64,000 bases of DNA, taken from NCBI RefSeq assembly GCF_021389955.1, contig NZ_CP089980.1, forward strand, positions 3,715,001 to 3,779,000. The letters run 5' to 3'. The DNA comes from Fulvivirga maritima. Its GTDB lineage: Bacteria; Bacteroidota; Bacteroidia; Cytophagales; Cyclobacteriaceae. Position 1 is the stretch's first letter, and each line of letters begins with the position of its first letter. The position numbers and the translations under genes were made by a program. Below are positions 1 through 64,000 of this stretch, one piece after another. The notes beneath the pieces are model-generated. The model was given only the letters and a program-made list of their open reading frames with translations, was not told the origin of the DNA and did no database searches.

Positions 1-3000
1 ACTGAAGGTAACAATCTGGTTTATAATCAGTTTAGTGCTATTGCTTGTGGTTGTTATTTTTTCGCTTCGTATACCAAAAGTGCAAGAGTTTGTAACGGGG
101 AAAGCTTTAGACTTTTTTAAAAGTAAGGTAAATACAGAGGCCAGTATAGGCCGGCTATATGTGGGCTTTCCTAAAAGTATAATAATAGAAGACATTTACG
201 TAGAAGATCAGCAGCAAGATACCTTGCTGTATTCTCATTATATAGAGGTCAATACAGATTTAAGGGGCCTTCTGGATAATAAATTTCAAATCAATGATCT
301 GGAAGTAGATAAGCTGGTGGCCAATATTTACAACACTTCATCAGATAGCACCTTTAACTATCAGTTTATTGCCGATGCCTTTACCAGCCAGGATACCACA
401 CAAGCTCCGGCAGATACCACGCAGAGCAAACCCTTTGAATTTTCTATTAAAGAAATAAGCATTAAAAAAGCGAATGTTGTGTATGATGATCTTTTTAACG
501 GATCCAGCTTACAGGTAAATGTAGGTGACTTATACACTTTTATCTCCACTTTCGATCTTATTAATTCTCAAATTATAGTTGATGATATTGAGCTCAAAAA
601 TAGTGAAGGCAGTTTCAAAATTTTAAAATCTACCGTAGATGAGCCTGATACTACCAGTACTGAAATTTTTGACATACAGGGCAAATCATTACTAGTCAAT
701 AATGTGAAGTTTACTTTTGAAGATCATCCTGGTAATTTAAAACTGCTTACAGACATAGGTGAAGCAGGAATTGAAGTGGATAGCATGAGCCTGGAGCGTC
801 AGGTTTATGTGGCTAAAAAAATTGATCTTAAAAAATCCTTTGTATCTATTGATCAGTTTACGTCTTCAGATTCCACAGCTCAGTCACCAACTGATACCAC
901 GTCCACAGCCAGTGATACCACTTCTCTGGAAATATTAGCTGGTACTGCTCAGGCTACCGTGGCAGATGTAGATTTTAGACTATACAATCACAATTATGAA
1001 AAGGCAGAAGGTTTTGATCCTAATCATATGTGGTTTCAAAAGCTCAATGCAGATCTTAAAGATATTGTTTTTGAAAATGGCTACGCTAACGGTACGGTAA
1101 AAAGCATGTCAGGGATAGAGAATGGAGGTTTTCATCTCAAGGAATTTGAGACAGAATTTAAATATGCTGCTGAAGAATCTCTGGTGAAGAACCTACATTT
1201 GGTGACCGAACACAGCCAGATAGACGGAGAATTGGCCATAGGCTATCCTTCGTTAGAAGCCTTGCAAACTAACCTCAACCAGTTGCAAATAGACGCTTCT
1301 ATTCAAAGATCAAGAATAGATTTTGAAGATGTATTTTATTTTCAGCCGGCCCTCAAGCAGAGTATGTCCTATTTTACAGGATCTGCCAGTCAGGTGATCT
1401 TTCAAGGAGATATTCAAGGCTCATTAGATAACTTAAAAGTGAATGGCGTAAAAGCGGAAGCTTTGAGAGATACTCGTTTAGCCGTAAATGGAACTATCAA
1501 AGGTCTGCCAGATATAAATAATACTTCCGTAGATCTGAAATTAAGAAATCTGTCTACTTCATCTGATGATATTGCTACCGTAGTGCCAGATACACTGCTG
1601 CCGCAGAATTTAACCATCCCCGAAGAAATTACCTTGCAAGGAAATGTAGAAGGGAGCATGAATAATTTTAGCTCTAAAATTAATATAAAAACCTCCTTAG
1701 GAGAGGCACTTGCCGATGTGAGTATGCAGCTAAAAGATGATAGCCTTTATCATTATAATGGAGCCGTGGAGGTAGATAGTTTTAACATAGGTAAGCTACT
1801 GCAGCAAGAGCAGACTATAGGCCATGTAACCTTTAATATGAAGGCTGAAGGGAAAGGGTTTTCTATACAGGATCTTGATACCCAGCTCAAAGGAGAAGTA
1901 TCTTCTTTGCAATATAATAGCTATAACTATCAAAACATCTCTGTTAATGGTGTAGTAAAGTCCGAAGAATTTAATGGTGAGTTAGGAATGGATGACCCTA
2001 ATGTGGATTTTGATTTTAACGGCCTAGTAAGTCTCAATGACAGCATTCCTCACTATCAGTTTACACTGGATATGCGCACGCTGGATCTCTACGCACTTAA
2101 TTTTACGCGTGAGGAAATCAAGGTTCGTGGTAAAGTGGAATCAGATATAAGAATGGCTTCGGTTGAGAAGATCAATGGCACCTTGTCTATTCAGGATTTT
2201 GTTATGGGCAAAGGCACTCATGTGTATCAGATGGATACCTTCCTGCTTTCTTCCACAGCCAATGAAGATAGTACCAATATCAGTATTAAATCAAATATTA
2301 TTACGGCTGAGTTTGCTGGTAATTTTGATATTGTAACCTTGCCACAAGTGCTGGAGCAGCATTTTAACAGGTATTATGAACTCCAGGGAGTGGAAGATGT
2401 AGATGAACTGACACCTCAAAGCTTTGATTTTGATATTAACATATTGCAGCCAGGCTTTTTCACTAACCTGCTTATTCCTGAACTAACTGAGCTCCGGCCA
2501 GGTGATATAAAAGGTAATTATAATAGTGAATTATGGGAGCTCAACCTGGATATTAATATGCACCGATTGGCTTATGGAAGCAATCAGGTAGATTCATTAG
2601 GAATACAAGTAAACTCTGATGAAGCAGGCTTGCAGTATCTGGTGAAAATAGGAAGTATTGGCAATGGCTCTATAAAAGTTGATCATGTAAATTGGCGAGG
2701 AAATGTGGAGGCTGATCACATAAAAACTGAGTTGCTCATCAATGATAAAAAGGGTGAAAATAAATACATGTTTGGCGGCATTTTCATCAGTGGCGAAGAT
2801 TATTCTCGCTTTCAGTTTACACCAGGGGAATTTATTCTTAATTATAAGGAATGGGAAGTGAGGCCATCCAACACTATAGATTTGTATGCGTCAGGTATCT
2901 GGGTGAAAAACATGGAACTGAGCGAAGGTGGCCAAAGTATTTCAATAGAGTCACAGGTAAATGACGAAAAGGACAGTACACTGGCTGTAAATATTAAGGA

Positions 3001-4978
3001 TTTTAGTCTGGGCTCTTTAGGTAAGTTTGAAGAATCTGAGGAGTATCTTATCAATGGAATTTTTAATGGAGAATTTCACCTACTTATGGAGCAGGCAAAA
3101 TTTGCCTTCACTTCTGATGTAGACATCGAAGACTTTAGCTATAAAGGAGATACATTAGGAAACGTAAGCGTTTTAGCCAGCAATGAAGGAAATGCCAAGT
3201 ACAACCTTGATCTCGATATAAAAAATAACCTGAATAATGTAAAAGTTGATGGCTACTACCTGGCGGACAGCGTTCCTGAGATTCATCTGGATGCCAACCT
3301 GGTGAATTTGGAGCTTGCCAGCATACAGTCCTTTACTATGGGGCAGCTCACTGAGATGGAGGGCAGTATAAAAGGGAATCTCAAAATTAGAGGTACCACT
3401 TCAGAGCCCGATATAGTGGGTAAGGTGAATTTTGATGACGCTAAATTTAATGTTACCTACTTAAAAAGTGTATTTTCTCTTAATAATGAAACACTCAACT
3501 TCACCAGGTCAGGAATTACGTTTAATAATTTCAATATTGATGATGTAGATGGTAATTCGGCTACAATAAATGGAGAAGTTACTACCGATGATTATGCTTT
3601 TTATAAGTTCGATCTAAGGCTGAAAACAAAAGATTTTCTATTTCTGGATACCGATGCAAAAGATAATGAACTGTATTACGGCCGCATTAAGCTTAATAGT
3701 ACAGCCAAAATTACGGGTAACTCAGATCAGCCTAACGTAGATCTTGATGTAGGTATGAGTAAAGGCAGTGAGCTTACTTATGTTATTCCAGAACAGCAAA
3801 TTACAGAACAACAGACAGAAGACATTGTCCAGTGGATTGATAAAGACATTCAAAATGATCCTTTTTATGAGCAATTTCAGACTAAGGAAGAAGATCAAGA
3901 CAGCATTGATGCGCAGATTACTGGTCTAAATATTAATGCCAATATCAATATTAACAATGATAATACGCTTAATGTAGTAATAGACCCTGTTACGGGTGAT
4001 AAGCTTACAGTAAAAGGAACATCTACTTTAAAACTAAGCATTAAACCAAGTGGAGAGATGACTCTGGCCGGTCGCTACGAGGTGTATGAGGGTAGTTATA
4101 ATATGAATTTTTATGGACTGGTAAAGAGAGAGTTCAGGCTGGAAAGGGGTAGTTATTTACTCTGGACTGGAGATGTGCTAAATGCGCGGATGGACTTGTC
4201 TGCCGTAAACGAAGTGCGAGCAGCTCCTCCTGCAGAGGTATCTTCCAGTGACGTGTCTAGTCAAAAAATACCATTTTTGGTGTATATAGATATTAAAGGT
4301 GAGCTTTTAACTCCTGATATATCATTTCGTCTGGGCATAGAAGAGGGTGCTGCGGCCAGTCAGGCAGTAGCTTCCTACGTGAATCAGCTCAATACCAGAA
4401 AAGATGAGCTAGATCAGCAGGTCTTTGGATTGTTGTTGTTTAAAAATTTCCTTACCGGTACCTCTTCTAATAATAGTAATGGCAATGTAGCACAGACTAC
4501 AGCCACTAATAGTGTGAGTAGAATTTTGAATTCGCAGCTCAGTAAGCTATCCAGTAAGGTCAAGGGTGTAGAACTTTCTTTAAATCTGGAGTCAAACGGA
4601 GCGCCAACTAACTCAGATGACCCTTTATCTAATACTCAGCTAGAGTTAGGCTTATCAAAACAGTTATTTAATAATAGGGTTGTAGTAAAAGTAGCGGGTA
4701 ATTTTAATCTGGATCAGAGCGAACAGAACCGTCAGCAAGGTATGAATGATTTTGCTGGAGATATCAGAATAGAATATAAACTTACTGATGATGGCAGGTA
4801 CAGGCTGGTGGGCTTTAGAGAAAATGAATATGATAATTTGTTTCAGGGTGGAGATGATATAGTGAAAACGGGAGTAGGAGTAATCTTTGTGCGTGACTAC
4901 GACAGTTTTAGAGAGCTTTTCAATGCTAAAGACAAGCAAGAGCAAGATAAAGAACAGACAAGAGATAATAAAAATTGA
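1..4978 (+). CDS. tamB: TamB-like translocation/assembly protein (5' end outside window)
   Basis: Very large periplasm-spanning protein of the AsmA/TamB superfamily, thought to work with an Omp85 partner in outer-membrane protein insertion or in lipid transfer between membranes. The reading frame is open to the left edge: codons before the GTG at 35 continue a hydrophobic helix, so the true start lies upstream and that GTG should not be taken as the start. After the N-terminal membrane anchor come about 1500 residues of repetitive beta-strand sequence, and the last ~450 residues look like the conserved TamB (DUF490) domain. The stop codon overlaps the next gene, a TamA-type lipoprotein, which strongly supports the assignment. 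The name rests on architecture and context rather than on a catalytic motif. Confidence 0.88.
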   Translation, partial: LKVTIWFIISLVLLLVVVIFSLRIPKVQEFVTGKALDFFKSKVNTEASIGRLYVGFPKSIIIEDIYVEDQQQDTLLYSHYIEVNTDLRGLLDNKFQINDLEVDKLVANIYNTSSDSTFNYQFIADAFTSQDTTQAPADTTQSKPFEFSIKEISIKKANVVYDDLFNGSSLQVNVGDLYTFISTFDLINSQIIVDDIELKNSEGSFKILKSTVDEPDTTSTEIFDIQGKSLLVNNVKFTFEDHPGNLKLLTDIGEAGIEVDSMSLERQVYVAKKIDLKKSFVSIDQFTSSDSTAQSPTDTTSTASDTTSLEILAGTAQATVADVDFRLYNHNYEKAEGFDPNHMWFQKLNADLKDIVFENGYANGTVKSMSGIENGGFHLKEFETEFKYAAEESLVKNLHLVTEHSQIDGELAIGYPSLEALQTNLNQLQIDASIQRSRIDFEDVFYFQPALKQSMSYFTGSASQVIFQGDIQGSLDNLKVNGVKAEALRDTRLAVNGTIKGLPDINNTSVDLKLRNLSTSSDDIATVVPDTLLPQNLTIPEEITLQGNVEGSMNNFSSKINIKTSLGEALADVSMQLKDDSLYHYNGAVEVDSFNIGKLLQQEQTIGHVTFNMKAEGKGFSIQDLDTQLKGEVSSLQYNSYNYQNISVNGVVKSEEFNGELGMDDPNVDFDFNGLVSLNDSIPHYQFTLDMRTLDLYALNFTREEIKVRGKVESDIRMASVEKINGTLSIQDFVMGKGTHVYQMDTFLLSSTANEDSTNISIKSNIITAEFAGNFDIVTLPQVLEQHFNRYYELQGVEDVDELTPQSFDFDINILQPGFFTNLLIPELTELRPGDIKGNYNSELWELNLDINMHRLAYGSNQVDSLGIQVNSDEAGLQYLVKIGSIGNGSIKVDHVNWRGNVEADHIKTELLINDKKGENKYMFGGIFISGEDYSRFQFTPGEFILNYKEWEVRPSNTIDLYASGIWVKNMELSEGGQSISIESQVNDEKDSTLAVNIKDFSLGSLGKFEESEEYLINGIFNGEFHLLMEQAKFAFTSDVDIEDFSYKGDTLGNVSVLASNEGNAKYNLDLDIKNNLNNVKVDGYYLADSVPEIHLDANLVNLELASIQSFTMGQLTEMEGSIKGNLKIRGTTSEPDIVGKVNFDDAKFNVTYLKSVFSLNNETLNFTRSGITFNNFNIDDVDGNSATINGEVTTDDYAFYKFDLRLKTKDFLFLDTDAKDNELYYGRIKLNSTAKITGNSDQPNVDLDVGMSKGSELTYVIPEQQITEQQTEDIVQWIDKDIQNDPFYEQFQTKEEDQDSIDAQITGLNINANININNDNTLNVVIDPVTGDKLTVKGTSTLKLSIKPSGEMTLAGRYEVYEGSYNMNFYGLVKREFRLERGSYLLWTGDVLNARMDLSAVNEVRAAPPAEVSSSDVSSQKIPFLVYIDIKGELLTPDISFRLGIEEGAAASQAVASYVNQLNTRKDELDQQVFGLLLFKNFLTGTSSNNSNGNVAQTTATNSVSRILNSQLSKLSSKVKGVELSLNLESNGAPTNSDDPLSNTQLELGLSKQLFNNRVVVKVAGNFNLDQSEQNRQQGMNDFAGDIRIEYKLTDDGRYRLVGFRENEYDNLFQGGDDIVKTGVGVIFVRDYDSFRELFNAKDKQEQDKEQTRDNKN

Positions 4979-7275
4979 TCAATAGACCATACATATTAGT
5001 TATAGTATTGGGCATACTACTCATAGTAGCTTCATGTTCAGGAGTAAAACACTTGGAAGAAGGCCAGACCTTCTATGGTGGAGGTGAAGTAGTATTCGCC
5101 ACCAAGAGAGACTTTAAAAAGAAAAATGAAGTAAAAAGGGAGCTGGAAACGCTCATTACACCTACTCCGAATACTAAAGTATTGGGCTCCAGGCCTAAAG
5201 TATGGTTTTATCATTTGGCCGGAGAGCCTAAAAAGGAAAAAGGCTTTAAATACTGGATGCGAACTAAGTTGGGAGCACCTCCGGTACTTATGGAAGATGT
5301 AGATATTTATCGTACCCAAAGCCTTATAGAAAGTAGAATTAAAAATGAAGGCGTTTTCCAAAGTAGAGTGGAGGTGAAAACCAAGACCAAACACCATGAA
5401 ACTACGGTAGATTATATCACCTATTTGAGTCGTCCTTACCGTTATGATTCTATTTATTTGCCCGAAGGAGACGGTAAGTTAGAAAAGGCCATCCGAGGAT
5501 TAAAGGAGGGAATGGTTTTTAAGAAAGGCGATAGATATGACCTTAATGATCTGGAAGATGAGCGACTAAGGCTTGAACGCGAACTGAAAAATAGCGGATT
5601 TTATTTCTTTCAGGATGATTACATTCTATTTGAGGCGGATAGTACCGTAGGAGACAGGCAGGTAGATGTATACATGACCATTAAAAAGGAAACGCCAGAG
5701 AATGCAAAGCGAACCTATACGCTGGGAGAGATCAATGTGTTTGCTAATTATGATTTTGCCGGCACTTCACAGGCAAATGTTTCAGATACCATAAAAGTAG
5801 ATAGCGTTAACTATTACTCTGATAATAAGGAGTTCAGGCCTAAGGCTATTACTGATCATATAAAGCTAAGAAAAGGTAATATCTATACTAATGAAGATGA
5901 AGAGGTCACGATAGATCGATTACTTCAGTTAGACGTTTTTAAGTTTGTGAATGTAGACATTGAAGAGATGTCAGATGATCAGCTCAAAACTGATATTTAT
6001 TTAACGCCATTCAAGAAGAAATCTATTCGTTTTGAAGTGCAGGGAGTGTCTAAATCCAATGCCTTTATAGGGCCTAACTTCAATGCGGCTTTTAGAAATA
6101 GAAATGCCTTTGGAGGTGCCGAATTGTATGAATTATCACTCAATACAGGTTATGAAATACAAGTAGGAGGTAACCAAAATCAGAGTAATGGTGGGGCATT
6201 AAATTCATATAGTGTAGGAATACAAAACACCCTCACTATTCCTAGATTTATCACTCCTTTTAATATAGATTTTCACTCTTTTAAATACGTACCACAGACC
6301 CTTATCAAAGCAGGTTTTGCTATGCAGAAAAGGAGTAACTTCTTTACTTCTTATACAGCTAATCTGGGGTATGGGTTTAGGTGGAATGAAACTCCTACCC
6401 GTAGACACGAGCTCTTCCCTATAGATATTGATTTTATTCAGCTCAGTAGTACTTCTGATGAGTTTGAACAGTTGCTTAATGATAATCCGTTTCTAGCCAG
6501 AAGTTATGCAGAGCAGTATATTTTGGGTACTTCATATTCTTTTTACTATAACTCTCAGGGTAAAACAGGGAGAGATAGAAGAACCAGCAACTATTATTTT
6601 AATGGAAACATAGATATTTCAGGAAACCTTATGCAGCTAGGGCAGTCGCTATTAAATTCATCTTCAGAAGAGCCTTATGAAGTATTAGGATATCCTTATT
6701 CTCAGTTTGCTCGTGCTGATATTGACTTTCGCTACTACCTGCGGCTCGACGAACAGAACAAAATAGCCACGCGGGTGATTGCCGGAATAGGCTATGCTTT
6801 CGGAAATTCCATTTCATTGCCTTACAGTAAATCGTTTGCTTCTGGAGGTAGTAGCAGTTTAAGAGCCTTCAGAGCCCGATCAGTGGGTCCGGGTACCTTT
6901 GAGCCTGACACCTCTCAGGTGTTTATTGATCAGATAGGGGATATAAAGCTGGAAGGAAATATTGAATACCGATTCGAAATAGTGGGAGCTTTTAAAGGAG
7001 CTGTGTTTTTAGATGCTGGTAACATCTGGACGATGAGAGAAGAGGAGGAGCGCCCCGGCGGTAAATTTAACTTCAGTGATTTTTACAAGCAATTGGCCAT
7101 AGGTACTGGTTTTGGCTTTCGCTTCGATGCCGATTTCTTTGTGGTACGCCTAGATTTAGGGTATCCGCTGCGAGACCCAGCCATAGAAACGCCTGCTAAT
7201 ACACGTCAATCAGACAGAAATCCTTCTGAACTCAGCAAAATAGTATATAACATTGCCATAGGGTATCCTTTTTAA
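4975..7275 (+). CDS. tamL: TamL: Omp85-family lipoprotein partner of TamB
   Basis: Outer-membrane BamA/TamA superfamily protein, 766 residues, in the lipoprotein form called TamL in Bacteroidota. It starts at a TTG that overlaps the tamB stop, and the first 21 residues form a lipoprotein signal ending in the lipobox IVASC. Residues ~30-350 fit POTRA-type domains, and residues ~350-766 are a 16-strand barrel-type surface-antigen (D15) domain ending in phenylalanine, as is usual for beta-barrels. Translational coupling to tamB implies a stoichiometric TamB-TamL machine joining the inner and outer membranes. A rare start codon at a 4-bp overlap is plausible for coupled genes; no better ATG lies before the signal peptide. 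Confidence 0.88.
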   Translation: MINRPYILVIVLGILLIVASCSGVKHLEEGQTFYGGGEVVFATKRDFKKKNEVKRELETLITPTPNTKVLGSRPKVWFYHLAGEPKKEKGFKYWMRTKLGAPPVLMEDVDIYRTQSLIESRIKNEGVFQSRVEVKTKTKHHETTVDYITYLSRPYRYDSIYLPEGDGKLEKAIRGLKEGMVFKKGDRYDLNDLEDERLRLERELKNSGFYFFQDDYILFEADSTVGDRQVDVYMTIKKETPENAKRTYTLGEINVFANYDFAGTSQANVSDTIKVDSVNYYSDNKEFRPKAITDHIKLRKGNIYTNEDEEVTIDRLLQLDVFKFVNVDIEEMSDDQLKTDIYLTPFKKKSIRFEVQGVSKSNAFIGPNFNAAFRNRNAFGGAELYELSLNTGYEIQVGGNQNQSNGGALNSYSVGIQNTLTIPRFITPFNIDFHSFKYVPQTLIKAGFAMQKRSNFFTSYTANLGYGFRWNETPTRRHELFPIDIDFIQLSSTSDEFEQLLNDNPFLARSYAEQYILGTSYSFYYNSQGKTGRDRRTSNYYFNGNIDISGNLMQLGQSLLNSSSEEPYEVLGYPYSQFARADIDFRYYLRLDEQNKIATRVIAGIGYAFGNSISLPYSKSFASGGSSSLRAFRARSVGPGTFEPDTSQVFIDQIGDIKLEGNIEYRFEIVGAFKGAVFLDAGNIWTMREEEERPGGKFNFSDFYKQLAIGTGFGFRFDADFFVVRLDLGYPLRDPAIETPANTRQSDRNPSELSKIVYNIAIGYPF

Positions 7276-7390
7276 TTAATTGTGGAATAAAGTCTACAAT
7301 AAGAAAATCAATATCTTCGTTTTTGGTTAATTAACTTACATTAGTGAGAATGGTATTTTATTTGGTAAATAAAAGTAGAATTAAACAACT

Positions 7391-8095
7391 ATGAATACTA
7401 TGAAACCAGTTAGAAATAGAGCAATATCATTAGCCACAGCTATTGTTATTTTATCTACATTTATTTTATCATCCTATCTATTAACAGGTTGCCAGGCGAG
7501 TAATACTCATAAAGGTGGCGCAGTAGGAGCTGCAGCGGGAGGAGCCATAGGAGCTGCTATAGGTAGTGGATCTGATAATACAGCAGTAGGAGCCATCATA
7601 GGAGCAGCAGTAGGAGGTACAGCCGGAGCTTTGATAGGTCGTAGAATGGATAAGCAGGCTGAAGAGCTTAGAAGAGATTTAGAAGGAGCTAAGGTAGAAC
7701 GTGTGGGTGAAGGTATTAAAATCACTTTTGATTCAGGTCTTTTGTTTGATACAGATTCTTATAGTTTGAAATCTACTATGAAGCAGAACCTTTCAGATTT
7801 AGCTACTACGCTTAATAAATATGAAGACACTAATATCTTAATAGAAGGACATACTGATAGCACTGGTTCTGACAGTTATAACCAGACCTTATCAGAGCAA
7901 AGAGCTAATTCAGTTTCTTCTTATTTAATGGCTCAGGGAGTTAGTACTTCCAGAGTTAAAACTCAGGGATATGGAGAAAGTCAACCCATAGCAGATAATA
8001 GCACTGCCAGTGGAAGACAACAGAACAGAAGAGTAGAAGTAGCCATTTATGCTAACAAGAAAATGAAAAAAATGGCCGAAAGAGGAGAATTATAA
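7391..8095 (+). CDS. OmpA-family lipoprotein with glycine zipper (YiaD-like)
   Basis: Predicted outer-membrane lipoprotein of 234 residues that anchors the envelope to peptidoglycan. The signal peptide ends at the lipobox LLTGC (Cys34). It is followed by a Gly/Ala-rich glycine-zipper segment (about residues 40-85) with alternating GAAIG/GAAVGG patterns, then an OmpA C-terminal peptidoglycan-binding domain (about 105-222) containing the EGHTDSTG motif and the SEQRANSV helix. This order matches the YiaD/OmpA-like family. The second ATG at 7400 is an equally possible start. The gene stands alone between two Omp85 genes and is followed by a strong terminator. Confidence 0.9.
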   Translation: MNTMKPVRNRAISLATAIVILSTFILSSYLLTGCQASNTHKGGAVGAAAGGAIGAAIGSGSDNTAVGAIIGAAVGGTAGALIGRRMDKQAEELRRDLEGAKVERVGEGIKITFDSGLLFDTDSYSLKSTMKQNLSDLATTLNKYEDTNILIEGHTDSTGSDSYNQTLSEQRANSVSSYLMAQGVSTSRVKTQGYGESQPIADNSTASGRQQNRRVEVAIYANKKMKKMAERGEL

Positions 8096-8124
8096 TGAAC
8101 ATACTCAATTAAAATTTTCATATT

Positions 8125-8165
8125 AATCCCAATTGCGATATTTTCGGAATTGGGATTTTTATTCT
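8125..8165 (+). terminator. Rho-independent terminator after the OmpA lipoprotein gene
   Basis: Perfect 10-bp stem AATCCCAATT / AATTGGGATT (8125-8134 and 8148-8157) with a 13-nt loop, followed by a run of T residues. It lies 30 nt after the stop codon of the OmpA-like gene. Confidence 0.88.
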
Positions 8166-8193
8166 TAATAAGAGATCGCTTTATATTTATTAA

Positions 8194-10136
8194 TTGAAAC
8201 CATTTATTTTCATTGGCCTATTTGTTATCACAGCTTTAAGCGGTTATGCACAAAAGCAAAAACCTGATAGCGGTATGGATAGCGTGGCCGTGAGAGGTAG
8301 GACGTTTCTTATTCTGGCAGATTCCTCTCTTTATATAGAAAGAGATACCATTCTGCTGCTGCCAGACTCCATAGCTATACAACTTCACAAAGATGAAACC
8401 CAGCGGTCAGATGCATTCTATCAAAAATTAAAAGATAAGTTTTATAAAAAAAGGTTTACTAAAGAGCTTTATGATCTGCTTTTTGTAGATGTTAACCGGC
8501 ATAAAAAGAGCAAGCCTAAGGAGCCCACCATCTCTAATCAGGATTTTTACCAATTGTATGCAGGCCGAAGAATTAAAAGTGTAAATGTTAAAAAGCTGGA
8601 AGTATTTGGTACCAGCATTAATGACACAACCAAACATACCAATTCCTGGGCTATTGGAGTGGCTAATGATCTGCACGTTTATACTCGTAGTTATATCATA
8701 AAAAACAATATATTCTTTGAGATGGGAGACATGTTAGATCCTGACATGCTCAAAGATAGTGAGCGGGTACTCAGGGGGCTGCCCTTTATTAAAGATGCCC
8801 GAATATATGTAGTGCCAGATGAAGATACTGATTTTGTAAATATTCTTATTCTCGTCAAAGATGTATGGTCCATCACCGGTGAGCTCGATTTTGGTGGGGT
8901 AGAAAGCATGGATGTGGCAGTTATCGATCGTAACTTCTTAGGCTTGGGGCAGGAGTTTAGAAATGAGTTTTTATATGACTCTGATGAAAAGCCCATGATT
9001 GGCTATGACGGCACTTACACTGTTAATAATATTTATAAAACTTTCATCACCGGAGAGGTAAACTATGCTTACTCCGAACCTCGGGATAGAATAGGCGTCC
9101 GGTTATTCAAAAACTTCATAACCCCGGAAATTAAATATGCGGGTGGGGTAGAGCTGAGCCATAACGATGTTAGAGTAGACAGAGAATACCCCGATACTAC
9201 CTATACGTTTTATACAAAATTTAATTATCAAGACTATTGGTTGGGTCGTTCATGGCTAATTTCATCAGATGAAGATAAAGGGCGTGTAAACATACAGGTG
9301 GCTGGAGGTTACAGCAAATACAAGTATATAGACAGGCCAGTAGTTACAGTAGATACCAACCAACTCTATTTTGATAGAAAATTATACTTATTTTTGCAGG
9401 TATATCCAGAAGAAATTATGAGAAAAGCTCACTGATTACAGGCTATGGTAGAACGGAGGATATACCCATGGGCTACTCCCTTGAATTAACTGCAGGTAGA
9501 GAGTTGAATGAATTTTATGATCGCAATTATATTGGCGGCAGGTTCACCGTTGGTCAGTATGTCAGAAGGGTGGGGTATCTTCGTCCATCATTACAGATTG
9601 GCGGCTTTTTACATAACGGCAGCATGGAGCAGGGGATAGTAAGAGCTCGGGTGCAGTACTTTAGCTTCTTGTATCGCTTTCATAGAATTAATTTCAGACA
9701 GTTTTTTAATATTGATTATACCCTGGGTATAGATCGCTTTGGTTATGAATACCTGAATATTAATGATAGAAATGGTATCCGTGGGCTTAGCAATACTTTT
9801 CTCAGAGGTAATAAAAAGATTACCTTAAGGGCAGAGACCATCGCCTTTACACCGTTTTATGTTATCGGTTTTCGTTTTGCGGTATTTGGCTTTGCTGATT
9901 TTGCTGTTATCAATAGAAACTCTCCAAAACTATTTAAGAATAAGCTTTACCAGGGTTATGGACTAGGGTTAAGGCTAAGAAATGAAAACCTGGCTATCAG
10001 TACCATTCAAATACGGCTGGCCTGGTATCCGCAGGTGCCAAGTGGAGAATCTAATTTCGGAGTGAGAGTTAGTGGCCAGACATCTAACCGCATACCCGAT
10101 TTCAGAATAGAAAGACCCGCTGTAATAGAGTTTTAA
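8194..10136 (+). pseudogene. Omp85/BamA-like outer-membrane protein gene with one frameshift
   Basis: Two adjacent frames are halves of one gene. The first (TTG 8194 to stop 9435) begins with a signal peptide ending ALSGYA|Q, then has POTRA-like sequence including GRRIKSVNVKKLEVFG. The second frame carries the remaining barrel strands up to a terminal phenylalanine at 10136. The frames join in a T5 run at 9391-9395: adding one T gives a continuous YLFFAGISRRNYEKSSLITG and a protein of 647 residues. The second frame has no plausible start of its own before 9468, which lies mid-barrel. Either this is a sequencing or assembly homopolymer error over an intact gene, or a real frameshift. The function, outer-membrane protein assembly or export, is inferred from the Omp85 fold. 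Confidence 0.8.
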
Positions 10137-10263
10137 GCCACATTCTGTGGAACTCAATCCACGCCCTTTCATACAAAAAAAGCATCTTATTCCCTCAGAC
10201 CGCCTTATACTCGGTGGCATGAATTTTATACTTTATAGTGTAGATCATTTAACTATACAAGAC

Positions 10264-10428
10264 ATGAAAAAGCTATTAATAATATTATCGTTAGGCTTCA
10301 TTATTGGAGCATGTGACAACCCTAAGCAAGCTACCGAAGATGACAAAGGAGCTGTAAAGGGAGATACGCTAAACCCTAGAGAAGGAAAAGGTGAAGGAGA
10401 TGTAGGTGAAGGGGTATATGGGCAATAA
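10264..10428 (+). CDS. Small Gly/Glu-rich lipoprotein (54 aa)
   Basis: A 54-residue predicted lipoprotein starting at ATG 10264. The first 17 residues, MKKLLIILSLGFIIGAC, are a textbook lipoprotein signal with Cys17 as the lipidation site. The mature part is only about 38 residues, very charged, and ends in a Gly-Glu repeat (KGEGDVGEGVYG). The frame remains open upstream to 10147, but the lipobox fixes the start. No family recognised. It may belong to the common class of tiny Cytophagales lipoproteins of unknown role. Confidence 0.7.
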   Translation: MKKLLIILSLGFIIGACDNPKQATEDDKGAVKGDTLNPREGKGEGDVGEGVYGQ

Positions 10429-10488
10429 TATTTAATAGTTATGCCATGAGATAAACGAATTAAGTGAAAAAGAAAAAGTAAGCTAATT

Positions 10489-10866
10489 ATGGAAACTGAA
10501 GAAAAGCAACTGCATTTAAACAATATTATCAAGGGTATGGAAGAGGTAATAGAACTAACCAGAGAGTTAGATTATCATCAATTTACCCAAGAAGAGCAAA
10601 TCAAAGAGGAAGTGTACAGTAATCTGCAAATGATAGGTCAGGCTGCTTATCAGCTATCTATCAGCTCAGATGAGGCACAGGATCTCAACTTTGATACTGA
10701 TATATTAAGCGGATTTAGAAATGCGAGATATAACGAAGAAGTAGAAATGGATCATCAAATGGTATGGGGAGTCATTCAAAATGACCTACCGTTACTGAGA
10801 GATGAGGCTATTGAAGCTTCAGCAGAATTAGGTACACCGGCGGAAAATGCTAACACCCTTCAATAA
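10489..10866 (+). CDS. Orphan HepT-like (DUF86) protein lacking the RNase motif
   Basis: All-helical 125-residue protein. Residues 84-105, including MVWGVIQNDLPLLRDE, resemble the C-terminal helix of HepT/DUF86 proteins, and IGQAAYQLS (49-57) matches the helix containing IGEAA in that family. HepT toxins use an R-x4-6-H motif; here the corresponding segment is R77-N-A-R-Y-N82, without the histidine, so nuclease activity is unlikely. No minimal nucleotidyltransferase (MntA) gene is next to it. The family call is by eye and moderate. The gene is followed by a terminator-like hairpin and then by hsp20. It could be a domesticated helper or scaffold protein rather than a toxin. Confidence 0.6.
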   Translation: METEEKQLHLNNIIKGMEEVIELTRELDYHQFTQEEQIKEEVYSNLQMIGQAAYQLSISSDEAQDLNFDTDILSGFRNARYNEEVEMDHQMVWGVIQNDLPLLRDEAIEASAELGTPAENANTLQ

Positions 10867-10867
10867 G

Positions 10868-10890
10868 AAATTCTGCTGAACAGAATTTTT
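10868..10890 (+). terminator. Hairpin terminator after the HepT-like gene
   Basis: An 8-bp perfect stem AAATTCTG / CAGAATTT with loop CTGAA, running into TT, 2 nt after the stop codon at 10866. Compact and close to the stop; a likely terminator or processing hairpin before the hsp20 gene. Confidence 0.6.
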
Positions 10891-10910
10891 AACCTAAAAG
10901 TAAAATAACC

Positions 10911-11354
10911 ATGTTATACGATATTGAAAACTATAATAAAAGAAATGATTTAAACCCCGGATTTTGGGATCAGTTTACGAATAGAGATGTTTTTGAGGAT
11001 TTTCCTTTTGAAAGAGGCCCGAAGAGATTACCAGCAGTAAATGTAATTGAAAATAATCAGGAATTCATCCTGGAATTAGCGTCTCCCGGCATGTGTAAGG
11101 ATAACTATAAGCTGGAAGTTCAAAATAACATCTTGAATATTTCTGGAGACGTAAGGTCCAACGCAGAGAAGAGCAAGGAAAGCTATACCAGGAGAGAGTT
11201 TAATTATGCTTCTTTCACCCGATCGTTTATGCTGCCAGACTATGTGAAGCAAGAAGAAATAGCAGCAAGCTGTTCAGACGGAATTCTCACCGTTCACATT
11301 CCTAAAAGAGAGGAAGCAGAAGTAGAAACCAAAAGAGAGATTCTTATAGACTAA
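10911..11354 (+). CDS. Small heat shock protein, Hsp20/alpha-crystallin family
   Basis: ATP-independent holdase chaperone of 147 residues. The alpha-crystallin domain spans about residues 40-137: it opens with the strand PAVNVIENNQEFILELASPG and closes with the family signature near DGILTVHIPKR, where the usual G-x-L motif is present as GIL. An N-terminal arm of about 38 residues and a short acidic tail complete the normal domain order. The protein is cytoplasmic, with no signal peptide. The gene is followed by a strong terminator, so it is probably transcribed alone or with the gene before it. Confidence 0.93.
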   Translation: MLYDIENYNKRNDLNPGFWDQFTNRDVFEDFPFERGPKRLPAVNVIENNQEFILELASPGMCKDNYKLEVQNNILNISGDVRSNAEKSKESYTRREFNYASFTRSFMLPDYVKQEEIAASCSDGILTVHIPKREEAEVETKREILID

Positions 11355-11368
11355 GAAATAAAGATACA

Positions 11369-11402
11369 CCCCGAGAGAAAAGCTTCTTTCGGGGATTTTT
11401 TT
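11369..11402 (+). terminator. Rho-independent terminator after hsp20
   Basis: Stem CCCCGA / TCGGGG (11369-11374 and 11389-11394) with additional A/T pairing inside the loop, followed by a T-rich tract. Located 15 nt after the hsp20 stop codon. Confidence 0.85.
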
Positions 11403-11686
11403 GGTGTAAGGTTTTGGTTACACCTCCAAATTCATGCACTATGGGCAAAACCCATAGAATTTTTTTTAACAAGTTGATATTCAGAGCGATTAGCCTATTT
11501 TTTTACTGAAATGTACAATAAATTCCTTGTTTTTCAATCCTTTGCAAAATCGGCCTATTTTATTTATATGAATTCTAAATAAATCTGAAAAGGCCATTTT
11601 TGACGCAAAGGGGGCATTTTTTCACCTCTCTAACGGGAGCATGTCGATTTTTGTTGCATTAGGTGTCAAAAGCCACCATAAATATG

Positions 11687-11717
11687 TTTGAAATAAACTA
11701 AACCGATAGTAGATTTG
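11687..11717 (+). promoter_or_regulatory. Bacteroidota-type sigma-A promoter of the act-cox operon
   Basis: TTTG at 11687-11690 and TAGATTTG at 11710-11717 are separated by exactly 19 nt. This matches the Bacteroidota primary-sigma consensus TTTG-N19-TAnnTTTG. It predicts transcription starting around 11722 and a leader of about 50 nt before the first gene of the operon at 11772. Confidence 0.75.
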
Positions 11718-11771
11718 TGCCGGGTTAAGACATGCAAGTTGTTGCATAGAGAGTTATAAATTAAGTTAACA

Positions 11772-13076
11772 ATGGCGCAAAAAATATCGTTGAAAAGCGT
11801 TTTTCTAGCATTAGTATTATTAAGTTCGTTCTTATTTTCATATTCATCACAAGCACAGGAAGCTACGGAAGAAGCGGCTGCTGAAGCTCCTGCAGAGGGT
11901 GGTTCGGACGCTCCTTCAGAGGTGCCTACGGACGAGGCTAGAATTTCGGAGGGTAAGTCTTTGTTTGATTCAAACTGTAAGACTTGTCACAGAGTACATG
12001 AAAAACTAGTAGGACCCGCACTTAAAGACGTTTACAATAGAGCTCCTTCTATTGATTGGATTGTGAATTTTGTTCACAACTCATCTAAAGTAATCGCTAG
12101 CGGAGACGATTACGCTAATAAATTGTACAAAGAGTATAATCAAACTCAAATGACAGCCTTCCCTAGTTTTTCAAGGGATGAGATTTTGTCCATTATGGGT
12201 TACATAAAACAGCAGACCGATAAAGGTCCTGAAGTAGCGGTAGCGGCTCAGCCTGCTGCTGGTGCTGGCGAAGCAGCTCAATCAGGTAGTGCTATACCAG
12301 AAGGTTATCTGGATGCCATCATGATCGGGCTTATTGTTGTTTTAGTTCTAATTCTGGTAGTTCTGTTATTAATTACTACTGTACTTAGAAAATATTTAAA
12401 TCAAAGAGCAGATCTTGATGAAAGCGATGCTGAATTAGTTAATGCTCAGTTTAGTCTTGGTAGCACGGTTAGAAGTAAACCATTTATTTTTATCGTTACC
12501 TTCTTGTTTACTGCAATTGCATTTAAAGTAGTAATAAGCAACTTATTTGCGGTTGGTATTCAACAAGGATATGCTCCTAAGCAACCTATTGCCTTCTCAC
12601 ATAAAATTCACGCTGGTCAGTACGAAATTGATTGTAACTACTGCCACACCGGTGTAAGAAAAAGTAGAAGTGCAAACATCCCTTCTCCAAACATTTGTAT
12701 GAATTGTCATAGCGCCGTAAAAACAGAATCTCCTGAGATTCAGAAAATATACGCTGCTATTGAAAATGATAAACCAATTGAGTGGGTTAGAATTCATAAC
12801 CTTCCAGATTTATCTTACTTCAACCACTCACAACACGTGAAAGTGGGAGGCATCGAATGTCAGACATGTCATGGTGAAATCCAGGAAATGGAAGTGGTTC
12901 ACCAGGAAGCTCTCTTAACCATGGGCTGGTGTATAGACTGTCATAGAAAGACAGATGTTAACACCAAAGGCAATGAGTACTATGATAACTTAGTAGAGTT
13001 ACATAACTCAGAGAGTAAAGACGCCTTAAAAGTTGAAGATATCGGTGGCCTTGAATGTGCTAAATGCCACTACTAA
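11772..13076 (+). CDS. actA: Alternative complex III multiheme cytochrome ActA, with fused N-terminal monoheme domain
   Basis: Periplasmic electron-exit subunit of the quinol:cytochrome c oxidoreductase, 434 residues. After a signal peptide (1-29) and an Ala/Glu-rich linker comes a class-I cytochrome c domain with CKTCH at 69-73 and a probable Met127 axial ligand. Transmembrane helices follow at about 183-205 and 237-257, and then the pentaheme ActA domain with CxxCH at 288, 309, 363, 387 and 429. Six heme sites in total, one more than the classical pentaheme ActA. It is the first gene of a run of fifteen co-directional respiratory genes. The actA name follows the Rhodothermus/Flavobacterium complex III nomenclature. 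Confidence 0.93.
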   Translation: MAQKISLKSVFLALVLLSSFLFSYSSQAQEATEEAAAEAPAEGGSDAPSEVPTDEARISEGKSLFDSNCKTCHRVHEKLVGPALKDVYNRAPSIDWIVNFVHNSSKVIASGDDYANKLYKEYNQTQMTAFPSFSRDEILSIMGYIKQQTDKGPEVAVAAQPAAGAGEAAQSGSAIPEGYLDAIMIGLIVVLVLILVVLLLITTVLRKYLNQRADLDESDAELVNAQFSLGSTVRSKPFIFIVTFLFTAIAFKVVISNLFAVGIQQGYAPKQPIAFSHKIHAGQYEIDCNYCHTGVRKSRSANIPSPNICMNCHSAVKTESPEIQKIYAAIENDKPIEWVRIHNLPDLSYFNHSQHVKVGGIECQTCHGEIQEMEVVHQEALLTMGWCIDCHRKTDVNTKGNEYYDNLVELHNSESKDALKVEDIGGLECAKCHY

Positions 13077-13112
13077 AAATTGATTTGATAAGATTCCATC
13101 TATAGATAGATT

Positions 13113-16100
13113 ATGAGTGATAATAAAAAGACGTACTGGAAAGGTATTGAGCAATTATCTAATGATCCTGAGTTTATAAAAAACGCAGACAAAGAATTTC
13201 CTGAATTCCTTCCAACCGAACAAAATAGTGAAGAGGGTGGAGGCAGCAATCGACGCGACTTCCTTAAAATGATGGGCTTTGGTATTGCAGCTGTTTCTTT
13301 AGCAGCTTGTGAGGCCCCCATTAGAAAAGCTATTCCTTATGTGAATAAGCCTGTTGACGTTGATCCTGGTGTACCTAATTACTACGCTACTACCTATGTT
13401 AATGGAGGTGATGTTTGTAGCATAGTGGTGAAGACCAGAGAAGGTAGACCAATTAAGATAGAAGGAAATAAATCATCTAAAATCACTCAGGGAGCTACTA
13501 ATGCACAGGTTCAGGCCAGTGTATTAACGCTTTATGATAATGAGAGATTAAGAGGTCCTAAAATAGCTCAAAAGAATGCTAAATGGGCTGATTTAGATAA
13601 AGAGGTTATTAATAAATTAAACAGTGTGGCTGCTAAGGGTGGCCAAATCAGAATTGTAAGCAATACAATTACCAGCCCTACCACATTGAAAGTAATAGAA
13701 GAGTTTAAGGCGAAGTACCCTACTACAGAGCTCGTTACTTATGACGCAGTTTCTAGTGATGGTATTCTAAAAGCAAACGAGGAATCATTCGGTCAAAGAG
13801 TGCTTCCTTCTTATGATTTTAGCAAAGCCGATGTTATTGTAAGCTTTGGTGCTGACTTCTTAGGTACATGGATTTCTCCTGTAGAGTACACTAAACAATA
13901 CAGTAAAACAAGGAAATTAGGCCCTGACAAGAAAACTATGTCAAGGCATTATCAGTTTGAGAGTAATCTTTCTCTTACTGGTTCTAATGCTGATTACAGA
14001 TACCCGGTAAAACCTTCTGAAGCAGGTAAACTGGTAGTAGAATTGTATAATGCATTAGGAAATAAAAAATCATCTAACGAAGGTATTAATAAAGCAGCCG
14101 CTGATCTTAAAAAGGCCAGAGGTAAAGCCTTAGTAGTTTCTGGTTCTAATGACCCTGCAGTACAGGTAATGGTTAACGCTATTAACAACTTGCTAGGTAA
14201 TTATGGAAATACGCTAGATATCACTACTCCTTCTAACTATAGAAAAGGAGATGATTCTGCTATGAAGAGTTTCGTAGCTGATGCTAAAGGAGGTAGAGTA
14301 GGAGCCGTTATTTTCTATAACTGTAATCCTTTATATAACTATGCTGGTGCAGCTGAGTTAAAAGAAGCTTTATCTAAAGTTTCTCTTAAAGTAAGTACTG
14401 CAGACAGACCTGATGAAACAGCTATTGTTTCTGATTATGTTGCTCCTGATCATCACTTCTTAGAATCATGGAATGATGCTGAACCTAAAAAAGGAAGCTA
14501 CACTTTAACTCAGCCTACTATAACTCCTATTTTCAAGACAAGACAAGCTCAGGAGAGTTTAATGACTTGGTCTGGAGTAGCAGAGCCTGATTATTACACT
14601 TATTTAGTTAATGCCTGGAAAGAGTTAGGTGTTAATGATATAGATGAAGTATTATACGAAGGTGTTTATGAAACTTCTAAATCAGTAACAGAGGTAGTAG
14701 AAGAAACGGTAAGTACTACTTCATTTAGTGGTAATGTATCTGCAGCTTCTCAAGCTATCTCTAAGAACTATAAAGGTTCAGGAGTAGAATTAGCACTTTA
14801 TCAAAAAGTAAGTCTTGGAGATGGTTCTCAGGCGAACAACCCTTGGTTACAAGAGTTGCCAGATCCTATCAGTAAATCTACTTGGGATAACTACTTAACC
14901 GTTTCTAAAAAATGGGCTTCAGAAAATGACCTTTCTTCTTCTCAAGGAGAATGTAACAAGGCTAAGCTTACTGTAAATGGTAAGTCAGTAACAGTGCCTA
15001 TCCTTATCCAACCAGGACAGGCAGAAGGAACTGTTGGTTTAGCTTTAGGTTATGGAAGAACAAGTGCTGGTAAAGTGGCTGATGGAAGAGGAGTTGATGC
15101 TTATCCTTTCGTAAATGTATTAAACGGAACTAGCTCATATGATGTATTCAGTGGAGTAACCATTGAAATACTACCAGAAAGATATCAGATTGCACAAACT
15201 CAGATGCACCAGACTTACATGGGTAGAGAAGGTGTTATTCAGGAATCTGTACTTTCAGAATATCAAAAAGATCCTTTTGCAGGAAGATATAGACCTCAAA
15301 TAGCAGACTGGAGAGAAGAGAGTGGAAGTACTCCTGCCGGTGCATTAAGCTTATGGAAAGGTCACGAATATAATAACCACCACTGGGGAATGGCTATTGA
15401 CCTTACATCATGTACAGGTTGTAGTGCTTGTGTGGTGTCTTGTCACTCTGAAAACAACGTGCCTGTAGTAGGTCGTGAAGAGGTGATTAATAAGAGAGAC
15501 ATGCACTGGATGCGTATCGATAGATACTACAGTAGTGATGCTGCTCCAGATGATCTTAAAGGACTAGAAGAAGCCGCAGCTAATCCTGAGGTGACCTTCC
15601 AACCTATGATGTGTCAGCATTGTAACAATGCTCCTTGTGAAACTGTTTGTCCGGTAGCTGCTACCAGCCACAGTTCAGAAGGTCTTAACCAAATGGTATA
15701 TAACAGATGTATTGGTACTAGATATTGTGCTAACAACTGTCCTTATAAAGTAAGACGTTTCAACTGGTTCAAGTACCATGACAATGGTAACTTCGAGAAC
15801 ACTAATACAGCTATGAACTCTGACTTGGGTAAAATGGTATTGAACCCTGATGTTACTGTTCGTTCAAGAGGTGTTATGGAGAAATGTTCTCTATGTGTAC
15901 AAAGAATTCAGTACGGAAAACTTGAAGCGAAGAAAGAAGGTAGAAGACCTAATGATGGAGACATCAACACTGCTTGTGCTAGTGCTTGTCCTTCAGATGC
16001 GATTGTTTTCGGTGATATGAAAGACGAAAACAGCAGAATCTATCAGTTGCTTAAAATTAAGGATACTGAAATTGATTATATTACTGAGACAGAAATCCAC

Positions 16101-16202
16101 GAACCTAGAGCATACCATGTACTAGAGGAGATAGGTGTTAAACCTAATATTACTTATCTTACTAAGATTAGAAATAAGGATTTAAAAGATCATAAAGCTT
16201 AA
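13113..16202 (+). CDS. actB: Alternative complex III iron-sulfur subunit ActB (TAT-variant-translocated)
   Basis: Large periplasmic subunit, 1029 residues, joining a molybdopterin-oxidoreductase-like domain to a ferredoxin domain. The N-terminus carries the variant twin-arginine signal NRRDFLKMMGFG (about 46-57) preceded by the family element YWKGIEQL. Residues ~70-740 form the catalytic-subunit-like part, which binds no cofactor in characterised homologues. From about residue 765 come the iron-sulfur cysteine motifs CTGCSACVVSC, CQHCNNAPCETVCP, CIGTRYCANNCP and CSLC...CASACP, enough for one 3Fe-4S and three 4Fe-4S clusters. It passes electrons from the quinol site in ActC to the hemes of ActA. 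Confidence 0.95.
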   Translation: MSDNKKTYWKGIEQLSNDPEFIKNADKEFPEFLPTEQNSEEGGGSNRRDFLKMMGFGIAAVSLAACEAPIRKAIPYVNKPVDVDPGVPNYYATTYVNGGDVCSIVVKTREGRPIKIEGNKSSKITQGATNAQVQASVLTLYDNERLRGPKIAQKNAKWADLDKEVINKLNSVAAKGGQIRIVSNTITSPTTLKVIEEFKAKYPTTELVTYDAVSSDGILKANEESFGQRVLPSYDFSKADVIVSFGADFLGTWISPVEYTKQYSKTRKLGPDKKTMSRHYQFESNLSLTGSNADYRYPVKPSEAGKLVVELYNALGNKKSSNEGINKAAADLKKARGKALVVSGSNDPAVQVMVNAINNLLGNYGNTLDITTPSNYRKGDDSAMKSFVADAKGGRVGAVIFYNCNPLYNYAGAAELKEALSKVSLKVSTADRPDETAIVSDYVAPDHHFLESWNDAEPKKGSYTLTQPTITPIFKTRQAQESLMTWSGVAEPDYYTYLVNAWKELGVNDIDEVLYEGVYETSKSVTEVVEETVSTTSFSGNVSAASQAISKNYKGSGVELALYQKVSLGDGSQANNPWLQELPDPISKSTWDNYLTVSKKWASENDLSSSQGECNKAKLTVNGKSVTVPILIQPGQAEGTVGLALGYGRTSAGKVADGRGVDAYPFVNVLNGTSSYDVFSGVTIEILPERYQIAQTQMHQTYMGREGVIQESVLSEYQKDPFAGRYRPQIADWREESGSTPAGALSLWKGHEYNNHHWGMAIDLTSCTGCSACVVSCHSENNVPVVGREEVINKRDMHWMRIDRYYSSDAAPDDLKGLEEAAANPEVTFQPMMCQHCNNAPCETVCPVAATSHSSEGLNQMVYNRCIGTRYCANNCPYKVRRFNWFKYHDNGNFENTNTAMNSDLGKMVLNPDVTVRSRGVMEKCSLCVQRIQYGKLEAKKEGRRPNDGDINTACASACPSDAIVFGDMKDENSRIYQLLKIKDTEIDYITETEIHEPRAYHVLEEIGVKPNITYLTKIRNKDLKDHKA

Positions 16203-16257
16203 TTGTAAAAGTAAACTGGAGACAGGATACTAAATAGAAATTTTTAATAGAGAGAAT

Positions 16258-17628
16258 ATGCAAGTTACTTCATCCGTTCGAGAACCATTAGTAACCGGTG
16301 GTAAGACCGTTCACGATGTTACGGAAGATATATGCAGACAGGTAGAGGGTAAGCCTAGTAAATCATGGATGCTTGGAATAGCAGTATCACTGGTGGCTTT
16401 ACTAATAGGTGCCTATGCTGTATTCATGTTAGTATGGGAAGGAATAGGTGTTTGGGGATTAAATAAAACCATCGGTTGGGCATGGGATATTACCAACTTC
16501 GTATGGTGGGTTGGTATAGGTCACGCAGGAACCTTGATCTCTGCCATTCTTCTACTGTTCAGACAGAAATGGAGAATGTCTATTAACAGAGCGGCGGAAG
16601 CGATGACGATTTTCGCAGTAATATGTGCAGCTTGTTTCCCAGGCTTGCACATGGGTAGACTTTGGTTAGGCTTTTATTGGGCGTTACCATTACCAAATAC
16701 GTTCGGTTCACTTTGGGTTAACTTTAACTCACCACTTTTATGGGATGTGTTCGCGATTAGTACTTACTTCACAGTATCACTAGTATTCTGGTACATTGGT
16801 CTTATTCCTGATTTTGCTTCTATCAGAGACAGAGCTACCAATAAGATATCAAAAATGGTGTACGGAACTTTGAGTTTCGGATGGGATGGAGCCGCTAAAA
16901 CTTGGGGTAGATATGAGTTCGTTGCTCTTATCCTTGCTGGTTTGGCTACACCACTTGTACTTTCAGTACACACTATCGTATCTTTTGACTTTGCTACATC
17001 AGTTATACCAGGATGGCACAGTACTATCTTCCCTCCATACTTCGTGGCTGGGGCGATCTTCTCTGGATTTGCCATGGTATTAACACTCTTGCTTATCGCT
17101 CGTAAGCTCTTAAAGCTTGAAGATTATATCACTCGTGAGCACGTTGAGTTGATGAACATCATTATCATCGTTACAGGTGGTGTGGTTGCCATTGCTTATG
17201 CTACAGAATTCTTCATAGGATGGTATACAGGAGTTGAATATGAAAATTATACTTATATGTCATATGGTGCTGCTACTGGTCCTTACGCATGGGCTTTCTG
17301 GGCACTGATTATATGTAACATCATTATACCTGGTACATTATGGTTTAAACAAATCAGAACTAACTTTATCACTTCATTCATCATCTCTATTGTTATTAAC
17401 ATAGGTATGTGGTTCGAAAGATTTGATATCATCGTTATGTGTTTGAGCCGTGATTATCTACCTTCTAGTTGGGCTATGTTCTATCCAACTATCTATGATG
17501 TGGGTGTATATGTGTTTACTCTGGGATTATTTTTTACACTATTCTTGTTGTTCTCTAAATTCTTCCCGGTAATAAACATGGCCGAAGTAAAAAGTATTAT
17601 TAAGTCATCGTCTTCTAAAAAGAATTAA
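16258..17628 (+). CDS. actC: Alternative complex III membrane subunit ActC (NrfD-like)
   Basis: Integral membrane protein of 456 residues with about ten transmembrane helices, homologous to NrfD/PsrC quinol-binding subunits. Conserved segments such as WWVGIGHAGTLISAILLLFR and HTIVSFDFATSVIPGWH are characteristic of ActC. It carries the quinol oxidation site and docks to the iron-sulfur part of ActB. No signal peptide. A 55-nt gap separates it from actB, and actD follows after 5 nt. Confidence 0.94.
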   Translation: MQVTSSVREPLVTGGKTVHDVTEDICRQVEGKPSKSWMLGIAVSLVALLIGAYAVFMLVWEGIGVWGLNKTIGWAWDITNFVWWVGIGHAGTLISAILLLFRQKWRMSINRAAEAMTIFAVICAACFPGLHMGRLWLGFYWALPLPNTFGSLWVNFNSPLLWDVFAISTYFTVSLVFWYIGLIPDFASIRDRATNKISKMVYGTLSFGWDGAAKTWGRYEFVALILAGLATPLVLSVHTIVSFDFATSVIPGWHSTIFPPYFVAGAIFSGFAMVLTLLLIARKLLKLEDYITREHVELMNIIIIVTGGVVAIAYATEFFIGWYTGVEYENYTYMSYGAATGPYAWAFWALIICNIIIPGTLWFKQIRTNFITSFIISIVINIGMWFERFDIIVMCLSRDYLPSSWAMFYPTIYDVGVYVFTLGLFFTLFLLFSKFFPVINMAEVKSIIKSSSSKKN

Positions 17629-17633
17629 AATAA

Positions 17634-18158
17634 ATGGAAAGTAATAAACACTTTGTTTTAGGCATCTATGATGATGAAGACGTTCTCTTAAGTGCTGTGA
17701 GAAAGGTAAAAGAGAGCGGCGTTAAAATTCATGAAGTCTACACTCCTTTTCCGGTTCACGGATTAGATGAGGAATTAGGATATAAAAGAACCAGATTACC
17801 AATAGTAGCTTTCTTGTTCGGATTATTAGGAACAACATTAGCACTTACTATGCAAATATGGATGCTGGGTTATGACTGGCCTATGATCATAGGTGGAAAG
17901 AACTTCGCTTCATTACCTCCATTTATTCCTGTTACTTTTGAGCTTACTGTGCTTTTATCTGCCTTAGGTATGGTGGGTACTTTTATGATTATCAGTAACC
18001 TTAAGCCCTATGGCAAGCCCAGATTAATGGATAAGAGATGTACTGATGACAAGCACGTAATGGCTATAGATCTAGCTAAGAATGACTTAAGTCAGGATGA
18101 TATAAAATCTATAATAGGAGACTCTGGTGCTCAGGAAGTGAATTTAAAGGATTTTTAA
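17634..18158 (+). CDS. actD: Alternative complex III subunit ActD (DUF3341)
   Basis: Membrane subunit of 174 residues. The N-terminal soluble part has the DUF3341 signature GIYDDEDVLLSAVRKVKESG and the segment VYTPFPVHGLDE. Two transmembrane helices follow at about 57-80 and 97-120, then a cytoplasmic tail. It is a structural subunit of the quinol:cytochrome c oxidoreductase, found only in this gene context. Start 5 nt after actC suggests translational coupling. Confidence 0.93.
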   Translation: MESNKHFVLGIYDDEDVLLSAVRKVKESGVKIHEVYTPFPVHGLDEELGYKRTRLPIVAFLFGLLGTTLALTMQIWMLGYDWPMIIGGKNFASLPPFIPVTFELTVLLSALGMVGTFMIISNLKPYGKPRLMDKRCTDDKHVMAIDLAKNDLSQDDIKSIIGDSGAQEVNLKDF

Positions 18159-18183
18159 ATAGGAATAAGGAATATTTAGCACG

Positions 18184-18816
18184 ATGAATATTTATAAAAA
18201 TATAAAATTTGTTTTTGGAATAGCATTAGCTGCCTCACTGGCTTCATGTGCAGCAGGTGGTGAAGACCAAGGACTAGAATATGCTCCAAACATGTATCAT
18301 TCAGTTCCTTATGAGCCTTTAACACAAATTACTGATAAATCAGCTGGTACAGCTACCGAATGGTTAGATGAAAATAGTGACGGACATGGTGAGTATTATA
18401 ACTCTAATCCTCTCAATCCTCATGAAATGACCATGAGAACTCCACCAGCTAATACGGTAAAAAGAAATAAAAATGGCTTTTTGCCATATAGATTACCAAA
18501 AGATAGTTTGGAATTAGCTTCTAGAACTATGATAAATCCACTACCTAATATTGATGAGGTAATAGAGGATGGACATATGTTATATAATCGCTTTTGTGAG
18601 CATTGTCATGGTGGAGCTGGACAAGCAGATGGACTAGTATCAGAGAAATTTCCTGGTGTGGCTAACTTAACAGGTGCTGCATATAAGGATATCACTGAAG
18701 GACATATATTCCACGTGATTACATGGGGTAAAGGTCTTATGGGAGCTCACGGCTCACAGCTTAGTCCTGAAGAAAGATGGAAGATAGCTAAATTTGTTAA
18801 AACTCTACAAAAGTAA
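18184..18816 (+). CDS. actE: Alternative complex III monoheme cytochrome c lipoprotein ActE
   Basis: Lipid-anchored periplasmic cytochrome c, 210 residues. The lipoprotein signal ends with SLASC (Cys22). One heme-binding motif, CEHCH at 138-142, is followed by a methionine in GLMGAHGSQ (about residue 180) as probable sixth ligand. It probably passes electrons from ActA toward the oxidase. Because ActA here already carries a fused monoheme domain, the complex would contain two separate class-I cytochrome domains. Confidence 0.93.
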   Translation: MNIYKNIKFVFGIALAASLASCAAGGEDQGLEYAPNMYHSVPYEPLTQITDKSAGTATEWLDENSDGHGEYYNSNPLNPHEMTMRTPPANTVKRNKNGFLPYRLPKDSLELASRTMINPLPNIDEVIEDGHMLYNRFCEHCHGGAGQADGLVSEKFPGVANLTGAAYKDITEGHIFHVITWGKGLMGAHGSQLSPEERWKIAKFVKTLQK

Positions 18817-18853
18817 TAATTTATAATGCCGCTGGCATAAAATAGATATTCAA

Positions 18854-20245
18854 ATGACTGAAGAAAGATTTTCATTTACCGCAGGAGCAAAAAAGACCTT
18901 GGGTATAGTGGGTATAGTAGGTATTGTACTTTTTGTATTAGGTACAGTACTTAGTATGTCTGGTGGCCATGGGCATGAAGGGCACGGTGAGCATGAGGAA
19001 ACAGCTTTGGAAGCTCATGAAAGTGCTTCATTACTAGCTAGTGCTGAAACACCCGAAGAAGGAAGTGCTCATGCTGAAGAACATGGTGAGGCTGAAGCTC
19101 ATGAAGGTGGACACGGAGAGCACCACGAGTCTGCTTATTGGTTAAAAAGAATTTATAGTAATTTATGGGTAAACAACGTTTACTTCACAGGACTAGCCAT
19201 TATCGGTTTGTTCTTTGTAGCAGTACAATATGTTGCTCAAGCAGGATGGTCAGTTGGCTTTTTGAGAGTTTCGCTGTCTTTAGCTAATTGGATACCCATA
19301 GCAGGTATTTTAATGTTTTTGTCTTGGTGGTTGATTCGTTATGATGTTTTCCACTGGACTCACGCTTCATTATATGGACCTGGAGGTGATGAAATTTTAC
19401 AAGGAAAAGCTCCGCTTTGGTTTTGGCCAATGGAAAGTGGAAGTGCTCTTCCTTTATTTTATATTGCAAGAATGGTTCTTTTCTTTGTTTTATGGTATAT
19501 GTTATTTGCTATGATCAAGAAAGAGATCTTTGCAGAAGACATTAATGGAGGTGTAGATCACTGGAAAAAAACTAGAAAATATTCTGTTATATTCTTAGTA
19601 ATATTCGGATTCTCATCTTCCATAGGAGCTTGGGATTGGGTAATGTCTATTGACCCTCACTGGTTCAGTACATTATTCGGATGGTATGTATTCGCTAGCT
19701 GGTGGATTAACGGTCTTGCAGTAATTGCACTTATCACCGTGATATTAAAGCAAAACGGATACCTTAAAATTGTTAATGCAAACCACCTACATGATATAGG
19801 TAAATTCATATTCGGATTTAGTATTTTCTGGACTTACATTTGGTTTGCTCAGTTCTTATTACAGTATTATGCTAACATGCCGGAAGAGACTGTATATTTC
19901 TTACAGAGATTAGAAGTAGGAAACTATACTTGGGTATTCTTCCTTAATTTAATATTGAATTTCATATTACCTTTCTTATTATTAATGACAAGAGATGCAA
20001 AACGTCATATGTCTTTAATAAAATTAGTATGCCCTATAATAATTGCAGGACATTGGTTTGATTTCTATCTGATGATTACTCCAGGTGTTATGAAGCTTGA
20101 AGGTGGTTTCGGATTTATGGAAATCGGTATGTTTATGATATTCGGTGTAGCGTTCTTATTCGTAGCTCTTAGTAGCTTGGCTAAGTCTCCTTTATTTCCT
20201 AAGAACCATCCATTCTTAGAAGAGAGTTTGCATCATCATATTTAA
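18854..20245 (+). CDS. actF: Alternative complex III membrane subunit ActF
   Basis: Second NrfD-like multi-pass subunit, 463 residues with about ten helices. After the first helix (about 15-35) there is an insertion of roughly 60 residues dominated by His, Glu and Gly (about 38-96, for example GHGHEGHGEHEE and GGHGEHHES) before helix 2. Conserved segments such as IFGFSSSIGAWDWVMSIDPH and the helix beginning WFAQFLLQYYANMPEE fit ActF. It packs against ActC in the membrane core. The histidine-rich loop is a candidate divalent-metal-binding element. Confidence 0.92.
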   Translation: MTEERFSFTAGAKKTLGIVGIVGIVLFVLGTVLSMSGGHGHEGHGEHEETALEAHESASLLASAETPEEGSAHAEEHGEAEAHEGGHGEHHESAYWLKRIYSNLWVNNVYFTGLAIIGLFFVAVQYVAQAGWSVGFLRVSLSLANWIPIAGILMFLSWWLIRYDVFHWTHASLYGPGGDEILQGKAPLWFWPMESGSALPLFYIARMVLFFVLWYMLFAMIKKEIFAEDINGGVDHWKKTRKYSVIFLVIFGFSSSIGAWDWVMSIDPHWFSTLFGWYVFASWWINGLAVIALITVILKQNGYLKIVNANHLHDIGKFIFGFSIFWTYIWFAQFLLQYYANMPEETVYFLQRLEVGNYTWVFFLNLILNFILPFLLLMTRDAKRHMSLIKLVCPIIIAGHWFDFYLMITPGVMKLEGGFGFMEIGMFMIFGVAFLFVALSSLAKSPLFPKNHPFLEESLHHHI

Positions 20246-20280
20246 ATTATAGTTATAAATAAAGATTAATATATAGGGAT

Positions 20281-21342
20281 ATGTTCAAAGTTATTATTGC
20301 TATAGGTGTCGTTCTTCTCGTGATCATCCTGTTGACCTTGTTTAGGATTGGCACCTTGGTCAATGTGGTAAAGGGCACCAATAAGGAGAAGGTAGGCTCG
20401 AGTAATAAGATTAATGCGGGGTTGCTACTACTATTTATGTTTGTAGCATTTGGGTTATTCTTTTGGTATTCAATCGTCTATTTTGATGATTATACTTTGC
20501 CTCAGGCATCAGAGCACGCTTCATCGGTTGACTTTGCTTTTTGGCTAACCATGGGCTTGACAGGAGTGGTGTTTGTGGTAACAAATGTTTTACTGTTTAT
20601 TTTCAGTTTTAAATATCAGCACAAAGAAGGTGGCAGAGGTAAATTTTACCCTGATAATACCAAGCTTGAGATTCTATGGACAGTAGTGCCTGCGATTACT
20701 CTTGCTGGTTTAGTGCTTACTGGTCTTAGTGCTTGGAATAATATTACCTCTAAAGCGTCTGATGATGCTGAAGTAGTTGAGGTAATGGGTTATCAGTTTG
20801 CATGGGGTGTAAGATACCCTGGTAACAAAGATGCAGAATTGGGTGCCTACGATTATCGCTTAATTGATGCTTCAAATCAATTTGGTATAGATCTTACAGA
20901 TGAAAACTCTTATGATGACTTTATGCCTTTGGAATTACACTTACCAAAAGGTAAAGAGGTTTTAATGAAAATAAGAGCCAGAGACGTTATACACAGTGTA
21001 TTCATGCCTCACTTTAGAGTGAAAATGGATGCTGTACCTGGTATGCCTACTCATTTTAAATTTACTCCTAATAAAACAACACAGGAGATGAGAGATGAAC
21101 TTGGCGATCCTGAATTCGATTATTTTATTACTTGTACTGAGATTTGTGGAAGAGGTCACTTTTCAATGAAATTGAAAGTTGTAATAGAAGAACCTGAGGC
21201 TTATGAAGCTTGGAAAGCGGAGCAGCCTACTTGGTTAAAATTGAACGAGGACTACCTGGAAAAGGTACCTGCGGAAAAAAGAGAGTTAGCTAAAATTAAA
21301 GCTGGCATAGAAGATAATACTGAAACTGAAGCTTCATTATAA
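20281..21342 (+). CDS. coxB: Cytochrome c oxidase subunit II (CuA subunit)
   Basis: Subunit II of an aa3-type oxidase, 353 residues. An extra N-terminal membrane helix precedes the usual two-helix hairpin. The cupredoxin domain carries the CuA ligand motif CTEICGRGHFSM (Cys285, Cys289, His293, Met296) and the upstream His of HSVFMPHFRVKMD. It accepts electrons from cytochrome c or directly from complex III and passes them to subunit I. No fused cytochrome c domain is present. It follows actF after 35 nt, consistent with a supercomplex operon. Confidence 0.96.
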   Translation: MFKVIIAIGVVLLVIILLTLFRIGTLVNVVKGTNKEKVGSSNKINAGLLLLFMFVAFGLFFWYSIVYFDDYTLPQASEHASSVDFAFWLTMGLTGVVFVVTNVLLFIFSFKYQHKEGGRGKFYPDNTKLEILWTVVPAITLAGLVLTGLSAWNNITSKASDDAEVVEVMGYQFAWGVRYPGNKDAELGAYDYRLIDASNQFGIDLTDENSYDDFMPLELHLPKGKEVLMKIRARDVIHSVFMPHFRVKMDAVPGMPTHFKFTPNKTTQEMRDELGDPEFDYFITCTEICGRGHFSMKLKVVIEEPEAYEAWKAEQPTWLKLNEDYLEKVPAEKRELAKIKAGIEDNTETEASL

Positions 21343-21359
21343 GGAAAAGATAATAAATT

Positions 21360-23234
21360 ATGGCAACTGCTGATATACACATTACAGAAGGGGAACATGA
21401 TCATGACCATGATCATCACGGTAACTTTTGGACGACATACGTCTTCAGTACTGACCATAAAATGATAGCCAAACAATACCTGATTACTGGTATTTTTTGG
21501 GCTCTTATTGGTGGTACTTTATCTGTTATTTTTAGATTACAGCTCGGTTTTCCTGATGCTGATATATCTTGGTTAAAACCTTTATTAGGTAAATGGATAA
21601 CAGAACAAGGAAAATTAGACCCTGAGTTTTATTTGGCTCTGGTAACTATGCACGGTACTATAATGGTATTCTTTGTGCTTACCGCGGGGTTAAGTGGTAC
21701 CTTTTCAAACTTTTTGATACCACTACAAATAGGAGCCAGAGATATGGCTTCTGGTTTTATGAACATGCTTTCTTACTGGGCATTCGCTTTGTCTAGTGTG
21801 GTTATGTTCGTTTCTTTATTTATTGAGACAGGACCTGCATCTGGTGGTTGGGTTATTTATCCGCCGTTAAGTGCTCTGCCGCAAGCAGTAAGTGGTTCTG
21901 GTTTGGGGATGACTTTATGGCTTGTAGCCATGGCATTATTCATTGTTTCTCAGTTATTAGGTGGGGTTAACTACATTGCCACTGTAATTAACATGAGAAC
22001 TCATGGAATGTCTTTCTCAAAATTACCTTTAACTATCTGGGCATTTTTCTTAACTGCCGTTATCGGTTTATTATCATTCCCTGTTTTATTATCTGCTGCT
22101 TTACTTCTTATTTTTGACAGAAGCTTTGGTACCAGTTTTTATTTATCTGACATTTATATTGGGGGTGAGGCTCTTCCTAACCAAGGAGGTAGTCCTATTT
22201 TGTTCCAGCACTTGTTCTGGTTCTTAGGTCACCCTGAAGTATATATAGTTTTATTACCTGCATTAGGTATCACATCAGAGGTAGTAGCTACGAATTCCAG
22301 AAAGCCTATCTTCGGGTATAAGGCCATGATCGGATCTATGTTGTTCATTGCTATTTTATCATTTGTAGTTTGGGCGCACCATATGTTCGTATCTGGAATG
22401 AACCCTTTCTTAGGTTCAGTATTTATGCTGTTAACTTTAATTATTGCGGTTCCTTCTGCTGTTAAGGTATTTAACTACCTCACTACACTTTGGCGTGGTA
22501 ATATAAGATTTACACCTGCCATGTTATTTGCTATTGGTTTGGTATCATTCTTTATCTCTGGCGGTTTAACAGGTATATTCTTAGGTAATTCAGCCATAGA
22601 TATTCAATTACATGATACTTACTTTGTTGTTGCTCACTTCCACTTAGTAATGGGTAGTGCTTCTTTCTTCGGTATGTTATGTGGGGTTTACCACTGGTTC
22701 CCTAAAATGTTCGGTAGAATGATGGACAACAGGTTAGGATATATACACTTCTGGTTAACATTTGTGGGAGTATATATGGTATTCTTCCCTATGCATTATA
22801 TTGGTATAGCAGGATACCCTAGAAGATACTATTCATTCACTAACTTCGATACACTTAACTCATTCAGTGATCTTAATATGTTTGTAAGTATTGCTGCCAT
22901 ATTTACTTTCACTGCACAGTTGGTGTTTCTTTTCAACTTCTTCCACAGTATTTGGAGAGGTAGAAAAGCAACTGCTAACCCTTGGGAATCTAACACTTTA
23001 GAATGGACTACGCCTGTAGTTCCCGGACATGGTAACTGGCCTGGTGAAATACCTAAAGTTTACAGATGGCCTTATGACTATAGTAAGCCTGGTTCTAAGG
23101 AAGATTTCATTCCACAGCACATACCTTTCTCTATGACTCCTGAGTCTAACTTACCTCATGAGAATGAGATGATAAAGTTAGAAAAGGAAGAAGACGTGAA
23201 TGTGGTAGTTGTAGATGACAAAAAAGGACACTAA
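21360..23234 (+). CDS. coxA: Cytochrome c oxidase subunit I
   Basis: Catalytic heme-copper oxidase subunit, 624 residues, twelve transmembrane helices. WFLGHPEVYI carries the Glu of the D-channel and the CuB histidine-tyrosine pair region, WAHHMFVSG gives the next CuB histidines, and HDTYFVVAHFHLVMG supplies the heme ligands. These motifs place it in the A-type family that reduces oxygen and pumps protons. A short His/Asp-rich N-terminal stretch (EGEHDHDHDHHG, about 9-20) is unusual. The 3' end overlaps ctaA by 20 bp. Confidence 0.97.
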   Translation: MATADIHITEGEHDHDHDHHGNFWTTYVFSTDHKMIAKQYLITGIFWALIGGTLSVIFRLQLGFPDADISWLKPLLGKWITEQGKLDPEFYLALVTMHGTIMVFFVLTAGLSGTFSNFLIPLQIGARDMASGFMNMLSYWAFALSSVVMFVSLFIETGPASGGWVIYPPLSALPQAVSGSGLGMTLWLVAMALFIVSQLLGGVNYIATVINMRTHGMSFSKLPLTIWAFFLTAVIGLLSFPVLLSAALLLIFDRSFGTSFYLSDIYIGGEALPNQGGSPILFQHLFWFLGHPEVYIVLLPALGITSEVVATNSRKPIFGYKAMIGSMLFIAILSFVVWAHHMFVSGMNPFLGSVFMLLTLIIAVPSAVKVFNYLTTLWRGNIRFTPAMLFAIGLVSFFISGGLTGIFLGNSAIDIQLHDTYFVVAHFHLVMGSASFFGMLCGVYHWFPKMFGRMMDNRLGYIHFWLTFVGVYMVFFPMHYIGIAGYPRRYYSFTNFDTLNSFSDLNMFVSIAAIFTFTAQLVFLFNFFHSIWRGRKATANPWESNTLEWTTPVVPGHGNWPGEIPKVYRWPYDYSKPGSKEDFIPQHIPFSMTPESNLPHENEMIKLEKEEDVNVVVVDDKKGH

Positions 23235-24276
23235 TAAGAAAATGAGGCTGTTACATCGTTTCAGCCTCATTACACTTATCGCAATATATGTATTGATTCT
23301 GGTAGGTGGTATAGTACGAAGTACAGGCTCAGGAATGGGCTGTCCTGACTGGCCTAAATGTATGGGTCGATGGATTCCACCAACTGATGAATCTCAGCTC
23401 CCTGAAAATTATAAGGATTATTATTCAAGTAAGCGGGCTGAAAAAAATGTGAAATTTGCTAAGTATCTGAGAGCCTTTGGTTTTGAGGAATCAGCAAATA
23501 GGATTCTAAACGATGAATCCATTCTTTTTGAGAATGACTTTAATAAATATAAGACCTGGGTCGAGTATATAAATAGATTAACAGGAGTAGTAATTGGTTT
23601 TTGTATACTAATTACTTGTTTTTTCTCACTCAGGCTATTTAAAGAAAGTAAAACGATAGCTATTCTTGGAACACTTTCCTTAATTCTAACGGTGTTTCAG
23701 GCTTGGTTTGGTTCAATTGTAGTATCTACAAAGTTAGTTCCCTGGACTATTACGATACACATGTTTTTGGCCATATTAATAGTTGCCTTTCTGATTTATC
23801 TTTATTTTATATCAGGAAGAAACGTAGTGATTGGTTTACCAGGGAATAATAGAACGAAGATAAAAGCACTATTAATAGCTTGTATGGTAATAGGAGTGGT
23901 TCAAATATTTTTGGGCACTCAGGTTAGAGAAGCTATTGATGTGATTGCTGCCCAGATGGGAGCAGCTAATAGAGATAGTTGGATTGGAGCACTCGGAATG
24001 GAGTTCATTATACATAGAACTTTCAGCTGGCTGGTGTTAATATTACATGGGCTGCTATTGTTTAATATCATGAAGAATGATGTTAAATCAAAGTTAGGAT
24101 ATGGACTGATGAGTGTGGTATTGTTAAGTATTTTAACAGGTGTAGTAATGGCATATTTTGGCATACCAGCCTTTATACAACCGGTACATTTGCTGTTAGG
24201 TACTTTAATATTCGGGCTAGAGTTCTTATTGTTTTTACAGTTTTCTGTAAAAGATAAAGGAATAAGGGAGTATTAA
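23215..24276 (+). CDS. ctaA: Heme A synthase (COX15/CtaA)
   Basis: Oxidises the C8 methyl of heme O to the formyl of heme A, the cofactor of the neighbouring oxidase. Eight predicted membrane helices in 353 residues. The N-terminal RSTGSGMGCPDWPKCMG segment contains the paired cysteines of the CtaA loop, and conserved histidines occur in TITIHMFLAIL, IIHRTFSWL and QPVHLLLGT. The start at ATG 23215 overlaps coxA by 20 bp; ATG 23242 would avoid the overlap but is also possible. Confidence 0.93.
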   Translation: MTKKDTNKKMRLLHRFSLITLIAIYVLILVGGIVRSTGSGMGCPDWPKCMGRWIPPTDESQLPENYKDYYSSKRAEKNVKFAKYLRAFGFEESANRILNDESILFENDFNKYKTWVEYINRLTGVVIGFCILITCFFSLRLFKESKTIAILGTLSLILTVFQAWFGSIVVSTKLVPWTITIHMFLAILIVAFLIYLYFISGRNVVIGLPGNNRTKIKALLIACMVIGVVQIFLGTQVREAIDVIAAQMGAANRDSWIGALGMEFIIHRTFSWLVLILHGLLLFNIMKNDVKSKLGYGLMSVVLLSILTGVVMAYFGIPAFIQPVHLLLGTLIFGLEFLLFLQFSVKDKGIREY

Positions 24277-24277
24277 T

Positions 24278-25171
24278 ATGTTTGTAAATAGTTCTACATA
24301 TAAAATTAATTTGATAGCAGAGAAAGCTAAAAGCTTGTTTGAGCTTCTTAAGTTCAGACTATCGCTACTAGTGTCTTTCTCTTGTGGGTTTGGATATGTG
24401 TTGGGAGCACAGGGTACACTGAATTGGCAGCATTTGATAATTATATGCTTTGGCGGTTTTTTAGTTTCTGGAGCTTCAGTTACAATTAATCAAATTATAG
24501 AGAAAGATTTAGATAAGTTGATGTCTAGAACAATGACTAGACCTATCCCTACTGAAAGGGTATCTATATCTGAAGCTATAATGTTGAGTTTTTTCACGGC
24601 TGCTGCCGGACTTTGGATCTTAAGTATCTATACTAATGGTCTTACGGTTTGGTTATCTGTAGTTTCCATGATATTATATAGTTTCGTTTATACGCCTTTG
24701 AAAAGGGTTGGCCCTATAGCAGTGTTTGTAGGTGCAATTCCAGGTGCGTTGCCTCCTTTATTAGGATGGACAGCCGCTACTGGTCAATTATCATATGAAG
24801 CTATTATTATTTTTGGAATTCAATTTATCTGGCAGTTCCCACATTTTTGGGCTATTGCTTGGGTGGCTGATGAAGATTATAAGAAGGCAGGATTTAAGCT
24901 ATTGCCTTCTGGTGGAAAAAAAGACTTAAATACAGCTATACAGATAATGATCTATACTTTGTTTTTAATACCACTGGGCTTATTGCCTGCTAAAATTGGT
25001 ATTACAGGTATAGATTCAGCTATAGTGGTTACGGTATGTGGCGTGCTATTCTTAGCACAAACATTTTCACATATGCGTCATGGAAACAGAAAATCAGCAT
25101 TAAGAATAATGTTTGGTTCGTTTTTATATTTACCAATAGTGCAAATAGCGTATTTGCTTGACAAAGTGTAA
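24278..25171 (+). CDS. ctaB: Heme O synthase (protoheme IX farnesyltransferase)
   Basis: UbiA-family membrane prenyltransferase of 297 residues that adds a farnesyl group to heme b, giving the substrate of the adjacent heme A synthase. The Asp-rich motif NQIIEKDLDKLMSRTMTRPI (about 72-91) binds the prenyl diphosphate through magnesium, and the second motif lies near DEDYKKAGFKLLP. It begins 1 nt after the ctaA stop, so the two enzymes are probably translated together. Confidence 0.95.
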   Translation: MFVNSSTYKINLIAEKAKSLFELLKFRLSLLVSFSCGFGYVLGAQGTLNWQHLIIICFGGFLVSGASVTINQIIEKDLDKLMSRTMTRPIPTERVSISEAIMLSFFTAAAGLWILSIYTNGLTVWLSVVSMILYSFVYTPLKRVGPIAVFVGAIPGALPPLLGWTAATGQLSYEAIIIFGIQFIWQFPHFWAIAWVADEDYKKAGFKLLPSGGKKDLNTAIQIMIYTLFLIPLGLLPAKIGITGIDSAIVVTVCGVLFLAQTFSHMRHGNRKSALRIMFGSFLYLPIVQIAYLLDKV

Positions 25172-25176
25172 TAGGA

Positions 25177-25770
25177 ATGGAAATGACAAGCGATTTTAAA
25201 ATAGTAGAAGAACCTAAGAAAACACTTTCAATGCATCCTCAAAAGTTTGCATTGTGGCTGTTTATGATTACGGTGGTGATGATTTTTGCCTCTCTTACCA
25301 GTGCTTACATTGTAAGACAGGCTGAGGGAAACTGGTTGGTATTTGATCTACCTCAAACATTTTGGTATTCTACGGCATTAATAGCAGTGAGTAGTGTTAC
25401 TATGCACTGGGCATATTTGGCAGCTAAAAAAGATAACCTTGATATGGTTAAAGCTGCTATTATAATCACTACTATTTTGGGTGTATTATTCACCGCAGGG
25501 CAGTATTACGGTTGGAAGGTTCTGGCTGAAGAAGGATATCACTTTGTTGGTAACAATGTTTCTGTATCATTTCTACTAGTTTTAGTAGGACTGCACGTTG
25601 TTCACTTGGTAAGCGGTATGATTGTTTTGCTAGTTACGTTAGTATCAACTTTTAAGTACAAGGTACATTCTAAAAATCTTAACAGGCTACAAATGTGTGT
25701 AACCTATTGGCATTTTTTAGGTGGCCTATGGATTTATTTATTTATATTTTTATTATTGAATCATAATTAG
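25177..25770 (+). CDS. coxC: Cytochrome c oxidase subunit III, first copy
   Basis: Short subunit III homologue of 197 residues with five predicted helices, the usual bacterial short form. Features include KFALWLFMITVVMIFASL at the first helix and the HFVGNNVSVSFLLVLVGLH region of helix 4. It begins 5 nt after ctaB. A second, longer subunit III follows immediately, an arrangement common in Bacteroidota where both copies probably join the same oxidase. Confidence 0.9.
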   Translation: MEMTSDFKIVEEPKKTLSMHPQKFALWLFMITVVMIFASLTSAYIVRQAEGNWLVFDLPQTFWYSTALIAVSSVTMHWAYLAAKKDNLDMVKAAIIITTILGVLFTAGQYYGWKVLAEEGYHFVGNNVSVSFLLVLVGLHVVHLVSGMIVLLVTLVSTFKYKVHSKNLNRLQMCVTYWHFLGGLWIYLFIFLLLNHN

Positions 25771-25787
25771 AGATTTAAAGTATCATT

Positions 25788-26558
25788 ATGTCAACTACCA
25801 CACAGACAATTGATGGCCCAAAGAGGAGTATTTGGGATGGCGGGCAGTCACCGTTTAAGGCAAGTTATGGAAAACTCATGATGTGGTTTTTCTTGCTTTC
25901 AGACGCATTTACCTTTTCTGCTTTGCTTATAACCTACGGAATGGTAAGGTCAGCACACAAGGCATACCCTGGAGATATGGCGGACTTTACTTTTTCTAAT
26001 GAATACTGGCCAGTACCTGAAAAAGTTTTTAATGCAGTTCCATTTTTACATGGTTATGATCTGCCTCTAGTATTTGTAGGTATTATGACCTTTATCCTGA
26101 TTATGAGTAGTGTTACTATGGTATTAGGTGTAGAGGCTGGCCATAGAATGGATAGAAAAGCAGTAGAGAAATGGATGCTTTGGACCATAATAGGTGGTTT
26201 AGTATTCTTAGGCTGTCAGGCTTGGGAATGGACCCACTATATAGTAGGTACTGAGGGCGGAACTGCAATGAAATTCTTGGTTAATGGTTCTTGGGTAGAG
26301 AAAACTATTTTTGGAGCTAACCTAAGTGTTAATCAATATGGACCAACTGATTTTGCAGACTTTTTCTTCTTCATTACTGGTTTCCACGGTACTCACGTAT
26401 TTAGTGGAGTGGTTCTTAACTTTTTGATATACTATAACACTATTAAAGGAGTATACGATAAAAGAGGAAGTTATGAAATGGTAGAGAAAGTAGGTCTTTA
26501 CTGGCACTTTGTAGACCTTGTATGGGTTTTTGTATTTACTTTCTTTTATCTGGTTTAA
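25788..26558 (+). CDS. Cytochrome c oxidase subunit III, second copy
   Basis: Second subunit III, 256 residues, longer than its neighbour. It has the family elements MMWFFLLSDAFTFSALLITY, GFHGTHVFSGV and YWHFVDLVWVFVFTFFYLV at the C-terminus. The central insertion of about 60 residues between helices, not seen in the first copy, faces the periplasm by prediction. The C-terminal HFVDLVW motif is a strong subunit III signature. Confidence 0.93.
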   Translation: MSTTTQTIDGPKRSIWDGGQSPFKASYGKLMMWFFLLSDAFTFSALLITYGMVRSAHKAYPGDMADFTFSNEYWPVPEKVFNAVPFLHGYDLPLVFVGIMTFILIMSSVTMVLGVEAGHRMDRKAVEKWMLWTIIGGLVFLGCQAWEWTHYIVGTEGGTAMKFLVNGSWVEKTIFGANLSVNQYGPTDFADFFFFITGFHGTHVFSGVVLNFLIYYNTIKGVYDKRGSYEMVEKVGLYWHFVDLVWVFVFTFFYLV

Positions 26559-26577
26559 GCTTTAAAAATATTTAAAT

Positions 26578-26916
26578 ATGCACGCTGAAGAGACATCACA
26601 CGTACAGGTACAACCTGCGGATAAGGATAAAATCCAGAAGATCTGGATAACGGCTGGTATACTTGCCGGGATAACTGTATTAGAATTTATTATAGCCTTT
26701 ACCATTCCTTTGGAAATGGCTACTTTGAGAATAGCTATATTCGTAGCTATGACCATTGTTAAGGCTTTCTATATTGTATCAGAATTTATGCACCTTAAAT
26801 ATGAGACCAAGTCATTAATTTGGTCTATCATAATTCCACTTATTTTTGTGGTATGGATGCTAATTGCTTTCTTGTACGAAGGAATGGCCATTTTCGATGG
26901 TAGGTACTTAAACTAG
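26578..26916 (+). CDS. coxD: Cytochrome c oxidase subunit IV
   Basis: Small membrane subunit of 112 residues with three predicted helices and the family pattern KAFYIVSEFMHLKYE between helices 2 and 3. It matches prokaryotic cytochrome oxidase subunit IV, which stabilises the complex. It is the last of the structural genes and is followed by a strong hairpin at 26939. Confidence 0.9.
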   Translation: MHAEETSHVQVQPADKDKIQKIWITAGILAGITVLEFIIAFTIPLEMATLRIAIFVAMTIVKAFYIVSEFMHLKYETKSLIWSIIIPLIFVVWMLIAFLYEGMAIFDGRYLN

Positions 26917-26938
26917 AAGCAAACGAAATATATTAAAT

Positions 26939-26976
26939 AATAAGGCTAGTGGTATTTTACCCTAGCCTTATTTTAT
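26939..26976 (+). terminator. Strong hairpin terminator inside the oxidase locus
   Basis: An 11-bp stem AATAAGGCTAG / CTAGCCTTATT (26939-26949 and 26962-26972) extended by GGTA/TACC above one bulged T, followed by T-rich sequence. It lies between the last structural subunit gene and the assembly-type genes, only 12 nt before the next start, so it may attenuate rather than stop transcription. Confidence 0.8.
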
Positions 26977-26987
26977 ATTAGAGGGAT

Positions 26988-27512
26988 ATGAACAAATTTG
27001 TTAAAATTGCTTTTCTAATCATCACGCTGGCTATTCCGGTTGTGATATTTTTGTTTTTAAAAATGTTTGGTACTAATAAATTTGATATCCCTGTCTATTA
27101 TCAGGATGAGGGAAGTATTAGTGCTTGTCAGACAGCTAAGGCACCTTTTTATTTACCGGATTCATTGTTTGTAGGTGATAAAGGCCAATTAGCCTTTTTG
27201 TTTGAAGAGGGCATGAGCGATGAAACTCAATTAACTAATCAAATAAACAGGTTGAAGGATAGTTTTAGCGGACAAATGCCGAACTTTGTGGTGTATGCTA
27301 ATTCGCCGGTAAAGCTTGAAGGGGTTAAAACTCAGGTTATGACCAATAGTTATTCCGAGTTATTGCATTGTGGTTACTTAGCAGAAAAATCTAATCAATA
27401 TGTTTTAGTAGATAACCAGAAAAGAATAAGAGGTTATTATGGAACTGATTTAGATGAGCAAGACAGACTTATAGTAGAATTAAAAATTTTAAATGAAAAC
27501 GGAGACAATTAA
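26988..27512 (+). CDS. SCO1/SenC-like protein lacking the copper ligands
   Basis: Membrane-anchored periplasmic protein of 174 residues: one N-terminal helix (5-26), then a small thioredoxin-like domain. The C-terminal run YVLVDNQKRIRGYYGTD followed by a DRLIVELKIL helix matches the end of SCO copper chaperones, and the position in the operon is where a SCO gene normally sits. However the CxxxC motif and the conserved histidine that bind copper are absent; the only cysteines are Cys47 and Cys128. It is probably a non-copper structural or regulatory SCO paralogue in oxidase assembly. The assignment is by eye and moderate. Confidence 0.65.
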   Translation: MNKFVKIAFLIITLAIPVVIFLFLKMFGTNKFDIPVYYQDEGSISACQTAKAPFYLPDSLFVGDKGQLAFLFEEGMSDETQLTNQINRLKDSFSGQMPNFVVYANSPVKLEGVKTQVMTNSYSELLHCGYLAEKSNQYVLVDNQKRIRGYYGTDLDEQDRLIVELKILNENGDN

Positions 27513-28023
27513 TAAAGAGGTAAAGTATAAAAAGTTAATTGTAGCTTTATCTATTGTTATACCTGTAGCAGTAGCTGTTTTATTTAAGGTAAGAATTGAA
27601 GGCTATGACTTTTCATTTTTACCTCCTATTTATGCTGGTATTAATGGCCTTACTGCCATTGGTCTTATAGCTGGTTTAGTAGCTATAAAGCAAAAAAACA
27701 TGAAACTACATGAGACCTTGATGAAAGTTTGCATAGGACTCTCAGCAGCTTTTTTGGTCATGTATGTGGCTTATCATATGACTAGTGATTCTACTGCTTT
27801 TGGAGGAGAAGGAGCCATTAAGTACATATATTATTTTATATTGATTACTCATATATTGCTTTCTATAGCTGTTATACCTTTAGTGCTGTTCACTTTTGTG
27901 AGAGCTTTGTCTGAACGTTTTGATGCTCATAGAAAATTGGCTAAGATTACTTTTCCTATATGGCTATATGTAGCCATTACCGGAGTAGTGGTGTATGTAA
28001 TGATTAGTCCTTATTACACATAA
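27493..28023 (+). CDS. DUF420 membrane protein, oxidase-assembly associated
   Basis: Integral membrane protein of 176 residues with about five helices, of the DUF420 family regularly found beside heme-copper oxidase genes and related to CtaM/YozB assembly factors. Characteristic features are LPPIYAGINGLTAIGLIAG, the intramembrane histidines of KLHETLMK and YVAYHMT, and AHRKLAKITFPIWLYVAITG. It overlaps the SCO-like gene by 20 bp, so the two are probably coupled. Confidence 0.85.
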   Translation: MKTETINKEVKYKKLIVALSIVIPVAVAVLFKVRIEGYDFSFLPPIYAGINGLTAIGLIAGLVAIKQKNMKLHETLMKVCIGLSAAFLVMYVAYHMTSDSTAFGGEGAIKYIYYFILITHILLSIAVIPLVLFTFVRALSERFDAHRKLAKITFPIWLYVAITGVVVYVMISPYYT

Positions 28024-28046
28024 ACTAATTTTAATCTGTATCTGTT

Positions 28047-28325
28047 ATGATTTCAATGAACAAGCTTATTAAATATTTAGTCCTTCCATCTCTGATGATC
28101 TTGGTTAATATTATTCCTTCATCTGCTCAATGTGCAATGTGTAGGGCTACGGTAGAAAATAATGTGAGTAATGGTGAAATAGGTATTGGTGCTGGGTTAA
28201 ACTTCGGCATATTGTATCTATTTGTTATGCCTTATATCCTGGTTTCTGTAGTGGGATATTTTTGGTATAAAAGAAGCAAAGCTAATGCGAAGGCTGAAGC
28301 AAGTAAAAGACATATCGCTTATTAA
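28047..28325 (+). CDS. Small secreted/membrane protein with CAMC motif (92 aa)
   Basis: A 92-residue protein with a signal peptide ending SSAQ, then a mature N-terminus beginning CAMCRATVENN, a glycine-rich stretch, and one C-terminal helix (about 50-74) followed by a basic tail. The CxxC immediately after the cleavage site would sit in the periplasm next to the membrane. I recognise it as a conserved small protein of Bacteroidota oxidase loci but know no function. The start could also be ATG 28056. Last gene of the respiratory locus. Confidence 0.75.
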   Translation: MISMNKLIKYLVLPSLMILVNIIPSSAQCAMCRATVENNVSNGEIGIGAGLNFGILYLFVMPYILVSVVGYFWYKRSKANAKAEASKRHIAY

Positions 28326-28343
28326 ATAATATTACATTTGGAA

Positions 28344-28380
28344 AAGGAGAAGGTTTATTCAAAGCCTTCTCTTTTTGTTT
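28344..28380 (+). terminator. Terminator at the end of the respiratory locus
   Basis: Stem GAGAAGG / CCTTCTC (28347-28353 and 28365-28371) plus an A/T extension inside, followed by TTTTTGTTTT. It lies 22 nt after the stop of the CAMC protein gene. Confidence 0.85.
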
Positions 28381-28472
28381 TATGGGCAATTTATTAACTA
28401 TGCCTTCATCTTAATACGCTAATTGATAGTAAATGCGTTATATTTAAGAGGTAATGGAGAATTCATAATCAT

Positions 28473-31400
28473 TTGTTAGTAAGGTTAAAATACCCCCTTT
28501 TAGTTTCTGCTTTATGCTGTTTTTGTATAAGTGCAGTGCTATATTTCTTTTTTGGCAGGTCTGAGGCTGATCTTAACGATCACATAGATCGAATTGAAGA
28601 GAACTTACAATCTGAAGTATTAGATTTACAACGTGAGGTTGTACCTATTCTGGCCACCCTTGAGCAGGATAATGAGCTTCTGTTTACAGAAATGCCTGAG
28701 CCTAAACATGCTTTCTATGTGTTTCATGAAGGGCGCATGGTGTATTGGTCTAATTATCGGTATGTGCCTGAATACAGACAGTTAAGAGGAGATTATACTT
28801 ATAAGCTCATTAAGACTTTACGTAAGGAATACCTTTCCAGAAAATGGCAAATTCAGAATACAGATTATGATATCTATGGCATTATTATGCTACATAGTTC
28901 TTATAAAATCGATAATAACTACGTGCATTCTGGCTTTAATACTGATATCTTTTCTAGTCAGCAATTGAGTATTGTAGACGAAGGAGAACAGAAGGGTGAA
29001 GCGGTATGCTTAGGTGATAATGAATGTTTGTTTAAAGTAGAGCTTAGCGAGGAATATTCAGCACCTCAAACTACATTAAATTATATTATTACCATAGCGT
29101 TTTCCCTGGGTTGTGTATTATTTATCTTGTTTGCTATATCCTATTGTTGGAGTATCAAACAGTACGGTAAGGTGTATAAATCACTGTTAATATTGGCAGT
29201 GATGCTCGTTTCACTAAGGAGCTTGATGCTGTTCATCAACTTTCCACAGGGTATGGTTAATCTGGAGCTTTTTGACTCAAGAAACTTTGCCTCTTCCAGC
29301 ATGAATGCCTCTTTTGGCGATTTATTACTGAACCTTATTTTTCTATTTATTATATCTCTTTATTACTATTTCAGCTTTTATGAATTAGATATTATTGATA
29401 GGATAAGGTCGTTAAGCCACCGCATTAGGATAATGTCTATGGTGTTGCTTTCAGGATTAGTATTACTGGTTTTCCACTTTCAATATCTGGTTTTTCAGAC
29501 TATATATCATAATTCTCAAATAAGTTTTGATATTAACCAAGGAGTTAATTTTGATACCCAGAGGATTACCGTTTTCTTCATTTTCGTAGTAGGAGCGTCC
29601 ATTACTTTCTTATTATATCATATTGGGTATAAATATATTCTCGCCTTAAGTAAAAGCATAAAAGAAGTATTGATATGGTTTGCCGTAGGAGCCGTTTTAT
29701 TCGCCTTCGTAAATATGCTTTTAGGGCAGTTTTTTGTCTATAGTTTATCCGTTGCTATTATTTTATTTATCGTTCTGTTGTTTACGGACTTACCTTCTTT
29801 TGCAGTAAAGCTGAGCTATAATACTTTTCTCTATTTTTTCACTTTTCTCATCGCTTCAGCTATAATCGGAGCCTTGGCTATTAATAATTTCGAAAATGAA
29901 CAAGAAACAGAGCGGAAGCTGAAATTTGCTAATCAGTTTTTGATAGAGAATGATAACCTGGCTGAATACCTGCTTTCAGAAGTAAACTTTAGTGTAAAGG
30001 AAGACATGTTCATTCAAGGCCGTATGTCTAGTCCATTCCTTTCTAAAGAGGTGATAAAATCTAAGATTCGTCAGGTGTATCTGGGCAGTTATTTCGATAA
30101 GTATGATGTGCAGATCTATTTGTATAATGCCAATGGCAAGCCCTTTGAATCTTATGAAGCGCCGCTTGATCCTGAAGAGGTAGAAAGATTGAATGTAGAG
30201 GAGTATAAGACTGGCTATGAAGGAATATATTTTATTAACAGACTGGGTTTAAATGCTTCTAAAAGGTACGTTGATTTTATTGAAGTGAAGAAGAGAGGGG
30301 TGGTAGTGGGCTACGTTGTTATGAATCTTAACCTGAAAAGAATAATCCCGGATAACGTATATCCGGAATTATTGGTTGACAACAGGTTTCTTTCTCCTTA
30401 TCAAAATTCTAATTATAGCTATGCTGTCTTTTCACAGAATGACATCACTTATCATTCTGGCGATTTTAATTACATAACAGATTTTAAAACGGAGTTTTTA
30501 AAGAACCGCGAGCTCTTCAATGGAGATTTTACCTATGCAGGGTACCGCCATTTGGCCATAAATGATAATCAAGGAAGAGTTATTGTAATCAGTTCCAATA
30601 ATCATCCTTCATCCGATATTTTTAGTAATTTCTCATTTCTGTTTCTGCTACAGGTGTTTACGTTGATAATGGTGATGGCATGTATTGCTATTTATATCAG
30701 TTTTCAGAAAATTACGCTTAATTACTCTGCAAGAATACAGTTATACCTTAATGCAGCATTTTTCCTTCCTCTCATTGCTGTGAGTATAACTACCTTAAGC
30801 GTTATTAATTCATCTTTTAAGAAGGAAGTGAATGAAGAGTACTACAGAAAGGCGGAGAGTATAAGTAATAACCTTAGTGATGAACTCAATGCTTATATTC
30901 AAAGTATTACTTCTGATAAAGAGGACTTGAGGGGTAAGCTATCGGAAGTATCTAAATATGCAGGGGTAGATGTTAATCTTTTTAATACTCGAGGTAAGCT
31001 TCTGGGAAGTAGCCAGCCTTTAATCTATGAAAATGATTTGCTATCGCAGTATATTAATCCTAAAGCTATTGCGAAAATTAAGGAGCAGGGCGAAAATGCC
31101 TACGTCACTCGTGAGTCTGTAGGTAAGCTTAATTTTAACAGTACTTTTTATGCTGTTAAGTCTTTTGAAAGTGGCCAGCTGATAGGTATTTTAAGTATTC
31201 CGTTTTTTCAATCTGAGTATACCATTCAGCAAAATCAGGTAGAAGTGCTTACCAATATCATGAATATATTCTCGGTTATATTTATCATATTCTTATTAGT
31301 ATCATACCTGGCAGCCAAATGGCTTACCTTTCCTCTGGTTCTTATTACTCAAAAGCTGAAGAAAACTACTCTGACAGGCTTCAATGAGCCCCTTACCTGG

Positions 31401-32162
31401 AAGTCTGATGATGAGATTGGCCTTATGGTTAGTGAATATAACCGTATGCTGGTGAATTTGGAAGAGAGTAAAAAGGCGTTGGCAAGAACAGAAAAAGAAT
31501 CTGCATGGAGAGAGATAGCGCAGCAAGTAGCTCATGAGATTAAAAATCCGTTAACTCCTATGAAGCTTACCTTGCAGCACTTAAGTCGCAGGCTGGAAGG
31601 TACTGCTCAGCAAGATGCCTTTGAGAAACCTCTTAAAAGTTTATTGGTACAGGTAGACACCCTTAATGACATTGCCTCTTCGTTTAGCTCATTTGCAAAA
31701 ATGCCTATACCAGAAAATGAGATTTATGAATTTGGAAGAGTAGTTAAAAACACGGTTAACCTATTAGAAAACACCGAAAATACCACACTTAGTTTAGAAA
31801 TGCCGAGCCATGAAGTATTCACGAGGGGCGATGAGCAGCTCATGGGGCGGATTATTTCTAATATTATTATCAATGCTATTCAGGCTCGCGAAGATGACCA
31901 CATAACCATACAAATTCATCTTACAATTTTGAATAGGCAAAAAGCTTTATTGGAAATTAAAGACGATGGGCCTGGAATAGACGAGGAGATACATAATAAA
32001 ATTTTCATACCTAACTTCAGTACCAAAGAAACAGGATCAGGAATAGGACTAGCCATTGCCAAGCATGGTGTAGAGCATGCAGGAGGTAAGATTTGGTTTG
32101 AAACTGAACAAAATAAAGGAACTTCTTTTTTTATTGAATTGCCAATAGTTAATGCTTCTTAA
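28473..32162 (+). CDS. Giant NtrY-like sensor histidine kinase
   Basis: Membrane histidine kinase of 1229 residues. Order: N-terminal helix (about 7-27), a first periplasmic domain (~30-205), a block of about eight helices (~208-470), a second extracytoplasmic domain (~490-725), a helix, a third sensor segment (~770-920), a helix (~927-950), HAMP (~955-1005) and the kinase core. HEIKNPLTPMKLTLQHL holds the phosphorylated histidine (about 1021), followed by the N box near NIIINAIQARED, the G1 box DDGPGID and G2 GSGIGLAIAKHG. This resembles NtrY but with far more sensory sequence. It starts at a TTG, and no response regulator is adjacent. The ligand is unknown. Confidence 0.88.
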   Translation: MLVRLKYPLLVSALCCFCISAVLYFFFGRSEADLNDHIDRIEENLQSEVLDLQREVVPILATLEQDNELLFTEMPEPKHAFYVFHEGRMVYWSNYRYVPEYRQLRGDYTYKLIKTLRKEYLSRKWQIQNTDYDIYGIIMLHSSYKIDNNYVHSGFNTDIFSSQQLSIVDEGEQKGEAVCLGDNECLFKVELSEEYSAPQTTLNYIITIAFSLGCVLFILFAISYCWSIKQYGKVYKSLLILAVMLVSLRSLMLFINFPQGMVNLELFDSRNFASSSMNASFGDLLLNLIFLFIISLYYYFSFYELDIIDRIRSLSHRIRIMSMVLLSGLVLLVFHFQYLVFQTIYHNSQISFDINQGVNFDTQRITVFFIFVVGASITFLLYHIGYKYILALSKSIKEVLIWFAVGAVLFAFVNMLLGQFFVYSLSVAIILFIVLLFTDLPSFAVKLSYNTFLYFFTFLIASAIIGALAINNFENEQETERKLKFANQFLIENDNLAEYLLSEVNFSVKEDMFIQGRMSSPFLSKEVIKSKIRQVYLGSYFDKYDVQIYLYNANGKPFESYEAPLDPEEVERLNVEEYKTGYEGIYFINRLGLNASKRYVDFIEVKKRGVVVGYVVMNLNLKRIIPDNVYPELLVDNRFLSPYQNSNYSYAVFSQNDITYHSGDFNYITDFKTEFLKNRELFNGDFTYAGYRHLAINDNQGRVIVISSNNHPSSDIFSNFSFLFLLQVFTLIMVMACIAIYISFQKITLNYSARIQLYLNAAFFLPLIAVSITTLSVINSSFKKEVNEEYYRKAESISNNLSDELNAYIQSITSDKEDLRGKLSEVSKYAGVDVNLFNTRGKLLGSSQPLIYENDLLSQYINPKAIAKIKEQGENAYVTRESVGKLNFNSTFYAVKSFESGQLIGILSIPFFQSEYTIQQNQVEVLTNIMNIFSVIFIIFLLVSYLAAKWLTFPLVLITQKLKKTTLTGFNEPLTWKSDDEIGLMVSEYNRMLVNLEESKKALARTEKESAWREIAQQVAHEIKNPLTPMKLTLQHLSRRLEGTAQQDAFEKPLKSLLVQVDTLNDIASSFSSFAKMPIPENEIYEFGRVVKNTVNLLENTENTTLSLEMPSHEVFTRGDEQLMGRIISNIIINAIQAREDDHITIQIHLTILNRQKALLEIKDDGPGIDEEIHNKIFIPNFSTKETGSGIGLAIAKHGVEHAGGKIWFETEQNKGTSFFIELPIVNAS

Positions 32163-32226
32163 TGAAGCTATTATGACTTTTTAGGCTTACATAACCACAA
32201 TTTTTAGTATTTATTATTATATACAC

Positions 32227-32234
32227 TAGATTTG
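32227..32234 (+). promoter_or_regulatory. Possible -7 box upstream of the 1147-residue OMP gene
   Basis: TAGATTTG matches the Bacteroidota -7 consensus TAnnTTTG and lies 70 nt before the start at 32304. No convincing TTTG is found 19-21 nt upstream, so this is a weak call. Confidence 0.35.
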
Positions 32235-32303
32235 ATTAGTATTCTTTTGTGTAAAAAATATTATATTCTATTAGAATAATTTTTTGGTTATGAATGTCGT
32301 AAA

Positions 32304-35300
32304 ATGAAGGGGTTGAAGTTTGCATTTATTGTGATCAACCTATTTTCAGCAAGTTGGCTTTTTGCTCAGGATATAAATCAAAGGTGTAAGTGGGTGAAAA
32401 ATTTTAATGAACCTTTCACCATAGATTCACTTACTTTAACACCTAATTCCATAATTCTTAGCGAGGTTGATACTAGTAAAGTGAAGGTGTACTACAATTA
32501 TAGTACAGGAAAAGCTACGGTTTCTACAGAGCAGAGCTTAGATTCTGTACAGGTTTGTTATTCGGTATTGCCGTTCAACCTCAATAAAAGGTACTATCAC
32601 CGTAGTTTGGATGTCTATGACTCTAATGCCATTTTCAAGGACCCTGTTAAGGAAGATGTACTCATGCAAAGGGAGCAGCTGTTTGCTTCAGAGGGTATTA
32701 ATAAAAGCGGAAGTATAAGCCGTGGCGTATCTTTTGGAAGCAATCAGGATGTATTTGTTAATTCCACTTTAAATCTCAATCTGGAAGGCAAGCTAACGGA
32801 AGATTTAAACATCAGGGCAGCCATAACAGATCAGAATGTGCCTTTTCAGCCAGAAGGTAACACTCAGCAGTTACAGGATTTTGATAATGTATTTATACAG
32901 GTTTATAATGATCAATTTTCTGTAACAGGCGGCGATGTGGTATTGAAAAATCGGCCTTCTTATTTTTTGAAATATTATAAAAACGTGCAGGGAGGTTTGG
33001 CTGAGGTTAATTATAAGTTAGGGGAGACTCAGATATCTAATTCTTTAGGGATTTCTGTGGCAAAAGGGAAATTCAATTCGGTACAAATTACGCCATTGGA
33101 GGGAGTACAGGGTCCATATAGAGTGCCAGGCCCTTCAGGGCAGAGTTTTATTATAATTTTAGCTAATTCTGAAAAAGTTTTTCTTGATGGTAAGCAACTT
33201 ACCCGTGGTTATAATAATGACTATGTGATCGATTATAATAGTGCAGAGATCACTTTCACTAACAGCGTGCTCATTACTCAGTTTTCTAGAATCCGTGTAG
33301 ATTACGAGTATTCTGATCAGAATTATGGTAGAACTATAGTTACGGCGAGCCACTATCAGAAGAGTAATAAATTGGACTTCTTTGTTAACTATTACAGCGA
33401 AAAGGATAATAAGAATAGGCCATTATTGGTAGACCTGACCACCGAAGATCAACAGCTGCTCAGTGAGGTTGGGGATAGGGTAGATGAGGCGGTCATTTCT
33501 GGGGTGGATAGTATCGGTTTTAGTAATGACAGAGTGCTATATCAGCAAAAAGATACCGTAGATAGTGATGGCGTAAGGCAGCAGATTTACCAATATAGTA
33601 CAAATGCGGATGAAGCCTACTATCAGGTGATTTTTAGTGATTTGGGGCTGGGAAATGGTAATTATGTCTATGAAAGAAGCACTGCGAATGGCAGGGTTTA
33701 TATGTGGGTTTCGCCACAGAATGGAATCCCACAAGGTCAGTATGAGCCTGTGCAACAGATAGCACCGCCTAATAAGAAACAGATGGCCAATGTAGGAGCA
33801 GGCTATGCTATTTCTAAGCATGAATCAGTGTATGTGGAAATGGCTTTTTCTGATCAGGATTTAAATTTGTATTCGGAGGTTGATAACGATGATAACACAG
33901 GCTTTGCTATAAAAACAGGCGTTAAAAGTGAAAAAAGGAAGGTGAGTTTTCTGAAGGAATATCTCTTTAATAGCCAGGTAGAGTTTGAGTTTGATGATCA
34001 GAATTTTGTGCCTATCGATCGTTTCAGGTATATAGAATATGACAGAGACTGGGGTTATGACCCTAACGTGCAAACCACCGATTATGATGACTTAATAACT
34101 AATGCCTCCATCGGGTTGAGAAAGGATTCTGATAACGGTTTGGATTACACTATAACTCACCGAAGACGTGGCTTGCAAGTAGATGGTCTACAACAGAAAG
34201 CTACATTGGATAAGTCTGTCGGTAATTTTCAATTAAGGAGTAATTTATTCTTGCTTAATAGTGAGCAAGATTCCATAAACATCTCATGGAAGCGACTGGA
34301 TGGAGATTTATCCTATAATACCAAGTGGATTATTCCTGGCTATAAATATAGTATCGATCAAAATTTGAATGGGCTTAATGAGAAAGATTCGCTTTTGAGT
34401 ACGGCCATGTATTTTAATTCGCATTCTTTCTATTTAAAGAATATCCCCGATGCCAAATTGGAGTTCCTACTTCAGCATGATTATAGGGAGGATAAGAACA
34501 TAATTGAAGGTGACCTCACTGATTACACTACCTCTAATACCAGCAGAATGTCTTTAGCCAGAGATTTTAAAAATCATAGGGTAGGCCTGTTATTTACTTA
34601 TAGAAAACTAGAATATGACCAGACGGATGAGTTGGAAGAGACCGTAGCCGGTCGACTGGATCTACAGAATAATTTCTTTAAGCGGCATATTGTTTCTAAC
34701 CTTACTTATGCCATAGCCAATAGTCAGGAACCTAGAAAGGAATATGTGTATGTAAAAGTGCCAACTGGAGAAGGAACATATGCCTGGCGTGACCTGAATG
34801 ATGATGGTGTGCAGGATCTGGATGAGTTTTTTGAAGCCATAAATCCTGATGAGAGAAATTATGTGAGAATTTTTACGCTGACCAATGATTTTATTACGGC
34901 TTTTCACAATACACTTACTTATCGGGTGAGCTTGCAAATGCCTCGTAATTGGAAAAAGGAGCATGGCTGGAAAGAGTTTTTGAGCAGGTTTTCTAATAAC
35001 ACATCATGGGCCGCAGATGTGAAAACAACAGATCGTTCTATAGATAGCCGACTGCTGGGGTTTGTAAAATCTATAGATGAAAATGAAGTGATCACCGAGA
35101 AAAATGTATTGAGAACTACTTTTTTCTATAACCGCGCCAATGTTAAGTATGGTGGGGATTTTAGTTTTTATAGAGCTAATCAAAAGCAATTGCTCACAGG
35201 TGGTTTTGAGGCCAGAGATGTAGATGAATATACTGTAAATGGTAGAGTGAATTTTTCACGGCAGTATAACCTGAAGGTTAGCCTTAAGCAAGGAGAGAAA

Positions 35301-35747
35301 AATGTAAATTCAGACTTTCTTGATGGCAGAAACTACCTGATAGTGAGTCATGCCGTATCTCCGGAATTGGCATGGCAGCCTAAGGGTAATTTTAGACTGT
35401 CAGTAGAGCTGAATTATGTGGAGAAGAATAACACCTTGGCAACGGAAGCTATTGAAAATGCCTTTATTCATGAAGCGGGGCTCAACCTTAAACTCAATAA
35501 AGCAGCCAGCAGCTCGTTTAGTGCCCAGTTTAAAACGGTAAATATTGATTTTAATGGAGAAGAAAATAGCCCTGTTGGGTATGATATGCTCAATGCACTT
35601 AGGCCAGGGCAAAACTTTACCTGGACAGTAAACTGGCAGCAGAAAGTGGCTTCCGGCTTACAACTGAACCTGAGCTACAACGGACGTAAATCAGAAGATA
35701 GTGATGTGATACATATAGGAAGAGTACAGGTTAGTGCACTATTTTAG
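32304..35747 (+). CDS. Large outer-membrane beta-barrel protein of unknown function
   Basis: Secreted protein of 1147 residues with signal peptide ending SWLFAQ. Residues ~130-200 (GSISRGVSFGSNQDVFVNS, and a stretch with ITDQNVPFQPEGNTQQLQDF) form a segment I recognise as conserved among Bacteroidota hypothetical proteins. Most of the rest (about 480-1147) is alternating polar/aromatic strand sequence typical of a very large outer-membrane barrel. Around residue 830 is an acidic loop RDLNDDGVQDLDEF that looks like a calcium-binding dockerin/EF-hand type loop. No plug or TonB box is visible. Function unknown; a cell-surface or export role is only inferred. Confidence 0.75.
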   Translation: MKGLKFAFIVINLFSASWLFAQDINQRCKWVKNFNEPFTIDSLTLTPNSIILSEVDTSKVKVYYNYSTGKATVSTEQSLDSVQVCYSVLPFNLNKRYYHRSLDVYDSNAIFKDPVKEDVLMQREQLFASEGINKSGSISRGVSFGSNQDVFVNSTLNLNLEGKLTEDLNIRAAITDQNVPFQPEGNTQQLQDFDNVFIQVYNDQFSVTGGDVVLKNRPSYFLKYYKNVQGGLAEVNYKLGETQISNSLGISVAKGKFNSVQITPLEGVQGPYRVPGPSGQSFIIILANSEKVFLDGKQLTRGYNNDYVIDYNSAEITFTNSVLITQFSRIRVDYEYSDQNYGRTIVTASHYQKSNKLDFFVNYYSEKDNKNRPLLVDLTTEDQQLLSEVGDRVDEAVISGVDSIGFSNDRVLYQQKDTVDSDGVRQQIYQYSTNADEAYYQVIFSDLGLGNGNYVYERSTANGRVYMWVSPQNGIPQGQYEPVQQIAPPNKKQMANVGAGYAISKHESVYVEMAFSDQDLNLYSEVDNDDNTGFAIKTGVKSEKRKVSFLKEYLFNSQVEFEFDDQNFVPIDRFRYIEYDRDWGYDPNVQTTDYDDLITNASIGLRKDSDNGLDYTITHRRRGLQVDGLQQKATLDKSVGNFQLRSNLFLLNSEQDSINISWKRLDGDLSYNTKWIIPGYKYSIDQNLNGLNEKDSLLSTAMYFNSHSFYLKNIPDAKLEFLLQHDYREDKNIIEGDLTDYTTSNTSRMSLARDFKNHRVGLLFTYRKLEYDQTDELEETVAGRLDLQNNFFKRHIVSNLTYAIANSQEPRKEYVYVKVPTGEGTYAWRDLNDDGVQDLDEFFEAINPDERNYVRIFTLTNDFITAFHNTLTYRVSLQMPRNWKKEHGWKEFLSRFSNNTSWAADVKTTDRSIDSRLLGFVKSIDENEVITEKNVLRTTFFYNRANVKYGGDFSFYRANQKQLLTGGFEARDVDEYTVNGRVNFSRQYNLKVSLKQGEKNVNSDFLDGRNYLIVSHAVSPELAWQPKGNFRLSVELNYVEKNNTLATEAIENAFIHEAGLNLKLNKAASSSFSAQFKTVNIDFNGEENSPVGYDMLNALRPGQNFTWTVNWQQKVASGLQLNLSYNGRKSEDSDVIHIGRVQVSALF

Positions 35748-35759
35748 AATTAGGAATAG

Positions 35760-35790
35760 GGTTAACCATTGCGGCAGGTTAACCTTTTTT
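35760..35790 (+). terminator. Terminator between convergent genes
   Basis: GGTTAACC (35760-35767) repeated at 35777-35784, self-complementary, giving an 8-bp stem with a 9-nt loop followed by six T residues. It ends the outer-membrane protein transcript; its right arm overlaps the mlaF stop codon on the other strand. Confidence 0.82.
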
Positions 35791-36527
35791 CAACTTCCGC
35801 ATTACCTTATTAGCAAAAACAAAATCATCGAATTCTTTCACGTTAGATTCCATAATGTTGTTTTTGTTGCCTTCCCAGAGTTTTTCTCCTTTATATAGAA
35901 ACATGATTTTTTCTCCTATACCCATTACAGAGTTCATGTCGTGCGTTACTACCACAGTGGTAATGTTAGACTCTTCTGTAAGCTCCAGTATTAGGTCATC
36001 TATTAGTATAGAAGTCTGAGGATCTAAGCCTGAGTTAGGTTCGTCACAAAAGAGATAGTTAGAGTCGTTAACTATTGCTCTGGCTATGCCTACTCGCTTT
36101 TGCATACCACCACTTATTTCTGAAGGCATTTTTTTGTTTTGTCCTTCCAGGCCTACTCTTTCCAGTGCATTATTTACTCTGTCTAGCTTTTCGCCCTTAG
36201 GCATTTTGGTGAGTACATCTAAAGGGAACATCACATTTTGCTCCACCGTTTTAGAGTCAAACAAAGCCCCGCCCTGAAATAGCATACCTATTTGGCGTCT
36301 GATTTCTGTTTTGGTATCGCGGTTAGCATTGGTTAATTCATGCTCATCATAATGGATATGACCTTCATCAGGTGCAATTAGCCCGACTATGCATTTTAAT
36401 AAAACACTCTTTCCTGTTCCACTGGAGCCAATGATCAAATTAGGCTTTCCCCTTTCAAAAACTCCACTTATCCCTTTCAGTATTTCCTTATCCCGAAAGA
36501 CTTTTTTATATTCTCTATCTTGATCAT
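35779..36527 (-). CDS. mlaF: MlaF-like ABC transporter ATPase (frameshifted near the N-terminus)
   Basis: ATP-binding subunit of an MCE/Mla-type phospholipid transporter. Visible are Walker A GSSGTGKS, signature ISGGMQKRVGIARAI, Walker B YLFCDEPNSGLDP and the switch histidine in VVVTHDM. The longest open frame begins only at a TTG beside Walker A, which would delete the first strand and A-loop. The natural start is ATG at 36527, one base after the mlaE stop, reading MIKIENIKK; an A6 run (36502-36507 on the plus strand as T6) needs one more base to continue as VFRDKEILKGISG. With that base the protein is 249 residues, normal for MlaF. Sequencing error or real mutation cannot be told apart here. 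Confidence 0.82.
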
Positions 36528-36528
36528 A

Positions 36529-37257
36529 TTACAATAATAATTGGGCTAACAGATAATCAGCCAAAAGAATAGCTATAACACTTTGGGTTACAGCAGCTGT
36601 GCTGGCTTGCCCCACTTCTACAGCTCCACCTGTGGTAAAATAACCTTTAAATGAAGAGATAGAAGATACTAAAAAAGCAAAAGCAAATGATTTAATAAGT
36701 GCGAAGGTTACCGTGTATTCATTAAAATCATAACGAATTCCTTGAATATATTCGGTAGGAGTAATCACATTAGTAAGCACGCCTGCCAGATAACCTCCTA
36801 CCATAGCTAATAAACCAGCTATGATTACCAGCATCGGGTACATCAATACAGCGGCCACTATCTTAGGTAGTACTAAATAAGATGATGAGTTAATTCCCAT
36901 TACTTCAAGAGCGTCTATCTGCTCTGATATCCTCATAGTACCCAATCCACTGGCCATACTTGATCCCACCTTTCCGGCAAATATTACCCCTATAATAGTA
37001 GGAGCCAGTTCCAAAATGGTCATGTCTCGTACTACCAAGGCTATAACATAATTAGGGATAAGTGGGCTTACCAAATTATAGGCCGTTTGTATGGTAGTAA
37101 CAGCCCCAATGAAGAAAGCAACCAAAGCAACTAAAAACACAGAATTGATACCTATAGAGATACACTCCTCCATGGTGAGTTTAAAGTACGTCTTGAATGA
37201 TTCTCTATTAACCAAGAGTGAACCTAAAAAAATAAAATACCTACCTATTGTTTCCAT
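36529..37257 (-). CDS. mlaE: MlaE-like ABC transporter permease
   Basis: Membrane permease of 242 residues of the MlaE/YrbE family, which moves phospholipids between inner and outer membrane together with MlaF and an MCE protein. About five to six helices; the family element GTMRISEQIDALEVMGINSS lies in the cytoplasmic coupling loop, and ELAPTIIGVIFAGKVGSSMA precedes it. mlaF follows with a 1-nt gap. The MCE (MlaD) partner is not adjacent and must be encoded elsewhere. Confidence 0.92.
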   Translation of the reverse strand: METIGRYFIFLGSLLVNRESFKTYFKLTMEECISIGINSVFLVALVAFFIGAVTTIQTAYNLVSPLIPNYVIALVVRDMTILELAPTIIGVIFAGKVGSSMASGLGTMRISEQIDALEVMGINSSSYLVLPKIVAAVLMYPMLVIIAGLLAMVGGYLAGVLTNVITPTEYIQGIRYDFNEYTVTFALIKSFAFAFLVSSISSFKGYFTTGGAVEVGQASTAAVTQSVIAILLADYLLAQLLL

Positions 37258-37396
37258 TAAATCTGATAAATTCTCGCTGTCAAGGAGTTAAATTTTATAC
37301 CTTTATCCCGCTAAAGCTGAAAAGATACTAATATTATCATTAATGACGTGGCTTTAAAAATGTTTTGACAAAAATAAGTAAAGATTTATAAGTGAT

Positions 37397-38101
37397 ATGA
37401 GCAGAACGGCAATAATAACCGGAGGAACTAAAGGAATAGGAAAATCTTTAGTTAGACTTTTTGCCTCAAAAGGCTTTAATATAGGCGTTTGTTCCAGAAA
37501 TTTAGAGGAGCTGCATGTGCTGAAAGACGAAATAACTAAGGAGTTTGATGTGGAAATGTATGTAATGCGAGCGGATCTTTCTGACAGAGCTGAGGTAGAA
37601 TATTTCGTTAAGTATATTAAGGAACATACCAAAGAAGTAGATGTGCTCATTAATAATGCTGGCTTATATATTCCGGGTCAGGTTCATAATGAAAAAGATG
37701 GAGCGCTGGAAAGTATGATAGAAACCAACCTGTATAGTGCTTATCATCTTACTCGTGGTTTTATTGGAGCTATGAAAAAACGGAAAGTAGGCCATATCTT
37801 TAATATGTGTTCTACTGCTTCTATCATGCCTTATGTTAATGGTGGCTCTTACGGTATTTCTAAATTCGCTTTGCTGGGCATGACCAAAGTGCTGAGAGAA
37901 GAAATGAAAGAATTTGGTGTGCGTGTAACAGCGGTAATGCCTGGTGCTACCCTTACTGCCAGCTGGGAAGGAACGGATCTGCCAGAATCCAGGTTTATGG
38001 ACCCTGATGATGTGGCTGACACTATTTGGAACGCCTATGAAATGTCTGATAGAACGGTCATAGAAGAGATTTTAATGCGACCTCAGCTGGGAGATATTTA
38101 A
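37397..38101 (+). CDS. Short-chain dehydrogenase/reductase (SDR)
   Basis: Classical SDR of 234 residues, cytoplasmic NAD(P)-dependent oxidoreductase. The cofactor loop TGGTKGIGK is at 8-16, the structural motif NNAG at 86-89, and the catalytic residues Ser139, Tyr152 and Lys156 lie in CSTAS and YGISK. It resembles the FabG/YdfG group, often annotated 3-ketoacyl-ACP reductase-like, but the substrate cannot be read from the sequence. It is transcribed divergently from mlaEF and has no operon partner with a clear link. Confidence 0.9.
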   Translation: MSRTAIITGGTKGIGKSLVRLFASKGFNIGVCSRNLEELHVLKDEITKEFDVEMYVMRADLSDRAEVEYFVKYIKEHTKEVDVLINNAGLYIPGQVHNEKDGALESMIETNLYSAYHLTRGFIGAMKKRKVGHIFNMCSTASIMPYVNGGSYGISKFALLGMTKVLREEMKEFGVRVTAVMPGATLTASWEGTDLPESRFMDPDDVADTIWNAYEMSDRTVIEEILMRPQLGDI

Positions 38102-38170
38102 TCAGAATTAAGAAAGGTCTTTTTAATGATTCATTAATGGTAACTAATGGGCAAAATCCATAGTAACAGT

Positions 38171-38178
38171 TACCTTTG
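38171..38178 (+). promoter_or_regulatory. Probable -7 promoter element of ispG
   Basis: TACCTTTG fits the Bacteroidota consensus TAnnTTTG. Transcription would then start around 38183, downstream of the GTG at 38178, so this element supports ATG 38199 as the translation start of ispG. A clear -33 TTTG is missing. Confidence 0.45.
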
Positions 38179-38198
38179 TGTGTAGAATTTTGAGCATT

Positions 38199-40181
38199 AT
38201 GGTGGATTCAGAAATTATAAAAACTAAGAAATATTGTAACAGCCTGGTTTCTTACTCTCGCAGGCTTTCCAGAGAGGTGTTTATAGGTGATGTGCCGTTA
38301 GGAGCACATAACCCTATCCGTGTTCAGTCTATGACCACGGTAGATACTATGGACACCATGGGCAGTGTAGAGCAGGTGCTGAGAATGGTAGAAGCAGGGT
38401 GTGAATATGTGAGGATTACCGCTCCAAGTATAAAAGAAGCTCAAAATCTAGAGAATATTAAGAAAGAATTACGTGCCAGAGGCTGTAATGTGCCTTTAGT
38501 GGCTGATATTCATTTCACACCTAATGCCGCTGAACTAGCCGCTCGCATAGTAGAGAAGGTGAGGATAAACCCTGGTAACTATGCTGATAAGAAGAAATTT
38601 CAACAAATAGAATATACTGATGATTCCTATCATGCTGAGCTGGATAGGATAAGAGAGAAGTTTACTCCATTAGTAAATATCTGTAAAGAGTATGGTACCG
38701 CCATGCGAATAGGTACTAACCATGGCTCACTTTCTGATAGAATTATGAGCCGCTACGGAGATACTCCACTGGGTATGGTTGAGTCTGCATTGGAGTTTTT
38801 AAGAATCTGTGATGATCTTAATTTTCATAACATAGTTCTTTCTATGAAGGCGAGTAATACCCAGGTAATGGTAGAAGCATACCGCTTGCTGGTGAACAAG
38901 CTTAATGAAGAAGGTCTGCAACCTTACCCGCTTCACTTGGGAGTAACAGAAGCTGGTGAAGGCGAAGATGGTAGAATAAAAAGTGCAGTAGGCATAGGCC
39001 TGTTGTTAGAAGATGGCCTTGGTGATACTGTTAGGGTGTCGCTTACTGAAGAGCCTGAAGCAGAGGCACCGGTAGCTCAGGTGATGGTAGATCGGTATGA
39101 AGACCGTCAGCCACACAATGCAATAGCGGCGATTAATGAAAATCCTATTGATCCTTTTCAGTATGCCCGCAGAGAAACCGCTGAAGTAGTAAATATTGGT
39201 GGTCAGAATGTGCCACGTGTGATCGCTGACTTTAGCCAGGTGGAAGTGCAGGATTATAAAGATTTAAGAAGTATTGGGCATTTTTATCTTCCAGAACCGG
39301 ATAAGTGGAGAATGAATGACTTGGGTGCTGATTATATTTATTCTGGCAGTAAGCCAATAGATTTTATGCTTCCTAATGGGCTGAAAGAAATTATTGATTT
39401 TGAAGCTTGGGAGCCACTTAAAGAAGATCAGAACAAGGTGCCTTTATTTAAGGTGAAGGAATATTTAGATACTGATCTAAAGCATCAGGAATTGAATTTC
39501 GTGCAGCTCTCGTTAGCTGATCTTAATGCTACTGTCATTCATGAGCTTCAGCATGATGCCACCGTGGTGCTGGTAATAGAAACGATTAATAAACATGGCT
39601 TAGCAGAGCAAAGAAGGGCTGTTTTTGAGCTCATCAATAAAGAGCTGGCAACGCCAGTCATTTTTAAACGCACTTATGGTGACTTATCAGAAGATCAGCT
39701 TCAGATCTATTCAGCCACAGACCTTGGCGGCTTGTTAGTAGACGGCCTTGGTGATGGGGTGATGTTGGGTCTGGATAAGCAAATTGAGACATTAAGCCAG
39801 GAGGAAGTGTTGCCGCAAATAGAGAAGTTGAATAATATCGCCTTTGGTATATTACAAGCAGCTCGTACCCGAATGACTAAGACGGAGTACATTTCTTGCC
39901 CTTCATGTGGTAGAACGCTGTTTGATCTACAAGAAACCACCGCTATGATTCGAAAGAGAACCGATCATTTGAAAGGGGTGAAAATCGGAATTATGGGATG
40001 TATTGTAAATGGTCCGGGCGAAATGGCTGATGCTGATTATGGTTATGTCGGTTCAGGAAAAGGGAAAATCACTTTATACAAAGGGCAGGAGGTAATGAAG
40101 CGAGGTGTACCTTCAGAAAATGCTGTAGATGAACTGATAGAAATTATCAGAGAAGACGGGAACTGGATTGAAAAGGAATAA
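38199..40181 (+). CDS. ispG: 4-hydroxy-3-methylbut-2-enyl diphosphate synthase, long form
   Basis: IspG/GcpE of the MEP isoprenoid pathway, converting MEcPP to HMBPP with a 4Fe-4S cluster. The N-terminal TIM barrel has PIRVQSMTTVDTMDT and KVRINPGNYADK. The C-terminal reductase-like domain carries cluster cysteines in CPSCGRTLFDL (about 566-569) and GCIVNGPGE (about 600). At 660 residues it is the long type with an extra central domain of about 250 residues, as in plants, Bacteroidota and Chlamydiae, whereas the E. coli enzyme has about 370. I chose ATG 38199 over the in-frame GTG 38178 because of the promoter position. Confidence 0.95.
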   Translation: MVDSEIIKTKKYCNSLVSYSRRLSREVFIGDVPLGAHNPIRVQSMTTVDTMDTMGSVEQVLRMVEAGCEYVRITAPSIKEAQNLENIKKELRARGCNVPLVADIHFTPNAAELAARIVEKVRINPGNYADKKKFQQIEYTDDSYHAELDRIREKFTPLVNICKEYGTAMRIGTNHGSLSDRIMSRYGDTPLGMVESALEFLRICDDLNFHNIVLSMKASNTQVMVEAYRLLVNKLNEEGLQPYPLHLGVTEAGEGEDGRIKSAVGIGLLLEDGLGDTVRVSLTEEPEAEAPVAQVMVDRYEDRQPHNAIAAINENPIDPFQYARRETAEVVNIGGQNVPRVIADFSQVEVQDYKDLRSIGHFYLPEPDKWRMNDLGADYIYSGSKPIDFMLPNGLKEIIDFEAWEPLKEDQNKVPLFKVKEYLDTDLKHQELNFVQLSLADLNATVIHELQHDATVVLVIETINKHGLAEQRRAVFELINKELATPVIFKRTYGDLSEDQLQIYSATDLGGLLVDGLGDGVMLGLDKQIETLSQEEVLPQIEKLNNIAFGILQAARTRMTKTEYISCPSCGRTLFDLQETTAMIRKRTDHLKGVKIGIMGCIVNGPGEMADADYGYVGSGKGKITLYKGQEVMKRGVPSENAVDELIEIIREDGNWIEKE

Positions 40182-40204
40182 GGTTAATAGCTAAAACGAA
40201 ATCT

Positions 40205-40405
40205 ATGTCAGAAGACAATAACAATAAGCGAAATACATTGAAAGAATACTTTCAGGTAGGTGAGGTTTTTGGTTATTTTTTTAGAGGTAAAGATAAATCC
40301 AGACCTGCTAATTTTAGTTTGAAGATGATGCATGGAGTGAATAAAATATCCATTATCATTTTCTTAATTGCTCTAATCATATTAATCACAAGGCATATTT
40401 TTTAA
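40205..40405 (+). CDS. Small single-helix membrane protein (DUF6728-like)
   Basis: A 66-residue protein with a charged N-terminal half (KEYFQVGEVFGYFFRGKDK), then MMHGVNKISIIIFLIALI leading into one C-terminal membrane helix. The pattern resembles the small DUF6728 proteins of Bacteroidota, from memory only. It starts 23 nt after ispG and is probably co-transcribed with it and with the following yjbR-like gene. Function unknown. Confidence 0.65.
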   Translation: MSEDNNNKRNTLKEYFQVGEVFGYFFRGKDKSRPANFSLKMMHGVNKISIIIFLIALIILITRHIF

Positions 40406-40417
40406 TACTTTATATTA

Positions 40418-40774
40418 ATGAATATCGAGTGGTTTCGAGAATATTGCCTTTCTAAGAAGGGAGTAACTGAGGAATTTCCTTTTGGAGAAGAAACGCTTGT
40501 ATTTAAAGTAATGGGTAAAGTATTTGCACTTACAGATGTTGATCTGTTTACAGGCATTAACTTAAAGTGTGATCCTGAAAGGGCGGTTTTGCTTCGAGAG
40601 GAGTATGAATCCATTAAGCCAGGGTTCCACATGAGTAAGAAGCATTGGAACACTGTGGAAATGGATGGGACCGTGCCAGATAGCCTTACTAAAGAGTTAA
40701 TTGACCATTCCTATGACCTTGTAGTCAACGGATTAACCAAAAAAGCCAAAGAAGATCTGGGCAAAATAGCTTAA
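40418..40774 (+). CDS. MmcQ/YjbR family protein
   Basis: Cytoplasmic protein of 118 residues with the compact CyaY-like alpha/beta fold of the MmcQ/YjbR family. The signature is present from the first helix: WFREYCLSKKGVTEEFPFGE, then VFKVMGKVFAL, the segment NLKCDPERAVLLREEY, and the GFHMSKKHWNTVEMDG strand pair. The family is described as DNA-binding-like but its role is unproven. Lies 12 nt after the preceding small gene, suggesting an operon with ispG. Confidence 0.9.
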   Translation: MNIEWFREYCLSKKGVTEEFPFGEETLVFKVMGKVFALTDVDLFTGINLKCDPERAVLLREEYESIKPGFHMSKKHWNTVEMDGTVPDSLTKELIDHSYDLVVNGLTKKAKEDLGKIA

Positions 40775-40792
40775 ATAGTTGTTATAACTTAG

Positions 40793-40800
40793 TATTTTTG
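40793..40800 (+). promoter_or_regulatory. Possible -7 box upstream of the K-rich lipoprotein gene
   Basis: TATTTTTG matches TAnnTTTG, about 108 nt before the gene at 40908. No -33 element at the right spacing. The same gap contains the 11-bp palindrome TGACCGGGTCA at 40884-40894. Confidence 0.3.
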
Positions 40801-40907
40801 CATTTTGCTTTAAGTTGTAACTTTTTAAAACTACCTTAGACATTGGGTAAGACATATGCGAAGTGAGCTAAAATAGCGCTAACTGACCGGGTCACTTTAT
40901 TGTTTGC

Positions 40908-41663
40908 ATGATAAAAATTTATCACCTTATAATAGGTATATTTCTCTTCTGTTGTATTCAGGCATGTACGCAGCGATCTATCTGTCCTGCTTACCAAAGC
41001 GCCTTTATACATGATGAAGAAGCACTTCGAAGGCACTTTAGTTACTTTGCTGAGGATTCTACGCCTAAAGTTTTAGAGGCGAATAAGGACAGGTTCTTAA
41101 TAATTGAACCTATGTCTTACAAAAAGAAAATCCGTAGCATGCAGACAGTGGCTATGGAAGATGTATATCCGCAAGAAGAAGATTCACTGGAATTTGATGA
41201 TGAATTTTACCTCGCAGAGAGAGAAGGATATGACTCTACTGCGGTCATTTCTGTAGATACCCTGGCTCTTTCCCCACTGGATAGCGCCTACAAAATTTCA
41301 ATTAAGGAGGAAACTTTCAATACAGAGCAAGAGCTTTACTTATGGTATCTGAAAGATTATCTCGTATATCCTGATACCCGCTTACAGATGGAATCTGACG
41401 CTGAAGCGAATGGTGAGGGCAAAAAGAAGGAAGGCTTCTTTAAAAGACTTTTTGGTAAGAAGAAAAATAAATCTGACTCTACTCAGTTTGATGTAGAAAC
41501 ATCAGCCACTGAGCTTGATGGTAAGAAGAAGAAAAAAGGTTTCTTAGGAGGATTATTTAAGAAGAAGAAAAAGGGTGAGGCTACAGAAGAAGATCTTCTA
41601 AAAGAGGAGGAAGAAGAACCGGATCTGGAACCTGATCTTGATATTAACCAGGACGATTTTTAG
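40908..41663 (+). CDS. Lipoprotein with lysine-rich repeats and acidic tail
   Basis: Predicted lipoprotein of 251 residues; signal ending CIQAC. The mature N-terminus begins TQRSICPAYQSAF, a sequence I associate with conserved Bacteroidota lipoproteins of unknown role. Residues ~165-220 contain two related basic blocks, GKKKEGFFKRLFGKKK and GKKKKKGFLGGLFKKKKK, followed by a strongly acidic C-terminus rich in Glu and Asp. The charge pattern suggests peptidoglycan, LPS or nucleic-acid contact, but that is only inference. It is followed after 8 nt by a transporter gene. Confidence 0.7.
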   Translation: MIKIYHLIIGIFLFCCIQACTQRSICPAYQSAFIHDEEALRRHFSYFAEDSTPKVLEANKDRFLIIEPMSYKKKIRSMQTVAMEDVYPQEEDSLEFDDEFYLAEREGYDSTAVISVDTLALSPLDSAYKISIKEETFNTEQELYLWYLKDYLVYPDTRLQMESDAEANGEGKKKEGFFKRLFGKKKNKSDSTQFDVETSATELDGKKKKKGFLGGLFKKKKKGEATEEDLLKEEEEEPDLEPDLDINQDDF

Positions 41664-41671
41664 ACTTATTG

Positions 41672-43174
41672 ATGAAGGGAAAATTTCAATTTCCTACGCC
41701 ATATACTGTACTCATCATAGTGATAGTACTTTGTGCAGGAGCTACCTGGCTCTTGCCTTCCGGCAGTTACGATAAACTCACCTACAGTAGCGAAAGTGAT
41801 GAGTTTGTTATTCATTCGCAAAACACTACCCAAGCTGTACCGGCTAATCAAAATGTACTTATTTCATTAGGTATACCTATTCAAATAGAGAAATTTAGAA
41901 ATGGTAGTATTAAGAAGCCAGTATCCATTCCTAATAGCTATAAAGAAGTAGAAAGCACGCCGCAAGGATTTAAAGAGGTGTTGTTCGCTCCTATTAGAGG
42001 TATTTACGAAGTGGTGGATATCATGCTCTTCGTATTAGTGCTTGGAGGCTTTATTGGTGTTTTTAATCAATCCGGAGCTTTTGATAAGGGAATTGCCTTA
42101 CTAGCACAGCGCCTGAAAGGGAGAGAAGGTATTCTTATTATTGTAGTCACTTCTTTGGTGGCAGTAGGAGGTACTACTTTTGGTATGGCAGAGGAAACAT
42201 TCGCTTTTTATCCATTTTTGATTCCTGTGTTCATTGCTGCGGGCTATGATTTATTAGTGCCGGTGGCAGTTATCTTTATAGGCTCTTCCATAGGCAATAT
42301 GGGCGCTGTTATCAATCCTTTTTCTACTATAATTGCTTCAGATGCAGCCGGCGTTAGCTGGACTGTCGGTTTCTTTAGTCGGCTGGCCATGCTTTTAATC
42401 GGGACGGCCATTTGCGTGGCCTATGTATGGAGGTATGCTAATAAAGTGAAGCGGAATCCTGCAGCTTCTTTAGTGGCTGTTCAAACTGCTCCGGTAGAGA
42501 CTAACTCAGTTAGTGGTAATGAAGAAACCACTGTAGAGGGATTAAAGCCTTCTACTAAATTCCTCTTTGTATTGTTTGCCTTAAGCTTTGCAGTCATGAT
42601 ATACGGTGTTGCTCGCTTAGGCTGGTGGTTTGAGGAGATGACCGCTCTATTTTTGGTGGCCTCTATATTAATTGGGTTGATCCAAAGAATTAATGAAAGA
42701 GCCTTTGTAGACGTATTTATTACCGGAGCGAAAGAATTGTTAGGAGTATCTTTTATAGTGGGGATCGCTCGCGGCGTAACATTCATTTTAAACGATGGGC
42801 ATATAAGTGATACCATCCTTTTCTATGCTACTAAGGTGGTGGATGGTATGCCGGCCATGGTGTTTATGCCTGCACTTATGGCTGTGTTTTTTGTGCTTAC
42901 TTTGTTTATCAGCTCTACCTCAGGATTAGCTGTGGTAAGCATGCCAATATTAAGTGCTTTGGGGCCAGTTGTAGGTGTGCCTCAGGAAGAAATAGTTAAT
43001 GCATACCTTTTTGGTTGTGGATTGATGACTTTTATTACTCCTACGGGTTTGGCGTTGCCGTCATTAGCTATGGTAAATGTTAACTACAATACTTGGCTTA
43101 AATTTATATGGCCTCTTTTAGTAATATTAGCGGTAGTAGGCATCATTATATTATGGCTGGGGGTTATATTCTAA
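41672..43174 (+). CDS. YfcC family membrane transporter
   Basis: Multi-pass transporter of 500 residues, about twelve helices, of the YfcC/DcuC-related family that includes putative basic amino acid antiporters. Recognisable parts are [20 protein letters not shown] at the N-terminus, [20 protein letters not shown] and [20 protein letters not shown] in the middle, and [20 protein letters not shown] near the end. The substrate is not readable. I chose ATG 41672 rather than the TTG one codon earlier. Its stop overlaps the guaC stop on the other strand. Confidence 0.88.
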
Positions 43175-44214
43175 CCCTCCAACCAATCATTGTGTTGCTC
43201 TTCTACTCTTATGAAAGTTGTTCTTTTGGTGAGCTCTTTTAGTTGCTTGGCTCCTACATAAGTACAAGTAGAACGTATACCACCTAATATATCAGTTACC
43301 GTATCTTTTACCGCACCTTTATAAGGCATTTGCACTGTTTTTCCTTCAGAAGCACGGTATTCCGCCACACCACCTACGTGCTTGGTCATGGCAGTTTCAG
43401 AACTCATGCCGTAGAATAGTTTGTACTTTTCTCCATTTTGCTCTATCAGCTCGCCGCCGCTTTCTTCATGTCCTGCCAGCATGCCTCCGAGCATAACAAA
43501 GTCAGCACCTGCGCCAAAGGCTTTAGCTACATCGCCAGGAGCTTTGCAGCCTCCGTCAGAAATTACCTGACCACCTAAGCCGTGAGCAGCATCTGCGCAC
43601 TCAATAATGGCCGAAAGCTGAGGGTAACCCACGCCAGTTTTTATTCTTGTGGTGCAAACAGAGCCTGGCCCAATACCTACTTTTACAATATCAGCACCTG
43701 AAAGCAATAGCTCTTCTACCATTTCTCCGGTTACCACATTGCCGGCCATAATAATCTTATCAGGAAATTGATCTCGTACTTGTTTTACGAAGTCTACAAA
43801 GTGCTCTGAGTAGCCATTGGCCACGTCTATGCATATAAACCTTAGCTCAGGAAAGGACGAAATGATGTTTTTTAGCTTTTGAGAATCTTCTGCTCCTGTG
43901 CCCGTACTTATGGCTATTCTATCGTATATTTTAGAATCATTTTGCTGAGATAAAAATGCCTTCCATTCCTCAGGGGTGTAGTGCTTGTGTATGGCTGTAA
44001 CCAAGTCATGTTCAGCTAGTGCAGTGGCCATTTCAAACGTGCCTACCGTGTCCATGTTGGCAGCTATAATAGGAACCCCTTCCCATTCTCCAGCTCCATG
44101 TAAAAATTTATATTTTCTTAAAAGTGATACTTCAGATCTGGATTTCAAAGTGGATCTTTTAGGTCTGATCATTACATCTTTGAAACCTAATTTCACATCC
44201 CATTCTATTCGCAT
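43171..44214 (-). CDS. guaC: GMP reductase
   Basis: Converts GMP to IMP with NADPH in purine salvage. The TIM-barrel protein has 347 residues and no CBS domains, as expected for GuaC rather than IMP dehydrogenase. The catalytic loop [20 protein letters not shown] contains Cys187, and the substrate-binding [20 protein letters not shown] and the FYGMSSE flap are intact. Cytoplasmic. It converges on the YfcC transporter gene with overlapping stop codons. The nearest upstream gene in the same direction is the XylF-like binding protein, 91 nt away. Confidence 0.94.
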
Positions 44215-44305
44215 AACTTATTGTTTTGTTTCTGTATTGAAAACTATGCAAAATAGGGGATACCTTCAGCTTATTCTATTAAATAACTTTAAAATGAAAG
44301 CCATT

Positions 44306-45310
44306 TTATTTTCTTTCCATTACTTCAGATAGAGAAATATGACCATCCTTCACCACTGTTTCTTTATAATTACTTTTATCTACCAGTACAGGATCTAGTA
44401 ATATGGCATTTACCGAAATGCTTTCGTAGGTGTAGGTTTCTACATTTTTGGCTTTATAGCTTTTGTCTTCAGCTAAATGCATGGCCAGCTCAGCGGCTTT
44501 CTCTGCTAATGCTTGAATAGGCTTATAAATAGTCATGCTTTGAGTCTCACTTATAATCGCCTTTATGCCTTCAAGCTCCGCATCCTGTCCTGTAATCACT
44601 AACTTGTCAGTCTTGGCATCAGGCATGGCTTGCATTACCCCGCGGGCTATGGCATCATTAGCAGCTATAATGGCATTGGGTTTTTCTGACATGGTGGCGA
44701 ATAGCTCATCCATTTTTATGAGAGCTTCCAGCTCACTCCAGTTTTGTAAGATGATATCATCCATAATGCTAATCTCTCCTTTGTCTACATAAGGTTGTAA
44801 AACTGATAGCTGCCCTTTTCTAAATTGCACGGCATTGTTATCAGAAACAGGGCCATTAATCAATAAATAATTTTTGCCTTTGGTGTGTTTTAAGGCATAC
44901 TGAGCCTGCATTTTGCCTACCTTAATGTTATTGTAGGAAATATAATAGTCTATGTTAGAGTTTAATATTAATCGATCATAAGAGATTACAGGAATTCCAG
45001 CATTTTTAGCATAGCCGACTATCTCAATAGCCTTTTTTGCATCAGTAGGTATTATTACCAGTACATCAACATCTTCATCAATGAGTTTTTTACCTAATTT
45101 CACTTGCTGATCAGGGTCTCCATATGGCACTTCTACCACGCACGTTCCGCCCAGTGCTTCAATCTTCTTTTCAAATAGCTGCTGGTCTATATACCATCGA
45201 TCTATCACATAACTGTCCATCAGTAAGCCAATTTTTTGAGATACACCATCAACAGAAAACCCGGTGATCATAACTAATAATGCCAGAAGAAATTTGTATA
45301 GATGTGTCAT
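44306..45310 (-). CDS. XylF-like periplasmic sugar-binding protein without its transporter
   Basis: Periplasmic type-I binding protein of 334 residues, signal peptide ending DGVSQ. It resembles XylF, the D-xylose-binding protein: GIPVISYDRLILNSNIDYYI, then SYNNIKVGKMQA, and the C-terminal half with AIIAANDAIARGVM and ITGQDAELEGIKAI. No ABC permease or ATPase gene is nearby, so it may feed a remote transporter, act as a sensor partner, or be a membrane-free binding protein. The ligand is inferred; a pentose is likely, given the xylose operon 8 kb away. Confidence 0.8.
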   Translation of the reverse strand: MTHLYKFLLALLVMITGFSVDGVSQKIGLLMDSYVIDRWYIDQQLFEKKIEALGGTCVVEVPYGDPDQQVKLGKKLIDEDVDVLVIIPTDAKKAIEIVGYAKNAGIPVISYDRLILNSNIDYYISYNNIKVGKMQAQYALKHTKGKNYLLINGPVSDNNAVQFRKGQLSVLQPYVDKGEISIMDDIILQNWSELEALIKMDELFATMSEKPNAIIAANDAIARGVMQAMPDAKTDKLVITGQDAELEGIKAIISETQSMTIYKPIQALAEKAAELAMHLAEDKSYKAKNVETYTYESISVNAILLDPVLVDKSNYKETVVKDGHISLSEVMERK

Positions 45311-45462
45311 TTTTCAAACGTTTTAGATTCTAGAGGATAATGTATTAATATACTTAATTGTGGCAAGAATGTGAAATTTCGGCAGTCCATTGTTTCTTCT
45401 TAAGAAGGGTTAATTATTTTATTCTTTAATGGAATCTTTTCAGGCTGATTAAAAGTTTTCTC

Positions 45463-45470
45463 TATATTTG
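45463..45470 (+). promoter_or_regulatory. -7 element of the pyrR-pyrB promoter
   Basis: TATATTTG matches TAnnTTTG and sits 14 nt before the pyrR start at 45485. The upstream TTTTC at 45437-45441 is only a weak -33. The implied leader is under 15 nt, too short for an RNA attenuator. Confidence 0.5.
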
Positions 45471-45484
45471 CATGAGTTTAGGCC

Positions 45485-46027
45485 ATGCAAAAGAAACTAA
45501 TACTCGATACCCACCTTTTACACATTACTGTTGACAGGTTATGTCAACAGCTAATTGAAGCTCATGGAGATTTTAGCGAAACTGCAATTTTAGGGATGCA
45601 GCCCAGAGGAATACATCTGGCAGATATGATCCATCAAAAATTGGAGGAAGACCTGAAGACTAAAATTGATCTTGGATATTTGGATACTACCTTTTACAGA
45701 GATGATTTTAGAAGACGGGATACGCCAGTGAAAGCTAATGCTACTAAGGTTCCATTTATTATAGAGAACAGAAATGTAGTGCTTATAGATGATGTCCTGT
45801 TTACGGGCAGGTCTGTAAGGGCAGCACTGGATGCGATGATCGCCTTTGGTAGGCCTAAAAAGGTGGAGCTACTGGTTTTAGTAAACAGAAAATACTCCAG
45901 ACACCTGCCTATAGAACCTGATTTTATAGGTAAAGATGTGACTACATTAGAGTCGCAGCGCGTATTGGTGGAGCTGGAAGGCGGAAAACATAACAAAATT
46001 TGGTTGATAAATAAGGAAGAAAAATAG
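45485..46027 (+). CDS. pyrR: PyrR: pyrimidine operon regulator / uracil phosphoribosyltransferase
   Basis: PRTase-fold protein of 180 residues. The PRPP loop VVLIDDVLFTGRSVRAALDA is intact, and the surrounding segments (LGMQPRGIHLA, FYRDDFRRRDTPVKAN, RHLPIEPDFIGKDVTT) are typical of PyrR. It makes UMP from uracil and PRPP and in Firmicutes also binds the pyr mRNA. Its stop codon directly abuts the pyrB start, so the two are translated as a pair. The lack of a leader argues against mRNA attenuation here. Confidence 0.94.
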   Translation: MQKKLILDTHLLHITVDRLCQQLIEAHGDFSETAILGMQPRGIHLADMIHQKLEEDLKTKIDLGYLDTTFYRDDFRRRDTPVKANATKVPFIIENRNVVLIDDVLFTGRSVRAALDAMIAFGRPKKVELLVLVNRKYSRHLPIEPDFIGKDVTTLESQRVLVELEGGKHNKIWLINKEEK

Positions 46028-46954
46028 ATGTCACAATTAAGTCAAAAACACCTGCTTGGCATAAAAAATATTACAGAGAAAGACATTGAACTTATTTATG
46101 AAACTGCTAAGACCTTTAAGGATGTTATTAATCGTCCTATAAAAAAGGTTCCTTCCCTGAGAGACATCACTATTGCTAATGTGTTTTTTGAAAACTCTAC
46201 CAGAACAAGGCTTTCCTTTGAGCTGGCAGAGAAAAGGCTCTCTGCCGATGTGGTGAACTTTTCATCGTCTAACAGTTCTGTGAAAAAGGGAGAGACTTTG
46301 CTGGATACGGTGAATAACATTCTGGCAATGAAAGTGGATATGGTGGTAATGAGGCATAGTAGCCCCGGAGCCCCCCATTTCTTGTCTAAGCATATAGATG
46401 CAAACATTGTTAACGCCGGTGATGGTACTCATGAGCACCCAACTCAGGCTTTGCTCGATACCTTCTCTATTCTTGAAAAACATGGTACATTGCAAGGGGT
46501 GAAAGTGGCTATCATTGGTGATATACTTCATTCCAGAGTGGCTATATCTAATATTTTTGCTCTGAAGAAAATGGGAGCCGAAGTAATGGTGTGTGGTCCT
46601 AATACGCTTTTACCAAAATACATCAGCTCCCTTGGCGTGAAAGTAGAACTGGATGTGATGAAAGCTCTGCAGTGGTGTGATGTGGCCAACGTGTTGCGTA
46701 TTCAGCTGGAAAGACAACAAATTAAGTATTTCCCTTCTTTGAGAGAATATTCCTTGTATTATGGTATTAACAGAAGGATGCTCGATCAATTGGATAAGAA
46801 AATAACCATTATGCACCCAGGACCTATTAATAGGGGCGTAGAGCTTAATAGCGATGTAGCTGACTCTGAACATGCCATTATATTAGACCAGGTAGAAAAT
46901 GGAGTAGCAGTGAGAATGGCCGTCTTATACCTTTTGGCAGGAGTACATAATTAA
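46028..46954 (+). CDS. pyrB: Aspartate carbamoyltransferase catalytic subunit
   Basis: Second step of de novo pyrimidine synthesis: carbamoyl phosphate plus aspartate to carbamoyl aspartate. The 308-residue protein has the carbamoyl-phosphate motif FFENSTRTRLSFELAEKRL (about 50-68), a SVKKGETLLDT loop, HEHPTQALLD and the aspartate-domain MHPGPINRGVEL. No regulatory subunit gene (pyrI) is nearby. It begins at the base after the pyrR stop. Both suggest the unregulated trimer-type enzyme partnered with PyrR. Confidence 0.96.
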   Translation: MSQLSQKHLLGIKNITEKDIELIYETAKTFKDVINRPIKKVPSLRDITIANVFFENSTRTRLSFELAEKRLSADVVNFSSSNSSVKKGETLLDTVNNILAMKVDMVVMRHSSPGAPHFLSKHIDANIVNAGDGTHEHPTQALLDTFSILEKHGTLQGVKVAIIGDILHSRVAISNIFALKKMGAEVMVCGPNTLLPKYISSLGVKVELDVMKALQWCDVANVLRIQLERQQIKYFPSLREYSLYYGINRRMLDQLDKKITIMHPGPINRGVELNSDVADSEHAIILDQVENGVAVRMAVLYLLAGVHN

Positions 46955-47008
46955 TATTTCTCGAGCGGTTTGGCTACCCTGATGGCTAAACAATTCCTTT
47001 TCTGAGCT

Positions 47009-47035
47009 GTTCATTGTTCGAACATTACAATGAAC
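47009..47035 (+). promoter_or_regulatory. 27-bp inverted repeat, candidate operator upstream of wrbA
   Basis: GTTCATTGT (47009-47017) and ACAATGAAC (47027-47035) form a perfect 9-bp inverted repeat with a 9-nt spacer. Nested inside is the 10-bp palindrome TGTTCGAACA at 47015-47024. It ends 15 nt before the wrbA start, where a repressor or activator could sit. A hairpin in the leader RNA is also possible. Confidence 0.55.
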
Positions 47036-47049
47036 TAAACAGAAAAGCT

Positions 47050-47661
47050 ATGAGTAAATTGAAAACTGCTGTGGTTTATTACAGCTCTACAGGATGTAAT
47101 TATAAATTGGCGAATATAGCTAAAGCGGGTGCTGAAAAAGCAGGTGCTGAAGCTAAGATTTTCAAAGTTCCAGAACTAGCCCCGGATAGCGTAATTAGTC
47201 AAAACCCCGCCTGGGAAAAGCATGTGGAGGAAACGAAAGATGTGCCTGAAGTTACTTTAGATAATTTAGAATGGGCAGATGTCATTGTGTTTAGTGCTCC
47301 TACTCGTTTTGGAAATGTCCCATCACAACTGAAGCAATTTTTAGATAGTACCGGCCCGCTTTGGCAAAAAGGTAAGCTTATAAATAAAGTGGTTACTGGT
47401 ATGACTAGCGCTATGAATACGCATGGTGGGCAAGAGGCTACTCTATTATCTTTATATACTACCATGTATCATTGGGGGGCTATTGTAGCTGCTCCTGGAT
47501 ATACAGATGAAGTTTTATATGCAGCCGGTGGTAATCCTTACGGTACCAGTGTTTCAGTGGATATGGAAGGAAACATGACTGGAGATGAAGAAAGTATTAA
47601 AAAGGCTGTGGAGCATCAGGTGAAGAGAGCAGTCTCTATAGCTGATGCTTTAGCTAAATAA
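47050..47661 (+). CDS. wrbA: NAD(P)H:quinone oxidoreductase, WrbA family flavoprotein
   Basis: Flavodoxin-like FMN enzyme that reduces quinones by two electrons, limiting redox cycling. The start at ATG 47050 gives 203 residues and places the first strand TAVVYYSSTGCNYKLA, the phosphate-binding FMN loop, at the usual position. FSAPTRFGNVPSQLKQFLD and GQEATLLSLYTTMYHWG are WrbA signatures. An upstream in-frame TTG at 47014 lies within the inverted repeat and is unlikely to be used. Followed by a bidirectional terminator. Confidence 0.93.
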   Translation: MSKLKTAVVYYSSTGCNYKLANIAKAGAEKAGAEAKIFKVPELAPDSVISQNPAWEKHVEETKDVPEVTLDNLEWADVIVFSAPTRFGNVPSQLKQFLDSTGPLWQKGKLINKVVTGMTSAMNTHGGQEATLLSLYTTMYHWGAIVAAPGYTDEVLYAAGGNPYGTSVSVDMEGNMTGDEESIKKAVEHQVKRAVSIADALAK

Positions 47662-47667
47662 TATAAA

Positions 47668-47707
47668 GAAGCTCTCAAGGCGTTTAACCCTGAGAGCTTT
47701 TGGTTTT
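47668..47707. terminator. Bidirectional terminator between wrbA and the T9SS protein gene
   Basis: Stem AAGCTCTCA / TGAGAGCTT (47669-47677 and 47691-47699) with an A-rich left flank and a T-rich right flank, so it can serve both converging transcripts. Confidence 0.85.
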
Positions 47708-47714
47708 TATCTCT

Positions 47715-50700
47715 TTAATATTTTATCAATCGCCCTAAATAAACATTATTTTTAGCATCATAGGCTTTAATGATGTACTGTCCTTCATGCCATCCGGCCA
47801 GATCGATAGAAGTGAAATCTTCATCATTAGGAATGTACTGTTTTACTAGATTTCCTTGCAAACTATACACATCTATCTGAGTGAGTCCTGTATAGTCATC
47901 ATATTTATAGAATTCTATGTCCAGGGTAAAATGTGCCTCATCTGTGGCTGGGTTAGGGTATATCAGTAATTGATAAGTATCCCCTTTGCTTTCATATTTT
48001 ATAGTATTAAAAACCGAATTGGTAGTGATTGGGTCCTCATAATCAAAGGCGATTGTAGCTTTCTCAATGATTTGCTCACCACCCGTTAAATCAGCTTTAG
48101 GCTTAATTTTGAATTTAAAGAATCCATGACTATCCATTTCATTAGTAGTGCTGTCAGGCAAGTGAATGTTAGGGAAGTCTATTCTTAAAACTCCTCTTTG
48201 ATCTATACTGTATTGGTAATCATGGCTCACATTTACTATTTCAATAGAAGAGAAATCCAGATAACTAGATAGCGGGCAGCTTATGGATACGCGAGAGGCA
48301 TAATAAGTACCTACATTTTGAAATCTTATCTTATATGTCAGTACTTCATCTTTACTTACAAAGTGATCGGATCCCTGGCCCCGAGGCGATACTGCTATAT
48401 CATTCGGGTCAATAGCCCCGACGATAGTATTGAGCTCTGTGGCTATATTGTTTTCTAAATTGAGATCTGTTCCATCTGCCGCTATAGTAGTAGTTACAGT
48501 GAATTCTTGACCTACTGTAGCATCAAGTGTTACTGAATCGGTTACTATTATGCTTTTGGTCTCTCCCGGTTTCACTGTTCCTATAAAGAAGGTATATTCG
48601 TTATCAGTATCTTGTGTGTACGGAACACTGGCCTGATTAATTTTTACTTCAGCAGGATACTGAACCACTAAATAGGAATTGGAGGCATTTACAGTGCCTA
48701 GGTTACTATAGCTAATAACTGATTCTGAAGTGAAACCTCTTCTCCATGCTGTGGTGCTATAATCTACTGTAAGGTCATAACCTGAGGTGGAGGTGTGTAA
48801 TGGAATATTAATGTTGTTGTTGCCAGTAGCTACAGTAAATTCAGAGGAACAAGCCATATTCCAATAGCTGTTTTCAGCCAAAGAGAAATTATAGGTTCCT
48901 TCCTGAATATGAAAATTAAGTGCTCCGTTTTTGTCAGAAGATACTTGCCGTTGTTGCTCGTTAATGATTAGAGCAATGTCACTTAGGGTAGGTTCTTCAG
49001 TATCTTTAATACAGTTGCCATTAAGGTCATGAAACACCAAGCCTTGCACCGAATTAGCACTTTCTTCAACTATTGTCATGAAGCGATTGGTGTTCTGACT
49101 AGTTAAGATTTGCTTAATACCTGAAGGCCAATTGACTTCAATACTATCAATTACGGAGGCATCATTTAATCCCAAATGAGCTCTAATGCTGTTTTGGCTG
49201 CCAAACCCGCTCATAGGGTTGATTTCTCGATATTGCCATTTGCCATTAGCTTTTACTTTTATCTGGGCTCCTATACCGTTTTGATTACTAACCACGCCTT
49301 CCAGCTTAATATTTATCCAATTGTTTCCATTGGTTTTGTTGCAATAAAGCCTGTCTTTCTGGTTGCTATGAAAAGATATCATTACATCTAAAAAGCCATC
49401 TTTATTGTAGTCAGCCCATGCTTGTCCGTAGTTTAAGCCTATATCTGTGGCTATTTCTTCATCTTCTGCTTTGATGAAGTTGCCAGCTCCATCGTTTAAG
49501 TAAAGAAAGTTAGGGCCATTGTCATTAGTGACGAAGAGGTCAAGATCAGCATCGTTATCGATGTCAATCCAGTTGGCACCATGACTATGGCCCTTATCAT
49601 TGGAAACAATAGATGCATTAATTTGAGAGAAAGTACCGTTTCCATTATTCTTATATAATTCATTATTTTGATTCGAAGAATTGGCTATGAATAGATCTAA
49701 AAAGCCATCTCCATCATAGTCTCCCCAAGCGCCGCCTACAGCATTTTTACTGGCTGAAGTGATGGCCGTTGATGTAATTTTGGTAAATCTGAAGTTGCCC
49801 AGATTTTTGAAAAATGAATTAGCCTGATTGTTTCCATTAGGAATGAAAATGTCTACTAAACCATCGTTATCATAATCAGCCAAGAGAGGAGAAGTAGAGC
49901 GATTGCTTTCTGCAGTTACCGGTGTGTTAGTGATTTTTGTAAAGGTATTGTTGCCATTGTTCTTGTAAAGATGATGGAATCTTGTCTGGAAAAAATTAGT
50001 CAATATTAGATCTACATAACCATCATTATCAAAATCGGCCCAAGCGGCTCCGTGGAAATATTGAGGGTGAGCATCTACTCCGCTATTAGGCAGGCTGGTA
50101 AAGGTCTCATTACCATTGTTAAGGTAAATCATACTAGCGCTACCCGTGGCATTTACTACGCAGACATCCATATCTCCATCATTGTCAATATCTGCCCAGG
50201 CTGAGGACGCAGATTTATTGAAACTGCTTAATAGCTGTCCTCCAGTTATTTTTGAAAATGAGGAAGAATTGTTCTCGTATAAATAATTGCTGCTCGCATC
50301 ATGTTTATTCGTAATGAACAAATCCTCCCAATTATCATTGTTGTAGTCCACCCAGGCATTGTTCCAGCTATCGGTGAAGGTTTGTACTAAGTTGCCATTT
50401 CCACATTTATCCATGTAGACATTGTTGGTGCTACAATCAACTGTTTTTAGCATGGCAAAGTCAGACAGTACAAAAGAACCAGTAGCCTCACCTACGAGAC
50501 AGTCGTATTGACCGGCATCTTCAAGGGCTACTGGGCTTATAGCGTAGGTGAATTGTGTGGCGCCGTCTATTTCAGCTCCATTTTTACGCCATTGATAGTT
50601 TAATGCGCCTGCATTTGTGCTTTCTGCAATTACAGAAAGATTAACAGTTTCTCCGGTACATGAAGTCTGACTTAAAGGCTGAGTTAAAATTACAGGAGGT

Positions 50701-51155
50701 GAAACATTTGAGTCATCGCTGCCACTGTAGCCGCAATAGGAAAGAACGGAATCTGTTTGTGGATCTACAAACTCTAGTGTAAAACTAGCCGCAGGAGGTA
50801 AATTGGATACGTAAAAGCAATATTTCACAATAGTAGTATTGCCGGAAATCTCAGGAACCGAGGCTGGACCTGCAATAACTTCTGAGAGTACGTTGCCAAT
50901 CCATATTCTTTTTATTGCAGGAGGAGAGGTAATGGGAGCATCATATACGAAGGTAATGTCCCCGGTTTTAGCCATGTTGGAAGGAGCAATAGCATAACTG
51001 GTTCCTACAAAATTGGAAGCTACAGGTGTGCCATCTATACCTGCGCAGCGGTTGGCTTGGCCGTTTCCATTATTCCGTTTATCTATGGTCGGACAAGATT
51101 GTGGGAATACGGTATATGAGGTGATTAAAAATAGAAATGTACAAATTGACTTCAT
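47715..51155 (-). CDS. T9SS-exported FG-GAP/ASPIC-UnbV repeat protein
   Basis: Secreted surface protein of 1146 residues from ATG 51155. Signal peptide first, then an Ig-like domain (about 165-235, with YQWRKNGAEIDGATQFTYAI). Next come many FG-GAP/VCBS repeats (about 260-610), each with a DNDGD- or DYDNDG-type calcium loop, and then an ASPIC/UnbV domain holding INPMSGFGSQNSIRAHLGL (about 625-690). After an SdrD-like stalk and a conserved-repeat domain beginning IDPNDIAVSPRG comes a C-terminal type-A sorting domain starting near LLIYPNPATDEAHF. That tail targets type IX secretion. The likely role is extracellular binding or adhesion; the ligand is unknown. Confidence 0.88.
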   Translation of the reverse strand: MKSICTFLFLITSYTVFPQSCPTIDKRNNGNGQANRCAGIDGTPVASNFVGTSYAIAPSNMAKTGDITFVYDAPITSPPAIKRIWIGNVLSEVIAGPASVPEISGNTTIVKYCFYVSNLPPAASFTLEFVDPQTDSVLSYCGYSGSDDSNVSPPVILTQPLSQTSCTGETVNLSVIAESTNAGALNYQWRKNGAEIDGATQFTYAISPVALEDAGQYDCLVGEATGSFVLSDFAMLKTVDCSTNNVYMDKCGNGNLVQTFTDSWNNAWVDYNNDNWEDLFITNKHDASSNYLYENNSSSFSKITGGQLLSSFNKSASSAWADIDNDGDMDVCVVNATGSASMIYLNNGNETFTSLPNSGVDAHPQYFHGAAWADFDNDGYVDLILTNFFQTRFHHLYKNNGNNTFTKITNTPVTAESNRSTSPLLADYDNDGLVDIFIPNGNNQANSFFKNLGNFRFTKITSTAITSASKNAVGGAWGDYDGDGFLDLFIANSSNQNNELYKNNGNGTFSQINASIVSNDKGHSHGANWIDIDNDADLDLFVTNDNGPNFLYLNDGAGNFIKAEDEEIATDIGLNYGQAWADYNKDGFLDVMISFHSNQKDRLYCNKTNGNNWINIKLEGVVSNQNGIGAQIKVKANGKWQYREINPMSGFGSQNSIRAHLGLNDASVIDSIEVNWPSGIKQILTSQNTNRFMTIVEESANSVQGLVFHDLNGNCIKDTEEPTLSDIALIINEQQRQVSSDKNGALNFHIQEGTYNFSLAENSYWNMACSSEFTVATGNNNINIPLHTSTSGYDLTVDYSTTAWRRGFTSESVISYSNLGTVNASNSYLVVQYPAEVKINQASVPYTQDTDNEYTFFIGTVKPGETKSIIVTDSVTLDATVGQEFTVTTTIAADGTDLNLENNIATELNTIVGAIDPNDIAVSPRGQGSDHFVSKDEVLTYKIRFQNVGTYYASRVSISCPLSSYLDFSSIEIVNVSHDYQYSIDQRGVLRIDFPNIHLPDSTTNEMDSHGFFKFKIKPKADLTGGEQIIEKATIAFDYEDPITTNSVFNTIKYESKGDTYQLLIYPNPATDEAHFTLDIEFYKYDDYTGLTQIDVYSLQGNLVKQYIPNDEDFTSIDLAGWHEGQYIIKAYDAKNNVYLGRLIKY

Positions 51156-51232
51156 AAGCACCGGAGTTTAATTTCCGTTCTAAAATCAATTTGTTGGCCA
51201 TTTGATAAGTGTCTGTAAATCAAATGTATGAG

Positions 51233-51269
51233 AATGGAATAATTTCCTGTATACGGAAATTATTCCATT
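51233..51269 (-). terminator. 15-bp hairpin after the aguB-aguA operon
   Basis: Perfect 15-bp stem (51233-51247 with 51255-51269) and loop TGTATAC, starting 7 nt beyond the aguA stop codon. No strong T-tract follows on the minus strand, but the length and place indicate transcript termination or 3'-end protection. Confidence 0.75.
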
Positions 51270-51275
51270 TCATAA

Positions 51276-52349
51276 TTATATTGCTGGCTCTTGTTGGCTG
51301 AGGCAATGGAATGAACCTAGCCCCCAAATAATGTCCAGAGAGCTAATTCCAATCACCTTTCTTTCAGGAAAACACTGACTTATAATGTCCAATGCCTTGT
51401 CATCATTTTTATCCTGAAAAGTAGGTACTATCACATGATTATTGCTGATGTAAAAATTAGCATAAGAAGCAGGCAGTCTCATGTCTTCATAAATAATTTC
51501 TCTTGGCATGGGTAGCTCTACAATATTGATTTGCTTACCATTTAATAATCTTAGCGTTTTTAAATGCTCAAGGTTTTCTTGTAAAGGGCCGTAGTTATTG
51601 TCGCTTTTGTTATGCTCTACCACAGTTACTACTGTGTCTTCGTTTACAAACCTGGTGAGGTCATCAATGTGTCCGTCAGTATCATCACCTTCTATGCCGT
51701 CTCCTAACCAAAGTATCTGGTCTACACCATAATAATCAGTGAGGTATTGCTCTATTTTTTCCTGGTTGAGTTCAGGGTTACGGTTAGGGTTTAGTAAGCA
51801 TGATTTTGTGGTTAGCAAAGTGCCTTTTCCATTAAATTCCACAGAACCACCTTCCATCACTATACCAGGGTGAAGCACTGGCAGATTAAAATGCTGAGCT
51901 ATTTTAGTAGGAATAACATCATCCAGATCATAAGGAGGATATTTGTCGCCCCAGGCATTATATCCCCAATCAATTATGATTTTTTTCTGAGCGGCCTCAG
52001 GGTTTACTAGAAAAGCCGGCCCATGATCGCGGCACCAGGCATCATTAGTAGGGTGTATGAAAAACTCTACTTGCGATAGATCAGTGCCATTTTGTTCTAA
52101 ATAACTAATGGTGCTGGCTTTCATATTTTCATCTGCCACATTTACCCTTACCTTCTCGCCAGAGGTGAGTACTTTTATAAACTCTGCGTAAGGTTCGTAT
52201 ATAGTCTTAATTTTTCCCGGCCATGATTCTTCCTTATGAGGCCAGCTTAGCCAGGTGGCCTCATGTTTTGCGAATTCTGCCGGAAAGTAATAACCTAGTT
52301 CTTTGGGAGTTTTGCCTTCAAAAAGCAAAGAAGAGCCGTTATTCTTCAT
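51276..52349 (-). CDS. aguA: Agmatine deiminase
   Basis: Hydrolyses agmatine to N-carbamoylputrescine plus ammonia, in the arginine-decarboxylase route to putrescine. Penta-fold guanidino-modifying enzyme of 357 residues. Catalytic and substrate residues are visible in NDAWCRDHGP, DDTDGHIDDL and the terminal GLGSFHCLSQQEP with nucleophile Cys349. The usual sequence near the cysteine is GGGGIHC; here it is GLGSFHC. It overlaps the upstream aguB by 11 bp, so both are one operon. Confidence 0.93.
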   Translation of the reverse strand: MKNNGSSLLFEGKTPKELGYYFPAEFAKHEATWLSWPHKEESWPGKIKTIYEPYAEFIKVLTSGEKVRVNVADENMKASTISYLEQNGTDLSQVEFFIHPTNDAWCRDHGPAFLVNPEAAQKKIIIDWGYNAWGDKYPPYDLDDVIPTKIAQHFNLPVLHPGIVMEGGSVEFNGKGTLLTTKSCLLNPNRNPELNQEKIEQYLTDYYGVDQILWLGDGIEGDDTDGHIDDLTRFVNEDTVVTVVEHNKSDNNYGPLQENLEHLKTLRLLNGKQINIVELPMPREIIYEDMRLPASYANFYISNNHVIVPTFQDKNDDKALDIISQCFPERKVIGISSLDIIWGLGSFHCLSQQEPAI

Positions 52350-53214
52350 CTATAAATCTCTTGGTTATAGGTTGGTATGAATCTATTCTTCTGTCTCTCA
52401 TAAATGGCCAATGCGTACGGTATTGATCAGATTTACTAAGATCTAGCTCCTGTACATGTATTTCTTCCTGATCATGAGATGCTTTGTATAGTAATTTACC
52501 AAAGGCATTAGTGATAAATGAGCCACCCCAGAATGTCATGTCTGCTTCATGCCCCACACGGTTTACTGACACTACAGGCACTCCGTTAGCCACTGAGTGA
52601 GATCTCTGTATGGTCTGCCAAGCCTGGTATTGCTCATCATTAGTATCGATATCCTGATCTTTGTGCCAGCCAATGGCAGTAGGATAAAATAAGATTTCCG
52701 CACCTTTTAATGCTGTAATTCTGGCTCCTTCCGGGTACCACTGATCCCAGCAGATTAATACACCTATGGTGGCGAATTTGGTTTTGAATACTTTATATCC
52801 TAAATCTCCGGGAGTGAAGTAAAATTTCTCATAATAACCAGGATCATCAGGAATGTGCATTTTTCTGTATTTTCCCAGATATGCTCCGTCAGCATCTAGC
52901 ACTGCAGTAGTGTTGTGGTAGATACCTTGTGCTCTTTTTTCAAATAAAGAAGCAATCACTACCACCCCAAGTTCCTTGGCTACCGCTGATATGGCATCAG
53001 TAGATGGCCCGGGTATACTTTCGGCAAGGTTAAAATTGTCATAATCTTCTACATCACAGAAGTATAATGATTTGAATAGCTCTTGTAAGCATACTATTTG
53101 TGCTCCCTGAGCTGCAGCCTCTTTTATTTTTTCGATGGCCTTACTTAAGTTCTCTTCAGGGTTTGAAGAGCAAGTCATTTGTACTGTTCCTATTTTTACT
53201 TTTCTGTCACTCAC
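52339..53214 (-). CDS. aguB: N-carbamoylputrescine amidase
   Basis: Nitrilase-superfamily enzyme of 291 residues that releases putrescine from N-carbamoylputrescine, the product of the adjacent agmatine deiminase. The catalytic triad is visible: Glu45 in CLQELF, Lys118 in YRKMHIPDDPG and Cys155 in LICWDQWYPEGAR. GYYEKFYFTPGD is typical of the AguB branch. Cytoplasmic. First gene of the two-gene polyamine operon, transcribed away from the xylose genes. Confidence 0.94.
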   Translation of the reverse strand: MSDRKVKIGTVQMTCSSNPEENLSKAIEKIKEAAAQGAQIVCLQELFKSLYFCDVEDYDNFNLAESIPGPSTDAISAVAKELGVVVIASLFEKRAQGIYHNTTAVLDADGAYLGKYRKMHIPDDPGYYEKFYFTPGDLGYKVFKTKFATIGVLICWDQWYPEGARITALKGAEILFYPTAIGWHKDQDIDTNDEQYQAWQTIQRSHSVANGVPVVSVNRVGHEADMTFWGGSFITNAFGKLLYKASHDQEEIHVQELDLSKSDQYRTHWPFMRDRRIDSYQPITKRFIDEE

Positions 53215-53588
53215 AGCTTAAAATTTAGTGTGTAAATATATAGATATTGCAATCATAAATCATACAATTTATACTAATAGATAGTTTTTAAAAGGCGAAA
53301 TAATCTGTGATAAATTTTCACCTAATTTAGGTGCAGGAAGTGATGTTACACTTGCTTGAAATGGATAGCATATGACTAAGCTGATGTTACTTTTTCGTTT
53401 CTCTAAACGTAATTTTTAGACGTTAATTTTACCTTTAAATTAATTATGGTCATTTTGACTATAAATATTAAAAATTGTTCGGTATTCTGAATCTTATACT
53501 GTAATATTGGGAAGGTGATGGGGAGGAATTTTGCCTTTTGAGGCTAGAAAACGATCCCAAAATCATAAAAAACACAATAATTTCCCTC
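53215..53588. other. Divergent intergenic region between aguB and xylB
   Basis: 374 bp with no credible gene. It holds the 5' regions of both operons. The inverted repeat AACGT-N9-ACGTT at 53406-53424 and the overlapping TTAATTT-N7-AAATTAA at 53423-53443 are candidate operators. I could not find a promoter matching both boxes of the Bacteroidota consensus on either strand. Confidence 0.55.
53406..53443 (+). promoter_or_regulatory. Two adjacent inverted repeats upstream of the xylose operon
   Basis: AACGT (53406-53410) and ACGTT (53420-53424) form one inverted repeat; TTAATTT (53423-53429) and AAATTAA (53437-53443) form a second that overlaps it by two bases. They lie about 145 nt before the xylB start. 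They could be sites for the Nudix-type regulator encoded at the end of the operon. AT-rich palindromes also arise by chance. Confidence 0.3.
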
Positions 53589-55085
53589 ATGAGTAAATAT
53601 TTAATCGGTTTTGATATTGGAAGTTCGTCTATCAAGGCGGCTTTAGTAAATGCAGAAACCCGCGAAACAGTAGGTATGGCTCAGTACCCAGAAACTGAAA
53701 TGGAAATTCAGGCTGTAAAAACAGGCTGGGCAGAGCAAGATCCGGAGCAGTGGTGGGAGTATATAGGTAAGGTGTGTCAGAAGCTGCTAACTAAAACTAA
53801 TGTTAATGGTCAGGATGTAGAGTCAATAGGCCTTTCTTATCAGATGCATGGTTTAGTGCTGGTAGATAAAGATCAAAAAGTGCTTAGGCCATCTATTATA
53901 TGGTGTGATAGCCGTAGCGTAGATATTGGTAATGAAGCCTTTAAAAATATAGGTGAAGAGAAATGTCTTTCTCATTTACTTAATTCGCCTGGTAACTTCA
54001 CGGCTTCTAAGCTTAAGTGGGTGCAGGATAACGAGCCTGAGATATATAATAAGGTGCATAAGTTCATGCTGCCGGGTGATTTTATAGGTATGAAAATGAC
54101 TGGTAAAATCGTTACTACCAAGTCAGGCCTTTCAGAGGGCATTCTTTGGGATTTTCAGAATAACGATGTTGCCCAGTTTGTATTAGATCATTATAATATA
54201 GATAGAGCTTTAGTGCCGGAAATAGCTGATACTTTTTCTGTTCAAGGAGAAGTAACGGAAGCGGCCGCCGAGTTTTTGGGTATAAAAGCAGGTACTCCGG
54301 TAACCTATCGTGCCGGTGATCAGCCTAATAATGCTCTTTCTTTACAAGTGACCAAGCCGGGAGAAATAGCCGCTACAGGTGGTACTTCAGGTGTGGTTTA
54401 TGCTGTGGTTGACCAGCCTTTATATGATAAGGCCTCTCGTGTTAATGGCTTTGCCCACGTAAATCACCAGGCAGAGGCACAAAGAATAGGAGTATTGCTT
54501 TGCATTAATGGTGCAGGCTCTCAATACCGATGGATAAAACAGCAGGTGGCGGGTGATAACATCACTTATGATCAAATGGAAGAGATGATTAACACCGTGC
54601 CCGTGGGAGCTGATGACCTGCGTGTAGTTCCTTTTGGAAATGGGGCTGAAAGAATGCTGGAAAATCAGTTTATAGGAGCTCAAATCAATAACATTCAGTT
54701 TAACATTCATGGTAAAGCTCACATGTACAGAGCAGCACTAGAAGGTGTCGCATTTGCGTTTGTATATGGTGTAGAAATATTGAAAGAGATGGGTATTGAG
54801 ACTCATGTTATTAAAGTGGGTAATGATAACCTCTTCCGCTCTAAAGTATTTTCCACTACAGTGGCCACCTTAACGGGTTGTACCATAGAAGTGATTGAAA
54901 CTACAGGAGCAGTAGGCGCTGCCCGTGGCTCAGGACTCGCTACCGGTAGGTATACCGCTTTAGATGATATTTATGGAAAAGCGGAGAAAGTAAACACTTA
55001 CCAGATGAGTGATGATGTAGCTGCTTATCAGCAGGCCTATAATACCTGGAAAAAAGATTTAGAAATTTTATTAAAGAACAAATAA
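53589..55085 (+). CDS. xylB: Xylulokinase
   Basis: FGGY-family sugar kinase of 498 residues, phosphorylating D-xylulose to xylulose 5-phosphate. LIGFDIGSSSIKAALVNAET at the N-terminus binds ATP phosphate, IGLSYQMHGLVLVD contains the substrate-binding MHG element of xylulokinases, and AGDQPNNAL holds the catalytic aspartate. ATG 53589 was preferred over an in-frame TTG at 53538 because homologues start right before the first strand. xylA follows 12 nt later. Confidence 0.93.
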   Translation: MSKYLIGFDIGSSSIKAALVNAETRETVGMAQYPETEMEIQAVKTGWAEQDPEQWWEYIGKVCQKLLTKTNVNGQDVESIGLSYQMHGLVLVDKDQKVLRPSIIWCDSRSVDIGNEAFKNIGEEKCLSHLLNSPGNFTASKLKWVQDNEPEIYNKVHKFMLPGDFIGMKMTGKIVTTKSGLSEGILWDFQNNDVAQFVLDHYNIDRALVPEIADTFSVQGEVTEAAAEFLGIKAGTPVTYRAGDQPNNALSLQVTKPGEIAATGGTSGVVYAVVDQPLYDKASRVNGFAHVNHQAEAQRIGVLLCINGAGSQYRWIKQQVAGDNITYDQMEEMINTVPVGADDLRVVPFGNGAERMLENQFIGAQINNIQFNIHGKAHMYRAALEGVAFAFVYGVEILKEMGIETHVIKVGNDNLFRSKVFSTTVATLTGCTIEVIETTGAVGAARGSGLATGRYTALDDIYGKAEKVNTYQMSDDVAAYQQAYNTWKKDLEILLKNK

Positions 55086-55097
55086 ACCTGATGAATA

Positions 55098-56435
55098 ATG
55101 AGTAATAAAGATGTTTTAATGGGAGACAAGGAATATTTCAAAGGAATAGGAAAGATTGCTTTCGAAGGTCCTGAATCGGACAACCCTTTGGCTTTTAGAT
55201 ACTATGATGAAAATAAAGTAGTAGGTGGTAAAACACTTAAAGAACACTTCAAGTTTGCAGTAGCTTACTGGCATACATTCTGTGCTACTGGTGGAGATCC
55301 TTTTGGTCCTGGTACTAAACAGTTCCCTTGGCAAGTAGCTACTGATCCTGATCAGCAAGCAAAAGATAAAATGGATGCGGCTTTTGAATTCATCACTAAG
55401 CTGGGAGCTCCATATTACTGTTTTCATGATTTCGATTTAACTTCAGAAGGTGCTGATTTCAAAACTTCTGAAAAAAGATTACAGCTTATTTCAGATTATG
55501 CACTCGAAAAACAAAAGGCTTCAGGTGTAAAATTATTATGGGGTACAGCTAACCTGTTTGGCAACCCAAGATATATGAATGGAGCAGCCACTAATCCAGA
55601 TTTTAGTGTGTTGGCTTATGCCGGCGGTCAGGTTAAAAATGCACTTGATACTACTATTAAGTTAGGTGGTGAAAACTATGTATTCTGGGGTGGACGTGAA
55701 GGCTATATGTCTTTATTGAACACTAATATGAAAAAGGAACAAGAGCATTTGGCCAGATTCCTTCACATGGCTAAAGATTATGCCAGAAAACAAGGCTTTA
55801 AAGGTCAGTTTTTCATTGAGCCTAAGCCAGCTGAGCCTACTAAGCACCAGTATGATTTTGATGCAGCCACAGTAATCGGCTTTTTAAGAGCTTATGACTT
55901 GATGGATGATTTCAAACTTAACCTGGAAGTAAACCATGCTACCTTAGCGCAACATACTTTTACTCATGAGTTACAAACCGCTGTAGATGCTGGTCTTTTA
56001 GGAAGTATAGATGCTAACCGAGGTGATTACCAAAACGGATGGGATACAGATCAATTCCCTGTTGATCTTTATGAGATAACAGAAGCTATGCTTATCATCT
56101 TAGAAGGTGGTGGTTTCAAAGGTGGAGGTGTTAACTTCGATGCTAAAACCAGAAGAAACTCTACAGATCTTGATGATATCTTCCACGCACACATCGGAGG
56201 AATGGATGTTTTCGCCAGAGCGTTGATTACTGCAGATAAAATTTTGGAAAACAGCCAATATAAGAAATTGAGAGCAGACAGATATGCTACTTTCGCTTCA
56301 GGGAAAGGTCAGGAATTTGAACAAGGTAAGTTGCAATTAGAAGATCTTTATGACATAGCTGCCATCGCAGGAGAGCCTAAATTGATAAGTGGTAAGCAGG
56401 AAATGTTTGAAAACATTATTAATCGCTATATTTGA
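55098..56435 (+). CDS. xylA: Xylose isomerase
   Basis: Interconverts D-xylose and D-xylulose with two divalent metals. A 445-residue TIM barrel, the usual length for the class II (long) enzyme. The catalytic His110 and Asp113 lie in [11 protein letters not shown]. The metal-binding regions [29 protein letters not shown] and [14 protein letters not shown], plus [20 protein letters not shown], are intact. It sits between xylulokinase and transketolase in one operon. Confidence 0.97.
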
Positions 56436-56464
56436 GCAGAACATTAAAAATCTAGTAAATACTT

Positions 56465-58501
56465 ATGGCTAATATAAAACTTGATAAGTTATCAGCAGAT
56501 AATATAAGGCTATTATCAGTAGCCATGGTTGAAAAAGCCAAGTCAGGTCACCCTGGTGGACCCATGGGTGGAGCGGACTTTATGCATATTCTTTACAGTG
56601 AATTTTTGAAATTCGACCCAGATGATATGCAATGGCGATGGAGAGACAGATTCTTCTTGGATCCTGGTCACCTTTCAGCTATGCTTTATTCGCAGCTTTA
56701 CCTTTTAGGTAACTATTCTAAAGAAGATGTTTCTAACTTCCGTCAGTGGGGTTCTGTAACTCCTGGTCACCCGGAAGTAGACCATAAAAGAGGTGTAGAA
56801 AACACTTCAGGACCTCTTGGTCAGGGACATGCAATGGGTATAGGAGCTGCTTTAGCAGGTAAATTCTTAGAAGAAAGGTTTGGAGCCTGGACCGATCACA
56901 CTGTATATGCTTACATATCTGATGGTGGTATTCAGGAAGAAATAAGTCAGGGTGCTGGCCGTATAGCTGGTTATCTTGGTCTTAGCAACCTTGTTATGTT
57001 CTTTGATAGTAACGATGTACAGCTAAGTACCTATACTGATGAAGTGACTTCTGAAGATACTGCTAAGAAATATGAAGCTTGGGGCTGGAAAGTAGTAACC
57101 ATTGATGGCCATGATCATGATGCTATCAGAGGTGCTCTTAAAGAAGCTGAAGCTGAAAAAGAAAAGCCTTTCCTTATTATTGGTAAAACCATAATGGGTA
57201 AAGGAGCTGTAGATGCTGAAGGCAAGCCTTATGAAGGATATAGTGAATTACATGGTAAGCCAGTAGGCGGTACAGGTGCTTCTTATGAGAAGACTGTGGA
57301 AGCCTTAGGTGGAAGTGTAGAAGATCCTTTCGCTATTTTCTCTGACGTAGAGTCTTATTATAAAGAAATTCTCGATAAGAAAAGAGAAGAAGTAAAAGCA
57401 AAAAGAGCTGAAGAAGCAGAGTGGAAAAGCAAAAATGCTGAATTGGCAGAAAAGCTTGAGCTGTTCTTTAGTGGAGATATTCCTGAGATTGACTTCTCTC
57501 AAATACCACAAAAGGCTAATATAGCCTCTCGTGATGCATCATCAGCAGTACTTGCTTATTTGGCTGATAAAGTAGAAAACCTTGTGGTAGCTTCTGCTGA
57601 CTTGGCTAATAGTGATAAAACTGATGGTTTCCTTAAGAAATCTAAGGCCTTTGGTCCTCATGAGTACAGCGGAAACTTTATGCATGCAGGTGTTTCTGAG
57701 TTTACTATGGCTGCTATGGCTAACGGTATGGCTCTACACGGAGGTATAATTCCTGTAGTGGGTACTTTCTTCATTTTCTCTGATTACCAAAAGCCTGCTT
57801 ACAGACTTTCTGCTCTTATGGAGCTACCGGTAATCTACTTATGGACGCATGATGCCTTTAGAGTAGGAGAGGATGGACCAACTCACCAGCCAATAGAGCA
57901 AGAAGCTCAGTTGAGACTGTTGGAAAAACTACGTAACCATAAAGGGGAGAGAAGTTTATTAGCGCTTAGACCTGCTGATGCAGCAGAAACTACAGTAGCT
58001 TGGGAGATGGCTTTGAAAAACAAGAAAACTCCTACCGGCTTAATATTTTCAAGACAAGGTATAAAAGACCTTATTGCTAAAGACGGAGATCGTTATGCAG
58101 AAGCTGAGCAAGCTAGAAAAGGAGCTTACACAGTACAATCTGTTGAGGGAGCCGATGTTACTTTAGTAGCCAATGGTTCTGAAGTAGCCACTTTATTTGA
58201 AGCAGCAGAGCTGTTGAAAAAAGACGGTATAAAATCAAACATTGTATCTGTTCCTTCTGAAGGTTTATTCAGAGATCAGTCAGCTGAATATCAGGCTGAA
58301 GTGCTTAACGAACAAGCGCCTATCTTTGCTTTAACTGCGGGCTTACCAGTAACTATGGAAGGTCTTATCGGTAAAAAAGGTAAAGTATTTGGACTTGAAC
58401 ACTTCGGATACTCAGCTCCTGCTGGTACGCTAGATGAGAAATTTGGCTTTACAGGAGAGAATATCTACAATCAAGTGAAATCTTTCTTGAGCAGCTTGTA
58501 A
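56465..58501 (+). CDS. tkt: Transketolase
   Basis: Thiamine-diphosphate enzyme of 678 residues, linking xylulose 5-phosphate to glycolysis and the pentose phosphate pathway. AKSGHPGGPMGGADFMHILY marks the N-terminal domain, and the magnesium/ThDP motif is SDGGIQEEISQG through NLVMFFDSNDVQLS. The pyrimidine domain has SADLANSDKT, and THDAFRVGEDGPTHQPIEQ is the classical transketolase signature. As third gene after xylBA it supplies the next step for the product of the pathway. Confidence 0.96.
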   Translation: MANIKLDKLSADNIRLLSVAMVEKAKSGHPGGPMGGADFMHILYSEFLKFDPDDMQWRWRDRFFLDPGHLSAMLYSQLYLLGNYSKEDVSNFRQWGSVTPGHPEVDHKRGVENTSGPLGQGHAMGIGAALAGKFLEERFGAWTDHTVYAYISDGGIQEEISQGAGRIAGYLGLSNLVMFFDSNDVQLSTYTDEVTSEDTAKKYEAWGWKVVTIDGHDHDAIRGALKEAEAEKEKPFLIIGKTIMGKGAVDAEGKPYEGYSELHGKPVGGTGASYEKTVEALGGSVEDPFAIFSDVESYYKEILDKKREEVKAKRAEEAEWKSKNAELAEKLELFFSGDIPEIDFSQIPQKANIASRDASSAVLAYLADKVENLVVASADLANSDKTDGFLKKSKAFGPHEYSGNFMHAGVSEFTMAAMANGMALHGGIIPVVGTFFIFSDYQKPAYRLSALMELPVIYLWTHDAFRVGEDGPTHQPIEQEAQLRLLEKLRNHKGERSLLALRPADAAETTVAWEMALKNKKTPTGLIFSRQGIKDLIAKDGDRYAEAEQARKGAYTVQSVEGADVTLVANGSEVATLFEAAELLKKDGIKSNIVSVPSEGLFRDQSAEYQAEVLNEQAPIFALTAGLPVTMEGLIGKKGKVFGLEHFGYSAPAGTLDEKFGFTGENIYNQVKSFLSSL

Positions 58502-58560
58502 GCTAATATATTATAAATTAAACAATCAATGGGAAGTGCGAATTTTGAAGAGAATGCATT

Positions 58561-59256
58561 ATGGAGAATAGTAACTTTTCTGATAAAGTAATAGAAGCAC
58601 TTTCCATTGATACTGTAATATTTGGTTTTGAGAAGTCTAAGCTGTTTGTTCTTCTGGTAAAACATGGAGAGGGCAAATATGCCGGACAGTGGGCATTGCC
58701 TGGCGGTTTCATTAAATACAATGAGAGCGTAGATGATGCTGCCTACCGAATATTAACAGACCAAACTGCGGTAAGAGATATTTTTCTGGAAGAACTGAAA
58801 ACTTTCGGAGAAGTGAACCGCTACCCTGAGCGCCGCGTAATCACCGTGGCCTACTATGCGCTGGTAAACAAACAAAATTTCGAACTAAATGCAGGTGCTT
58901 CGGTATCTGATGTGCGCTGGTTCAACATCCATGAGGTGCCCAGCCTCTTGTTTGATCATAATGACATCCTGGATTATGGTTTCAATCACCTCAAGCACAA
59001 AATTCAACACGAACCCATTGGGTTTAATCTTTTACCCAGAAAATTCACTCTCCTACAGATAAAGGAGCTTTATGAAGCTATTTTAGAAACGGAGCTTGAT
59101 AAATCTAACTTTAGAAGGAAGTTTATAAACATGAATTTGTTAGTAGCCTGTAATGAAAAACAAAAGGATGTAGCCCACCGTGCTGCCCGACTTTACAGGT
59201 TTGATGAATCAGTGTATAATAACCTTTTGAAAAAGGGATTTGTTTTTGAAGTGTAA
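58561..59256 (+). CDS. Nudix-related transcriptional regulator, probable xylose regulator
   Basis: Protein of 231 residues: an N-terminal Nudix-fold domain (about 12-145) and a C-terminal winged-helix region (about 150-231, with LLPRKFTLLQIKELYEAILE). The Nudix box is degraded: GGFIKYNE keeps the first glutamate, but the normal REUXEE is RILTDQ, so hydrolysis is not expected. This is the layout of NrtR-family regulators, which in Bacteroides include the arabinose regulator. Placed directly after xylBA-tkt, it is likely a sensor of a xylose-pathway intermediate. The ligand is inferred. Confidence 0.8.
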   Translation: MENSNFSDKVIEALSIDTVIFGFEKSKLFVLLVKHGEGKYAGQWALPGGFIKYNESVDDAAYRILTDQTAVRDIFLEELKTFGEVNRYPERRVITVAYYALVNKQNFELNAGASVSDVRWFNIHEVPSLLFDHNDILDYGFNHLKHKIQHEPIGFNLLPRKFTLLQIKELYEAILETELDKSNFRRKFINMNLLVACNEKQKDVAHRAARLYRFDESVYNNLLKKGFVFEV

Positions 59257-59269
59257 AACGCTAAATTAG

Positions 59270-59301
59270 GTAAGTAACTACTATCTAGGTGCTTACTTTT
59301 T
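59270..59301 (+). terminator. Hairpin terminator after the Nudix regulator gene
   Basis: GTAAG / CTTAC stem (59270-59274 and 59292-59296) with inner CTA/TAG pairing, followed by five T residues. Moderate strength, 13 nt after the stop codon. Confidence 0.6.
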
Positions 59302-59347
59302 ACCTGTTACGCGTATATATTACTGCTATTAATTGGCTTTATAGGAG

Positions 59348-60085
59348 ATGGTTAACAGATATTTATTACAACAAGGATACCTTAGTTGTAATTTAGAAGA
59401 ATTGGAGAGAGTGAAGAATAAGGTTAAAATAATGCCTGCAATTTGCCTGGTGCTTACCGCAACAGGTATTATACTTCAACAGCCACTAATTAACGTATTG
59501 GTTTTTTTGATAGGTTTTCTAGGGTTTGTAATGAAGAAATATCACCCTTTAGATTATCTGGTAAGTAAAATAGCCCATTTATTAGGTAAGCCATTTGAGC
59601 GACTATCAAACCCACTTCCTCGCCGACTAGCATGTGTTTCAGGAGCTTTTTTCAACTTATTAATAGCTATTAGCTTATTCAATAACCTTACTTATCTGGC
59701 TATTGCCTTTGGTGCTATACTTGGTGTGTTGCAGTTGATTGTGATTTTTACTCATTTTTGTGCAGCTAGTTGGTTGTATGAAGAGATGTATAAGTACCTG
59801 GATTTTGGAGAACACATAAGTGTACAAGAAGCTCGTAAACTGCATAGAGAAGGAGCACTATTAGTAGATGTAAGATCGCCTAAAGAATACCAAAGACAGG
59901 TCATATCAGGAGCTATTAACATACCATTCCAGATGTTAGAGCAGCACACTGCTTTTCATAATAAAAAAATCATTTTATACTGCGATAGTGGTCTAAGGTC
60001 TCAAGAAGCAGCTCAAATTATTAATACTAGGGGCTGGGCTACTGCCTATAACCTGGGAAATATTAAGAATGCCATTAGCTTATAG
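59348..60085 (+). CDS. DUF4395-rhodanese fusion membrane protein
   Basis: A 245-residue protein with two parts. The N-terminal half (about 25-145) has four membrane helices and resembles DUF4395 (Cys in VIFTHFCAASW near the end). The C-terminal half (about 155-245) is a cytoplasmic rhodanese domain with LLVDVRSPKEY and active-site loop CDSGLRS (Cys212). Rhodanese domains transfer sulfane sulfur or bind persulfides; fused to a membrane domain, it could handle sulfur at the membrane. Stands between opposed genes and ends 4 nt before the convergent regulator gene. Function is unproven. Confidence 0.8.
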   Translation: MVNRYLLQQGYLSCNLEELERVKNKVKIMPAICLVLTATGIILQQPLINVLVFLIGFLGFVMKKYHPLDYLVSKIAHLLGKPFERLSNPLPRRLACVSGAFFNLLIAISLFNNLTYLAIAFGAILGVLQLIVIFTHFCAASWLYEEMYKYLDFGEHISVQEARKLHREGALLVDVRSPKEYQRQVISGAINIPFQMLEQHTAFHNKKIILYCDSGLRSQEAAQIINTRGWATAYNLGNIKNAISL

Positions 60086-60089
60086 TCTT

Positions 60090-62999
60090 TTAGAACTTCA
60101 AAATAAACTCTTGCAGGTTAGTTGATCTTTCTAGTTCTAGCTTTTTCCTAAGTCGATAACGGCATATTTCTACACCTCTTACTGATATATTTAGAAGCTG
60201 AGCTACCTCTTTGGTAGAAAGGTTCAGTCTCAAATAAGCACTAAGCTTCATTTCTTGTGGACTCAGGTTAGGATATGACTGTTTTAATCGGTTAGTGAAG
60301 TCTCCATGAACCTGATCAAAGTGAAAAGAGAAATGCTCCCAGTCTGCATCCTGAGAAATATTCTTATCAATATTGGTGATGATTTTTCTTAGCTCTTTTT
60401 TTACCTCCTGGTTTTTGCTCCGCTTTGATATTCCGGAAAGATTACTTTTAATATTAGAAATGAAGCCATTTTTGTTGATGAGGTGCATAGTGGAGGTGGC
60501 TAATTCCTTATTTTTATTTTCTATTTCTTTTTGAAGGTTCTCATTTTTCAACCGCTGTATTTCATCGGCAGTTTCTTTGGTAATGGTTTCTATTTCAGAG
60601 TCTTTTCTGTGAAGTTCCTTCTCTTGGGTAAGTGACATAGCCATTTTCTCGCGCTTATGCTTTTTATCAAACAGGTAAAAGGAGCTGAATAATGACATGA
60701 TGATGATAACACTATAACCTAAGTAGGCCCAGGTAGTTCTGTACCATGGCGGCAGTACCACAAAGGTATAATGGGCAATTTCACTTTCTTTTCCATAAAT
60801 ATTGGTAGCTTGTACATGAAAAGTATAAGTGCCCTCATGCAGGTTAGTATATTCTTTTTCCGTCTTAGTAGTCCATTCGCTCCAGTTTTTGTCAGCATTT
60901 TCCAGCCAGAATTTATATTTTGTTCCTTCAAGACCATCTATATAAGCTGCGCTGTAAGAAAGCTGAATAGAGTTATTATTAAAATCTAGTTTAGGAATCA
61001 TGCTTTTAGGCTGGTGATTAGTAATGGTACCGTTTTGAGTAAAAAAACCACTAAAGAGAAGGGTCGTGGAGTCGCCGGTAAGCTTCACACTTCTTATTAA
61101 CGTATGAAAACTGTGGTCAGGGATATTTTTTTTGTTGGCATCATATAAAATAAAACCTTCCTTAGCTGCATATAAGACCTGATTAGCACTGAGTATATTT
61201 ACATTTTGCAGGTCATCATTCAGCATGTCCTGTAGCTTGTTGAAAATATTCTTTTTTAGAGCAAAGCCGCCAGTAGGCTTACTCTCTAGCATACCGATTT
61301 CATCAGGGGAGAGGAAGTAAATGTTTTGAAAGGTATCTTCAGCCAGCGCTGTAATGACTTCATTTTTGAAATAAGGTGAAAAGAAATTATCTAATACAAA
61401 CCGGTCATTTTGTTCGTCATATCTATAGATCTGATTAGTGGTAGTGAAGATCAGTCGATTGTTAATGTTAAAGACATTGATCATTAAATTAGAAGGAAGC
61501 CCATTTTCCTCACCATAAAATTTCACTGTTTTTACTGAATCCAGCTTTTCATTAAGGGTTAACCTATAAATTCCCTTATAGCCATGTGTCATCCAGATAT
61601 CGCCATTTTTGTCTTGTTGCATCACTCTTGATGACTCATTGAACCCTTTTATTTTATGCTGAAAGGTAAGTAGCCCATTTTCCTCCTTATAAAGATTGAG
61701 GCCTTTGTAATACCCTTCTAATACATAATCAGGATGATGTTTTAAAGGCAGGAAGGTCCAGGAGCCAGGTATCGAGGAAATGCTTTTGGCTTGGAGGTCA
61801 TTTATAGTCAGGGCTCCTTTATGATGCCCTATCATGAGGTGTTGCTTTATTTTATCAATAGAATAGACTTGTCCTTCAGTATTAGGAATGAACTTATATT
61901 TTTCTTCTGTAGCCTGGGTCTGAATGTTTTTATAAAAAAGGCCATTGTTAGTGCCAAGGTAGAGGTTGTCGTCATCTAAAAAGCCGACATAGCCGGAGCC
62001 GGGGAGTCCCACTTGTTCATTGATATAAGAAAAGGGCATGCCCAGTTCTACATAGGTTATTCCATTATTATGACCTAGCCACAGGTTATTTTGTAAGTCT
62101 TCATAGAGGCAGAGTACTGTCCTATTATTGAGTCCCTGTCCCTTATTCAGGTGTAGTATTAATTCACCCTGAGGAGAAAGGATAAACAGGCCCTTGTTTT
62201 GTGTTCCTATAGCAAAATTTCCATTTCGTAATCGCTGAGCGCATTTTATAGAGGCCTCCTTAAATATAGGAAGGCTGCCTTCCCACGGAGTTATAGTGTT
62301 ATTGTTAGTAGTAAAAATACCATCGTTTTCAGTGGCTATCCAGAGGTTATCACCCGTGAGGGAGAGTACACTGGTAATTTTTATGTCTTTGAGTTTATTG
62401 CCGAAGGGAAGTGGTGTGATCTGATGGTTATGTAGTGAAGAAAGCCCTATTTCTAATTGGTTGACATATAGCTGATGATTAACGAAGAAAATATTTTCGG
62501 GTGGATATTCAGGTTCAATAATGTCAATTTTTCCATCCTCAGTATAAATAAAGATATGCTTGAAAGTGCCAAAAATTACTCTTTCATTATCAATAAACAC
62601 TTTCCAGGTCTCATCAAAGTCTCTATATTCTTTTGGTAGACTGTCTGCTAATGATGTATAGGAAAGTTGGCCTGTTTTTGCGGGACATAAATAGCCAAAA
62701 TCGCCCTGGCTGGCTACATAAATTTTGCCTTCATCATTTATAGCTATGTGCCTGGCCTTAGTCCCCTGTTTGTTTCCATAAATGGTCCACTTGGTGCCGT
62801 CGTATTCAAGTATGCCGAAATTATTGGCGATATAGATCAATCCATATTTGTTTTGGGTAATAGACCAGTTTTGTATTCCGCCATGATATTCGTTAGTGGC
62901 ATAATAACGAATGAAAGGAAGACCCAGGTTGTAGTTTTGAGAAATACATATTTTACTGGTTAAGACAACAAAAAGGAGAAAAAAGGCAATTTTTTTCAT
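60090..62999 (-). CDS. Beta-propeller/Y_Y_Y sensor with LuxR-type DNA-binding domain
   Basis: One-component membrane regulator of 969 residues (ATG 62999). Signal peptide, then a periplasmic two-bladed-type propeller region (about 25-665) with Reg_prop-like repeats such as GLIYIANNFGILEYDGTKW. A Y_Y_Y (triple tyrosine) domain follows (about 690-760, KYKFWLENADKNWSEWTT), then one membrane helix (about 768-790), a coiled coil (~800-865) and a C-terminal helix-turn-helix, LSTKEVAQLLNISVRGVEIC. It lacks a kinase. Divergent from a susC gene, it likely senses a glycan or oligomer outside the inner membrane and controls that receptor directly. Confidence 0.88.
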   Translation of the reverse strand: MKKIAFFLLFVVLTSKICISQNYNLGLPFIRYYATNEYHGGIQNWSITQNKYGLIYIANNFGILEYDGTKWTIYGNKQGTKARHIAINDEGKIYVASQGDFGYLCPAKTGQLSYTSLADSLPKEYRDFDETWKVFIDNERVIFGTFKHIFIYTEDGKIDIIEPEYPPENIFFVNHQLYVNQLEIGLSSLHNHQITPLPFGNKLKDIKITSVLSLTGDNLWIATENDGIFTTNNNTITPWEGSLPIFKEASIKCAQRLRNGNFAIGTQNKGLFILSPQGELILHLNKGQGLNNRTVLCLYEDLQNNLWLGHNNGITYVELGMPFSYINEQVGLPGSGYVGFLDDDNLYLGTNNGLFYKNIQTQATEEKYKFIPNTEGQVYSIDKIKQHLMIGHHKGALTINDLQAKSISSIPGSWTFLPLKHHPDYVLEGYYKGLNLYKEENGLLTFQHKIKGFNESSRVMQQDKNGDIWMTHGYKGIYRLTLNEKLDSVKTVKFYGEENGLPSNLMINVFNINNRLIFTTTNQIYRYDEQNDRFVLDNFFSPYFKNEVITALAEDTFQNIYFLSPDEIGMLESKPTGGFALKKNIFNKLQDMLNDDLQNVNILSANQVLYAAKEGFILYDANKKNIPDHSFHTLIRSVKLTGDSTTLLFSGFFTQNGTITNHQPKSMIPKLDFNNNSIQLSYSAAYIDGLEGTKYKFWLENADKNWSEWTTKTEKEYTNLHEGTYTFHVQATNIYGKESEIAHYTFVVLPPWYRTTWAYLGYSVIIIMSLFSSFYLFDKKHKREKMAMSLTQEKELHRKDSEIETITKETADEIQRLKNENLQKEIENKNKELATSTMHLINKNGFISNIKSNLSGISKRSKNQEVKKELRKIITNIDKNISQDADWEHFSFHFDQVHGDFTNRLKQSYPNLSPQEMKLSAYLRLNLSTKEVAQLLNISVRGVEICRYRLRKKLELERSTNLQEFILKF

Positions 63000-63039
63000 A
63001 ATTACATATCGCAATAATCTATTTAAGGTAGTAATATAC

Positions 63040-63181
63040 TTGATGTATTTTGTAGTATTAAATGAGAAGATGTATAAATTCCATAAAATGTGTTTAAAGA
63101 GGAATTAGGTGTATTTTTATTCTTTATGATGAATTTTTTTTCATTGGTTTTGGATGGTTGATGTATTTATGATGTAGTATT
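63040..63181 (+). repeat. Two direct repeats in the regulator/susC intergenic region
   Basis: TTGATGTATTT followed by TGTAGTATT occurs at 63040-63059 and again, with a 4-nt insertion, at 63158-63181. The copies are about 118 bp apart and lie between divergent start codons. They could be regulator binding sites; AT-rich sequence makes chance similarity possible, but 20 matching bases is long for that. Confidence 0.5.
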
Positions 63182-63210
63182 TTTTTTGTGATATCAGGTT
63201 AAATCTAGTT

Positions 63211-63240
63211 GTTTGCAGCATGAATCGCAAACGATTGCAA
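63211..63240 (+). promoter_or_regulatory. Overlapping palindromes upstream of susC, candidate operator
   Basis: GTTTGC-N10-GCAAAC (63211-63216 and 63227-63232) overlaps AATCG-CAAA-CGATT (63223-63236), both perfect inverted repeats. The central GCAAACGATTGC also resembles LacI-family operators with a CG centre. Lies 24 nt before the susC start codon. Confidence 0.5.
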
Positions 63241-63263
63241 AAATCATTTCTCTAAATAACCTT

Positions 63264-64000
63264 ATGAATATGAAAAAAATCCTACTATTTAGTTTTCTCA
63301 TGCTTCTTGGCTGGGCCGGGTATAGCCAGACTCAGGTCTCAGGTACCGTCTCCGATGAAAATGGGGAGCCATTGCCAGGGGTAAGTATTTTGGTGAAGGG
63401 TACGACACAAGGTACTGTTACCGGAATGGATGGTGGCTATGTTATCAATATATCTAATGATAACGCAGTCTTAGTTTTTAGTTTCATTGGCTATGTTACC
63501 CGTGAGGTACCTCTCAATAGCCGAAATAAAATAGATGTAGAACTTTCAGAAGACATCACTTCATTGGAGGAGGTAGTGGTAATTGGTTATGGTACTCAGA
63601 AGAGGAGTTCTATTACCGGCTCCATTGCTTCAATCGATTCAGATGAAATTACGCAAGCGCCTGTTAGCCGTATAGAGCAATCTCTACAAGGTAAGGTAGC
63701 TGGTGTGCAGGTAACTAGTCAATCCGGTCAGCCAGGAGATAAGCCTACTATAAGAATTAGGGGAGCAGGTACTAACGGTAGTGCTGAGCCTATTTATATT
63801 GTGGATGGCTTTCAGGTGTCAGGAATTGATTATCTAAACCCTGGTGATATCGCTAAAATGGATATTTTAAAAGATGCCGCTTCTGCTGCTATCTATGGAG
63901 CCAGAGGTGCTAATGGTGTTGTGCTTATCACTACTAAATCAGGAAATGGTAAGCCTCTCATCCAATACAGTGGCTATTATGGTGTACAGAACGCCTGGAA
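63264..64000 (+). CDS. SusC/RagA-type TonB-linked outer-membrane receptor (3' end outside window)
   Basis: The start of a TonB-dependent importer; 245 codons are visible. ATG 63264 (or 63270) opens a signal peptide ending AGYSQ. The carboxypeptidase-like domain follows (VSGTVSDENGEPLPGVSILV, then GTVTGMDGGYVI), then a TonB-box region EEVVVIGYGTQKRSSITGS and the plug domain with IRGAGTNGSAEPIYIVDGF. The SusC signature LKDAASAAIYGARGANGVVL is also present. The frame has no stop before the window edge. A susD-like gene would be expected downstream. Substrate unknown. Confidence 0.95.
   Translation, partial: MNMKKILLFSFLMLLGWAGYSQTQVSGTVSDENGEPLPGVSILVKGTTQGTVTGMDGGYVINISNDNAVLVFSFIGYVTREVPLNSRNKIDVELSEDITSLEEVVVIGYGTQKRSSITGSIASIDSDEITQAPVSRIEQSLQGKVAGVQVTSQSGQPGDKPTIRIRGAGTNGSAEPIYIVDGFQVSGIDYLNPGDIAKMDILKDAASAAIYGARGANGVVLITTKSGNGKPLIQYSGYYGVQNAW

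Follow-up and report, generated by a model that had tools for sequence, protein, structure and literature searches.

A SCO-derived protein without the SCO copper ligands beside ctaM in the cytochrome oxidase operon of Fulvivirga maritima

Plant HCC2 is a SCO paralog without the copper ligands, and its function is unsettled according to the passages cited here (PMC3971200, PMC6696091). Its existence shows that a SCO may persist without its ligands, and one of these passages, writing of HCC2, treats what such proteins do beyond copper carriage as an open question (PMC6696091). A functional link between Sco and CtaM has been proposed, which in the passages cited includes natural Sco-CtaM fusions in planctomycetes (PMC9145763, PMC13344008). 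CtaM itself is an assembly factor of unsettled role. We found no description of the bacterial form reported below in the literature searched, most subscription journals lying outside the scope of that search.

The window, i.e. the whole stretch of 64,000 nucleotides of F. maritima DNA that was analysed, carries the genes of an aa3-type oxidase downstream of those for alternative complex III. The operon runs coxB-coxA-ctaA-ctaB-cox3-cox3-COX4, followed by the gene of interest, whose product we call pseudo-SCO, and by DUF420/ctaM (Table 1). CtaM is the likely partner of pseudo-SCO. For the small protein downstream of ctaM, the Pfam and NCBIfam searches yielded no family above threshold; it is likely the third member of the downstream module. 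A relative of it was found in 181 of the 197 genomes of the census described below, 180 of them with CxMC, and it is a candidate for an unrecognised copper or thiol factor of the oxidase operon.

Table 1. Features of the oxidase operon and parts of pseudo-SCO (helix and strand positions are from a low-confidence AlphaFold2 model)
Feature	Position	Strand	Remark
Oxidase subunit II (coxB)	20281..21342	+	Intact CuA motif CTEICGRGHFSM; copper site still to be loaded
Oxidase subunit IV (COX4_pro)	26578..26916	+	Last structural gene 5' of the hairpin
Terminator-like hairpin, COX4/pseudo-SCO gap	26939..26972	+	Folding; recurrence in genus
Pseudo-SCO, a SCO-derived membrane protein without the copper ligands (174 aa)	26988..27512	+	ORF with ATG start
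Pseudo-SCO, TM helix	residues about 3-27
Pseudo-SCO, FGxN juxtamembrane motif	residues 27-30
Pseudo-SCO, Cys47	residue 47
Pseudo-SCO, eroded core	residues about 48-125
Pseudo-SCO, Cys128	residue 128
Pseudo-SCO, strand pair VLVD..RIRGYY	residues 139-151
Pseudo-SCO, C-terminal helix	residues about 157-170
DUF420 / CtaM-family membrane protein	27493..28023	+	PF04238, E 2.8e-47; 20-nt overlap with pseudo-SCO gene
Small protein	28047..28325	+	Signal-like segment, then QCAMC motif, one TM-like segment

The original prediction had described this gene as a SCO-like one in the usual SCO position, with the SCO C-terminal pattern and a strong hairpin upstream, and all of these were borne out. The pattern (VLVD..RIRGYY...DRLIVE.KIL) aligned with that of canonical SCOs. 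The segment 26917-26987 folded at -18.9 kcal/mol (z -3.45), and one of 200 shuffles was as good. The hairpin was not among the results of a consensus terminator scan of the window. Eleven of the 14 same-genus rows carried a stem of the AAGGCTA/TAGCCTT type in this gap; no such stem occurred in the gap of G012, and in G002 and G006 the gap was distorted by over-extended ORF starts. The hairpin probably lowers the expression of the assembly module, or separates it, relative to the structural genes. A tie between hairpin and ligand loss was considered and rejected, a hairpin being found in the gap in 47/92 lost forms (operon genes with none of the SCO ligands) versus 42/75 canonical ones. Another strong terminator-like hairpin was noted 3' of the small gene in the consensus scan (28342-28376), and the ctaM module probably ends there.

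The loss of ligands, which had been predicted as well, was clear in the alignment. At the Cys, Cys and His columns of a canonical operon SCO (G035), pseudo-SCO has Gly, Glu and a gap, so that neither the CxxxC copper/redox motif nor the distal histidine of SCO1/SenC is present. The translation contains exactly two cysteines, C47 and C128, which are 81 residues apart and form no TlpA/ResA-type CxxC. No Pfam or NCBIfam family, SCO or other, reached its cut-off with this protein, no PDB sequence matched it, and PF02630 gave no match up to E 10. The same profile, up to E 1, matched none of the lost-form or near-relative rows (18/18 and 18/18). At least one lost form, G051, was an exception with a PF02630 match at 5.5e-14; this clear SCO signal suggests that the class boundary is gradual, as expected for a step-wise loss.

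The relationship became visible when profiles were compared with profiles. A profile of 28 motif-keeping proteins from the same operon position matched BsSco structures in the PDB (2.8e-36). A second profile, built from 18 near relatives of pseudo-SCO with the anchor included, matched this canonical profile at 99.95%. With the anchor removed, the soluble part of the family still matched the operon SCO profile at 99.6% (E 1.1e-24, all such E-values being those of a single pairwise comparison and not of a database). It matched 16 SCOs encoded elsewhere at 97.2% (E 4.7e-11) over 48 C-terminal columns only, and control profiles (reversed, COX4) stayed at 0.2-0.9%. The core segment of the relatives scored 94.4% against operon SCOs versus 1.8% against SCOs encoded in trans. 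For the shortest members, of 133-156 aa, the match to SCO after removal of the anchor was confined to 38 C-terminal columns. Searched against the PDB, the profile of the 18 near relatives hit no SCO and only two insignificant chains. The profile matches to operon SCOs therefore show descent from an operon SCO, and on this sequence evidence we take pseudo-SCO to be the original SCO of the operon, its copper ligands lost and, probably, copper binding and thiol chemistry with them.

Structure prediction gave low-confidence models. AlphaFold2 with a two-row input (the window protein and that of L003), run in both orders, reached pLDDT 53.6 and 46.8. The first model (pTM 0.39) had an element order compatible with a thioredoxin fold, and the best Foldseek match of this low-confidence model was BsSco, at a non-significant E of 0.42. 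The hydrophobic helix of the N-terminal membrane anchor was the best-scoring part (block pLDDT 73-74).

We used DUF420 as the anchor of a census, as it occurred in 134/148 genomes of the order and in 124/128 of the family. Loci of 221 genomes were taken in; at the level of the order, the DUF420-bearing genomes were covered except for roughly 40 of the 134. A SCO-like gene stood upstream of ctaM in 197 of the 221, at a distance of 200 nt or less in all but G114; the 24 loci without it are likely explained by contig ends and by DUF420 genes elsewhere. By alignment, 82 of the 197 genes kept Cys-Cys-His, 12 kept both cysteines only, 5 kept one cysteine and 98 kept none. Some rows with wider cysteine spacing (CxxxxC or CxxxxxC) were counted as canonical, and the row of G155 contains a masked run and was used unchanged. 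All 14 same-genus genomes with the gene, this one included, were ligand-free; a fifteenth (G005) had no match. A tree was built from concatenated oxidase and DUF420 proteins and held 165 of the 197 rows after 32 with too few filled columns had been dropped. The label canonical or non-canonical changed 11 times on it, and 200 shuffled labelings gave at least 40 changes. With irreversible loss and a midpoint root, the same tree required 18 losses.

In other orders of the class, all 13 loci taken from a listing of at most 30 had a SCO-like gene upstream of DUF420, ten with CxxxC and His (by pattern) and three without. The motif-less loci (L277, L279 and L284, from G280, G285 and G355) belong to two families, and the gene of G285 retains one Cys near the motif place. 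These three loci indicate that the loss is wider than Cytophagales. In other classes, such a gene was found in 1 of the 14 loci listed (G354).

The copper site to be served has remained, as the CuA Cys, Cys, His and Met were found in 133/133 subunit II proteins of the fetched loci. A link between ligand loss and loss of CuA was rejected on this count. The original prediction had raised the possibility that pseudo-SCO replaces a true SCO or is joined by one encoded elsewhere. A PF02630 search found one canonical SCO in the genome, at C1:1139860 (L001), which is lipoprotein-like and adjoins a cytochrome c gene. The other PF02630 match presumably resembles TlpA. Where the locus shows them, the SCO in trans lies between a similar membrane protein, which we take to resemble HemJ, and the cytochrome c gene; among the loci listed, this cluster was seen in nine of the same genus (e.g. 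within L255-L273) and in two others.

Replacement of a true SCO is thus unlikely because, among the matches listed, 95 of the 98 lost-form genomes had PF02630 at 1e-19 or better. For 86 of the 95 the place was listed and was always outside the oxidase operon; for nine it was not (G095, G184, G188, G211, G223, G229, G233, G247 and G260). The remaining three genomes, with no match (G118), 1.2e-9 (G210) and 7.4e-6 (G241), are all less than 90% complete. On the canonical side, 12 of 82 genomes had a single PF02630 match, which was in the operon for the 11 with a listed place, and G179, one of the 12, is 68% complete. These single-SCO genomes suggest that the ligands were kept where no second SCO was seen. 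Fisher p for this contrast, which is not corrected for the tree, was 6e-5 without the three weak lost-form genomes and 0.006 with them.

PCuAC was found in 0/58 genomes, this one included, and Caa3_CtaG and Cox11 had no match in this genome, so that these known factors do not account for CuB loading in F. maritima. The only candidate for this step seen in the genome was CtaM. A Glu to Lys exchange in the CuA loop, as in CNKICGKGHFGM, was noted in coxB of G217, G218, G192 and relatives (L172, L084, L162), a clade that includes the shortest pseudo-SCOs. The Lys occurred in 21/72 lost forms, 0/49 canonical forms and 1/12 partial ones. In aa3 oxidases, this Glu is presumably in contact with the Mg site as well.

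What the lost forms have kept was measured as information by region, expressed as the ratio of the 98 lost forms to the 82 canonical forms. The TM/FGxN segment kept 0.93 and the N-linker 0.61, then values fell to 0.21-0.28 in the thioredoxin core, 0.47 in the second-cysteine strand and 0.15 in the loop to the His, and rose again to 0.63 in the LVD..IRGYY strands and 0.74 in the last helix. The median length decreased from 223 aa in canonical forms to 182.5 aa, and 17 of the 98 were shorter than 160 aa. The two ends had been preserved and the middle had eroded.

Our preferred reading, which we hold with slightly more belief than doubt, is that the operon SCO has turned into a ligand-free membrane scaffold beside CtaM and that the SCO in trans handles copper. 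This reading draws on the homology to SCO, the loss of ligands, the retained ends, the purifying selection described below, the packing against ctaM and the SCO elsewhere in the genome. Copper transfer would have moved to the SCO in trans, and the operon copy would have kept the job of the SCO ends near CtaM. Each retained end may offer a docking surface, the first in the membrane next to CtaM or subunits I/II, the second on the periplasmic face. Pseudo-SCO could thereby hold CtaM together with apo-subunit II, or with the SCO in trans as it arrives, and the lipoprotein-like SCO in trans would deliver copper to CuA.

The same ends could instead be those of an accessory subunit that stays permanently in the oxidase, or in the supercomplex which the oxidase forms with alternative complex III, and not those of a transient assembly factor. 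Accessory subunits are commonly built from one TM anchor and a conserved C-terminal helix, as pseudo-SCO seems to be, and the forms of 133-156 aa resemble such subunits. However, its gene is downstream of the hairpin together with ctaM, apart from the structural genes. Among 20 PDB matches of the canonical operon profile none was named an oxidase subunit, the names being SCO, oxidase assembly, thioredoxin- or peroxiredoxin-like, or a locus name only, although few such complexes have been solved. We consider a permanent subunit unlikely.

The original prediction offered a scaffold or a thiol factor, and the two parts fared differently: a scaffold or partner is the best fit, and a thiol factor agrees poorly with two distant cysteines and no CxxC. 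Under the latter explanation, Cys47 and Cys128 would be a redox pair whose target is subunit II or the SCO in trans. Their conservation across Cytophagales had been put forward as a check; both cysteines were found in 82 of the 98 lost forms and neither in 14. The pair was invariant in 18/18 near relatives, and the Cys47 column was conserved at 82% in lost forms versus 54% in canonical ones, so that conservation is at least at the canonical level, as a redox role would have it. However, no CxxxC is formed either, the 14 lost forms do without both, and 53 of 82 canonical operon SCOs hold both cysteines near the same columns alongside CxxxC (with a tolerance of 8 and 6 columns around the reference positions for the extra cysteines), which argues for another job. 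The presence of the pair in canonical proteins also means that it is not a leftover of the active site. Both or neither were present in 194/197 genes (Fisher p 3e-42, not tree-corrected), and correction for the tree left five independent pairs (p 0.25), the co-occurrence being phylogenetically clustered. A separate pair that also stands beside CxxxC suggests a structural disulfide, and Cys47-Cys128 probably fastens the linker near the N-terminus to the C-terminal half of the protein. Thiol chemistry is accordingly an unlikely explanation.

It might also be assumed that pseudo-SCO is a decaying relic, its frame kept only through translational coupling to ctaM and its product irrelevant. The overlap with ctaM, the progressive shortening to 133 aa and the loci without an upstream SCO-like gene would agree with this, and 87/98 lost-form genes overlap ctaM or stand within 10 nt of it. 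The corresponding count is 60/82 in canonical forms, with ctaM starts taken as first start codons and possibly over-extended, and the overlap is common to both classes and not specific to the lost one. Selection speaks against a relic. The one relative found among named genomes was that of Fulvivirga sediminis (75% identity). Of nine pairs compared, four yielded a dN/dS value: 0.157 for the pair with G006, a F. sediminis-like genome, and 0.154, 0.108 and 0.231 for the others. ctaM was lower in each of the same four (0.023, 0.093, 0.013 and 0.176). Values of 0.11-0.23 indicate purifying selection, which is not expected of a decaying relic, and the anchor region has kept 93% of the canonical information. 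We therefore regard a relic as improbable. That copper is bound and passed on via new ligands is very hard to believe, for although two Cys and some Met and His are present, no column of at least 1.5 bits besides the Cys pair and the initiator Met had His, Met or Cys as the commonest residue (98 lost forms, columns present in the reference G035).

Returning to the scaffold reading, we tentatively suggest, with some more doubt than belief, that SCOs in oxidase operons have repeatedly become copper-free docking proteins for CtaM and the nascent oxidase, both within Cytophagales and in two or more further families of the class. If this is true, the non-copper job of SCO would fall to the TM/FGxN segment together with the C-terminal strand-helix, and the extreme members of 133-156 aa would keep that job without a thioredoxin fold. 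About 100 bacterial SCO-derived proteins, from near-full-length forms to 133-aa remnants, are a natural series at one operon position beside CtaM. Such a series shows which parts of SCO are retained once copper handling is dropped, and mutants would be testable in bacteria.

A close counterpart of pseudo-SCO is the canonical operon SCO of Cytophagales (SCO1/SenC, PF02630), which shares the position upstream of ctaM, the N-terminal TM, FGxN, the C-terminal LVD..RIRGYY..EVDRLI.E.KIL and often the same extra Cys pair. In contrast to it, the lost forms are without CxxxC and His, their core is eroded and their median is about 40 aa shorter. Plant HCC2 is similar in that CxxxC and His are absent and a ligand-bearing SCO is present in the same organism. 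However, as far as the sources cited describe it, HCC2 is eukaryotic and mitochondrial, whereas pseudo-SCO is bacterial, lies in the oxidase operon next to ctaM, belongs to a form with repeated loss and carries a Cys pair. Sco of Bacillus subtilis (YpmQ) binds copper according to the passages cited (PMC9145763, PMC13344008), whereas pseudo-SCO stands beside CtaM without the SCO copper site. A ligand-free partner in this place would fit the docking of an incoming chaperone or of apo-subunit II.
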